From Actinomycetota bacterium (lineage in GTDB: Bacteria; Actinomycetota; Actinomycetes; Streptosporangiales; Streptosporangiaceae), in contig DAHWEX010000636.1 in the NCBI GenBank assembly GCA_027326205.1, positions 1-35,177 of the forward strand: a stretch of 35,177 bases of DNA, given 5' to 3'. A program made the translations under genes and the position numbers. The notes beneath the pieces are model-generated. The model saw nothing but the letters and a program-made list of their open reading frames with translations. It did not search any database and was not told where the DNA came from. Each line of letters opens with the position of its first letter. Within the stretch, counting starts at the first letter, position 1. Positions 1 to 35,177 of the stretch are shown here, in pieces.

Positions 1-338
1 GCACCAGCGGCTTCGGCAGTTACGGCAAGGGCTGGCTCACGGTGGTCTCCTTCCCGCAGGCCGACCTCAGCAAGGGCTTCGGCGTGGGCTCGGGCGCCAC
101 GCCCGGCCCCTCCGCCAGCCAGCCGGGCATCTCGGCCAGCAACCAGGGGATCAGCGTCTCCCAGCGGGAACTGCTGAACGCGCTCCTGGGCTCGGCTAAG
201 CCGGTCTCCGGCAGCTGGGGGACCGGCACCCTGGTCACCACCAGCATGGTCTCGATGCTCATGACGGGCGGCGAGGTCTACCTCGGCGCCGTGACGCCGA
301 GCGTGCTGTACGCGGCGGTGGGGCACACCACCCCATGA
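1..338 (+). CDS. LolA/RseB-like lipoprotein-carrier family protein, C-terminal part
   Basis: The gene enters from the left edge; the reading frame begins at base 3 and ends at TGA 336-338. The visible 111 or so residues contain a YGKGWLTVV strand, a Ser/Gly/Pro-rich loop, and the ending GSWGTGTLVTTSMVSMLM...GGEVYLGAVTPSVLYAA. This resembles the end of actinobacterial LolA/MucB-RseB-like proteins, which are secreted beta-structured proteins of uncertain ligand. The stop codon overlaps the start of the ABC ATPase gene (ATGA), so the three genes at 1-2207 probably form one operon, an arrangement I recall from other actinomycetes. Family assignment rests on the C-terminus only; the signal peptide is outside the window. 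Confidence 0.6.
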   Translation, partial: TSGFGSYGKGWLTVVSFPQADLSKGFGVGSGATPGPSASQPGISASNQGISVSQRELLNALLGSAKPVSGSWGTGTLVTTSMVSMLMTGGEVYLGAVTPSVLYAAVGHTTP

Positions 339-1297
339 CCATGACCCCGGACGGGCACAGCGCGGAGCTGGCGATCGCCAGTTCCGCGCTGACTAAGCGT
401 TTCCGCGGCGGCCAGGTGGCCGTCGACCACGTTGACCTGGCCGTGCCGCGCGGCTCGGTCTACGGCTTCCTCGGTCCGAACGGGTCGGGGAAGACCACCA
501 CGATCCGCATGCTTCTCGGCCTGGCCTACCCGACCAGCGGCACCGCCCGGGTGCTCGGCGTCCCCATGCCGGAAGGCACGACCCGGGTGCTGTCCCGGGT
601 CGGCTCGCTGGTCGAGGGCCCGGCGTTCTACCCGTACCTGTCCGGCTGGGACAACCTGGTCCGCTACGACGCCGCCGACGCCAGCGCCCCGGGCAAGACG
701 GCGAAGGCGCGGATCAGCGAGGCCATGGAGCGGGTGGGCCTGCTCGCCGCCGCGGGGAAGAAGTTCCGCAACTACTCCCTCGGCATGAAGCAGCGCCTGG
801 CGATCGCGTCGGCCCTGCTGGTGCCGCGCGACCTCATCGTCCTCGACGAGCCGACCAACGGCCTCGACCCGCAGGGCACCCGGGAGGTGCGGACGCTCGT
901 CCGCCAGATCGCGGCCGACGGGATCACGGTCTTCGTCTCCTCGCACCTGCTTGCCGAGGTGGAGCAGGTGTCCACGCACGTCGGCGTCATGCGGCTGGGC
1001 AGGCTCGTCTTCCAGGGCGAGCTGACCGCGCTGCGCCGCACCGCCGCCCCCCGGGTCGCGGTCCGCACCGCCGACACCGCGACCGCCGCCGAGGTGCTGG
1101 CGAAGCTCGGCCTGGCCGGCCCCCAAGCCGGCGCTGACCTGGTCACGGCGGAGCTTGGCGACATCGCCCCGGAGAAGATCACCGCCGAACTCGTGCACGC
1201 CGGCGTCGGCGTCCGCGCCCTCACGGTGGAAGCGCCCAGCCTTGAGGACCTTTTCGTCGGCCTCACCGGGGAGGGCTTCGATGTCGAGGCTGGCTGA
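335..1297 (+). CDS. ABC transporter ATP-binding protein (ABC-2 / drug exporter type)
   Basis: A 320-residue cytoplasmic ATPase that would power the permease encoded next. It shows Walker A GPNGSGKT (residues 47-54), the ABC signature YSLGMKQRL (about 147-155), Walker B LIVLDEP (167-173) with the D-loop GLDP, and the switch histidine in SSHLLAEVE (H204). The long region after the nucleotide-binding domain (about 220-320) is the regulatory extension typical of the DrrA/CcmA-like exporter ATPases. The ATG overlaps the preceding stop as ATGA, indicating translational coupling. The substrate cannot be read from the sequence; family members export drugs, lipids or peptides. Confidence 0.93.
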   Translation: MTMTPDGHSAELAIASSALTKRFRGGQVAVDHVDLAVPRGSVYGFLGPNGSGKTTTIRMLLGLAYPTSGTARVLGVPMPEGTTRVLSRVGSLVEGPAFYPYLSGWDNLVRYDAADASAPGKTAKARISEAMERVGLLAAAGKKFRNYSLGMKQRLAIASALLVPRDLIVLDEPTNGLDPQGTREVRTLVRQIAADGITVFVSSHLLAEVEQVSTHVGVMRLGRLVFQGELTALRRTAAPRVAVRTADTATAAEVLAKLGLAGPQAGADLVTAELGDIAPEKITAELVHAGVGVRALTVEAPSLEDLFVGLTGEGFDVEAG

Positions 1298-2207
1298 GGG
1301 CGCGACGGACCTGCGCGCTCCCGCGACGGGGACCGCTGCCATGCCCGAGGCAACGGCAGCGGTGGCCGTCCGGGCCACGCTGCGGTTCTTCGCCAGCGAA
1401 CTGCGGGTCACCTTCTTCCGCCGCCGCAACCAGCTGCTGCTGCTCGTCGCCGCGCTGTTCCCGCTGGTGATCGGCATCGGCCTGAAGGCCGCCGACCCGC
1501 ACGGCGGTGGCGGCGGCCGCGGGCCGGGCGCCAGCGGCGCCGCGTACTTCAGCCAGCTCGCGGGCAACGGCGTGTTCCTCACGTTCGTCGCGCTGTCGCT
1601 GCTGCTGATCCTGGTGCTGCCGGTCGTGGTCGGCGTGGTCGCGGGAGACTCGATCGCCGGCGAGGCGGGCTACGGCACGCTGCGCTACCTCCTCGCCGTC
1701 CCGGCCGGGCGCACCCGGCTGCTTGCGGTCAAGTACGCGACGATCGTCGTGTGGTCGGTCACCGCGACGTTCGTCGTCTCGGTGATCGCCCTGCTCCCCG
1801 GGGTGGTGCTGTTCGGCGCTGGCCCGGTGACGCTGCTGTCGGGCACGACGGTGTCGCTCGCGGACGGCCTGCTGCACGTGCTCTGGGTGACCCTGTACGT
1901 GTGCGCCGCGATGGCGGCGTTCGGCGCGATCGCCCTGGCGATCTCCACGTTCACCGAGCACGCGATCGGCGCGATCGCGGCGTCGCTGATCATCGTGGTC
2001 GCCAGCGAGGTGATCGAGAACGTCCCCCAGTTCGCCCCGGTGAACCCGTACCTGCCGACGAACTGGTGGCTGGACTTCGACTCTCTGCTCCGCACCCCGG
2101 TCGACACGACCACCCTCTGGCACGGCCTGCTGAGCTTCGCCGTCTACGCGGTCCTGTTCGTGTCGATCGCCTGGGCCCGCTTCACCTCGGCCGACGTCAC
2201 CAGCTAG
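1281..2207 (+). CDS. ABC-2 type transporter permease
   Basis: A 308-residue integral membrane protein and membrane partner of the ATPase just upstream. I chose ATG 1281, which overlaps the ATPase gene by 17 bases; ATG 1341 is a later alternative. After a short basic N-terminus (RRRNQ) there are about six hydrophobic segments. The first lies near residues 50-67 and is followed by a Gly-rich extracytoplasmic loop (GGGGGRGPG). The motif GDSIAGEAGYGTLRYLLAVP is characteristic of ABC-2 permeases. The gene ends in TAG inside a hairpin shared with the convergent GntR gene. Confidence 0.9.
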   Translation: MSRLAEGATDLRAPATGTAAMPEATAAVAVRATLRFFASELRVTFFRRRNQLLLLVAALFPLVIGIGLKAADPHGGGGGRGPGASGAAYFSQLAGNGVFLTFVALSLLLILVLPVVVGVVAGDSIAGEAGYGTLRYLLAVPAGRTRLLAVKYATIVVWSVTATFVVSVIALLPGVVLFGAGPVTLLSGTTVSLADGLLHVLWVTLYVCAAMAAFGAIALAISTFTEHAIGAIAASLIIVVASEVIENVPQFAPVNPYLPTNWWLDFDSLLRTPVDTTTLWHGLLSFAVYAVLFVSIAWARFTSADVTS

Positions 2208-2227
2208 ACCCCGGCCCTCGGGTCTAG
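2204..2227. terminator. Convergent terminator hairpin containing both stop codons
   Basis: Perfect 8-bp inverted repeat CTAGACCC (2204-2211) and GGGTCTAG (2220-2227) with an 8-base loop. It contains the permease stop TAG (2205-2207) and, on the other strand, the GntR stop TAG (2226-2224). It sits exactly between two convergent genes, so bidirectional termination is the simplest role. There is no U-tract. Confidence 0.55.
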
Positions 2228-2982
2228 CGGTCGAATTCGTAGCGGAAGACGTAGGCGCTCGCGTCCGCGGTCATCTCGTTGGCCTCGACCGGCGTTCCGC
2301 CGGCATCGAATGCGATCCGGCAGATCTCCACCACGGGCGTGCCCGGCGCGAGCGCGAGCCGTTCGATCTCCGTGGGCTGTGGCATCCGCGAGCGCAGGTC
2401 CTCACGGAACCGCACGGGGGCGTGCCCTAGTTCGGCCAGCCGGGCGTAAATACCGCCTGCCCCCGGATCGGGCTGGGTAATCGGGCTCCCGGCCGCGATG
2501 GCGGTCGGGAGCCAGGAACGCGAGAGCAGGACTGGCTTGCCGTCCAGGACGTAACGGCGGCTGCGGAGCACCGCCCGCCCTCCGTCGGCGAGGCCGAGCA
2601 GCGCCCGGATGTGGCCGGGAGCATCGGCCTGCGCTACCTCCAGTTGATCGACCGCCATCTCGCGGCCTTCGGTCTCCGCGGCCCAGACCGACGCTCCCGC
2701 CGGCCAGGTCGACGGGCCGAGACGCTCGATGCCGTCGCGCACGATGGGCCGGAATTCGCGCACGTAGATCCCCGATCCCTTGCGAGCCTCCGCCAGCCCC
2801 CAGTTGACGAGTTGAGCCAGGGCCTGCCGTGCGGTAGCGCGGGCGACGCCGTGCTCTCGCATGATGTCGTTCTCTCCCGGTAGCCGCGATCCAGCCACGT
2901 ACCGGCCGCCGTTGATCGCCTCGCCGAGGTTCACCGCGATCAGCCAGTACTTCGGCTGGCTGCCGCCGGTGGCACTAGTCAA
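2224..2982 (-). CDS. GntR/HutC-family transcriptional regulator (UTRA domain)
   Basis: A 252-residue regulator. The N-terminal winged helix-turn-helix (about residues 12-76) shows GRYVAGSRLPGENDI and GVARATARQALAQL. The UTRA effector domain (about 85-250) shows RSRRYVLDGKPVLLSRSW and ends with the YVFRYEFDR strand. HutC-type regulators bind short palindromes and release them on binding a small molecule. The start used is TTG (2982-2980), because the frame upstream contains no ATG or GTG before the repeat. A GGGAG lies next to it. Three CTCTAGAG-type palindromes lie 60-165 bases upstream and are the probable autoregulatory operators. The effector is unknown, and the only close candidate target is the small membrane protein gene that diverges from it. 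Confidence 0.88.
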   Translation of the reverse strand: MTSATGGSQPKYWLIAVNLGEAINGGRYVAGSRLPGENDIMREHGVARATARQALAQLVNWGLAEARKGSGIYVREFRPIVRDGIERLGPSTWPAGASVWAAETEGREMAVDQLEVAQADAPGHIRALLGLADGGRAVLRSRRYVLDGKPVLLSRSWLPTAIAAGSPITQPDPGAGGIYARLAELGHAPVRFREDLRSRMPQPTEIERLALAPGTPVVEICRIAFDAGGTPVEANEMTADASAYVFRYEFDR

Positions 2983-2983
2983 G

Positions 2984-3037
2984 CTCCCGCTCCTCCCGCA
3001 CCTCCCGCACCTCCCGCACCTCCCGCACCTCCCGTGG
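2984..3037. repeat. 9-bp tandem repeat, six units, directly upstream of the GntR start
   Basis: Six consecutive 9-bp units: CTCCCGCTC, four exact CTCCCGCAC, and CTCCCGTGG. Read on the minus strand the unit is GTGCGGGAG, so every junction creates GGGAGG, a Shine-Dalgarno-like sequence, followed by an in-frame GTG. The array ends at the GntR TTG start. It also encodes a possible leader peptide, (VRE)n-ERELD, whose TAG (2977-2975) lies just inside the regulator gene. Confidence 0.85.
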
Positions 3038-3042
3038 TGAAC

Positions 3043-3147
3043 ATCTCTAGAGAGCTAACGGTACCCGGCTGGGGCAAGCCCTGCGTAGACGGGTATGCGC
3101 AAACGGTAAGCATAATCTCTCTAGGGAGATTATGGCTTCTCTAGAGA
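3043..3147. promoter_or_regulatory. Three CTCTAGAG-type palindromes, probable GntR operators
   Basis: Box 1 is TCTCTAGAGA at 3044-3053. Box 2 spans 3111-3134 with perfect 9-bp arms CATAATCTC and GAGATTATG around TCTAGG. Box 3 is TCTCTAGAGA at 3138-3147. Boxes 2 and 3 are centred exactly 20 bases apart, about two helical turns, which would allow side-by-side dimers on one DNA face. Position between the GntR gene and a divergent gene, and the recurrence of one core, support operator function; binding by this GntR is inferred. Confidence 0.65.
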
Positions 3148-3304
3148 GGCTGACATAGTGTGGCGTTATTGCCAACACGAGGCGCCAAGTTGCGGTAACT
3201 ATCCGCGCCAACCGCGTCGCCGCGGCTAGTGTACTTGCAGATGCACGAGCAAATGTTCATGCCAATGCACGTGCAGGCAGATGCCCTTTAGCCAGGATGG
3301 TCGT

Positions 3305-3787
3305 ATGCAGGGACTGTCGAAAACGCAACGCAGTGCCATATCCCGCATCGGCCTGCCACTGTGCACCGTCAGCGCGGGCAGTGGCCTGGGAGCCCTGATG
3401 GGCGGTCACAGCGCGGCCATTGCGATCGCGTGTGCCGCGTCCGGTGTGGTCACCGTGCTGTGCGTGGCGTTGCCGGACATCATTAAGGCGAAGGCCGACG
3501 CGGCCAATGCGCGAGAGCGGACACGGCAGCGCACCCTCCTGCTCAAGGCCGGGCTGGAGCGGCAGCAAGATGTGACAACTCTGTTGGCGCTTCAGCCGCT
3601 CGACGCGGATGTGCTTAAGGATCCTTGTCGCGGTGCCGCCGCGCTCAGTGCCTTGGTGCGCATCCAGCTTCCCGGCCCCCGTGTCCCCGGTGCGTCGGAA
3701 TCCGCCTTGACGGTCGTCCTCAGTGCCGATGCCGCCTCACCAGCACCTCGCGAGCCGGGGAAGGGCGGCCTGGATACGGCGTGCTGA
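3305..3787 (+). CDS. Small predicted membrane protein, unknown function
   Basis: About 160 residues with no family I recognise. ATG 3305 is preferred because AGGATGG lies about 8 bases upstream; ATG 3281 is the longer alternative (168 residues). Two hydrophobic segments (about residues 15-35 and 38-58) are followed by a basic, Arg/Lys-rich cytoplasmic-looking stretch (KAKADAANARERTRQR) and a Pro/Ala-rich tail. A 10-bp palindrome TGCACGTGCA lies at 3266-3275, just before the gene. It diverges from the GntR gene across the operator cluster, so it may be that regulator's target. Coding status is likely but not certain. Confidence 0.5.
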   Translation: MQGLSKTQRSAISRIGLPLCTVSAGSGLGALMGGHSAAIAIACAASGVVTVLCVALPDIIKAKADAANARERTRQRTLLLKAGLERQQDVTTLLALQPLDADVLKDPCRGAAALSALVRIQLPGPRVPGASESALTVVLSADAASPAPREPGKGGLDTAC

Positions 3788-3940
3788 ATGCGCGGTTCCG
3801 CGCACACGAAGCTGCATGCGGGGCTTCAGGCGCCCCCGCCGGGCGCGGCGCGCGATGGCCATGACGAGGCTGAAATATTCAGAATGTCTTCAGACGCTTC
3901 CCTTCCGGTGCTTCCAGTCAGCCATGTAAAACTGTTTGGT

Positions 3941-4300
3941 GTGAACAACTGGCAGGGACAGAACGGCCGAGAACGGGCACGCCAGGTCGCGGCCGCCGTG
4001 GCCGAGCGCGAGCTAGGGCGGCGCCGGCTGAACGCCACCACCGTCACCGTAGGCCTCGCCAGCGTCGCCGTAGCCGGCGTTGTCGTCGCCGTCCTCCCTG
4101 GTGCCAGCCATGCGGCCGTGAAGGGCAGCACCTCCTCGTCCGGCTCCAGCTCGTCCGGCTCGAGTTCGTCGGGCTCGAGCTCGACCGGCTCAAGCAGCTC
4201 ATCGAGCGGCAGCTCGTCCAGCGGGTTGCAGTCGCCGGTGAGCAGCCCCGTGTCCGGCAGCAGCGGCAGCGGCTTCGGTTCCACCTCGGGCGGCTCGTGA
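3941..4300 (+). CDS. Membrane-anchored Ser/Gly-rich protein upstream of apbE
   Basis: With GTG 3941 as start the product is 119 residues: a charged N-terminus (RERARQVAAAVAERELGRRR), one hydrophobic segment (about 35-58), then an exported-looking tail of SSSSG repeats ending in GSTSGGS. TAAAAC lies 8 bases upstream and could be a -10 for a leaderless transcript; no clear ribosome site is seen. An in-frame ATG at 3788 would add 51 residues of unlikely composition. The stop overlaps the apbE start (GTGA), so the two are translationally coupled. I know of no function for such proteins; the linkage suggests a role beside flavinylated or heme redox proteins at the cell surface. Confidence 0.65.
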   Translation: MNNWQGQNGRERARQVAAAVAERELGRRRLNATTVTVGLASVAVAGVVVAVLPGASHAAVKGSTSSSGSSSSGSSSSGSSSTGSSSSSSGSSSSGLQSPVSSPVSGSSGSGFGSTSGGS

Positions 4301-5274
4301 TCTCCGCGGCGAAGAACGCCACGGCGTTCGATGCCTGGACGGCACTGGGCATGCTCGTCCAGCTCGTGGTGGCCGAGCCCCGGCGGCTGGCGCCGGCCCG
4401 GGAACTGCTCGAAGCCGAACTGCTCGCGCTCGACCTCGCCTGCAGCCGGTTCCGCCCGGACTCGGAGCTGGTCGCGGTGGCGAACGTGGCCCGGGGCGCG
4501 TCCGGAGACGTCACGGTGTCGGTGAGCCCGCTGCTGGCCGAGGCCGTGGCGGTGGCGATCCGCGCGGCGCAGCTGACCGACGGAGACGTAGACCCGACCG
4601 TGGGCGGCCTGCTGTCCGCGCTCGGCTACGACCGGGACTTCGCCGACCTCTCCCGTCCCGGGCCCGCGGCGCACCCGGAGAGCCGGCCGGGCACCGTGAC
4701 CGTGCGGACGATCCCCGGGTGGCGCGAGGTGCGGGTCGACGTCGACCGGCACCTGCTGACCGTGCCGGCGCAGACGCAGCTCGACCTCGGGGCGACGGTC
4801 AAGGCGTGGGCGGCGGACCGCGCCGCCGCCAGGATCGCGTCCGCACTCGGCTGCGGCGTGCTCGTCAGCCTGGGCGGCGACACCGCCGTGGCGGGGCCGT
4901 CGCCCGACGGCGGCTGGCGGATACGGGTACAGGACAAGACGGCGCTGCCCGACGCGCCAGTGGACGGGGCCACGCAGGTGGTGAGCATCACCGACGGCGG
5001 GCTCGCCACGTCGTCGACCGTGGCCCGGCGGTGGCAGCGCGGCGGCGACGTGCTGCACCACATCCTCGACCCGCGCACCTGCCGCCCGGCCAAGCCCGTC
5101 TGGCGGACGGTCTCGGTGGCGGCCGGCACCTGCGCCGACGCGAACACCGCCGCGACCGCGGCCATCATCAGGGGCCGTCAGGCCCTGGGCTGGCTGACCA
5201 CGCTGCGGCTGCCCGCCCGCCTGGTCGAGCAGGACGGCGCCGTGCACGTCCTCAACGCGTGGCCGGAGGCCTGA
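4297..5274 (+). CDS. apbE: ApbE-family FAD:protein FMN transferase
   Basis: A 325-residue enzyme of the ApbE family, which transfers FMN from FAD to a Thr/Ser of target proteins. Family motifs in order: SRFRPDSEL (50-58), LDLGATVKAWAAD (162-174), SLGGD (191-195), GGLATSST (234-241), HHILDPRTCRP (254-264; the usual Gly of TGRP is Cys here) and the Mg-site-like DANTAATAAI (281-290). No signal peptide or lipobox is visible, unlike many Gram-negative ApbE proteins, so where it acts is uncertain. GTG 4297 overlaps the upstream stop. A plausible substrate, an FMN-binding protein with a flavinylation motif, is encoded at 20113-20664. Confidence 0.9.
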   Translation: MISAAKNATAFDAWTALGMLVQLVVAEPRRLAPARELLEAELLALDLACSRFRPDSELVAVANVARGASGDVTVSVSPLLAEAVAVAIRAAQLTDGDVDPTVGGLLSALGYDRDFADLSRPGPAAHPESRPGTVTVRTIPGWREVRVDVDRHLLTVPAQTQLDLGATVKAWAADRAAARIASALGCGVLVSLGGDTAVAGPSPDGGWRIRVQDKTALPDAPVDGATQVVSITDGGLATSSTVARRWQRGGDVLHHILDPRTCRPAKPVWRTVSVAAGTCADANTAATAAIIRGRQALGWLTTLRLPARLVEQDGAVHVLNAWPEA

Positions 5275-5294
5275 ACGCCGGGTAAGCCGAGTAA

Positions 5295-5335
5295 ACCGTG
5301 GCTTTCTCCCCCCACTCCAGGGAAAAAACCACGGT
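5295..5335. terminator. Hairpin between convergent apbE and glucosylglycerate hydrolase genes
   Basis: Imperfect inverted repeat: left arm 5295-5310 (ACCGTGGCTTTCTCCC) pairs with 5320-5335 (GGGAAAAAACCACGGT) at 14 of 16 positions, with a 9-base loop. Its place between two convergent genes fits bidirectional termination. Confidence 0.6.
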
Positions 5336-5363
5336 CTGGCTCGTCGGCGACACTGATGAAGGT

Positions 5364-6698
5364 TTACTCCTGTTCGAGCAGCCAGTCGAGAGCTACCGCG
5401 GCCGTCCAGGACTGATGCAGCGAGCCGAGCGGCGCGCCCGTCACCGGGTGGTAGTACTCGCCGAAGGTCTCGTCGGCGAGTTGCGCCAGCGAGGCGGTAC
5501 GCAGCGCCGCTGCCGCGGCGTACTCACCCGTCCGCGACAGCGCCCAGGTCAGCAGCCAGGTGAAGACCGGCCAGGCCGGACCCCGCCAGTAGCAGGCGGG
5601 GTTGTACGCGGCGGAGTACGGCGTCGTCGACGGCGGCACGGCGAACTTGAACGTCGGGTGCCCCGCCCACCGCTCGCCGAGCAGCAGCGACACCTGCCGC
5701 TTGCGCAGCTTGAGCGGCATCACCCCGGCGATCAGCGGCGCGAAGCCGGCGATGGTCTCCGTCTTCAGCCATGCCCTGGTGCGGAGGTCAACGTCGGCGG
5801 CCAGGCCCGATGCCTCGTCGACGTGGCAAAAAACAGCCGCCCTGGCCTGGGCGGCGTAGTCCTTGAGCTCGGCGGCGTCCTCCCCTTCGGACAGCCGCAC
5901 CGCCAAGGACGCCAGCAGGTCGGACGCGCAGGCGTAGATCGCGGTGAACAGCACGTCGCCGACCTGGAACGAACCCCGCTGGCGGAGCAGCCCCGCGTCG
6001 TACGACGCCCGCTTGGCCTCCTCGATCAGCCACAGGTAGCGGTCGTACTCGCGGTCGGTGGGCCGCTGCGCGGCGTCCGCGACGTGCGCCTTGTCCTTCC
6101 GCTGGTAGCGCGGAAGGCCGGGTCCCACCTCCACTCCCGCGTACGGGCCGTCCCAGCGGGGCGAGTTGTCCGTCCCCGACTCCCAGCCGTGGAACAGCGT
6201 CATCAGGCCGGTTTGCTTGTCGGCCCGGTCGCGGGCCAGGAACCGGTGCCAGGCCAGCAGCCGGGGGTAGATGCCCCTGACCCACTCCAGCGTCCTGGAG
6301 TACTCGGGGTCGCCGAGCGACGAGGCGATGGCCAGGATGCGGTCGACCGCGATGGCGTGCACCGGCGGGTCGATGATCCCGCTGGTGGCCGGCTCGGCCG
6401 GCGCCTCCTCGCTGTGCGCGGCGCACTCCCACTGGGCCGGACCCGGCCAGTAGCCGTCGGCGGCGGGATCGAAGACGATGTGCGGCAGCAAACCGTTGCG
6501 CCACTGCCCGGCGAAGAGCGAGTCGAGCTCAAGCCGGGCCCGCGGCAGGTCGATGGTCGCCAGGCCGATCGCGTTGAACGCGGCGTCCCAGCTCCACTGA
6601 TGCGGGTAGAGGGAAGGAGCGGCCTTCGTGATGACGCCGGTGCTGTTGTCGCGCAAGATGTATGCCGCCCGGGCGGCAATCGATAGTGACCCAGTCAT
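5364..6698 (-). CDS. Glucosylglycerate hydrolase (GH63-like)
   Basis: A 444-residue (alpha/alpha)6-barrel glycosidase closely resembling mycobacterial glucosylglycerate hydrolase, which splits 2-O-glucosyl-D-glycerate to glucose and glycerate when cells leave nitrogen or osmotic stress. Shared motifs are YPHQWSWDAAFNAIGL (31-46), WRNGLLPHIVF (66-76), GWESGTDNSPRWD (171-183, with D177 matching the catalytic acid) and FGEYYHPVTGAPLGS (412-426, with E414 matching the catalytic base). There is no signal peptide, so it is cytoplasmic. ATG 6698 is used; a clear ribosome site is not visible. The gene lies on the opposite strand inside what otherwise reads as one redox gene cluster, suggesting insertion. 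No synthase for the substrate is seen in the window. Confidence 0.85.
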   Translation of the reverse strand: MTGSLSIAARAAYILRDNSTGVITKAAPSLYPHQWSWDAAFNAIGLATIDLPRARLELDSLFAGQWRNGLLPHIVFDPAADGYWPGPAQWECAAHSEEAPAEPATSGIIDPPVHAIAVDRILAIASSLGDPEYSRTLEWVRGIYPRLLAWHRFLARDRADKQTGLMTLFHGWESGTDNSPRWDGPYAGVEVGPGLPRYQRKDKAHVADAAQRPTDREYDRYLWLIEEAKRASYDAGLLRQRGSFQVGDVLFTAIYACASDLLASLAVRLSEGEDAAELKDYAAQARAAVFCHVDEASGLAADVDLRTRAWLKTETIAGFAPLIAGVMPLKLRKRQVSLLLGERWAGHPTFKFAVPPSTTPYSAAYNPACYWRGPAWPVFTWLLTWALSRTGEYAAAAALRTASLAQLADETFGEYYHPVTGAPLGSLHQSWTAAVALDWLLEQE

Positions 6699-6975
6699 AT
6701 TGTAACAATCACGTTTCCGAATGTGTCGGTCATGTTAACAGCGGTGGCAATAAGGAACTTCCGGCAAAGACGCGCATTCTCGTGGAGGCGCATTACCACA
6801 GGCGAAGTTACCCGCCAAGGCCGGCCCGCGCCATGAACGAGACGTCCCGGAAGGCACAGCATTGGTGAAGCCGGGAGATAGCAGCCGTTACGGTCCGTTA
6901 ACCAGAACCAGTGTTTAGAGCTACTTCAGAGGAACTTTGAACCAACTGCTCGGCAAGGGGAGTCACACTGAAATC
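6699..6975. promoter_or_regulatory. Divergent intergenic region with palindromes
   Basis: This region is less GC-rich than its neighbours and separates two divergent genes. It contains ATTGTAACAAT (6699-6709, an odd-centred palindrome touching the hydrolase start) and two GTTAAC sites (6734-6739 and near 6897-6902). These could be operators for either gene. No confident -35/-10 pair was found. Confidence 0.35.
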
Positions 6976-7608
6976 GTGAGCGGAATCAACTCTTCAACCG
7001 TCATGTGGTATGCCAGCCGTGCCACGGGCGTGGTCGCGCTGCTGTTGCTGACGGCGGTGCTGCTGCTCGGCATCGGCGTCGCCAGGGACAAGCGGCTCCC
7101 CGGGCTGCCGCGGTTCGCCGCCAGCGGCCTGCACCGGAACGTGTCCCTGCTGGCGACGGCGTTCGTGGCGGTCCACGTCGTGACCGCGGTCGCCGACGGG
7201 TTCGTGAAGATCCCGATCACCGCCGCGGTGGTCCCGCTGGCGTCGTCGTACGAGCGGTTCTGGCTCGGGGCGGGAGCGGTGAGCTTCGACCTGATGCTCG
7301 CCGCGGTCATCACCAGCCTGCTCCGCCGTCACCTGTCGCGCAAGACGTGGCGCGGCGTCCACCTGACCGCCTACCTGTGCTGGCCGGTCGCGTGGTTCCA
7401 CTCGGTCTTCGCCAGCAAGGACATCCAGCACGGGCCGCTGCTCGCGGTCGGCATCGCCTGCGCGCTCGCCGTCCTCGCCGCCGCGATGTGGCGGGTGGCC
7501 GAGGCGGGCAAGGACGTACCGCGCGCGGAACGAGTCGCCCTGCTCATGGCCGCCGCGCATAGCAGAATTCACAGCAAGGGCAGCCGGGAGAGGACCTTCG
7601 CCCAGTGA
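6976..7608 (+). CDS. Ferric-reductase-like transmembrane heme protein
   Basis: About 210 residues with five to six hydrophobic segments of the ferric reductase/cytochrome b type. Candidate heme-ligand histidines lie in SGLHRNVSLLATAFVAVHVV and in RRHLSRKTWRGVHL...WFHSVF. GTG 6976 gives the usual-looking start (SGINSSTVMWYASRATG); TTG 6937, with AGAGGA close by, would add 13 residues. The gene ends in TGA overlapping GTG of the next gene (GTGA). It probably passes electrons across the membrane from the flavoprotein/ferredoxin pair encoded downstream. It lacks the FAD/NAD domains of full ferric reductases, which fits a need for partner subunits. Confidence 0.8.
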   Translation: MSGINSSTVMWYASRATGVVALLLLTAVLLLGIGVARDKRLPGLPRFAASGLHRNVSLLATAFVAVHVVTAVADGFVKIPITAAVVPLASSYERFWLGAGAVSFDLMLAAVITSLLRRHLSRKTWRGVHLTAYLCWPVAWFHSVFASKDIQHGPLLAVGIACALAVLAAAMWRVAEAGKDVPRAERVALLMAAAHSRIHSKGSRERTFAQ

Positions 7609-8921
7609 CCGCCGTGACGGACAGCACCGAGAGCGACGCCGCGGTTGGCCTGCCCCGCCTGCTGCCGCCCCCGCAGGAGAAGCGGGCCAGGCAGGGCCTG
7701 GAGCAGCACCTGGCGCGGCACGGGCGGCTCCCGTACCGCGACCGCGCGGGCACCCTGATCCGCGACATCGAGTCCGCCGGGCTCACCGGACGGGGCGGCG
7801 GCGCCTTCCCGGTCCACCGCAAGCTCCAGGCCGTCAGCGACGCCGCCGACCGGTACCGCCGCACCCCGGCGGTGATCGCCAACGGCGCGGAGAGCGAGCC
7901 GGCCAGCGACAAGGACGCCACCCTGCTGTGGCTCTCCCCGCACCTGGTCCTCGACGGGCTGCAACTGGCGGCCGAGGCCGTCGGCGCGGATACCGCGATC
8001 CTCTACACTCACGCCAACCGCAAGAACGACGTGGGCGCGCGCCTGCGCGAGGCCATCGCGCAGCGGCAGGAGCGCGGCATCGACCGGGTCCCGGTGCAAC
8101 TCGCCGAGGCCCCCGCCCGCTTCCTGGCCGGCCAGGAGACCGCGCTGCTCAGCCACCTGTCCGGCCGGGCGGCGGTCCCCACGTTCATGCCCCCCAGGAT
8201 CACCGAGCGCGGCCTTGGCAACGCGCCGACCCTCGTCCAGAACGTGGAGACGCTCGCGCACCTGGCGCTGATCGCCCGCAGGGGCCCCCGCTGGTTCCGC
8301 GCCGTCGGCACCGAGCAGGAGCCGGGCTCGATGCTCGCCACCGTCCGCCGTCTCGACGGCCAGCCGAAGATCAGCGAGGTCCCGCTCGGCATCCCGCTGC
8401 TGACGCTGACCGGCGAGCTCCGCCAGGACGGCGCGGTGCTGATCGGCGGCTACCACGGCACGTGGGTCACCGCCGGCCAGGCACAGCAGCTGACCATGGA
8501 CAACGCCTCGCTGGCCAAGGCGCAGGCGAAGGTCGGCGCGGGCATCGTCATCACGCTCCCGTCCGACCGCTGCGGCATCGTCGAGACGGCCAGGGTGGTG
8601 CGCTACCTCGCCCTGGAGAGCGCCGGGCAGTGCGGCCCCTGCCTCAACGCGCTGCCGAGGATCGCCGCCGCGCTCGCCGAGATCGCCGGCGGACGCTTCC
8701 GCAAGGGCACGCTGGAGGACGTCGACCGCTGGTCGGACCAGGTGGCCGGCCGCGGTGCCTGCCACCACCCGGACGGCACGACCCGGTTCGTCGCCAGCGC
8801 GCTGCGCACGTTCGCCGCCGAGGTCGCCCTGCACAAGGCCGGCCGCTGCTCGGCGGCCAGCAAGAAGCCCTTCCTGCCCGTCCCGCAGGCCACCGCCCGC
8901 GCCGAAACCGACTGGATCTGA
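7605..8921 (+). CDS. NuoF/RnfC-like flavoprotein (complex I 51-kDa family)
   Basis: A 438-residue cytoplasmic oxidoreductase. The FMN loop GRGGGAFP (62-69), the NAD-site-like NGAESEP (93-99), and VQNVETLAHL (211-220) match the 51-kDa family, followed by an SLBB-like region (about 255-290) and a C-terminal iron-sulfur domain with C343, C346 (QCGPC) and C386 (RGACHHPDG). The classical S-C-G-x-C-x-x-C has Ala (A340) at the first cysteine. GTG 7605 overlaps the preceding stop. It likely takes electrons from NAD(P)H and delivers them to the ferredoxin and heme membrane protein in the same operon; there is no NuoE partner. Confidence 0.85.
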   Translation: MTAVTDSTESDAAVGLPRLLPPPQEKRARQGLEQHLARHGRLPYRDRAGTLIRDIESAGLTGRGGGAFPVHRKLQAVSDAADRYRRTPAVIANGAESEPASDKDATLLWLSPHLVLDGLQLAAEAVGADTAILYTHANRKNDVGARLREAIAQRQERGIDRVPVQLAEAPARFLAGQETALLSHLSGRAAVPTFMPPRITERGLGNAPTLVQNVETLAHLALIARRGPRWFRAVGTEQEPGSMLATVRRLDGQPKISEVPLGIPLLTLTGELRQDGAVLIGGYHGTWVTAGQAQQLTMDNASLAKAQAKVGAGIVITLPSDRCGIVETARVVRYLALESAGQCGPCLNALPRIAAALAEIAGGRFRKGTLEDVDRWSDQVAGRGACHHPDGTTRFVASALRTFAAEVALHKAGRCSAASKKPFLPVPQATARAETDWI

Positions 8922-8935
8922 GGAGGTTTACCGCC

Positions 8936-9136
8936 ATGGCCGACAAGCTCCTGGTCAACCCCATCGACTGCAAGGGACACGCCGCCTGCGCCGAACTGCT
9001 GCCCGAGGCCATCACGCTCGACGAGTGGGGTTACCCGGTCCTCGACCCCCGCCCGCTGCCGCCCGGCCTGGAGCGGCACGCCAGGGCCGCCGTCTCCGCC
9101 TGCCCCACCCTCGCGCTGCGCCTGCAGCGCGCCTGA
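8936..9136 (+). CDS. Small atypical ferredoxin
   Basis: A 66-residue ferredoxin. Its cysteine pattern is C12-x2-H15-x2-C18 with a later C56-P (SACPTLAL), so one ligand of a classical [4Fe-4S] set is replaced by His. This matches the [3Fe-4S] or His-containing ferredoxins that serve P450s and other oxidases in actinomycetes. A strong AGGAGG lies 8 bases before ATG 8936. Operon position suggests it carries electrons between the NuoF-like flavoprotein and the membrane heme protein. Confidence 0.88.
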   Translation: MADKLLVNPIDCKGHAACAELLPEAITLDEWGYPVLDPRPLPPGLERHARAAVSACPTLALRLQRA

Positions 9137-9180
9137 TGCGGCATCACGGTCCACAGCTAACGACTAAGTCACCCCGCCGG

Positions 9181-9220
9181 ACGGTCCCGGGCGTCGCCAC
9201 CAGGTGAAGCCCGGGACCGT
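9181..9220 (+). terminator. Terminator hairpin after the ferredoxin gene
   Basis: Perfect 12-bp arms ACGGTCCCGGGC (9181-9192) and GCCCGGGACCGT (9209-9220), with a 16-base loop, 44 bases after the ferredoxin stop. There is no U-tract, as is usual in high-GC actinomycetes. Confidence 0.75.
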
Positions 9221-9287
9221 TCGGCGTACGCGACTTGCCTGGCAGGCGCGGCGTCACGGGGCCGGGTTCACGGGCCGCCGGTAGCGG

Positions 9288-9353
9288 TTGACACTCCCAA
9301 ATGACTGTACTTATATTTTGAGAGTAGCTTTCATTTAATGGTTGCTTCTCAAA
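9288..9353 (+). promoter_or_regulatory. Promoter and operator of the MFS-TetR operon
   Basis: TTGACA (9288-9293) and TATATT (9312-9317), 18 bases apart, form a near-consensus vegetative promoter. An inverted repeat follows immediately: TTTGAGA (9317-9323) and TCTCAAA (9347-9353). It overlaps the expected transcription start and is a good candidate operator for the TetR protein encoded by the second gene of the operon. Confidence 0.7.
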
Positions 9354-9366
9354 GGTGGTGACTGTC

Positions 9367-10983
9367 ATGACCGGTCCCGGCGATGTCACGCACTCCGCCC
9401 GCCGCTGGTGGGCGCTGGTCGCGATCGCGGCCAGCGTCCTCGTCGTCGGCCTCGACCTCACGGTGCTCAACCTCGCGCTGCCGACGATGGCGGTGAGCCT
9501 GCACGCGAACACCGGCGACCTGCAGTGGATTGTCGACTCCTACAGCCTGGTTCTCGCCGCGCTGATCCTGCCGGCGGGCCTGCTCGGCGACCGCTACGGC
9601 CGCAAGCGGTTGCTGCTCGTCTCGCTGGTCATCTTCGGCGCCGGTTCCCTGGCGTGCTCGTATGCGTCCTCGGTGGGCGAGCTCATCGCATTCCGCGCGA
9701 TCCTCGGCATCGGCGCGGCGGCGATCTTCCCCCTCGCGCTGTCCGTGCTGCCCGTTCTGTTCGCCCCGGAAGAGCGGCAGAAGGCGGTCGCCGCCATCGC
9801 CGGGTCGACCATGCTCAGCTTCCCCGTCGGACCGATCGTCGGCGGCTTCCTGCTGAACCACTTCTGGTGGGGCTCGGTCTTCCTGATCAACGTCCCGGTC
9901 GTCGTCATCGCGCTCTTTGCCGTCGGGCTGCTGATGCCCGAGTCCAAGTCGGCCAGGCGGCCGAGCATCGACCTGGCGGGCCTCGCCGTCTCCACGGCGG
10001 GCCTGGTCGCGCTGACCTACGGCTTCATCAAGGCCGGACAGGACGGCTGGTCCGACGCCGCGGCCCTGGGGCTGATCGCGGCGGGCGCCGTGGTGCTGGC
10101 CTCGCTGCCCCTCGTGGAGCGCCAGATCGCCCGCCGGGGAGGGCAGCCCCTCGCCGACCTGCGACTGTTCGGCTCGACCGGGTTCCGCTGGGGCACGATC
10201 CTGGCCACGGTGGTGTCGTTCGCGATGTTCGGCATCTTCTTCGCGCTGCCACAGTACTTCCAGGGCGTCCGGGGCACGGACGCCCTCGGCAGCGGCCTCC
10301 GGCTGCTCCCGATGATCGGCGGCATGCTGGTCGGCATGGTGGCGGGCACGCGCCTGTCGGGCCCCAGGAGCGCGGGAAGGCCGGCCCTGGCCGGCCCGCG
10401 GATCCTGGTCACCGTCGGCTATCTGCTGATGGCCGCGGCCATGGCGCTCGGCGCGCTTACCGCCCTGGGCAGTTCCACCGGGTACGTGCTCGGCTGGGTC
10501 GCCCTTTCCGGGCTCGGCCTGGGCCTGGTGATGCCGTCCGCGATGGGCGTCGCCCTCGGCGCGCTGTCGGCCGAGCGCAGCGGGGCCGGCTCCGCTCTGC
10601 TCACGGCGCTGCGCCAGGTCGGCTCGACGGTCGGCGTGGCCGTCCTCGGCACGGTGATCGGCAACAGCTACGGCAGCGGCGTCGCCGCGGCGGCCTCAAG
10701 GCTGCCGTCCGCAGCGGCGGCCGCGGTGCGGTCCAGCGTGGGCTCTGGCGTCGCGGTGGCGGCCAGGGCAGGCTCGTCGTCGCTGCTCGACACGGTCCGC
10801 TCATCGTTCGTGCACGGGATGGACCTCATGCTCTGGACCTGCGGCGGCATCGCGGTCGCCGCCGCGCTCCTGGCGGTGGTCGCCTTGCGCTCGCGCGGCC
10901 CGCAGGGCGCGGCCGGAACAGGTGCCGGCGCGGAGCCGGGCTCAGGTGCCGACACCGAAGCCGGTTCGCTTCCTGTCAGGTAG
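9367..10983 (+). CDS. MFS transporter, DHA2 (EmrB/QacA) drug efflux family
   Basis: A 538-residue membrane protein with about 14 hydrophobic segments. It carries the MFS signature GDRYGRKRLLL after the second helix, LDLTVLNLALPTM in helix 1, and GPIVGG in helix 5 (the antiporter motif C region). ATG 9367 is chosen because AAAGG lies just upstream; GTG 9355 and 9358 are alternatives. DHA2 proteins expel hydrophobic drugs in exchange for protons. A TetR gene begins 17 bases downstream in the same operon, a standard regulator-pump pair. Confidence 0.92.
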   Translation: MTGPGDVTHSARRWWALVAIAASVLVVGLDLTVLNLALPTMAVSLHANTGDLQWIVDSYSLVLAALILPAGLLGDRYGRKRLLLVSLVIFGAGSLACSYASSVGELIAFRAILGIGAAAIFPLALSVLPVLFAPEERQKAVAAIAGSTMLSFPVGPIVGGFLLNHFWWGSVFLINVPVVVIALFAVGLLMPESKSARRPSIDLAGLAVSTAGLVALTYGFIKAGQDGWSDAAALGLIAAGAVVLASLPLVERQIARRGGQPLADLRLFGSTGFRWGTILATVVSFAMFGIFFALPQYFQGVRGTDALGSGLRLLPMIGGMLVGMVAGTRLSGPRSAGRPALAGPRILVTVGYLLMAAAMALGALTALGSSTGYVLGWVALSGLGLGLVMPSAMGVALGALSAERSGAGSALLTALRQVGSTVGVAVLGTVIGNSYGSGVAAAASRLPSAAAAAVRSSVGSGVAVAARAGSSSLLDTVRSSFVHGMDLMLWTCGGIAVAAALLAVVALRSRGPQGAAGTGAGAEPGSGADTEAGSLPVR

Positions 10984-11000
10984 CGGGCAAAAGCGTTACC

Positions 11001-11651
11001 GTGACGGACATGATCGAGCAGGCCAGCCTGCGGGAGCGGAAAAAGGCCAGGACGCGTGCTTCCATCCGGGAGCACGCGCTGCGACTGTTCCGCGAGCAGG
11101 GTTATCAGGCGACCACGGTGGAGCAGGTCGCCGCGGCGGCCGAGGTGTCGCCGTCCACCTTCTTCCGCTACTTCCCGACCAAGGAAGACGTCGTCTTGCA
11201 GGACGACATGGACGTCCGCATGCTGGAGGCGTTCGACCGCCAGCCGGCGGAGATGCCGCCGATCCGGGCGGTGCGGGCGGCCATGCGGGAGACCTGGGCC
11301 TCGTTCACCCCGCAGGAGTGGGAACTGATCGGGGAGGGCGCGCGCCTCTCGGTCGAGGTTCCGGAGATCCGCGCGCGGGCGATGAGCGAGTTCGCCCGCG
11401 CGATCGACTCGATCGCGGCAGGCCTGGCCCGGCGGTCCAGGTGCGCCCCGGACAGCCTGCGCGTCCGGGTCGTGGCCGGCGCGATCGTGGGCGTGATGAT
11501 GGCGGTCTTCCTGCCGGAGCACTTCGACACCGACGGAATTCCCGAGGACGACGCCTACCTCGGCCCGGCCTCCGTGCAGCGCATCGACGAAGCGCTGGAA
11601 CTCCTGGAAGCCGGCCTCCCGCTGGGCGGCGACGGCACGAGCCAGGAATAG
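11001..11651 (+). CDS. TetR-family repressor, probably of the MFS pump
   Basis: About 216 residues. The N-terminal helix-turn-helix has RTRASIREHALRLFREQGY, TTVEQVAAAAEVSPSTFFRYF and PTKEDVV, the classical TetR fold (about residues 12-65). The rest is the ligand-binding domain. GTG 11001 or ATG 11010 can start it; neither has a strong ribosome site, so coupling to the pump gene is likely. Its probable operator is the TTTGAGA/TCTCAAA repeat at the operon promoter. The ligand is unknown. Confidence 0.9.
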   Translation: MTDMIEQASLRERKKARTRASIREHALRLFREQGYQATTVEQVAAAAEVSPSTFFRYFPTKEDVVLQDDMDVRMLEAFDRQPAEMPPIRAVRAAMRETWASFTPQEWELIGEGARLSVEVPEIRARAMSEFARAIDSIAAGLARRSRCAPDSLRVRVVAGAIVGVMMAVFLPEHFDTDGIPEDDAYLGPASVQRIDEALELLEAGLPLGGDGTSQE

Positions 11652-11734
11652 TTGATGCTTCATGTATTGTTGGCCGCAGTGAGCGGGGCAATGATCAGGA
11701 GACCCGATCCGACTTCCCCTGGGGGGCGCGCCAC

Positions 11735-12724
11735 ATGCCAGCCGTAACCGTCGAGAACCTGCTGGTCCTGCCCCGGGTCGCCGAGCCCGCGGCCGAGGGG
11801 GACCGGCCCGTCGTGAAGATCACCACCGCGCCGTCGGGCTTCGAGGGCGAGGGCTTCCCGGTCCGCCGCGCGTTCGCGGGCGTCAGCATGCGGGACCTCG
11901 ACCCGTTCATCCACATGGACCAGATGGGCGAGGTCGACTACGCGCCGGGTGAGCCGAAGGGCACCCCGTGGCACCCGCACCGGGGCTTCGAGACCGTCAC
12001 CTACCTCATCGACGGCACCTTCCGCCACCAGGACTCCAACGGCGGCGGCGGGCTGATCACCAACGGCGACACCCAGTGGATGACCGCGGGCGGCGGCATC
12101 CTGCACATCGAGGCGCCGCCGGAGGAACTGGTGATGAGCGGCGGCCTGTTCCACGGCTTCCAGCTCTGGGTCAACCTGCCCGCGCGGCTGAAGCTGACCC
12201 AGCCGCGCTACCAGGACATCCGCGCCGGCCAGGTCGCCCTGCTGTCATCGACGGACGGCGGCGCGCTGCTGCGCGTCATCGCCGGGGAACTCGACGGCCA
12301 CGCCGGCCCGGGCGTCACCCATACCCCGATCTCCCTGGTGCACGCCACGGTCTCCCCGGGCGCGCAGGTCCGCGTCCCGTGGCCCGCGCACTTCAACGCG
12401 CTGGCCTACGTCCTGGCCGGCGCGGGCTCGGTCGGTGCCGATCACCGCCCGATCCGCACGGGCCAGCTGGCGACCTTCGGCTTCGGCGAGTCGGTCACGT
12501 TCGCCGCCGACGCGAAGATGGACGGACCCAGCCCGACCCTGGACATCCTGCTGCTCGGCGGCGAGCCGATCCGCGAGCCGGTGGCGGCGTACGGCCCGTT
12601 CGTGATGAACACCCGCGAGGAGCTGGCGCAGGCCTTCGAGGACTACCAGCAGGGCCGCCTGGGCGTCATCCCGGCCCAGCCCGCGACCATCCCCGCCGAC
12701 CACCCGGGCCACGACGTCCTGTAG
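11735..12724 (+). CDS. Pirin family protein
   Basis: A 329-residue bicupin. The N-terminal cupin contains WHPHRGFETVTY (H80 and H82) and GGGILHIE (H124 and E126), which match the four metal ligands of human pirin. The second cupin and the pirin C-terminal domain follow (VNLPARLKLTQPRYQ; EPVAAYGPFVMNTREE). Bacterial pirins bind Fe or other metals and some have quercetinase activity. ATG 11735 follows a GGGGGG run. The gene is followed by a strong hairpin. Confidence 0.92.
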   Translation: MPAVTVENLLVLPRVAEPAAEGDRPVVKITTAPSGFEGEGFPVRRAFAGVSMRDLDPFIHMDQMGEVDYAPGEPKGTPWHPHRGFETVTYLIDGTFRHQDSNGGGGLITNGDTQWMTAGGGILHIEAPPEELVMSGGLFHGFQLWVNLPARLKLTQPRYQDIRAGQVALLSSTDGGALLRVIAGELDGHAGPGVTHTPISLVHATVSPGAQVRVPWPAHFNALAYVLAGAGSVGADHRPIRTGQLATFGFGESVTFAADAKMDGPSPTLDILLLGGEPIREPVAAYGPFVMNTREELAQAFEDYQQGRLGVIPAQPATIPADHPGHDVL

Positions 12725-12728
12725 CGAG

Positions 12729-12773
12729 GCGGACGGCGGGCCGCCGGGGTACACCCGGCGGCCCGCCGTCCGC
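12729..12773. terminator. Bidirectional terminator between pirin and peptidase genes
   Basis: Perfect 20-bp inverted repeat: arms 12729-12748 and 12754-12773 with a 5-base loop (GTACA). It lies 4 bases after the pirin stop and about 28 bases after the convergent peptidase stop, so it can terminate both transcripts. Confidence 0.85.
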
Positions 12774-12780
12774 GTCAGCC

Positions 12781-12814
12781 CGTTCGTGTTAGCCGTTCGT
12801 GTTAGCCGTTCGTG
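12781..12814. repeat. 13-bp tandem repeat over the peptidase stop codon
   Basis: Unit CGTTCGTGTTAGC occurs at 12781-12793 and 12794-12806, with a partial third copy from 12807. On the minus strand each full unit carries AACGGCTAA, which is the last codons and stop of the peptidase gene, so the stop region has been duplicated. Because 13 is not a multiple of 3, the copies place stop codons in different frames. Confidence 0.85.
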
Positions 12815-14460
12815 CTCGGCGTCGTGCCGCTCAGCAGGGTGAGCAGGGCGCCGCCGTCCGGGGAACCGAGGCCCGTGCAGGCGTCCCACCCGGGGCCGGC
12901 CTTGTACGCGCCGTTGTCGCCCGAGACGATGTCGTTGAAGCCCGGCTGGGCGACGCCCGGCGCCACCCCCGCGTACAGCAGCGGCTGGAGCAGGCCGAAC
13001 CGCTTGCCGGTCGCCTGGGCGAGACGGGCGATGAGCCCGGCCCACAGCGGCGCGACCGCGGAGGTGCCGCCGATCGGCTCCTGCTGCCCGTCGACGACGA
13101 CCAGGTACCCGGTCACCGGGTCGGCGTTGCCCGCCACGTCGGGCACGCCGCGCCCGCTGGCCCCGCCCGACGCCGAGCCGGGGACGCCGGCTCCTGCCTG
13201 GTAGGACGGCACCGGGAACACGTCGGACACGCCGCCGCCGCCCGCGCCCTCGTTGCTGGCCAGCTCGTTCCAGACGACCTCGGAGGTGATCGTGAACGTC
13301 GTGGTGTCGCCGATGAGCCTGGTCCCGCCGCAGGCGAGCGCGTTCGGCGAGGACGCCGGGAAGTCGCAGTGCACCTGGGTCTGCTCGCTCGGGTCGTCGC
13401 TCGCCCCGTTGTCGCCCGCCGCGACCGTGACGGTCACGCCGAGCGCGGCCGCGTCCTGGAAGGCCTGGTCCATGGCGGTGCGGGACTGGGCGGCCCACTG
13501 GTCCTCGGACTGGCCCCAGCTGATCGAGACCGCGATCGGGGCCGGCGTGGCGTGCACGGCCTCGGAGATCGCGTCGATGAAGCCCTGGTCGGTGTTGGGC
13601 GCGAAGTACACCTGCTGCGACGCGCCGGGCGCGACCCCGCCGACGACCTCGATGTCCAGCTCGACCTCGCCGTCGGCCTGCTGACCGGGGGAGTTGGCGC
13701 CGCCGTCGACGCCGACGGCGGTCACCGGGGGCACGGACAGGCCGAGGCCGGAGAAGTACGTGGAGAGGTCGGACGGCGTGAAGCCGCCGCCGAGTTCGAT
13801 GATCGCGACCGTCTGCCCGGTGCCGTCGGCGCTGGCCGGGAACTGGTAGAAGCCGGCGACCTGCGGCGCGGTCAGCGAGCTGCCCTGCGCCTGCCGCGGC
13901 GCCGGCTGCTTGCCCGGGTCGCCCGTGTCGTCGTCGTCCGGCGTGGCCATGGTCCGCGACCCGGCCGCCGGCGGCCGGCGGAACTGCGGGCGCGCCTGCG
14001 GCCGGTTGTCGAGGCCGAGCACGGCGGTGACGATCCCGCCGAGGCGGGCCGGCACCGAGAGGCCGCCGGTCCGGTAGCGGTGCTCCACGTCCCCGGACCC
14101 GTCGGGGTGCGGCGAGGTCACCGCGCTCAGCGACGTCCCGAACGCCGACTCGAGCCGCGCGATCGTCCCGCTCACCTTCAGCCGGCGGGACTCCAGGTGG
14201 GTCTCGGTGACGGTCAGCCCGTACGAGCCGAGCACCTCGCCGACGAGGCGGGCGTCGCCGGGGTCCGCGCCGTACTGGGCGCCAAGCTCACTGGTGCTGA
14301 TCGTCTGGGGCCCCTCGACGAGCTCGCGGGGCACTTCCGCGCGCCGCCGCAGCAGCAGGGTCACGGTGATCACCTGGTCGCGGTTGAGCGGCGTGGTCGC
14401 GGGCGCCGTGCCCGCCAGCTCTCCGCGCTCGCTGCCTGGCAGCGGTACTAGGTCTGGCAT
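12802..14460 (-). CDS. S53 sedolisin peptidase, kumamolisin-like
   Basis: A 552-residue serine-carboxyl peptidase very like Bacillus kumamolisin. Residues about 25-165 are the activation prodomain (ITVTLLLRRR...; LGLDNRPQARPQF). An Asp/Pro-rich linker (PDDDDTGDPG) precedes the catalytic domain. Catalytic residues are E265 and D269 in DGEVELDIEV, oxyanion D350 in AAGDNG and nucleophile S467 in GGTSAVAP. The calcium site is FNDIVSGDNGAY...GLGSPDGG. ATG 14460 is chosen because GGGGAGGATC lies 8 bases upstream. No signal peptide is seen, as in kumamolisin. Family members act at acid pH on collagen-like or general protein substrates. An XRE-STAND regulator gene lies upstream on the same strand. 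Confidence 0.93.
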   Translation of the reverse strand: MPDLVPLPGSERGELAGTAPATTPLNRDQVITVTLLLRRRAEVPRELVEGPQTISTSELGAQYGADPGDARLVGEVLGSYGLTVTETHLESRRLKVSGTIARLESAFGTSLSAVTSPHPDGSGDVEHRYRTGGLSVPARLGGIVTAVLGLDNRPQARPQFRRPPAAGSRTMATPDDDDTGDPGKQPAPRQAQGSSLTAPQVAGFYQFPASADGTGQTVAIIELGGGFTPSDLSTYFSGLGLSVPPVTAVGVDGGANSPGQQADGEVELDIEVVGGVAPGASQQVYFAPNTDQGFIDAISEAVHATPAPIAVSISWGQSEDQWAAQSRTAMDQAFQDAAALGVTVTVAAGDNGASDDPSEQTQVHCDFPASSPNALACGGTRLIGDTTTFTITSEVVWNELASNEGAGGGGVSDVFPVPSYQAGAGVPGSASGGASGRGVPDVAGNADPVTGYLVVVDGQQEPIGGTSAVAPLWAGLIARLAQATGKRFGLLQPLLYAGVAPGVAQPGFNDIVSGDNGAYKAGPGWDACTGLGSPDGGALLTLLSGTTPSTNG

Positions 14461-14758
14461 CGTGGGATCCTCCCCGTCAAGTCCGGCAGTTCCAGTTCCT
14501 GCTCCTACCAAGATTCTGTCGCGGCAGCGTCGCCGGCACCCCCGGTTCCGGCGCTATTCTCGCGGCTTTTCAGTGCGGCCCTGGAACGCTAGCGGGTCCA
14601 CGTGTCACGCATCGTGACCTCCTGTGCGGTTACCATCCGTGTATTTCCCCCGGTACCTACATCATCGGACAGTGACCGCCCGCAGGCCAGGCGAACTGAC
14701 CGGCAAACTACCGGAAGTGACGAAATTACCAAAGTCAGTTACAGGGCGTGAGTGACCG
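14461..14758 (-). promoter_or_regulatory. Peptidase upstream region with GTGAC/GTCAC palindromes
   Basis: This 298-base gap between the regulator and peptidase genes holds no gene I can support. It contains GTCACGCATCGTGAC (14604-14618; 6-bp arms round CAT), about 145 bases before the peptidase start. GTGACCGTCAC lies at 14752-14762, over the regulator stop. The same half-site occurs upstream of the regulator at 17229-17248. The peptidase promoter itself was not resolved. Confidence 0.4.
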
Positions 14759-17215
14759 TCACGCCGCCCCGACGTCGGCCGGCCCGCCGCGGACCCCCGG
14801 CCGCTCCGCCTTCGCGGGCAGCCGACCCGCCGAGAGCGCCGCGAGCCAGCCCCGCACCTTGGCCGCCGACGGGTGGTGCAGCGCCCGCAGGATCAGCAGG
14901 GACTCCTCCCACGCCTCCCGTGCCCCGGCGAGGTCACCGACCGCCACGTACGTCTCGCCCAGGTGCGCGAGCACCATCGCCAGGTCGTACCGGTTGCCCA
15001 TCTCCCGGTCCAGCGAGATGGCCCGGCGGAAGCAGGGCACCGCCTCGCCGTGCTCCCCGAGTCGCTGCAGCACGACGCCGAGCGTGTCCCAGGTGCCGGC
15101 CTCGCCGGGGGAGTACCCGAGCGCCTGGCACAGCTCGATCGCCTGATGGCAGAAGGCCCGTGCCTCCGACAGGTCGCCAAGCTGCGCGCTGTTCCACGCC
15201 GACCCGTTGAGCGCGCTGGCCCGCACGAGCATCATGTGCCGGTCGCCCGGCGCGCTCTCCGATAGCTTCAGGGCGTCGGACATGACCGCCAGGGCCTCGG
15301 CGTAGCGGCCCTGGAACTCCAGCGCCTGGGAGAAGATCACGTCGGTCCGGGCGAGCCCGAGGTCGTCTTCGAGCGACTTGAACAGCGACTGCGCCTCGGC
15401 CAGGTGCTCGTGCGCCTCGTCGAACGCGCCGAGCGACATGGCGAACGACCCGAGCCCGCGCAGCACCTGCGCCTCGCCCGGCATGTCGCCGTTGCGCCGC
15501 GCGGCCGCCAGGGCGAACTGGTGCAGCCGGGTGCCGTCATGCCAGTGCCCGCACACGTTGTGGAACGTCCACAGCACGGCGGGCAGCCGCCAGGCGTGCG
15601 CGTCGTAGCCGAGCCGGGCGGCCACCTCGGTCACCTTCAGCAGGACCTGGTACTCGGTCTCCAGCCAGGCCAGCGCGGACGCCTTGCCGCCGAACGTCTC
15701 GGGGACCACCCCGCCGGCGCACGCGTTCAGGTCGATCAGCTCCCGCCCCGGGTACAGCACCCGGTGCGCGGCGTGCGCGGTGTGCAGGTAGTGATCGAGC
15801 ATCCGCCGCGTGGTGTTCGCGACGCCGGCCTCGGCGGTGGGCTGCTCGGCCGCGTAGGCGCGCAGCAGGTCGTGGAACGCGAACCGCCCGGGGACGACCT
15901 CCATGAGCAGCGACGCCCGGGTCAGGTCGCGCAGCGCGACCCGCGCCTGCGGCTCGGTCACCCCGGCGAGCGAGGCCGCGGCGGCCGCGCTGATGTCCGG
16001 CCCGGGATGCAGCCCGAGCAGCCGGAACATCCGGGCCGCGGCCGCGGGCAGGTGCCGGTAGGACAGCGAGAGCACGGTCCGCACGTTCGCCGCCGGGTCG
16101 CCCACGTCGAGCGCGTCGAGCCGCCCGCCGAGCTCGGTCAGCTCGGCCGCGAGCGAGGACAGCGGCATCGTCGGCGCGGCGGCGGCCCGGGCCACCACCA
16201 CCGACAGCGCCAGCGGCAGCCGCGCGCACAGCGTGGCGAGCTGGGTGACCGCCCACGGCTCGGCCGCGGCGCGCTCCTTGCCGAGCCGGGTGACGAGCAG
16301 TTCGTTGGCCTCCTGCTCGGACAGCACGTCGAGCTGCAGCAGCCGCGCCCCCTCCCGGGCCGACAGCGCGGCGAGTTCCCGCCTGCTGGTGACGATGACC
16401 AGGCATTCCGGCGAGGCGGGGAGCAACGGCCGCACCTGGGCGACGTCGGCGGCGTTGTCCAGCAGCACGAGCATGCGCCGCCCGGCGACCACGCTGCGGA
16501 ACAGCGCGGCGAGCCCTTCGGCGTCGGTGGGCAGCCGGTCCGGGTGCACCCCGAGCGCGCCGAGGAAGCCGCGCAGCACGTCGGCCGGGTCGGCGGGCTT
16601 GCCGTTCCCCGCGTCGAACCCGCGCAGGTTCGCGTAGAGCTGGCCGTCGGGGAAGCGGGACGCGACCTGGTGCGCCCAGTGCAGCGCGAGGGCGGTCTTC
16701 CCGACGCCAGCGGTCCCGCCGATCGCCGAGATCACCACCCCGGTGGCCCCGACGGCCCGGTCGGAGGCCGCCTCGTCGAGCACGGCGTCGAGCTGCGCGA
16801 GCTGCTTCGTCCGCCCGGCGAAGTGCGGCACCCGGGTCGGCAGCTGCCGGGGCACCGTTACCCCGCTGTCTGTGTCGGCGCGCTCTGTAGCGGCGGTATC
16901 GGCGGGGTCGTCGGCACCGGACTCCGCCTGCCCCCCGCCGTCCCCGTGGGCGTCCGCGCCGGCCTGCGCCGCGCCGCCCCCGGCCCGGTACCGCGCGACG
17001 AGTTCCTCGCCCGTCTCCTCCGGGAGCCCGAGCGCGCGCACGAGGGCCCGGACGGACGACGGGTAAGGCCGCTTCGTCCGCCCGCGCTCAAGGTCCGCGA
17101 TTGCCCGTACCGACACCCGCGACCGCTCGGCCAGGTCCTCCTGGGTCAGCCCGGCAGCGACCCTCTGCTGCCGCAGCCACTCTCCGGGCCGCACCTGACC
17201 GGGATGTGCACCCAT
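14759..17215 (-). CDS. XRE-type HTH, NB-ARC/STAND ATPase, TPR regulator
   Basis: An 818-residue STAND protein. An XRE helix-turn-helix (residues 11-65: LRQQRVAAGLTQEDLAERS...SVRAIADLERG) is followed by an acidic/Gly-rich linker. The NB-ARC ATPase has Walker A GTAGVGKT (167-174), Walker B RRMLVLLDNA (246-255), sensor VTSR (275-278) and the GxP-type LPLA (333-336). A winged-helix region (to about 480) and TPR-like repeats follow to the C-terminus. ATG 17215 has AGGTGG 5-6 bases upstream. Such proteins are ATP-switched transcription regulators related to AfsR and lacking the SARP domain. A palindrome lies just before the gene. The peptidase gene downstream on the same strand is its most likely partner. 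Confidence 0.9.
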   Translation of the reverse strand: MGAHPGQVRPGEWLRQQRVAAGLTQEDLAERSRVSVRAIADLERGRTKRPYPSSVRALVRALGLPEETGEELVARYRAGGGAAQAGADAHGDGGGQAESGADDPADTAATERADTDSGVTVPRQLPTRVPHFAGRTKQLAQLDAVLDEAASDRAVGATGVVISAIGGTAGVGKTALALHWAHQVASRFPDGQLYANLRGFDAGNGKPADPADVLRGFLGALGVHPDRLPTDAEGLAALFRSVVAGRRMLVLLDNAADVAQVRPLLPASPECLVIVTSRRELAALSAREGARLLQLDVLSEQEANELLVTRLGKERAAAEPWAVTQLATLCARLPLALSVVVARAAAAPTMPLSSLAAELTELGGRLDALDVGDPAANVRTVLSLSYRHLPAAAARMFRLLGLHPGPDISAAAAASLAGVTEPQARVALRDLTRASLLMEVVPGRFAFHDLLRAYAAEQPTAEAGVANTTRRMLDHYLHTAHAAHRVLYPGRELIDLNACAGGVVPETFGGKASALAWLETEYQVLLKVTEVAARLGYDAHAWRLPAVLWTFHNVCGHWHDGTRLHQFALAAARRNGDMPGEAQVLRGLGSFAMSLGAFDEAHEHLAEAQSLFKSLEDDLGLARTDVIFSQALEFQGRYAEALAVMSDALKLSESAPGDRHMMLVRASALNGSAWNSAQLGDLSEARAFCHQAIELCQALGYSPGEAGTWDTLGVVLQRLGEHGEAVPCFRRAISLDREMGNRYDLAMVLAHLGETYVAVGDLAGAREAWEESLLILRALHHPSAAKVRGWLAALSAGRLPAKAERPGVRGGPADVGAA

Positions 17216-17228
17216 GATCACCACCTAG

Positions 17229-17248
17229 CCGTGACCATCCCGTCACGG
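17229..17248. promoter_or_regulatory. CCGTGAC-N6-GTCACGG palindrome before the STAND regulator gene
   Basis: 7-bp arms CCGTGAC (17229-17235) and GTCACGG (17242-17248), 14-33 bases upstream of ATG 17215. The placement suggests an autoregulatory operator. Confidence 0.45.
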
Positions 17249-17590
17249 AAAGTCTAACTGGATAGTGGTTGCGGCGAAAGTTGCCAATCCCAAAACCCAA
17301 ACTCGGATGGTTTAGGGTCCATTGTCAAGGACGACCGTCAAGGAAGACCCAAGAATCCCCCGAACGGTCCCTCGTTTCACCCGTCCCTCAGTTACTGCTT
17401 TCGAGGGCGCAGGGCGTGCGGGTCCACTTCGCTTACCATCCCGAACCAGAAAACCGGTCATAACTTCCTGTCAGTCCCCACCCTCCCAGGGGGCCACACC
17501 AGCCTACGGTTTAGGTCCGACAATCGATCTCGAAACGGCGTCGGCCCGCACTGGAAATATCTTAGTCTGTGCTGTTCAAGATCGCTTATT
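17249..17590. other. Less GC-rich intergenic stretch without a supported gene
   Basis: This stretch is clearly poorer in GC than the flanking genes and has no open frame with actinomycete codon bias. It must hold the STAND promoter (minus strand). A plus-strand transcript ending at the hairpin that follows is possible. No confident -35/-10 pair was found, though TTGTCA (17322-17327) is a weak candidate on the plus strand. Confidence 0.4.
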
Positions 17591-17643
17591 AAAGATCTTT
17601 GGCGTTTCGGCCCCTCTAGGGGCCGAAACGCCAAAGATTTTTT
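17591..17643. terminator. Strong intrinsic terminator with U-tract on the plus strand
   Basis: Perfect 21-bp stem: 17595-17615 pairs with 17618-17638. Flanking A and T residues extend it by about four pairs, and six T residues (17638-17643) follow on the plus strand. It lies 35 bases past the minus-strand transketolase stop, so terminating that transcript is the simplest role. The U-tract, however, favours a plus-strand transcript. Confidence 0.8.
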
Positions 17644-17677
17644 CGAATTGATCTTCAGTACTTTGCTGGGAGCCTGG

Positions 17678-18973
17678 TTACTTGAGGCCCAGGAACGCGC
17701 TGATGCTGGACCGGAGTCCCTTCGCGTCCAGGCCGTGCGCGGCCTGATGCTCGGCCGGGGTGCCGTACCGGCGCAGCTCGTCGCGTGCGACCCCGAGGCC
17801 GAGGACCCGGTGCGGCAGGTCGCTGAGTGCGCTGGCGACCGCCGGGACCGACGTTCCGGCGAGGTACGGCTCCACCAGGACCACGGCGGGCGCGCCGAGC
17901 GTCCCGCGCAGCCGCGCCGCCGGGAACGGGCGGACCGTGGCGGTGTAGAGCACGGTGACGTCGAGGTCGCGGGTGGCGGCGAGCACGGGGCCGCCCATCG
18001 GGCCGACGGCGACGACCGTGCCGCGGCCGCCGCGCTTGAGCACGGTGGTCCCGGAGGGCAGCGGCCATTCGTTGGCCTCGGTGGACAGGCGGACGTAGAC
18101 GCGCCCGTCGGCCCGGTACGCCTCCCGCAGCAGTGTCTCCGCCTCGTCCGGGTGCCCGGGCACGTGCACCGTCCAGCCGGGCAGCGTGTCGAGCAGCGCG
18201 ACGTCGCCCGGGGACTGGTGCGTCCGGCCGCCGGCCGCGATGTCGTAGGACGCGCCCGCACTGACCAGGACCGCGCCGACGTCCAGATGGTTCAGATCTA
18301 GCTTGACCTGCTCGAAGGGCCGCTCGACGAGGAAGCTGGCGAACGTGTGGGCGACCGGCCGGAGCCCGGCGAGGGCCAGGCCGCCGGCGACGCTGACCAG
18401 CAACTGCTCCCGGGAGGCGTTGTCGATGACGACGGCGTGCAGGTTGTCCAGCCGGGCCCGGCCCGCGTACGCGATCGCCTCGTGGTTCGAGCCCTCGTCA
18501 AGTTCCCCGTCCCCGATGAGCACCCAGACCTGGCTGGGCCGGCCCAGGGCGCGCAGGCCGAGCGCGGTCCCGACGGCGAGCGGGAGCCCGTGCCCGAGCG
18601 ACCCGCTTGAGATCTCCACCCCGGGCACGAGGGTCCGGTCCGGGTGCCGCCCGAGGACCGAGTCGAAGCCGCCGAACCCGTCGAGCAGGTCAGCGGGGAA
18701 GAACCCCTTGGCCGCGAGGACCGCGTAGTAGGCCATCGGGCCGTGGCCCTTCGACAGGTAGAAGCGGTCCCGTCGCTCGTCGCCGGCGGTGGCCGGGCTC
18801 ACCCGCAGCACCTTGTCGTAGAGCACCCACAGGACATCGAGCGTGGACGTGGCGGCTGTGTCGTGCTTCTCGTCGCCGGTCTGCCGTGACATGAGCGCGC
18901 GAAGATCGCCGTAGCCGTACCTGCCTTCGGCCCTTCGGCGTTCCGTCACGCTTTCGTGAGCGGTATCTGTCAT
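17678..18973 (-). CDS. Short fused transketolase, probable internal deletion
   Basis: A 431-residue TPP enzyme, while transketolases are normally about 620-700 residues or split into N (about 240) and C (about 300) subunits. Residues 1-185 match the N-subunit, including KGHGPMAYYAVLA and the TPP/Mg motif GDG (154-156)...N185. At about residues 186-189 the sequence jumps to REQLLVSVAGGLALAGLRP, the C-subunit pyrimidine domain with E189 (the usual TPP-activating Glu), THQSPGDVALLDTLPGWTV, and the C-terminal domain (FPAARLRGTLGAPAVVLVEPYLAG). The end of the first domain and start of the second are missing, in frame. ATG 18973 is the only sensible start. It may be a decaying gene or a compact enzyme; activity is doubtful. 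Confidence 0.8.
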   Translation of the reverse strand: MTDTAHESVTERRRAEGRYGYGDLRALMSRQTGDEKHDTAATSTLDVLWVLYDKVLRVSPATAGDERRDRFYLSKGHGPMAYYAVLAAKGFFPADLLDGFGGFDSVLGRHPDRTLVPGVEISSGSLGHGLPLAVGTALGLRALGRPSQVWVLIGDGELDEGSNHEAIAYAGRARLDNLHAVVIDNASREQLLVSVAGGLALAGLRPVAHTFASFLVERPFEQVKLDLNHLDVGAVLVSAGASYDIAAGGRTHQSPGDVALLDTLPGWTVHVPGHPDEAETLLREAYRADGRVYVRLSTEANEWPLPSGTTVLKRGGRGTVVAVGPMGGPVLAATRDLDVTVLYTATVRPFPAARLRGTLGAPAVVLVEPYLAGTSVPAVASALSDLPHRVLGLGVARDELRRYGTPAEHQAAHGLDAKGLRSSISAFLGLK

Positions 18974-18998
18974 GCACCCGATGATGCAAGTTAAAGCC

Positions 18999-19011
18999 GA
19001 CTTCAAGTCAA
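18999..19011 (-). promoter_or_regulatory. Possible -35 and palindrome upstream of the transketolase gene
   Basis: GACTTCAAGTC (18999-19009) is an odd-centred palindrome overlapping TTGACT on the minus strand (19011-19006), a good -35. No matching -10 at 16-18 bases was found, so an activator-dependent promoter is possible. The remaining bases to 19195 show nothing else clear. Confidence 0.35.
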
Positions 19012-19195
19012 CCGGGACGACCCTACCGGCAGGGGACACCCGTCTCGGGCCGGGCGGCCGCACGCGGGCCGCGGTTCCGTGCGGGGGCCCGGTGGCGCCG
19101 CGGGGGCTCGCCGCTACGCTGGAGCACTGGTGCGGGCGAGGCGCGCCGCGGCCCGGGATGGCGTTACCACGCGAGACATGAAGCTGGAGTGCACG

Positions 19196-20116
19196 GTGAG
19201 CGGACGGGTGCTTGTGCCCTGGGAGAGCGTCAGCGCCTCCCTGGCTGACCTGACGGACGGCGCCGGGCTGCGCGTCGAGGTGTTCGACGGCGACGCCCCG
19301 GCCCCGGCAGACCTGGGCGATGTCGTGTTCTACACCGCGCCGTACGACCGGCCGTTCCGGCTCGAGCCCGTCAAGCGGCTGGCCGGCGTCAAGGTGATCC
19401 AGACGCTTAACGCCGGCTACGACGACCTGCTCCCGCTGCTGCCGCCGGGCGCGACCCTGTGCAACGCCCGCGGCCTGCACAACGCGGGCACGGCCGAGCA
19501 CGCGCTCGGGCTGATCCTCGCCGCCCAGCGGGAACTGCCGCGCTGGATCCGGGCCCAGGACAAGGGCGACTGGGAGCACGCGCACACGCGGGCCCTGGCG
19601 GGCAGCCGGGTGCTGATCGTCGGCTACGGGTCGATCGGCGCCGCGCTGGACGCGCGGCTCGCCGCCTGCGAGGCGGAGACGATCCGGGTCGCGCGCCGCC
19701 CCCGCCCGGCCGACCGCGTCCGCGGCGTGGCCGACCTCGACGCGCTGCTGCCCGGCGCCGACGTCGTCGTGCTGGTGACCCCGCTCAGCCCGGACACCCG
19801 CGGCCTGCTGGACGCGCGCCGCCTCGCCCTCCTGCCGGACGGCGCCCTCGTGGTCAACGTCGGCCGCGGCCCGGTGCTCGACACCGCCGCGATCGAGGCG
19901 GAAACGGCCAGCGGCCGGCTCCGCGCGGCGCTCGACGTCACCGACCCGGAGCCGCTGCCCGGTGACCACCCGCTGTGGCGGACCCCCGGCGTGATCATCA
20001 CCCCGCACGTGGCCGGCGGCGCCGACGACTTCTACCCCAAGGCCGCCGCCTTCGTCACCGCCCAGGTCCGCCGCTTCGCCGCCGGGCAGCCCCTGGTCAA
20101 CGTCGTCTCCGGCTAG
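19196..20116 (+). CDS. D-isomer-specific 2-hydroxyacid dehydrogenase
   Basis: A 306-residue NAD(P)-dependent dehydrogenase. The Rossmann motif VGYGSIGAALDARL is followed by the catalytic Arg in VVNVGRGPVLD, Glu in DPEPLPGDHPLW and His in ITPHVAGG, the family triad. GTG 19196 is chosen because GGAG lies 7 bases upstream; ATG 19178 lacks a ribosome site. It reduces a 2-keto acid or oxidises a D-2-hydroxy acid; the substrate is not evident. It diverges from the transketolase gene, and its TAG overlaps the TAG of the convergent FMN-binding gene. Confidence 0.88.
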   Translation: MSGRVLVPWESVSASLADLTDGAGLRVEVFDGDAPAPADLGDVVFYTAPYDRPFRLEPVKRLAGVKVIQTLNAGYDDLLPLLPPGATLCNARGLHNAGTAEHALGLILAAQRELPRWIRAQDKGDWEHAHTRALAGSRVLIVGYGSIGAALDARLAACEAETIRVARRPRPADRVRGVADLDALLPGADVVVLVTPLSPDTRGLLDARRLALLPDGALVVNVGRGPVLDTAAIEAETASGRLRAALDVTDPEPLPGDHPLWRTPGVIITPHVAGGADDFYPKAAAFVTAQVRRFAAGQPLVNVVSG

Positions 20117-20664
20117 GCGCTCGCCTGGTCCAGGGCGCTCTGCAGGGACTGGATGTAGCCGGAACTGGTGTAGCTGGCGCCGCTTACCGCGTTGATGCGG
20201 GCGCTTTGCGCGGCGAGGGTCTCACTGGTCAGCATGGGGATAGCGTTGGCGTCAATCTGGTCGCTGAGGGCGCCCTCGTTCGTCCGCTGCAGCACGGTGA
20301 CGTTGGTGATCTTCGCGCCTGCCAGGGTCACCTGCACCTGCATGGGCCCGTACGCGGTGTTCGCCACCGTGCCGGTGACGGTGCGGACCGCCGTCGCCGC
20401 CGGCGGCGTGCTGGCGCCCGCGCTCGCCTTGGCGGTCGCGGCGGTGCTCTTGCCGGCGGCTGTGCTCTTGCCGGCGGCGGAGTGCGCGGCGCCGGCGCCG
20501 GCGGTGGCGCCGGCGGCGGCCGGCTGTGTCGCGGCGGACGAGGTGGCGGCCGCGGCGGCTGGCGCGGCGACCGGGTTGGTCGCCGCCAGCGAGTGGGTGC
20601 GGAACGAGAGCAGTGCGGCCAGCCCGGCGACGGTGCCGCCTATGGTCAAGACAGCGCGGCGCAT
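20113..20664 (-). CDS. FMN-binding domain protein, probable ApbE substrate
   Basis: A 183-residue exported or anchored protein: N-terminal hydrophobic segment after MRR, a long Ala/Thr/Ser-rich linker (about 30-92), then an FMN-binding domain (95-183) as in NqrC/RnfG. The flavinylation motif is SGASYTSSG (161-169); the position usually Thr (SGAT) is Ser164. ApbE would attach FMN by a phosphoester bond there. GGAGG lies 8 bases before ATG 20664. It is 28 bases downstream of the ferric reductase gene on the same strand, so the reductase probably feeds its flavin across the membrane. Confidence 0.88.
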   Translation of the reverse strand: MRRAVLTIGGTVAGLAALLSFRTHSLAATNPVAAPAAAAATSSAATQPAAAGATAGAGAAHSAAGKSTAAGKSTAATAKASAGASTPPAATAVRTVTGTVANTAYGPMQVQVTLAGAKITNVTVLQRTNEGALSDQIDANAIPMLTSETLAAQSARINAVSGASYTSSGYIQSLQSALDQASA

Positions 20665-20692
20665 GGGAGAACCTCCAGGTCAGGGGGACAGG

Positions 20693-22237
20693 TCAGAAGT
20701 CGAAGGACTCGCGGTGGATGCGCCGCCGCGGTACGCCCAGCTCGAGCAGCGAGTTCACCGCGGTCTCGGTCATCCCGGTCGGCCCGCACACGTAGGCCTC
20801 GTAGCGGTGCAGCCCGGGGGCGATCTGCTGCAGGGGCCCGGGCGCGAGCGGATCGTAGCCGAGTTGCCCGCGCGAGCCGATCAGGTAGTGCAGCGAGGCG
20901 TTCCGGTCGGCCGCGATCGCGTCGAGTTCGCGGCTGAACACCACGTCGCGCGGATGGCTGGCCCGGTACAGCAGCGTGATCCCGTCGTCCTGCATCCGCT
21001 TGGGCAGCGCGGCGAACATCGCCCGGATCGGGGTGATGCCGACACCGCCCGCGATGAGCAGCACCCGCCGGCCGGTCAGGGCGGGCGTGAACGCGCCGTA
21101 CGGGCCCTCGGCGATGATGCGGGTGCCGGGCCGCAGGCCGGCCAGCGAGCCGCTGTGATCGCCCCGCGCCTTGACGGTGATGCGCATCAGGTTGGGCTGC
21201 GGCATGGAGGACAGCGAGTAGGGGTGCGACTGCCACCACAGCTCACGGGTGAGGAAACGCCAGCGGAAGAACTGGCCCGGCTCGGCCCGCAGCCGGTCGA
21301 AGTCCCGGCCGGAGATGAACACCGACACGATCCCCGGCGCCTCGGGGCGGACGCTCTGCACGGTGAAGCGGTACCGGGCGGCGTTGCGCAGCGGGGTGAG
21401 GACCCGGTAGTACCCGATCAGCGCCGCGACCACGAGGTACAGGGCCGACCAGGCCACCCGGGCCGCCTGGCTGGCGGCGAACGCCGGGCCGTCGGCGAAC
21501 TGGTGGCTGAACGCCAGCGCGATCGCCAGGTAGGTGTACAGGTGCGCGTAGTACCAGGTCTCGTAGGACAGGCGGCGGCGCGCGGCCCGCATGGAGAACG
21601 CGGCGATGCCGAGCAGCAGGAACCACGCCGCGGTCGCCATCAGCACGTCCGGGTAGGCGGTGAGCAGGGTGACGGTCTCGCTGGTGACCTTCGCGTGCGC
21701 GGTGACCGAGTAGCCCCAGACGGTGAGCAGGACGTGCCCGGTCACCAGCGTGATGACGTACCGGCCGCCCATGGCGTGCCAGCGGGTCAGCCGGTCGGCG
21801 CCGATCCCGCGCTCCAGCGGGGGCAGTCGGGCCATCAGCGCGACCAGGACGACGAACCCGTAGGCCGCCAGCAGGCCGAGGGCGCTGCCCGCGCCGGTGA
21901 GCAGTGCGCCGGTGCTGCCGAGCACCGTGGTGCTGCGCCACCACAGCGCCAGCACCATGACGGCGCCGGCCCCGATCAGCGCCAGGACCACGACGGGCAG
22001 GACCAGCCGGTCCCGGCGGCGGGTCGGCCCGAGCCGCCGCCGGGCGGCCGGGCCGGGGCTGGCGGCCTCGGGCAGCGGGCCAGACGGGTGCCGCGGCGGC
22101 CGCCCCTGACGGGGCGGCGGCCACGGGGCCGCCGGCGACGGTTCCGCGGGCCACAGCGGCGGCGCCTGTCCCCTGGACGGCTGGGTCCCAGGTGATCGTC
22201 GCCCGGATGACGCCGGATAGCGAACCGGGTAGGACAC
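20693..22237 (-). CDS. Ferric reductase / NAD(P)H:flavin oxidoreductase with heme membrane domain
   Basis: A 514-residue protein of the FRE/NOX type. A Pro-rich cytoplasmic N-terminus (about 1-85) precedes six or so membrane helices with candidate heme histidines (RWHAMGGRYVITLVTGHVLL; YYAHLYTYLAIALAFSHQF). The FAD domain contains HPYSLSS, and GPYGAF follows. The NAD(P) domain contains LIAGGVGITPIRAM and VCGPTGM. GTG 22237 is preceded by AGAGGAGCACTGC, a good ribosome site; upstream frame extensions are Arg/Pro-rich and unlikely. It would move electrons from cytosolic NAD(P)H through FAD and heme to the outside, most likely to the FMN-binding protein encoded downstream in the same operon. Confidence 0.9.
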   Translation of the reverse strand: MSYPVRYPASSGRRSPGTQPSRGQAPPLWPAEPSPAAPWPPPRQGRPPRHPSGPLPEAASPGPAARRRLGPTRRRDRLVLPVVVLALIGAGAVMVLALWWRSTTVLGSTGALLTGAGSALGLLAAYGFVVLVALMARLPPLERGIGADRLTRWHAMGGRYVITLVTGHVLLTVWGYSVTAHAKVTSETVTLLTAYPDVLMATAAWFLLLGIAAFSMRAARRRLSYETWYYAHLYTYLAIALAFSHQFADGPAFAASQAARVAWSALYLVVAALIGYYRVLTPLRNAARYRFTVQSVRPEAPGIVSVFISGRDFDRLRAEPGQFFRWRFLTRELWWQSHPYSLSSMPQPNLMRITVKARGDHSGSLAGLRPGTRIIAEGPYGAFTPALTGRRVLLIAGGVGITPIRAMFAALPKRMQDDGITLLYRASHPRDVVFSRELDAIAADRNASLHYLIGSRGQLGYDPLAPGPLQQIAPGLHRYEAYVCGPTGMTETAVNSLLELGVPRRRIHRESFDF

Positions 22238-22349
22238 GCAGTGCTCCTCTCGACTCAGGTAAGCCGGACTTGCCGTTACCACTCCGTGATACGGGTCCTG
22301 GCCGTCCCCGGTTCGGTTTCCGAGGGCACGTAAGTACCTAGTAAGAGTT

Positions 22350-22385
22350 CGACGGCCGCGCGCCCGGTTCGACGCGCGGCCGTCG
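22350..22385 (-). terminator. Hairpin between the small-protein and ferric reductase genes
   Basis: Perfect 13-bp stem: CGACGGCCGCGCG (22350-22362) with CGCGCGGCCGTCG (22373-22385) and a 10-base loop. It lies about 80 bases after the small-protein stop on the minus strand and upstream of the reductase promoter region. Confidence 0.65.
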
Positions 22386-22424
22386 CGAGCCCGTCGACTG
22401 CGCGGATACGGTGCCTGCTGGCAC

Positions 22425-22456
22425 GGGCCACGGGGGCACAGGGCCACGGGGGCACA
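22425..22456. repeat. 16-bp tandem duplication near a stop codon
   Basis: GGGCCACGGGGGCACA occurs at 22425-22440 and exactly again at 22441-22456, ending 10 bases before the stop codon (22467-22469) of the small minus-strand gene. Confidence 0.85.
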
Positions 22457-22466
22457 GGGAGCCCGC

Positions 22467-22664
22467 TTACCGCAGTCGCTCGCCCTGCACCCGCCGGCGG
22501 TACTCGGCCGCCGCGGCGGCGTACTCGCGCCGCAGCGCGCGGGGAGCGGACTTGCCGTCGAGCGCGATGCGCTGCCGCAACCCCGCCCAGTGGCGGAAGA
22601 ACTCGGGATCGCCAAGCTCCGCCAGGCTGCTGGCGGCTGTGTCGTCGTCGGCTCGCGTTTCCAT
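22467..22664 (-). CDS. Small conserved actinobacterial protein, unknown function
   Basis: 65 residues, acidic start (METRADDDTA), then ELGDPEFFRHWAGLRQRIAL and a helical Arg-rich end (LRREYAAAAAEYRRRV). I recall similar short actinomycete proteins with the LGDPxFxxHWA motif and no known function. ATG 22664 is the natural start. Cytoplasmic, with no membrane segment. Confidence 0.6.
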   Translation of the reverse strand: METRADDDTAASSLAELGDPEFFRHWAGLRQRIALDGKSAPRALRREYAAAAAEYRRRVQGERLR

Positions 22665-22737
22665 GCGGTACCCCAGGGCTGCGTGTCTGCGGTGCGGAGG
22701 GACTGCCGGCCGGCCGTGCAGTGCCGGCCGTGCCGGA

Positions 22738-22810
22738 GGGGGACCGGGCCCTGCGGCTGTTCGCCTCCCGGTCCCCCCGCTTAGCGTGAGCGCCGCGGGG
22801 CGGCGCTCAC
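22738..22810 (-). terminator. Two hairpins after the xylanase gene
   Basis: Nearest the gene: GTGAGCGCCGC (22786-22796) with GCGGCGCTCAC (22800-22810), an 11-bp perfect stem starting 4 bases past the xylanase stop. Beyond it: an 11-bp stem GGGGGACCGGG (22738-22748) with CCCGGTCCCCC (22767-22777). Tandem terminators are likely. Confidence 0.75.
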
Positions 22811-22814
22811 CGGA

Positions 22815-24002
22815 TCAGGATCGCGGCGTGTAGGTGCGCACGCGCCGCGGTGCGCCGTGGGCGGCGAGCGCCAGGTCTGACTGGAGTGCGTAGTAGGCGG
22901 CCTTGGGCTGCTGGTTCACGTCGTAGATGCCCGCGTAGCCCTCGCCGGCGAACACGCCGGGGACCCACGAGTCGGAGTCGGTGAAGCCCCAGACCGTGAA
23001 CGAGATGCACTCCGGCACGGCGAGCGCGGCCTTGAGCATCTCGGAGTACTCGAACGGCTGGGCGAACTGGGACAGGCTGTCGGTGGGCACCTGGTCGGTC
23101 GCGTTGTTCACGAAGGTCCGCACGTCGGCCTCGGTGATGGCGACCTTCAGGCCCAGGCCCGCGTACTGCTCGATGTCCTGGCGGAGCCGGGCCGGGCTCC
23201 AGCCGTACTGCGTGTCCAGGTGACCCTGGATCCCGACGCCGTGGACCGGCACGCCCTGGGAGCGGAGCTGCCGCAGGTAGGTGTACACGGCGGTGAACTT
23301 CGCGTTCGACCCGTCCTCGCCGCCGATGTTGTAGTCGTTGTAGAAGAGCAGGGCGTTCGGGTCGGCCTCGTGCGCCCACGTGAACGCGTTGGGGATGATG
23401 TCCGGCCCGGCGTTGACGATCCACCAGTTGGCCTGGTCGATGCCCGACGGGTTGGCGTCGGTGAAGAACTCGTTGCAGACGTCCCACTGCCAGATCTTGC
23501 CCCGGTACCGGGTGACCTCGGTCGTGATGTGCTGGTGGGCAAGCTCCATCAGCTGCGCGGAGGTGATCGTGCCGTTGGCCACGCCGGCCGTCAGCCAGGC
23601 GGGCAACTGGTTGTGCCAGATGAGGGTGTGCCCCCGGATGAGCTGGTTGTTGGCATGCGCGAAGCTGACGAGCTGGTCGGCCTGCGACCAGTCGTAGCTG
23701 CCCCGCGCGGGCTCGACGATCTGCCACTTCATCGCGTTGCCCGGGGTGACCACGGAGAACTGGCTGCCCGCGATGGCCGCGTACGACGGGGTCTCGATGT
23801 CCTGCGGGATCAGCGCGGAGCCGACGCGCAGGCCGATCCTGGCGGCCAGGTCCCGCAGCGAGGCGGACGTCCACGGCGCGTCGCCCGCGCTGGCCGCCTG
23901 GGCGGCCGTCTTCGCCAGCGGAGCCGCCTCCGCGCTCGTCCCGCCGGCCAGGAGCGCCGCCGCGCCCGCCGCCCCTGCCGCCAGCACACTACGGCGTCTC
24001 AT
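22815..24002 (-). CDS. GH10 endo-beta-1,4-xylanase, secreted
   Basis: A 395-residue glycoside hydrolase family 10 enzyme that cleaves xylan. The N-terminus MRRRSVLAAGAAGAAALLAG looks like a Tat-type signal peptide ending near AEAA. Motifs: PGNAMKW, GHTLIWHNQLPAWL, acid/base E178 in WDVCNEFF (usual form WDVVNEA), GIQGHLD, nucleophile E291 in ITEADVR, and TVWGFTDSDSW. No carbohydrate-binding module. AGGAGG lies 7 bases before ATG 24002. Three CGAAA/TTTCG palindromes upstream suggest substrate-controlled expression. Confidence 0.95.
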   Translation of the reverse strand: MRRRSVLAAGAAGAAALLAGGTSAEAAPLAKTAAQAASAGDAPWTSASLRDLAARIGLRVGSALIPQDIETPSYAAIAGSQFSVVTPGNAMKWQIVEPARGSYDWSQADQLVSFAHANNQLIRGHTLIWHNQLPAWLTAGVANGTITSAQLMELAHQHITTEVTRYRGKIWQWDVCNEFFTDANPSGIDQANWWIVNAGPDIIPNAFTWAHEADPNALLFYNDYNIGGEDGSNAKFTAVYTYLRQLRSQGVPVHGVGIQGHLDTQYGWSPARLRQDIEQYAGLGLKVAITEADVRTFVNNATDQVPTDSLSQFAQPFEYSEMLKAALAVPECISFTVWGFTDSDSWVPGVFAGEGYAGIYDVNQQPKAAYYALQSDLALAAHGAPRRVRTYTPRS

Positions 24003-24022
24003 CGCATTACCTCCTATTCGCC

Positions 24023-24134
24023 CGAAAAGTTTCGCCCCAATGCGAAACTTTCGCAACGAAAGTCAGATTTATCGCAAGTTACGCGCAGAAATAATACGAA
24101 GTCAATGGCCTAATGGGGAACTCGAAAGTTTTCG
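24023..24134 (-). promoter_or_regulatory. Xylanase promoter with three CGAAA-N(1-2)-TTTCG operators
   Basis: Palindromes: CGAAAAGTTTCG (24023-24034), GCGAAACTTTCGC (24042-24054) and TCGAAAGTTTTCGA (24122-24135). On the minus strand TTGACT (24105-24100) and TAACTT (24081-24076) form a possible -35/-10 with 18 bases between. One operator then lies upstream of -35 and two downstream of the start site, a repressor layout. I recall similar palindromes upstream of Streptomyces xylanase genes. Confidence 0.65.
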
Positions 24135-24135
24135 A

Positions 24136-24286
24136 TTTGGATAAAACAAACATGATTGACGGGCGTGTCAATAACTCACCGGAACGGGCTCTGGTTCCAC
24201 CTGGTCTCTGGTTATTGATTTCGAGACCCGTGAGCCGCCGCTGGCGGCGGGTCAGGTCGGCCCAGCCGCGAAGTTAGAATCTGCCG
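24136..24286 (+). promoter_or_regulatory. Upstream region of the helicase gene
   Basis: Contains ATTGAC-GGGCGT-GTCAAT (24155-24172; perfect 6-bp arms) and a GC-rich hairpin near 24232-24252 (GCCGCCGC...GCGGCGG). The first could be an operator for either divergent gene. No clear ribosome site precedes GTG 24287. Confidence 0.35.
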
Positions 24287-26980
24287 GTGTCGTCGCGAAC
24301 AGGTGCCCCGCATCGCCCGGGCCCGCCCGGCTTCGGGGCGGCCGGGCCGGCCCGCCCGCTGTGGCCGCACCAGCAGCGCGCCGTCGAGGCGTTCGAGAAG
24401 GCCCGAGGCGACGGCGAGAAGTCGGTCTACCTCGTGGTGCCGCCCGGCGGCGGGAAGACGTTCGTCGGCTTGGAGACCGCCAGGCGGCTGAACCGGCCCA
24501 CCCTGGTGCTGTGCCCGAACACCGCGATCCAGGCGCAGTGGATCGCGCAGTGGGGGGATGCCTTCGTCCCGGCCACGGTCGAGGCGACCGCCAGCCGTGA
24601 GCTGCCCACGCCGCTGACCGTGCTCACCTACCAGGCGGTGTGCGGGCTGGAGAACGGCGCGGTGGCGACCGCGGCGCACGGGGTGCCCGACGGCCGGCTG
24701 CTGGAGATCCTGCATCCCAACGGGGCGTCGCTGCTCGAGCGGCTCACCGCCGCCGGCCCGGTGACGCTGGTGCTCGATGAATGCCATCACCTGCTCGAAA
24801 CCTGGGGACGGCTGCTGAAGGCGATCGTCCAGGCGCTGAGCGACCCGTTCGTCATCGGGCTGACCGCGACCCCGCCGCACATGATGACCGCCGACCAGAA
24901 GGCACTGCACGACGAGCTGTTCGGCGCCGTCGACCTGGAGGTGTCCGCTCCGGCCCTGGTCCGCGACGGACACCTGGCCCCGTACCAGGAGCTGGCCTAC
25001 TTCACCGCGCCCACCCCGGCCGAGACCGACTACATCGGCGGCGAGGCGCTGCGGTTCGCCGAGTTGCGGGCCGGGCTGTTCGACCCGGCGTTCGCGGCGA
25101 CGCCGTTCGCGCAGTGGCTGGAGCGGCGCGTCGTGGACCGGCGGGAGGCGGCCAGCGACGCCCGCGTGTCGTGGGAGCGCTTCGAGCGGGACGAGCCCGC
25201 GCTCGCCGGCGCGGCGCTGCGGCTGCACTCCGACGGGCTGCTCGCGCTGCCCGAGGGGGCACAGCTGCGCGAGCAGCACCGGCGCCCGCCCGACGCCGAG
25301 GACTGGGTGGCGCTGATCGGCGACTACGCCAGGCACTGCCTCGGGCCGAGCGCCGACCCCCGGGACGGGGCCGCCTACGAGGCGATCAGGCGGGCGCTGC
25401 CGTCGATCGGCTACCGGCTGACCCGCACCGGGCCCCGGGTCGCGGAATCCCCGGTGGACCGGGTGCTGGCCCGCTCGGCGGGCAAGGCGCTGGCGGCCGC
25501 GGAGATCCTGCGGGCCGAGGCGGCCGAACTGAGCAGCCGGCTCCGCGCGCTCGTGCTCACCGACTTCGCCGAGGCCGGCGCCGCCGTCCCGGCGGAGCTG
25601 ACCGGGGTCCTTGACGAAGGCGCCGGCGGTGCGATGCTCGCCCTGCGGACGCTGCTCGCGGACCCGGCGGCGGCGACCCTCGACCCCGTCCTCATGACCG
25701 GGCAGATAGTGGCCGGAGGGCGTGAAGCAGCGGACCGTTTGGCTGAATGGATAGGTCCCGAGGCGACGGTCACTCCCCTCGGAGAGGGGGTGGCGGCGGT
25801 GAGCGGCGGCCCGGGCTGGGCCCCGCGCCGGTACGTCCCGCTGGTCACCCGGTTCTTCGCGCAAGGGGAGTGCCGCTGCCTGATCGGCACCAGGGCGCTG
25901 CTCGGCGAGGGCTGGGACGCTCCGGCGGTCAACGTGGTGGTCGACCTCACCGCCGCGACCACGCCGACGTCCGTGGTGCAGGCGCGGGGGCGGGCGCTGC
26001 GGCTGGACGCGGGCTGGCTGGACAAGGTCGCCGACAACTGGGCGGTGGTCTGCCTCGCCGCCGGCCACCCGAAGGGAAACGCGGACTACGCCCGCTTCGT
26101 CCGCAAGCACGACCGGTACTTCGCGCTGTCGGCGGCGGGCGACATCATCTCCGGGGTGGCCCACGTTGACCCGGACCTGTCACCGTTCGGGCCGCCGGTG
26201 GCGGACGCCATCGGGGAGCTGAACACCCGGATGCTGCTGCGCGCGGCGGACCGGGCGACGGTGCGGGAGTCGTGGCACATCGGCGAGCCGTACGCCGACG
26301 AGCCGGTCGCGACCGTGACCATCCGGGCCGGGCGCTCGCTCGGCCTGTCCCGCGACTACCTGCCGGCGACGGTCACGGGCGCGGTCGCCGGCCCGGCCCT
26401 CGCGGCGGATGCCGGGGGCGGCCTGTTCCGGCGGCTGAGCAGGTACCGGCGCCTGCTGCACGCGGACGAGGCCCGGTCCTCGGGCAGCCTGGAGGACATG
26501 GCGATGGCCACGGCGGACGCGCTGCGGGAGGCGGGGCTCACCAGTCGCGGCGCGGACGCCGTCCGGCTCGAACCGCAGCCGGACGGCGGCTACCGGGCCC
26601 GGCTCGGCGACGTATCCGCGGCGGAGTCGGCGACGTTCGCGGCCGCGCTCGAGGAGGTGCTCTCGCCGCTGGCGCAGCCCCGCTACCTGGTGCCGCGGCT
26701 GTTCCTGCCGCGCCCGGCCACCCGCCGCGAGGCCCGGCGGCTGGCCTGGCGCCGCGCCTGCGGCAGGCCGGTCGAGGCGACCGTGGTGTACCACGCGGTC
26801 CCGGCGGTGCTGGGGGCCAACAAGCGGCTGGCATCGGCGTTCGGGCGATCGTGGAATTCGCGGGTGAGCCCCGGCGAGATGCTGTACGCCGCCTCCCCCG
26901 AGGGCGTCGGCCTGCTCGCCGCCCAGCGCGGCGACGACCCGTTCGCGCTCACCACCCAGATCAGGACCCTGTGGCGGTAG
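24287..26980 (+). CDS. Large SF2 DEAD/DEAH-type helicase with unassigned C-terminal domain
   Basis: An 897-residue protein. First RecA domain: LWPHQQRAVEAF, Walker A PPGGGKT (52-58), DECH box (164-167), TATP (193-196). Second RecA domain: CLIGTRALLGEGWDAPAVNVVVD and VVQARGRALRLD (about residues 535-572). About 300 residues lie between the two cores, helical and acidic, with no recognised domain. Residues about 640-897 are another unassigned region, including TVTIRAGRSLGLSRDYLPATV and VVYHAVPAVLGANKRLA. The architecture is like type-III-restriction/XPB-like translocases, but no nuclease motif is seen. GTG 24287 is the start. Substrate (DNA or RNA) unknown. Confidence 0.85.
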   Translation: MSSRTGAPHRPGPPGFGAAGPARPLWPHQQRAVEAFEKARGDGEKSVYLVVPPGGGKTFVGLETARRLNRPTLVLCPNTAIQAQWIAQWGDAFVPATVEATASRELPTPLTVLTYQAVCGLENGAVATAAHGVPDGRLLEILHPNGASLLERLTAAGPVTLVLDECHHLLETWGRLLKAIVQALSDPFVIGLTATPPHMMTADQKALHDELFGAVDLEVSAPALVRDGHLAPYQELAYFTAPTPAETDYIGGEALRFAELRAGLFDPAFAATPFAQWLERRVVDRREAASDARVSWERFERDEPALAGAALRLHSDGLLALPEGAQLREQHRRPPDAEDWVALIGDYARHCLGPSADPRDGAAYEAIRRALPSIGYRLTRTGPRVAESPVDRVLARSAGKALAAAEILRAEAAELSSRLRALVLTDFAEAGAAVPAELTGVLDEGAGGAMLALRTLLADPAAATLDPVLMTGQIVAGGREAADRLAEWIGPEATVTPLGEGVAAVSGGPGWAPRRYVPLVTRFFAQGECRCLIGTRALLGEGWDAPAVNVVVDLTAATTPTSVVQARGRALRLDAGWLDKVADNWAVVCLAAGHPKGNADYARFVRKHDRYFALSAAGDIISGVAHVDPDLSPFGPPVADAIGELNTRMLLRAADRATVRESWHIGEPYADEPVATVTIRAGRSLGLSRDYLPATVTGAVAGPALAADAGGGLFRRLSRYRRLLHADEARSSGSLEDMAMATADALREAGLTSRGADAVRLEPQPDGGYRARLGDVSAAESATFAAALEEVLSPLAQPRYLVPRLFLPRPATRREARRLAWRRACGRPVEATVVYHAVPAVLGANKRLASAFGRSWNSRVSPGEMLYAASPEGVGLLAAQRGDDPFALTTQIRTLWR

Positions 26981-27043
26981 CGGCTCCGGGGGGCGCGCCG
27001 TTAACACCGTGCGGATCGCGACGGTCGATGAAAGGCTGGCGGC

Positions 27044-27703
27044 ATGTCAATCATTCACCGGACGACGCTCACGCCGACCAAGATGGAACTGCTCAGCGCC
27101 TGGCTGCCGACGCGACCCTGGTACCTGGGAACCGCGGGAACGGCCGACCCGGTGAAGGCGGGCGGCTTCCGCCTCGACGACCCGCGGGGCGAGGTCGGGA
27201 TCGAGTTCATGGTGGCCACCGACCAGGCGGGGGAGCGTCCGGTGACCTATCACGTGCCGCTCACCTACCGGGCCAGCCCGCTCGCCGGGGCGGACGACGC
27301 GCTGGTCGGCACGACCGAGCACGGGGTACTCGGCCAGCGCTGGGTCTACGACGGAACCCGGGACCCGGTCCTGGTGCACCAGTTGGTCGCGCTCATCCAG
27401 GGCAGCGCGGCGGCGCAGGCGCAGAGCCAGTCCGACACCCCCGACCCCACCGTGCGGGTGCGCGCCGCCGCACCCGCTTCGCTGACGCCGGCGGGGTTCA
27501 CTGCCTCAGATAGTCCGAACGGTACGTTGCTCCGCATTCAGGTGAGCGCTGCCGCGAAACTGTCGGTGGCCATCTCCCGGGTCCTGGCCGAAGACGCCGG
27601 CCTGGAGCAGAACGGGGGCGGTTACGTGACCGCCCCATGGCGCGGGCCGGACGACACGACGATCCGGAGCGTCTTCGCGACCGCGACGACGGGCCCTGTG
27701 TAG
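27044..27703 (+). CDS. Maltokinase N-cap-like domain protein, stand-alone
   Basis: 219 residues. The first 120 or so (SIIHRTTLTPTKMELLSAWL, WYLGTAG, FRLDDPRGEVGIEF, TYHVPLTYRASPL, LGQRWVYDGTRDP) resemble the N-terminal cap of maltokinases, but no kinase lobe follows; the rest is Ala/Ser-rich and ends TTGPV. I recall similar stand-alone proteins annotated as hypothetical in actinomycetes. The protein is probably cytoplasmic. It follows the helicase gene by 63 bases on the same strand; functional linkage is unclear. The stop lies in a 15-bp tandem repeat. Confidence 0.7.
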   Translation: MSIIHRTTLTPTKMELLSAWLPTRPWYLGTAGTADPVKAGGFRLDDPRGEVGIEFMVATDQAGERPVTYHVPLTYRASPLAGADDALVGTTEHGVLGQRWVYDGTRDPVLVHQLVALIQGSAAAQAQSQSDTPDPTVRVRAAAPASLTPAGFTASDSPNGTLLRIQVSAAAKLSVAISRVLAEDAGLEQNGGGYVTAPWRGPDDTTIRSVFATATTGPV

Positions 27704-27741
27704 ACGGGCCCTGTGTAGACGGGCACTGTGTAGACGGGCCC
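27689..27741. repeat. 15-bp tandem repeat, each copy carrying an in-frame stop
   Basis: ACGGGCCCTGTGTAG at 27689-27703, 27704-27718, a one-base variant at 27719-27733, and a partial copy to 27741. The unit encodes TGPV followed by TAG. The length is a multiple of 3, so the gene's end has been multiplied in frame, giving three successive in-frame stop codons. Confidence 0.9.
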
Positions 27742-27776
27742 GGTGAAGCGGTCCGTTTCTCCCCGGGCGCCGGCGG

Positions 27777-28379
27777 TTACCGGTTGGTCGCGCTGGTGAC
27801 GTGGGTGAACAGGCCCGGCTGGATGCGGGTGCGCACGCCGTGCGCCCAGGGCTCGTCTACCTCGCCCAGTTCAAGCGCGGCGGCGTTGTTGAGCAGCATG
27901 CCGAACGCGAGGAAGGACTTCACGGTCACCGGGTCGAGCCCGGTGACGCCGGCCACCGTCTGCCACATGCGCGCGAAGCTCGCGCGGACCGCCTGCCGCA
28001 CCTCCGGGTCGCTCGCGGCGGCGAAGCCCTGCAACTGCAGGAGCAGCGCGGTGCGGTCGGCGAGCGTCGCGTCGTACATGCGCCCCATCGCCGACAGCGC
28101 GCCGAGGCCGTCGGCCGCCCCCGCCGCGGCCCGCATGCCGTCGGTGAACCGGTCGAAGGCCGCCTGTACCACCTGGATGAACAGGTTCCGCTTCGACCCG
28201 AACAGGCGGAACACGTAGGCCTGGGTGATCCCGGCCCGCCGGGCGATCGTTTCGGTGGAGGCGCCGTGCAGGCCGCCGACGGCGAACTCTTCGGCCGCGA
28301 TCGACAGGATCTGCGCCCGGCGCTCGTCCGCCGTCATCTTCTTCGCCTTGCGCGCTTCGTGCGCTGACCCGACCGTCAC
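27777..28379 (-). CDS. TetR-family transcriptional regulator
   Basis: 200 residues. The helix-turn-helix has RRAQILSIAAEEFAVGGLHG, STETIARRAGITQAYVFRLF and SKRNLF (about 18-65); the C-terminal part is the ligand-binding domain (HTH plus TetR_C-like). GTG 28379 is used: TAACAT lies seven bases upstream on the minus strand, fitting a leaderless transcript that begins at the start codon. ATG 28337 is an alternative. Its target and ligand are not apparent. Confidence 0.88.
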   Translation of the reverse strand: MTVGSAHEARKAKKMTADERRAQILSIAAEEFAVGGLHGASTETIARRAGITQAYVFRLFGSKRNLFIQVVQAAFDRFTDGMRAAAGAADGLGALSAMGRMYDATLADRTALLLQLQGFAAASDPEVRQAVRASFARMWQTVAGVTGLDPVTVKSFLAFGMLLNNAAALELGEVDEPWAHGVRTRIQPGLFTHVTSATNR

Positions 28380-28385
28380 GAAGGC

Positions 28386-28412
28386 ATGTTACTACTCACT
28401 AACAAATCACTA
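28386..28412 (-). promoter_or_regulatory. Leaderless promoter and TAGTGA repeats of the TetR gene
   Basis: On the minus strand, TAACAT (28391-28386) is a good -10 placing the start of transcription at about 28379, the G of the GTG codon. Just upstream TAGTGA occurs twice as a direct repeat (28412-28407 and 28401-28396, 11 bases apart). These may be the regulator's own sites. No clear -35. Confidence 0.45.
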
Positions 28413-28460
28413 GCCTGCCGCTTTGCGCCGGGCCGGCGCGGTCGGCGCGGCCGGCGTCGC

Positions 28461-29315
28461 CTAGCTGAGCGCGTCCAGGTGGCGTTCGAGTATGACCCGG
28501 GTCCGGACGGGGTCGGCGGCGATGTTCTCGATGTGGACCCATTCGTCGTGGATCTCGCCGGAGGCGAACTGGGGGCCGAGGATCGTGTAGCTGACCCCGA
28601 TCCGGTCCTCGGTGCCCGCGAAGGACAGCACGTCGAAGTTGTGGACCCGGGTCTCCCAGAGCGGGGCGTCCCCGGGGATGACCCGGACGGTGGCGTGCTC
28701 GCTGTCGCCGAGCGCGAGCAGGTGGCGGATCTGCTCCCGCATGGTCTGCGGGCGCTTCATCCGGAGGATGAAGACGGTCTCGTCGATGATCACCTCCAGC
28801 AGTCGGGTCACCCCGGCGGGCTGGTGCGCCTGCCGGTGCGAGAGCAGGTCCCATTCCTGGTCGACGTCGCAGTCGGGGTAGAGGCTCGGCGCGAGTTCGC
28901 GGAAGTACCCCTCCGCCTGCACCAGGTGCGGGATGAGCCGGAAGCCGTGGACCTGGGCGAGCGTGGCCTCGGCCTCGACCAGGAGGATGTCCCGGGTGAC
29001 CGCGGTCATCGTGGCCGTGTGCGGGGCAAGCCACGGCGGCGGGTCGGCCGCCCGCCGGGCCATGTCGATGATCTGGTCGGCCACCCGGGCCTCGCGCGCG
29101 CCGTACTCCGTGAGGATGCGCTCGACCTCCTCCGGCCCCGCCACCACGAATCCGGTCTCTACCCGGACCAGCCAGTCGGCCTCACAGCCGAGCCGCGCCG
29201 CGGCCTCGTCGTAAGACAGCTCGGCAATCTCCCGGACCGTCTTGAGCATCGACCCCAGCGTCCTAGCGATAATCCCTGGCCGCCTGTCCGCCCCGATCAC
29301 CCTCCCATTCTGCAC
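28461..29315 (-). CDS. XRE-family regulator with DUF5753 domain
   Basis: 284 residues. A divergent XRE helix-turn-helix (about 17-65: GSMLKTVREIAELSYDEAAARLG...RVETG) is followed by the DUF5753 domain (about 95-280) with LVEAEATLAQVHGFRLIPHLVQ, RQAHQPAGVTRLLEVIIDE, QIRHLLAL, VRVIPGDAP, VHNFDVLSF and the ending VRTRVILERHLDALS. This is the large WhiJ-like actinobacterial family, usually next to a small DUF397 gene; none is seen here. GTG 29315 (or GTG 29300) starts it. It diverges from the PPOX gene with only 26 bases between, so the promoters overlap. Confidence 0.85.
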   Translation of the reverse strand: MQNGRVIGADRRPGIIARTLGSMLKTVREIAELSYDEAAARLGCEADWLVRVETGFVVAGPEEVERILTEYGAREARVADQIIDMARRAADPPPWLAPHTATMTAVTRDILLVEAEATLAQVHGFRLIPHLVQAEGYFRELAPSLYPDCDVDQEWDLLSHRQAHQPAGVTRLLEVIIDETVFILRMKRPQTMREQIRHLLALGDSEHATVRVIPGDAPLWETRVHNFDVLSFAGTEDRIGVSYTILGPQFASGEIHDEWVHIENIAADPVRTRVILERHLDALS

Positions 29316-29341
29316 CAGCGGGGCCGTCTAAGCTCGGTGTC

Positions 29342-29752
29342 ATGGCATTCGAGCTCACCGAGCAGATCGCGAAGCACCTCCGCGACGACGAGATCGTATG
29401 GCTCACCACCGTCACGCCGTCCGGCCGCCCCGCGCCGCGCCCCGTCTGGTTCCTCTGGGACGGAACCGCCGCCGTCATCTACTCTCTGCCGGCCGCCGCG
29501 AAGCTCAAGCACATCGCCGCCAACGACCAGGTCTCCCTGCACTTCAACTGCGCGCCGGGCGGCGGCGACGTCGTGGTCATCTCCGGCCGCGCCGAAATCC
29601 TCAGCGAAGCGCCCCCGCCCTCGGCGGTCCCGGGCCTGCTGGACAAGTACCTGGGCGCCATCACGGCCATGGGCTACACCCAGGAGTGGTACGACTCCTA
29701 CAACACGGCCATCCGCGTCACCCCCGAGCGTGCCTGGACGATCCCCGCTTAG
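29342..29752 (+). CDS. PPOX-class flavin/F420-dependent oxidoreductase (Rv3369-like)
   Basis: 136 residues forming one split beta-barrel of the pyridoxamine-phosphate-oxidase-like superfamily. Motifs: IVWLTTVTPSGRPAPRPVWFLWDG, IYSLPAAAKLKHIAANDQVSLHF, VVVISGRAEIL and YNTAIRVTPERAW. It resembles mycobacterial Rv3369, in a family assigned as F420-binding. The physiological substrate is unknown. ATG 29342 is close to the XRE start on the other strand, and the leader is very short. Confidence 0.85.
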   Translation: MAFELTEQIAKHLRDDEIVWLTTVTPSGRPAPRPVWFLWDGTAAVIYSLPAAAKLKHIAANDQVSLHFNCAPGGGDVVVISGRAEILSEAPPPSAVPGLLDKYLGAITAMGYTQEWYDSYNTAIRVTPERAWTIPA

Positions 29753-29875
29753 GTCCGCCGCTGCCAGCACCGCGCACGGGATCTCCCCGAGCTCGCCAAT
29801 CGCCAAATTTTTCTAACCACGTCCGCGTGTCGCCGTTTCAATCGCACACCCATCCGGGTAGCTTAACGTCATCAA

Positions 29876-29896
29876 CCAGTTCCGCTCCCGAACTGG
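29876..29896 (+). promoter_or_regulatory. Hairpin in the leader of the small protein gene
   Basis: CCAGTTC (29876-29882) and GAACTGG (29890-29896), with a 7-base loop, 70 bases before ATG 29966. The 213-base gap 29753-29965 has no gene; it also has T5 at 29808-29812 that might end the PPOX transcript, and TTAAC near 29863. A regulatory role is a guess. Confidence 0.3.
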
Positions 29897-29965
29897 GCGG
29901 GCCGCCGGGGTGCGGACACACCACCGACGGCCCTGGGACCCTCCCCGCACAGACCGGAGAAGATC

Positions 29966-30166
29966 ATGAGGACAAGCATGACGCAGTCCGCCCCCGCCGG
30001 GGACCTCCTCCCCGAGGTCCCCGGCGCCGATCGCTTGCGCGGCCGCTCCCGTCAGGACCTCGCGGAGGCGATGACCTGGCTGGCCTGGTACGCCCCCGGT
30101 ACCTTCACGGCGGTGCTCGACTACATGGACACGGTCAACGGCGAGCCGATCCCGGACCACGCGTAG
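29966..30166 (+). CDS. Small hypothetical protein
   Basis: 66 residues, acidic, with an amphipathic middle (RQDLAEAMTWLAWYAPGTFTAVLDYM). GGAGAAG precedes ATG 29966; ATG 29978 also has a GAGGA. No family recognised. The good ribosome site and codon use support a real gene. The long Trp/Tyr-rich helix suggests a protein- or membrane-contacting peptide. Confidence 0.55.
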   Translation: MRTSMTQSAPAGDLLPEVPGADRLRGRSRQDLAEAMTWLAWYAPGTFTAVLDYMDTVNGEPIPDHA

Positions 30167-30199
30167 CCGCTCCGCACACTGTCGGTCAGGCACTGACGT

Positions 30200-30757
30200 T
30201 CAGGCACTGAGGGGACGGGCCACCCGCAGCTCGTCGTGCTTGATCAGCCAGCGGACTGACTCGAGGACGGCGGCGTCCGGCTCGTAGCGCGGGGCGTAGC
30301 CGAGCAGCGTCCTGGCTTTCTCGATACTGGCGCAGTGGCTGCGGAACAGGTGCTCCCAGCTCGTCTCGGCGTGCTCCGGTGTCGTGGACTGGCGAAACTC
30401 TTCCCAGGACACCGACTCCAGGGCCGCGCTCTGCCCGAACCAGCCGGCCGCCGCGTGGGCGTAGCCCCGGACGCTGAGCGCCGTGGGGGCGACGACGTTG
30501 AAGTCCTCGCCGGCCGCCGCGGCCGGGTGCTGGATCGCCCGCTCGAAGGCCTGCGCCACATCGTCGGCGTGCACGTGATGCATCAGCTCGGCCCCGAGGC
30601 CAGGGATCCGCAGCGGCTCCCCGGCCGACAGCGTGAACCAGACCGCGGGGTCAAGGTTGCCCAGCGGACCGACCGGGTGCCAGCCGGGGCCGACGATGTG
30701 CCCGGGATGCAGGGACGTGGTCACCAGGCCACCGGAAGCGGTCTCCTGCTCCAGCAT
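30200..30757 (-). pseudogene. NAD-dependent epimerase/dehydratase, 5'-truncated remnant
   Basis: 185 codons matching only the C-terminal half of an extended short-chain epimerase: TTSLHPGHIVGPGWHPVGP, HHVHADDVAQAFERAI, FNVVAPTALSVRGYAHAAA, KARTLLGYAPRYEPDAAVLESVRWLI. The Rossmann GxxGxxG and catalytic YxxxK are absent. Upstream in frame only seven codons remain before TGA (30778-30776), 22 bases from the stop of the next gene. The 5' half was therefore lost, probably by a deletion next to the PLP enzyme gene. A short functional protein is unlikely because the cofactor site is missing. Confidence 0.75.
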
Positions 30758-30799
30758 CCGCGCGATCCGGGCTCCTCAGTCGGTCTCGGCCGGCCCCGC

Positions 30800-31981
30800 T
30801 CAGGCCTGGGTCTTGGCCAGGGCCTGGTCGAAGTCGGCGACCAGGTCCTCGGTTCCCTCGATGCCGCAGCTGACCCGGATCAGGTCGGCGGTGATGCCGA
30901 GCCGCTCCCGGTCCTCGGCGCTCATCCCGGCGTGGGAGGTGGCGGTCGGCCGGGTGATCAGCGTTTCCACCCCGCCCAGGCTCGGCGCCACGTACGGCAG
31001 CCGGACCGCGTCCAGGAGAGCCTGCGCGGCCGCTTCGCCGCCGCGCAGCCGCAGGCTCAGCATGCCGCCGAACCCGGACAGCAGCTCCGCGGCGTGCTCG
31101 TGGTCCGGATGGGAAGCCAGTCCGGGGTAGTTGACGGCGGCGACCTGCGGGTGGTCGGCGAGGAAGCCGGCCAGCGCGGCGGCGTTGCCGTTCTGGGCGC
31201 GAACCCGCAGGGCGAGCGTCTTGATGCCCCGGGCGAGCAGGAAGCCGGTGTGCGGGTCCAGGCTGCCACCGAAGTGGTTGAGCGTTTTACGCACCTGGCC
31301 GATCAGTTCCGCGCTGCCCATGACGGCCCCCGCCACCAGGTCGGAATGCCCGCCCAGGTACTTGGTGGCGCTGTGCAGGCACAGGTCGAACCCGGCCAGC
31401 AGCGGCCGGAAGTTCACCGGGGTCGCGAACGTGTTGTCGATCACCGAGATCAGGCCCGCGCCGCGGGCGAAGTCCGCGATCTCGCGCAGCCGCCCGACCC
31501 GCATCAGCGGGTTGGTGATCGTCTCGACCAGGAACACCCGGGTCCGCGGGGTGCGCGCGGCAGCCCAGGTCTCGGGGCGGTTCACGTCGACGAAGCTGTA
31601 CGACAAGCCGAGATCCCCGGCGTGGTGGGTGAGGAAGTCGTGGGTGCCGCCGTAGAGGCAGTCACTGGCCAGCACGTGGTCCCCAGCGCGCAGCACGCTC
31701 AGCAGGGTGGTCGTTATCGCGGCCATGCCCGACGCGGTCGCGACCGCCGCCTCCGCGCCCTCCAGGGCGGCCAGCTTGTCGTGCAGGTAGCGCTGCGACG
31801 GCGTGGAGTTCAGCCGGATGTACTGCATGTCGTGGTAGTCGGTTCCCGGCTCGACCGAGTACACGGTTCCCTGGTAGATCGGGTAGACCACCGAGCCTTC
31901 CGGCCCCGGCCGCCGTTCGCCGCCGTGGACCGCCCTGGTTTCCATCGACTCGGTTTCCGTCGGCTCGCCTTGAGCATGCAT
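30800..31981 (-). CDS. Trans-sulfuration family PLP enzyme (cystathionine gamma-synthase/lyase-like)
   Basis: 393 residues. PLP-family motifs: YSVEPGTDYHDMQYIRLNSTPSQ, ASGMAAITTTLLSVLRAGDH, DCLYGGTH, ETITNPLMRV, IDNTFATPVNF, the PLP lysine K207 in SATKYLGGHSDL, and SLGGVETLITRPTATSHAGM. GGGAG lies 7 bases before ATG 31981. Members make or split cystathionine or degrade methionine/cysteine; sequence alone does not decide which. The N-terminus up to GSVVYPIYQ is typical. The PLP fold is complete, so it should be active. Confidence 0.92.
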   Translation of the reverse strand: MHAQGEPTETESMETRAVHGGERRPGPEGSVVYPIYQGTVYSVEPGTDYHDMQYIRLNSTPSQRYLHDKLAALEGAEAAVATASGMAAITTTLLSVLRAGDHVLASDCLYGGTHDFLTHHAGDLGLSYSFVDVNRPETWAAARTPRTRVFLVETITNPLMRVGRLREIADFARGAGLISVIDNTFATPVNFRPLLAGFDLCLHSATKYLGGHSDLVAGAVMGSAELIGQVRKTLNHFGGSLDPHTGFLLARGIKTLALRVRAQNGNAAALAGFLADHPQVAAVNYPGLASHPDHEHAAELLSGFGGMLSLRLRGGEAAAQALLDAVRLPYVAPSLGGVETLITRPTATSHAGMSAEDRERLGITADLIRVSCGIEGTEDLVADFDQALAKTQA

Positions 31982-32082
31982 GAGAGAGCTCCCGTCGCGT
32001 ATCGGCCAGTGAACTTAACCCGGACGGTCATGCGACCGCGTTACCGGACCATGGTCACCCGGCCGCGCCGGCGATTCCAGGG

Positions 32083-32673
32083 CTATTGGCGCGGAATTGG
32101 CCTTTCCGCGTCCCACTCCTCGGCCAGCAGGGCGTACTGGAGCCCGTCGAGCCACCCCTTCGTTCGGTGCAGGGATTCCTTGACCGCGTGCTGCTCGCGG
32201 CGCATCCCGACGCGTTCCATCAGCCGCCAGGACGGCTCGTTGTCGAAGAAGCAGGCGGCGCGCAGTCGCCGCAGGCCGAGCGGGCCGAAGGAGAGGCCGA
32301 TCAGCGCTCGCACCGCCTCGGTCGCGTAGCCGCGGCCGCCGGAGGCGGGGTCGAGGGTCCAGCCGAGCTCGCCGTGGACGCCCTTCCCCTGCTCGGCGAC
32401 CTCCTCCTGCGCCCAGGCGTCCTCGATCTTCAGCATCAGGTCACCGATCACCCGGCCGTCGAGCTCGATGATGATCAGGTCGGCGAGCCGCTTCTCGCGC
32501 AGGTAGCGTTCGCGGTACGCCTCGTACGTCACGGTCGCGGCCCCCAGCCACTCGTACACCTCCGGCAGCCGCCGAAATGCCCAGGTCGCATCGAGGTCGC
32601 CGTCGACAGGCCGCCGCAGGAACAGCCGCTCGGTGCGCACCGGCCACGCGAGCTCGTCCAGGGGATGACTCAT
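32083..32673 (-). CDS. GNAT-family N-acetyltransferase (RimJ/RimL-like)
   Basis: 196 residues. TERLFLRRPVDGDLDATWAF starts the fold. The acetyl-CoA motif is GGRGYATEAVRALIGLSFG, then LGLRRLRAACFFDNEPSWRLMERVGMRREQ. AAGGGA is 5 bases before ATG 32673. This is the ribosomal-protein/antibiotic type of GNAT; its acceptor is unknown. It diverges from the S9 peptidase with 78 bases between. Confidence 0.9.
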   Translation of the reverse strand: MSHPLDELAWPVRTERLFLRRPVDGDLDATWAFRRLPEVYEWLGAATVTYEAYRERYLREKRLADLIIIELDGRVIGDLMLKIEDAWAQEEVAEQGKGVHGELGWTLDPASGGRGYATEAVRALIGLSFGPLGLRRLRAACFFDNEPSWRLMERVGMRREQHAVKESLHRTKGWLDGLQYALLAEEWDAERPIPRQ

Positions 32674-32751
32674 GAATTCCCTTTCCACGTAGGTCGGCAG
32701 CCGCCCCGGCGGGCGGTGGCGGTTTGCGCGCCCGGGTAGTTGACTGGTCGC

Positions 32752-34824
32752 ATGACCGAGCTTCCCACGGTACGGGCCGCGCGGGTTCCGGTGACGGACA
32801 CCTACCACGGCGTCGAGGTCACCGAGGACTACCGGTGGCTGGAGAACGCTTCCTCGGCGGAGACGATCGCCTGGACGAGGTCCCAGCGGCAGCGCACCCG
32901 CGACTACTTCGACGGGATTGCCTGGCGAGACGCGCTGCGGACCCGGGTCGCGCGGTTGCTGCGGGCGGACCGGACGAGGTACGGCCGCCCCGTGTCCGGC
33001 GGTAGCACCTTCTTCGCGCTGAAGGAGCAGTCGCCGCGGCAGCGGCCGTTCCTGGTCGCCCTGACCGACCTTGACGACCTGGCGACCGAGCGTGTCGTCC
33101 TGGATCCGGTGGCCGTCGACCCGTCCGGTGAGACCAGCATCGACTTCTTCGTGCCGTCTCCTGACGGCTCGCGGGTGGCGGTCTCGCTCTCGGAGCACGG
33201 CACCGAGGACGGGTCCCTGTATGTCTACGACACCGTGAGCGGTAAGGCCATCGGCGAGCCGATCCCGCACGTGAACGTGATGGGCGGCGGTTCGGCGGCC
33301 TGGCGGCACGACGGCTCGGGGCTCTGGTACACCCTGTGCGCCGACCCCGCGGGCTTCCGGCAGCAGGTGTGGTTCCGCGAGCTCGGCGGCGCGCCGGATT
33401 ACGTTGACCTGGCCGGCGGCTTCGCCGACGAGCAGATCGCGGAGCACTTCCTGTCCACCTCCCCCGACGGCCGCTGGGTGCTGGACCGGGTGCAGCGGGG
33501 GGACGGCGGCGAATGGCAGATCTTCCTGCGCGGCCAGGGGGACGGCGACTCGTGGTGGCGGCTCGCCGACATCCCCGACAGGTGCGTGGACGCCATGTTC
33601 GGCCCGGACGCGCTGTACCTGGTCTCCCGCCGGGACGCACCCAACGGCAAGGTGCTCCGCCTCCCGCTGACCGGGGGCGCCACGGTCGCCGATGCCCGGG
33701 AGATCGTGCCCGCCAGCGACCTGACCATCGCCGACCTCGCGGTGACCCGCGGCACCGTCTGGGTCGTGCTCATGGACGGCGGCCCGCAACGGGTGCGCGC
33801 GTTCGACACCAGCGGCAACCCCCTGCCCGCCGTGCCGGTCCCGCCGATGAGCTCGGTTTCCTCGTACTCCGCCCGCCTGTCGGTGCTGGGGCCGGACCGG
33901 GTCGCGTGGTCGCGGGAGTCCTACACCGAGCCGGCGACCTGGTGGGTGGCGGCCGACGGCGCGGCACCCCGTCCGACCGCGCTGCGGACGACCACCCCCG
34001 TCGACCTGTCCGGCTACCAGGTGACCCGCGAGTTCGCGACCTCGAAGGACGGCACGCGGGTCCCGCTCACCGTGATCGCCGCACCGGGCACCCCCCGGGA
34101 CGGGAGCGCGCCGGCGCTGCTGACCGCGTACGGCGGGTACGCGATCTCGCTGGTGCCGAGGTTCGATCCCGAGTTGCTGCTGTGGCTGGAGCAGGGCGGC
34201 GTCTACGCCGTGGCGAACATCCGCGGCGGCGGTGAGTACGGCGACGCCTGGCACCAGGCCGGCCGGCTTGCCGCCAAGCAGAACTGCTACGACGACTTCC
34301 TCGCGTGCGCTGATCACCTGCACAGCGCCCGGATCACCAGTCGCGAGCGACTGGCGATCAGGGGCGGTTCCAACGGCGGCCTGCTGATGGGCGCCGTCCT
34401 CACCCAGCGGCCCGGCATCGCCCGCGCCGTCATCGCGCAAGTGCCGGTCATGGACTCCCTGCGCGCCGAGACCACCACCAACGGCAGGTTCAACACGGCC
34501 GAGTTCGGCACCGTCGAGGACCCGGAACAGTGCGCGGCGCTGCTCGCCTACTCGCCCTACCACAACGTCACCGACGGGGCGGCCTACCCGGCGGTGCTGC
34601 TAACCGCCGGAGAGAACGACACCCGGGTCGACGCCTGGCACGCCAAGAAGATGGCGGCCCGCCTCCAGGCGGCCACGTCATCAGACCAGCCGGTCCTGCT
34701 GCTCATGAAGACCACCGGCCACCTGGGCGGCTCCCTGGACCAGGTCATCGACGAGACAACCGACGAGTACGCCTTCCTGTTCAGCGAACTGGACCTCGGC
34801 TACCGCCCCGTAGCCGCCCCGTAG
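32752..34824 (+). CDS. Prolyl oligopeptidase (S9A family)
   Basis: 690 residues, cytoplasmic, no signal peptide. An N-terminal part and seven-blade beta-propeller (about 5-420) are followed by the alpha/beta-hydrolase domain. Catalytic residues: S540 in RGGSNGG, D623 in GENDTRVD, and H657 in TTGHLGG. YGGYAISLVPRFDP and ANIRGGGEYGDAWHQAGRL are hallmarks of the family, which cleaves small proline-containing peptides. ATG 32752 is chosen; TTG 32740 is possible. No clear ribosome site. One of two unrelated peptidase genes in the window. Confidence 0.93.
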   Translation: MTELPTVRAARVPVTDTYHGVEVTEDYRWLENASSAETIAWTRSQRQRTRDYFDGIAWRDALRTRVARLLRADRTRYGRPVSGGSTFFALKEQSPRQRPFLVALTDLDDLATERVVLDPVAVDPSGETSIDFFVPSPDGSRVAVSLSEHGTEDGSLYVYDTVSGKAIGEPIPHVNVMGGGSAAWRHDGSGLWYTLCADPAGFRQQVWFRELGGAPDYVDLAGGFADEQIAEHFLSTSPDGRWVLDRVQRGDGGEWQIFLRGQGDGDSWWRLADIPDRCVDAMFGPDALYLVSRRDAPNGKVLRLPLTGGATVADAREIVPASDLTIADLAVTRGTVWVVLMDGGPQRVRAFDTSGNPLPAVPVPPMSSVSSYSARLSVLGPDRVAWSRESYTEPATWWVAADGAAPRPTALRTTTPVDLSGYQVTREFATSKDGTRVPLTVIAAPGTPRDGSAPALLTAYGGYAISLVPRFDPELLLWLEQGGVYAVANIRGGGEYGDAWHQAGRLAAKQNCYDDFLACADHLHSARITSRERLAIRGGSNGGLLMGAVLTQRPGIARAVIAQVPVMDSLRAETTTNGRFNTAEFGTVEDPEQCAALLAYSPYHNVTDGAAYPAVLLTAGENDTRVDAWHAKKMAARLQAATSSDQPVLLLMKTTGHLGGSLDQVIDETTDEYAFLFSELDLGYRPVAAP

Positions 34825-34878
34825 CCGCACCTTTCCCGCTTGAGACTCCCTGGGCCGACCTTGAGGTTGCCCCCGGCT

Positions 34879-34909
34879 GTGACGCTCCCGGGAAGGCTCG
34901 GGTGGTCAC
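34879..34909. terminator. Hairpin between convergent peptidase and HNH genes
   Basis: GTGAC (34879-34883) and CCCG (34887-34890) pair with CGGG (34899-34902) and GTCAC (34905-34909), leaving a small internal loop. It lies between the two stop codons. Confidence 0.5.
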
Positions 34910-34928
34910 GCTGCCCGTGGAATCACGG

Positions 34929-35177
34929 CTAGGCGGCGCGCCCGGCCGGCGGGGCGTGGCTGTGCAGGACCTGCCTGCCGTCTGGGCTGGTGGCGGTCCA
35001 GGTGCCGTCGGGGTGGAGGGCGACGCGCCAGTTCCAGCGGTGGATGCAGACATCATGGTGGAAACCGCAGAAAAGGCCGCAATTAGTGACAGAGGTCTCG
35101 CCGCCGTCGCCTTGGTGGCGGATGTGGTGCACGTCGCAGGCGCTGGCGGGGCGGTCGCAGCCGCCGGGCCAGGCGCA
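34929..35177 (-). CDS. HNH endonuclease domain protein (13E12/DUF222 type), C-terminal part
   Basis: The 5' part lies outside the window. Visible 82 residues: CAWPGGCDRPASACDVHHI, the HNH core with zinc-binding cysteines, then NCGLFCGFHHDVCIHRWNW and a short C-terminal strand region (LHPDGTWTATSPDG). This is the typical end of the multi-copy actinobacterial DUF222-HNH proteins, often repeated in genomes and of unclear role. The stop is TAG at 34931-34929. Confidence 0.85.
   Translation of the reverse strand, partial: CAWPGGCDRPASACDVHHIRHQGDGGETSVTNCGLFCGFHHDVCIHRWNWRVALHPDGTWTATSPDGRQVLHSHAPPAGRAA

Follow-up and report, generated by a model that had tools for sequence, protein, structure and literature searches.

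The locus

The window (the whole stretch of DNA analysed, 35,177 nucleotides) belongs to a soil actinobacterium, and the gene cluster described here is also found in many of its relatives. The cluster comprises a small Ser/Gly-rich membrane protein, here called the tether, an ApbE, a heme membrane protein, a NuoF-like flavoprotein and a ferredoxin. A second operon lies further along on the minus strand. The features are as follows.

3941..4300 (including stop), plus strand: tether with an Arg-rich N-terminus, one predicted transmembrane helix and a Ser/Gly-rich tail (from sequence)
4277..4297, plus strand: C-terminal heptapeptide G-S-T-S-G-G-S, proposed flavinylation site (from sequence, conservation in relatives and a published motif, PMC12052999)
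4297..5274, plus strand: ApbE, FAD:protein FMN transferase, tether-associated class (PF02424, 1e-46, 160 bits)
5364..6698, minus strand: MGH1-like glycoside hydrolase, situated between the halves of the cluster (PF22422, 2e-93)
6937..7608, plus strand: Ferric_reduct-like membrane cytochrome (PF01794, 2e-8)
7605..8921, plus strand: NuoF-like flavoprotein (PF01512, Complex1_51K, 9e-33; PF10589, NADH_4Fe-4S, 6e-16)
8936..9136, plus strand: single-cluster ferredoxin, C-x2-H-x2-C...CP with three Cys (Fer4_15)
20113..20664, minus strand: FMN_bind protein with VSGASYTS, a motif found by eye (PF04205, 1.4e-8)
20693..~22195, minus strand: ferric reductase that also has FAD and NAD domains; its start is approximate (PF01794, PF08022, PF00175)

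Pfam matches bear out the families that the original prediction had named for the plus-strand locus (ApbE, Ferric_reduct, NuoF-like protein, ferredoxin), as well as its account of the second operon as an FMN-binding protein next to a full ferric reductase; the flavinylation motif of that protein was recognized by eye. Its view of a flavin-heme-FeS electron-transfer locus that carries its own flavinylation enzyme is also supported. Two details of the layout needed correction. GTGA overlaps, said to occur within each half, are present at 4297-4300 and 7605-7608, but the NuoF-like and ferredoxin genes do not overlap. The genes do follow one another in the order given, but they are not strictly consecutive: the minus-strand glycoside hydrolase at 5364-6698, which had gone unmentioned, splits the halves. 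No RNA families or tRNAs were found in the window.

A domain-less tether with a conserved C-terminus

The tether open reading frame ends at 4300 and could start at 3941 (GTG, the start originally chosen), 3884 or 3788. Its relatives share an architecture of Arg-rich N-terminus, single membrane helix, divergent tail and conserved C-terminal heptapeptide. Among the tethers of a 107-locus survey, the Arg/Lys count is 5.3 before the helix versus 0.45 after it, a charge imbalance that predicts an orientation with the C-terminus outside. A structure model places a helix at residues 7-51, with pLDDT mostly below 50 beyond it, and the tail is predicted to be disordered. At the Pfam cut-off, no family was recognized in the window tether or in seven relatives' tethers, including FMN_bind or any other substrate domain; at the NCBIfam cut-off, none was recognized in four tethers. 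The idea that the tether is a truncated FMN_bind protein was rejected, as orthologues are equally short and the domain is absent in 7/7 scanned. Tat export was likewise rejected, the twin Arg not being conserved by eye. The original prediction held the role of this protein to be undescribed, and we too found no description of it in the literature.

As judged from sequence, the conserved heptapeptide resembles the minimal ApbE motif. That motif is D-x-x-[S/T]-G-A-[S/T], and its seven residues suffice (PMC12052999); tethers often read [H/D/Q]-x-x-[S/T]-G-[A/G]-S-COOH. Flavin tags work best at a terminus, and replacing the Asp with Ala has a minor effect (PMC12052999). A strict [ST]G[AG][ST]-COOH end occurs in 62/86 nonredundant tails (12/22 in the discovery set and 50/64 in a set fetched after the motif had been noticed) and is missing from 24/86, these counts being non-independent since the sequences are related and their composition favours Ser and Gly. 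Elsewhere, the strict motif appears in 34/5805 internal windows and in none of 1101 other coding-like ORFs. Position -7, occupied by Asp in the published motif, is D, N, H, Q or E in 39/62 strict tails versus 15% in linkers; ten of the 86 tails match the full D-x-x-[ST]-G-A-S with Asp at -7. The tether of Streptomyces griseoruber DSM 40281 (L104) ends in DSTSGAS. Codon usage varies, with all four Gly codons at -3 and TCN, ACN and AGC at -4. The window's own GSTSGGS is a partial match, with no Asp, Gly for Ala, and Ser instead of the preferred Thr. Some tethers have lost the Gly at -3 (SRGS in L088 and L148, TQGS in L138), and three lack the motif (L052, L054, L063).

Heme protein, NuoF-like protein and ferredoxin

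In the Ferric_reduct-like protein, His 66, 80 and 142 are invariant and His 155 is present in 21/22 sequences, four conserved positions that would fit two b hemes. The 4Fe-4S site of NuoF consists of four Cys, which are also visible in the alignment with the best PDB sequence match of the NuoF-like protein, subunit B of a NiFe hydrogenase. This four-Cys site is absent from the NuoF-like protein, which keeps three: Ala replaces the first Cys of the cluster motif and CGPC is retained in 23/23 aligned sequences, with the exact SAGQCGPC in 17 of them, the window's included. The protein thus shares Nuo51 FMN and NADH_4Fe-4S domains with the NADH-oxidising flavoproteins NuoF, HydB and HoxF and differs from them in this Ala; it also scores far below the NuoF equivalog cut-offs of NCBIfam. 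An alignment of 24 ferredoxin sequences shows the three Cys columns. An electron path from NAD(P)H to the outside, as originally suggested, is plausible from the families present.

Distribution across relatives

The gene-neighbourhood check proposed with the original prediction recovered the order ApbE-heme protein-NuoF-ferredoxin in 73/107 loci, and in two of these the hydrolase gene is interposed. This order is not due to chance. A similar small protein precedes apbE in 92/107 loci, as judged by a filter that asked for a helix flanked by Arg/Lys and for low complexity but took no account of the C-terminal motif. A stricter transmembrane filter loses some true tethers (L052, L054, L058, L086, L091 and L102) and misses the correct reading frame in L130. 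The Ser and Gly codons of tethers raise GC2, so that these genes escape a codon-position GC filter. Of the remaining 15 loci, four lie at contig ends (L049, L057, L096, L141), L143 is ambiguous and eight have an ApbE without an adjoining tether (L059, L060, L080, L085, L098, L105, L114, L124); in L062 and L086 a tether is present though the filter missed it.

Tether and ApbE are not always neighbours. In L148, L159, L163 and L167 the tether lies beside the heme gene and ApbE is not adjacent. Neither ApbE nor a motif-bearing tether was found within the stretches around three closer heme-NuoF-ferredoxin loci (L160, L161, L162; NuoF 47-66% identical); the L162 genome carries a tether/ApbE pair on another contig (L042), and no ApbE of the tether class was found in the L161 genome. 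Eleven more distant heme-NuoF-ferredoxin loci without ApbE nearby yielded no motif-bearing tether. In a distant set (L168-L177), a small membrane protein precedes ApbE in 9/10 loci, L168 having none, and the strict end occurs in 3/10 (L169, L172, L173); the others end in SGGTGD (a longer protein), SSSGS, SSNAS, SSGS, SGQTTCD or SGSTVCS. In all five plasmid loci inspected, ApbE is preceded by a tether-like protein, and none of these five proteins ends strictly (SAGS twice, TRAS, TAAS, TKGS). A tether-class ApbE was detected at E 1e-40, a cut-off that misses divergent class members, in 12/396 genomes of a phylum sample, the window's own included. The system is a minority trait in the phylum.

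A distinct class of ApbE

The ApbE model has a mean pLDDT of 88 and matches ApbE structures (Foldseek, 6nxi, E 6e-19). Inspection by eye of 29 predicted ApbE N-termini, including one contig-end fragment and two of the other ApbE class, revealed no signal peptide; the enzyme should therefore be cytosolic, though the tail should be outside. The conserved active-site residues of ApbE are Ser, His and Asp (Vc 241, 257 and 285). All of 19 tether-type ApbEs keep Ser 239 and His 254/255. The Asp of ADALxTA, present in 5/5 readable ApbEs neighbouring FMN_bind, is replaced by Asn in 19/19 tether-type ApbEs and by Glu in three others. In the sequence alignment this Asn seems to correspond to Vc Asp285.

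The Asn bears on the best-surviving alternative, namely that the heptapeptide has a docking or regulatory function, binding to the active site of ApbE or to the cytochrome but staying unmodified. Replacing the usual Asp could lower catalysis, and several lineages show a relaxed motif. Yet the invariant Ser and His argue against this reading, as do the terminal Ser in 74/83 tails and a conserved block as long as the published minimal motif; we regard it as unlikely.

The FMN_bind operon is probably a separate system

The original prediction placed the FMN-binding operon in the same electron path, and a slightly less probable alternative follows from it: the tether-type ApbE would flavinylate the FMN_bind protein at 20113-20664, with the Ser/Gly-rich protein serving as a structural scaffold or in some other role. 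Its gene encodes a good motif, has no apbE as a neighbour and lies 15 kb from that of the tether-type ApbE; in L147 (Streptomyces nymphaeiformis), FRE, FMN_bind and the tether cluster occur together. The wider comparison does not uphold the link. Two ApbE classes separate by similarity, with FMN_bind within 3 kb of 0/27 tether-type ApbEs versus 13/23 others. The 23 others are only the weaker matches that the ApbE search returned, and among them are at least two that belong to the tether type, namely a contig-end fragment in G003 and L166 in G055, whose tether ends in TTTGASGG. Among 21 genomes with a tether-type ApbE, the window's own included, eight have no FMN_bind match, and six of these eight are at least 93% complete. 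A single ApbE was matched in genome G043 (100% complete, 3 contigs), and searches for FMN_bind, DUF2271 and NQR2/RnfD found nothing there. Within the stretches examined by tblastn at 107 loci, a gene like the window's FMN_bind lies near the cluster only in L147. In the window's own genome, other ApbEs adjoin FMN_bind on C42 and C525, and the alternative leaves the conserved heptapeptide unexplained. A hidden FMN_bind within the cluster was also considered and rejected, since a low-stringency tblastn with the window's FMN_bind over 30 loci returned only own-genome paralogues and one weak match in L052.

The FMN_bind operon is probably a separate system, and the Ser/Gly-rich protein itself is more likely the substrate of this ApbE than the FMN_bind protein is, although the window's FMN-binding protein may additionally be served by it.

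A further alternative, that the tail is a low-complexity linker of the usual wall type and owes its SGGS or SGAS end to composition or the apbE overlap, is very improbable. Tails are Ser- and Gly-rich, and TCA or TCG is frequent as the last codon, which ATGA/GTGA overlaps would favour. Against it, 2000 shuffles of the same tails gave a mean of 0.51 strict ends in 86 (maximum 5), TGAS or TGAT ends also occur on Ala/Pro-rich tails (L127, L139, L147), and within the last codon the overlap fixes the third base alone.

Proposed mechanism and relation to known systems

The reading we favour, and consider likely, is that the tether serves as substrate for the ApbE whose gene follows its own; it would be a domain-less natural flavin tag on a disordered tether that carries electrons out. 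It draws on computation: gene order, domain families, heptapeptide conservation, charge orientation, predicted disorder and heme His residues. ApbE would place FMN on the last Ser of the tail. With the disordered tail held in the membrane by a single helix and its C-terminus on the outside, the FMN would act as a mobile electron carrier at the outer membrane face or in the wall. Electrons might come from NAD(P)H and travel through the NuoF-like flavoprotein, the three-Cys ferredoxin and two b hemes of the Ferric_reduct-like protein to the tethered FMN, which would reduce an external acceptor, speculatively Fe(III). The broader proposal, to which we give slightly better than even chances, is a new class of flavoprotein dispersed among Actinobacteria, with a disordered domain-less tether, FMN on a C-terminal Ser and a dedicated ApbE subfamily (no signal peptide, Asn for Asp), the tether probably being flavinylated in the cytosol before tail export.

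Parts of the cluster have precedents, and the combination, which had been supposed to be undescribed, is not new. MsrQ-like flavinylation clusters of Actinobacteria contain a PF01794 gene, typically with apbE and an FMN-binding gene, and 31 include a NuoF-like PF10589 (Meheust et al. 2021, eLife, PMC8238504). Their PF01794 cytochrome, apbE, occasional NuoF-like protein and proposed flow from NAD(P)H to extracytosolic FMN are shared with the window, whereas their typical FMN_bind gene was not found in the tether cluster. These clusters are defined by PF01794 within five genes of ApbE or FMN_bind, a spacing found in the window cluster, where NuoF-like PF10589 is also present. That survey kept only clusters in which ApbE, FMN_bind, DUF3570 or DUF2271 bore a signal peptide or lipidation site (PMC8238504), so most tether-type clusters would probably have been filtered out. 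What is new is the Ser/Gly-rich tether; the combination of ApbE, Ferric_reduct and NuoF-like proteins has been published.

The engineered Flavin-tag (PMC12052999, PMC10722498) likewise has a terminal seven-residue motif that is enough for ApbE to attach FMN; the tether would be its natural counterpart, often reading [H/Q/D]-x-x-[ST]-G-[G/A]-S where the tag has D-x-x-[ST]-G-A-[ST]. ApbE substrates in the cited flavinylation papers are folded proteins, one class having its site on an unstructured extension. SaFMN3-type multi-flavinylated proteins (PMC10339131) resemble the tether as Streptomyces flavoproteins with flexible linkers rich in small residues, but carry FMN in folded FMN-binding domains, whereas the tether has no predicted folded domain. 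If the proposal is true, a bare peptide is a natural ApbE substrate, Actinobacteria gain a flavin route by which electrons cross the membrane and which needs no FMN_bind domain, and clusters left out by the signal-peptide-filtered survey are added. It also raises the question of how a cytosolic-looking ApbE labels a residue expected outside the cell.

The MGH1-like glycoside hydrolase is probably outside the system. Among the 107 loci, it lies between ApbE and the heme gene only in L038 (full) and L040 (partial), and it sits beside the heme gene in L162.

Gene cluster and distribution

As originally predicted, a flavin-heme-FeS gene set occupies the plus strand of the window, which is contig C221 (35,177 bases) within an actinobacterial assembly of 6.16 Mb in 830 contigs. 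A glycoside hydrolase gene on the opposite strand divides the set.

Genes of the cluster in the window
end at 4300, plus strand: Ser/Gly-rich protein (the tether)
4297-5274, plus strand: ApbE
5364-6698, minus strand: MGH1-like glycoside hydrolase, between ApbE and the cytochrome
6937-7608, plus strand: Ferric_reduct membrane protein (the cytochrome)
7605-8921, plus strand: NuoF-like protein
8936-9136, plus strand: ferredoxin

The claim that this combination was undescribed is not supported: an eLife survey reports MsrQ-like PF01794 clusters from Actinobacteria, of which 31 include a NuoF-like gene (PMC8238504). To enter that survey, a cluster needed ApbE, FMN_bind, DUF2271 or DUF3570 to carry a signal peptide or lipidation site. 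The interesting part of the locus is the Ser/Gly-rich protein. No description of such a domain-less tether was found in the open-access literature searched.

An ApbE search matched 31 of 60 genomes, that of the window included, and a search of an 84,980-species collection yielded at least 572 relatives among the matched stretches, the best 80 of which were used. Altogether, 107 loci were compared, 6 of which repeat another; three own-genome loci of another ApbE class were excluded. The order ApbE-heme-NuoF-ferredoxin was seen in 73 of the 107 loci (the hydrolase lying inside in two) and a tether before ApbE in 92. ApbE-heme was found in 17 further loci, where the remaining genes were cut off or undetected. 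The hydrolase looks like a local insertion, because just two of the 107 loci, L038 (full) and L040 (partial), have it between ApbE and the heme gene; in L162 it adjoins the heme gene.

Hosts among the matches listed include Streptomyces, Actinacidiphila, Frankia, Klenkia, Amycolatopsis, Pseudonocardia, Kutzneria, Nocardia and Rhodococcus. Nine plasmid records carry such an ApbE, and all five inspected hold ApbE, ferric reductase-like, NuoF-like and ferredoxin genes in that order. These are large plasmids of Rhodococcus, Arthrobacter, Gordonia and Cnuibacter (L178-L182); a tether is annotated, as a hypothetical protein, in one of their five gene tables, which are themselves incomplete. In a phylum-wide sample, 12 of 396 genomes had an ApbE of this class at E 1e-40, and the cluster is therefore a minority trait in the phylum.

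A C-terminal motif on a tail predicted to be disordered

The gene just before apbE usually encodes one kind of protein: an Arg-rich N-terminus, one hydrophobic helix and a low-complexity tail whose length runs from 29 to 169 residues (median 69). Tail composition varies (Ser/Gly, Thr/Ser or Ala/Pro); the C-terminal end is conserved. Tethers were picked by helix, flanking Arg/Lys and low complexity, ignoring the C-terminal motif, and 86 of the 92 were nonredundant. Sixty-two of these 86 terminate exactly in [ST]G[AG][ST]. Shuffled tails gave 0.51 such ends on average (maximum 5 in 2000 shuffles), internal tail windows held the motif in 34 of 5805 cases, and other coding-like ORFs ended in it in 0 of 1101. 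This ending first came to light in relatives (12/22 strict) and was then counted in a later-fetched set (50/64 strict). Of the 62 strict tails, 39 have D, N, H, Q or E at position -7 from the C-terminus, versus 15% in linkers. A 23-row alignment shows M1, R23 and G26 and the C-terminal S116, G117 and S119 as invariant or nearly so. One locus, L173, has a tandem pair of tether-like genes before a single ApbE, ending in TAFSGGS and AVSGGS.

An AlphaFold model gives a single helix (7-51), followed mostly by pLDDT under 50. Arg/Lys average 5.3 in the 20 residues preceding the helix, where the filter demanded at least 2, versus 0.45 in the 20 following; the predicted topology thus fits N-in, C-out.

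The tether heptapeptide resembles the published ApbE motif in length and pattern. As given in a review, that motif is D-x-x-[S/T]-G-A-[S/T], its final residue accepting the FMN; seven residues suffice for labelling, tags work best at a protein terminus, Asp-to-Ala has a minor effect, and an acceptor Ser is tolerated less well than Thr (PMC12052999). An alternative form, DxxxGA[T/S], is given in PMC10722498. The full motif is present in 10 of 86 tethers, and the window tether end, GSTSGGS, is a partial match and not more. Judged by sequence, the likeliest role of the Ser/Gly-rich protein is that of a natural flavin tag carried by a disordered tether. PMC11334425 describes folded ApbE substrates, and FMN reductases whose unstructured C-terminal extension bears the predicted site.

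Several observations weigh against tether flavinylation. Gly at -3 is replaced in several lineages, including Mycobacteriales and Micrococcales (HTRSRGS, HARTQGS, HARSAGS, HTTTRAS, HATTKGS). The strict end occurs in 0 of 5 plasmid tethers and only 3 of 10 in the distant set, and the motif is missing from the tethers of L052, L054 and L063. Eight of the 107 loci have ApbE with no tether beside it. No signal peptide was seen by eye at the inspected ApbE N-termini, nor on the own-genome ApbE neighbouring FMN_bind (L066). As the tail is predicted to lie outside, labelling would therefore precede export, or ApbE would leave by an unseen route.

ApbE classes and their partners

The original prediction joined the cluster to the window's FMN-binding operon, a link that the genome comparison does not support. 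In the 60 genomes, none of the 27 ApbEs close to that of the window (E <= 1e-39) had FMN_bind within 3 kb, versus 13 of 23 weaker ones, the latter being only the places returned by that search and including at least two of the tether kind. Eight of the 21 genomes with the first class had no FMN_bind match (G018, G026, G040, G043, G045, G048, G051 and G059); six are at least 93% complete, G026 88% and G040 77%. None of the eight matched DUF2271 or NQR2/RnfD, the two other substrate types searched, and five have a single ApbE match (G026, G040, G043, G048, G051). In G043, that ApbE sits beside a ferredoxin, and a tether-like protein ending in VSRGS directly precedes a heme gene 1.5 Mb away.

The ApbEs themselves differ at one position, which also weighs against tether flavinylation. 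Asn (N283) is invariant in 19 of 19 aligned tether-type ApbEs; the Asp of ADALxTA-like motifs stands there in all five FMN_bind-neighbour ApbEs that were readable, and Glu in three others (L030-L032).

No motif-bearing tether was found in 11 more distant heme-NuoF-ferredoxin loci without a nearby ApbE (L149-L156, L158, L164, L165), whose NuoF is 36-41% identical to that of the window. L160, L161 and L162 have closer heme-NuoF-ferredoxin genes, yet neither ApbE nor a motif-bearing tether within the stretch examined.

Four loci (L060, L098, L114, L124; two titled Mycobacterium) place ApbE near two-component-system-like genes without adjoining heme, NuoF or tether, each with a small ferredoxin after ApbE. 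In the L060 genome, G043, the tether-like gene, heme and NuoF share a separate place (L148).

Putative electron path

In the membrane cytochrome, His 66, 80 and 142 are present in 22 of 22 aligned sequences and His 155 in 21 of 22, a pattern that fits predicted ligation of two b hemes. The NuoF-like protein retains the Gly-rich FMN and ESEP-type NADH motifs as well as three Cys, but 23 of 23 sequences have Ala in place of the cluster motif's first Cys. The aligned ferredoxins have three Cys in common. Going by these families, electrons would pass from NAD(P)H through the NuoF-like protein, ferredoxin and hemes to the tethered FMN. Iron would be a reasonable guess for the external acceptor, because two of the five plasmid clusters inspected have VIT family genes nearby and the eLife survey reports VIT1 in 153 MsrQ-like clusters (PMC8238504).

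Downstream of the window ferredoxin, a sigma-70-like site (9288-9317; TTGACA, spacer 18, TATATT; 11/12 match) precedes an MFS transporter gene (9355-10983), and the frame behind that gene reads by eye as TetR-like.

Follow-up and report, generated by a model that had tools for sequence, protein, structure and literature searches.

Binding and activation of thiamine diphosphate (ThDP) depend on two domains, PP and PYR, which have similar structures and are both essential, and a GD-X25-30-N motif has been defined for enzymes of this kind (PMC2831816). In the split transketolase of Carboxydothermus hydrogenoformans (PDB 6yaj/6yak; PMC7661550), PP resides on an N chain of 309 aa while PYR and the C-terminal domain (TKC) reside on a second chain. 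The enzyme is an active alpha2beta2 tetramer of complete subunits and relies on domains from both chains (PMC7661550). Split pairs with an N subunit of ~230 aa are common in Actinobacteria, being found in 53 of 395 class genomes at E<=1e-60, Streptomyces included. One such pair, on plasmids of Streptomyces clavuligerus, is annotated 'transketolase (x2)'. No paper on these pairs or their substrate turned up in literature searches.

Here we analyze a window of 35,177 nucleotides from an actinobacterium of the family Streptosporangiaceae (assembly GCA_027326205.1, contig DAHWEX010000636.1), in which parts of both subunits of such a pair are encoded by a single gene (Table 1).

Results

Table 1. 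Features of the fused transketolase locus, in window coordinates
Feature	Coordinates	Strand	Description and basis
Fused tktN'-'tktC ORF	17678..18973	minus	431 aa, ATG start, stop included; translation, Pfam, whole-genome searches
tktN-derived part, residues 1-187	18413..18973	minus	PP domain to VVIDNAS; KGH, SLGHG and GD-X29-N motifs; Pfam and tktN identity
tktC-derived part, residues 188-431	17681..18412	minus	PYR from the catalytic-Glu helix, and C-terminal (TKC) domain; Pfam and tktC identity
Deletion join	18412..18414	minus	Ambiguous by ~1 nt; junction codons compared with relatives, DNA alignment breakpoints, lengths
Perfect 20-bp inverted repeat, 4-nt loop	17595..17638		Directly downstream of fused gene; terminator scan

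A preliminary description of the locus had reported a 431-residue product in which VVIDNAS of the N subunit passes straight into the C subunit, with a join at about 18405-18425. Translation of the minus strand bears this out. The frame is open through the whole of 18973 to 17678, and the codon of S187 (18415-18413) is followed immediately by that of R188 (18412-18410), such that VVIDNAS runs directly into REQLLV and the boundary falls at 18413/18412. The plus strand of 17678-18973 does not encode the product. GC content by codon position (0.72/0.49/0.91 and 0.79/0.52/0.96) is that of normal coding sequence, and because both halves are ~60-78% identical to real split pairs, the ORF cannot be ascribed to chance. 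Where a split pair consists of two adjacent ORFs, encoding PP and PYR-TKC, the window has one that is continuous.

Pfam profiles delimit what is lost. Transketolase_N matches residues 35-185 (E 4.8e-22) over profile positions 22-183 of 334, and Transket_pyr matches residues 179-298 (E 3.3e-19) over positions 47-169 of 174. As the first match stops at 183/334 and the second begins at 47/174, the first domain truly lacks its end and the second its start while the frame is kept, as had been proposed. Two further features singled out in the preliminary description are likewise present: G154 D155 and N185 form a GD-X25-30-N motif in the PP part, and E189, the catalytic Glu of PYR, aligns with E366 of human transketolase. 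The Transketolase_C match (E 0.19) lies below the cut-off; the region nonetheless aligns to tktC of relatives. Against the transketolase equivalog NCBIfam NF004559 the fusion scores 165.6 bits, under the curated cut-off of 488, as do intact split subunits taken singly. Among solved structures, the N part is best matched by the N chain of the Carboxydothermus split transketolase (E 2.1e-34), whose C chain matches the C part (E 1.8e-17); the C part additionally matches 1-deoxy-D-xylulose-5-phosphate synthase (DXS).

Relatives were sought in GTDB genomes, which yielded 577 relatives of which the best 80 were kept, and in 299 family and 395 class genomes with one genome per species. The GTDB scan ranks by best segment and any joined gene would therefore come out on top. 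After duplicates were dropped, 100 distinct actinobacterial loci were aligned in full, and every one comprises two separate genes, tktN of ~230 aa and tktC of ~300 aa. The N part of the fusion is ~60-78% identical to tktN of these relatives and the C part ~60-73% identical to their tktC. The window join occurs in no other genome among the best 80 of the 577 GTDB relatives, the 299 family genomes and the 395 class genomes, and no close relative, whether carrying the deletion or lacking it, exists in the collections searched. An old family of transketolases of 420-440 aa would be expected to include many relatives as compact as the window protein. They were looked for in the same three sets and no further member was found: all examined relatives are split pairs of full subunit length, and the only other short fusion (locus L009, below) is joined differently. 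We therefore regard an old compact family as extremely unlikely. Genome searches had also hinted at natural in-frame fusions of full length; six such loci were checked, and all have a stop between the genes. No conserved gene neighborhood that might hint at a pathway was evident in 80 relatives. The N subunit of these pairs is unusually short, at ~230 aa against 293 aa in another split pair of the window genome and 309 aa in Carboxydothermus.

Comparison with intact pairs places the join and sizes the lost segment. At the DNA level the nearest relatives are L170-L172: one block of the alignment reaches 18414 and the other begins at 18411-18413, leaving ~350-410 nt of the relatives between the two, and the match switches from tktN to tktC at 18413/18414. 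Motifs located both junction points in 85 split relatives, and there the equivalents of S187 and R188 lie 308-432 nt apart (median 358), against 0 in the window; the upper value is 528 nt in a looser estimate that covers all loci. Lost with this segment are the tktN 3' end and stop, the intergenic gap, and the start and 5' end of tktC. Among the 85 relatives the two genes stand in random frame to one another (31/23/31 over the three frames); an in-frame join thus requires no selection and is expected in one of three deletions. The window gene is thus a tktN-tktC pair collapsed by one deletion, and its ancestry, the position of the join, the size range of the segment and, at the sampling used, its uniqueness are shown by these comparisons.

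A contig that skips an intact tktN-tktC pair carried by the organism, through misassembly, misbinning or capture of a minority variant, would look the same. The assembly, a fragmented draft in 830 contigs, is 93% complete, and the join is confined to this genome, whose seven genus mates lack the gene. However, no direct repeat as long as an assembler k-mer spans the join in relatives, and the missing segment is absent elsewhere in the assembly, where there is only a weak match, to another split pair. Moreover, an independent case in Streptomyces, described next, shows that such deletions occur. An artefact is thus an improbable source of the join. Deletion mediated by a direct repeat is also unsupported in the window: the sequence shared in register amounts to ~1 nt, and similarity over 21 nt in register (46% against a background of 30 +/- 10%) is not significant, ~10% of random pairs equaling it.

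The independent case is Streptomyces tailanensis TRM68348 (L009:475-1662), which encodes a 395-aa in-frame fusion of the same gene pair and is the only other joined gene to surface in the best 80 of 577 relatives. Here PGAEIG runs into RDGFAEAL. Its intact relatives carry CGCCGAGATCGGCAG or a sequence near it at both join places, most clearly in L085, and the deletion spans this 14-15-nt direct repeat, removing ~525 nt, the whole GD...N motif included. Without that motif the L009 product must be inactive and cannot be a ThDP enzyme. The window and L009 fusions are independent events, and such in-frame collapses therefore recur.

The flanking DNA was compared with that of the genus mates. In all seven the tkt gene is absent, the best matches being paralogues of ~40% identity, and the flanking genes have their relatives on separate contigs. 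Genus mate L169 keeps the downstream genes for an HTH/NB-ARC/TPR regulator (14762-17224) and a kumamolisin-like peptidase (12805-14511), collinear and at ~79-81% DNA identity, without tkt. The L169 match ends at window position 17287, which puts the tkt gene at the edge of a syntenic block. The inverted repeat sits between the fused gene and the regulator gene, with a T-run on the plus strand, opposite to both.

Conservation and structure prediction bear on what the fusion could do. In the alignment of 100 distinct relatives, the deletion accounts for the loss of 14 near-invariant residues of the family; of the 154 that survive it, 151 are intact. The three altered positions are Q230L, R313K and D351P; most intact relatives have 0-1 changes. 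Fast evolution as a sign of decay is not seen: the branch (0.21) is not unusually long, and the root-to-tip distance is among the shortest. An AlphaFold2 model of the fusion reached a pTM of 0.68, versus 0.84 for an intact pair, that of L117, translated across its stop and modeled from the same kind of alignment. Confidence was lowest at the join and in active-site loops, with a pLDDT of ~50 around the join and in several PYR loops, while the C-terminal domain was well predicted (block pLDDT mostly 83-96, residues 311-390). By TM score (query length) the model matches human transketolase at ~0.70, compared with 0.75-0.77 for the control; this transketolase-like match is what the alignment would lead one to expect and does not indicate activity.

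Neither ThDP-binding domain is complete relative to the control. PP lacks its last two strands and helices (H198-204, E208-213, H217-225 and E233-238 in control numbering), and PYR lacks its first two (H273-287, E291-295, H297-309 and E314-316). With two core strands and helices gone from each alpha/beta domain, the modeled fusion would very probably be unable to build a ThDP site.

Discussion

The window gene probably records a real and recent deletion that kept the frame and struck a dispensable split transketolase; the resulting fusion is probably inactive. The ancestor was an ordinary two-gene cassette of the type common in Actinobacteria, with tktN encoding the PP subunit and tktC the PYR and C-terminal subunit. 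A single illegitimate deletion of ~310-430 bp took the tktN 3' end, the gap and the tktC 5' end, the frame being kept by chance. In the product the catalytic Glu and the cofactor-metal motif remain, whereas core elements of both domains are gone. Elsewhere the genome encodes a single-chain transketolase of 690 aa and a further complete split pair, which suggests that loss of function in the fused gene would be tolerated. The gene is probably a young, still open relic heading for decay. Little sign of decay is yet visible, and this speaks against such a reading: the frame is open, composition is normal, nearly all surviving conserved residues are kept, the branch is ordinary and the model still resembles transketolase overall. 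The preliminary description had proposed a recent deletion of a split tktN-tktC pair. The deletion is strongly supported by the 100 split relatives, the unshared join and the failure to find the segment anywhere else; its recency we infer from the lack of decay and of genomes sharing the join.

Retention of the frame and of surviving conserved residues is also what would be seen if the fusion were under selection in a changed role, either as a non-catalytic partner or as a merged alpha/beta domain with VVIDN in place of VINVGI. In both parent domains the join falls at the end of a strand and the start of a helix. VVIDN of PP stops at the point where VINVGI of PYR would stop, before the catalytic-Glu helix, and with topologically similar places thus joined in two domains of like structure (PMC2831816), a merged domain is conceivable, but similarity of the DNA at the join does not clearly exceed background. 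The form is nevertheless known from a single genome, with no relative sharing the join and S. tailanensis joined elsewhere; model confidence is poorest at the very point of merger, and one in three deletions would be in frame anyway. Selection for a changed role accordingly seems unlikely.

The other proposal of the preliminary description, a minimal transketolase, is unsupported as a family, the compact form being unshared, and is unlikely as an enzyme given the core strands lost from both cofactor domains. For activity, the merged PP/PYR domain would have to fold and a homodimer would have to bind ThDP between the GD...N and E189 sites, giving a transketolase of ~430 residues, an outcome we consider very unlikely. 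Were the fusion active, it would count as an unusually small ThDP enzyme of the transketolase type, with a bearing on the origin of PP and PYR from a common fold. As found, the locus offers a clear case of a split enzyme pair collapsing into one frame, twice independently and with different joins, and it cautions against mistaking such ORFs for single-chain transketolases.

Placed among known systems, the fusion shares the PP-PYR-TKC order of DXS and single-chain transketolase, and its model matches their overall fold; those enzymes, however, are ~580-700 aa long with complete domains, whereas the fusion has 431 aa and incomplete ones. The Carboxydothermus split enzyme has the same allotment of domains to N and C parts, on separate complete subunits instead of a single truncated chain. 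The S. tailanensis gene is, like the window gene, an in-frame collapse of the same pair, and differs in its PGAEIG/RDGF join, its repeat and its loss of GD...N. The S. clavuligerus plasmid pair and the pairs at loci L010-L088 are collinear with the fusion, ~60-78% identical to its halves and alike in motifs and C-terminal domain. These pairs comprise two genes, separated by a stop and a start, whose PP and PYR domains are complete, whereas the window has one ORF without those 308-432 nt.
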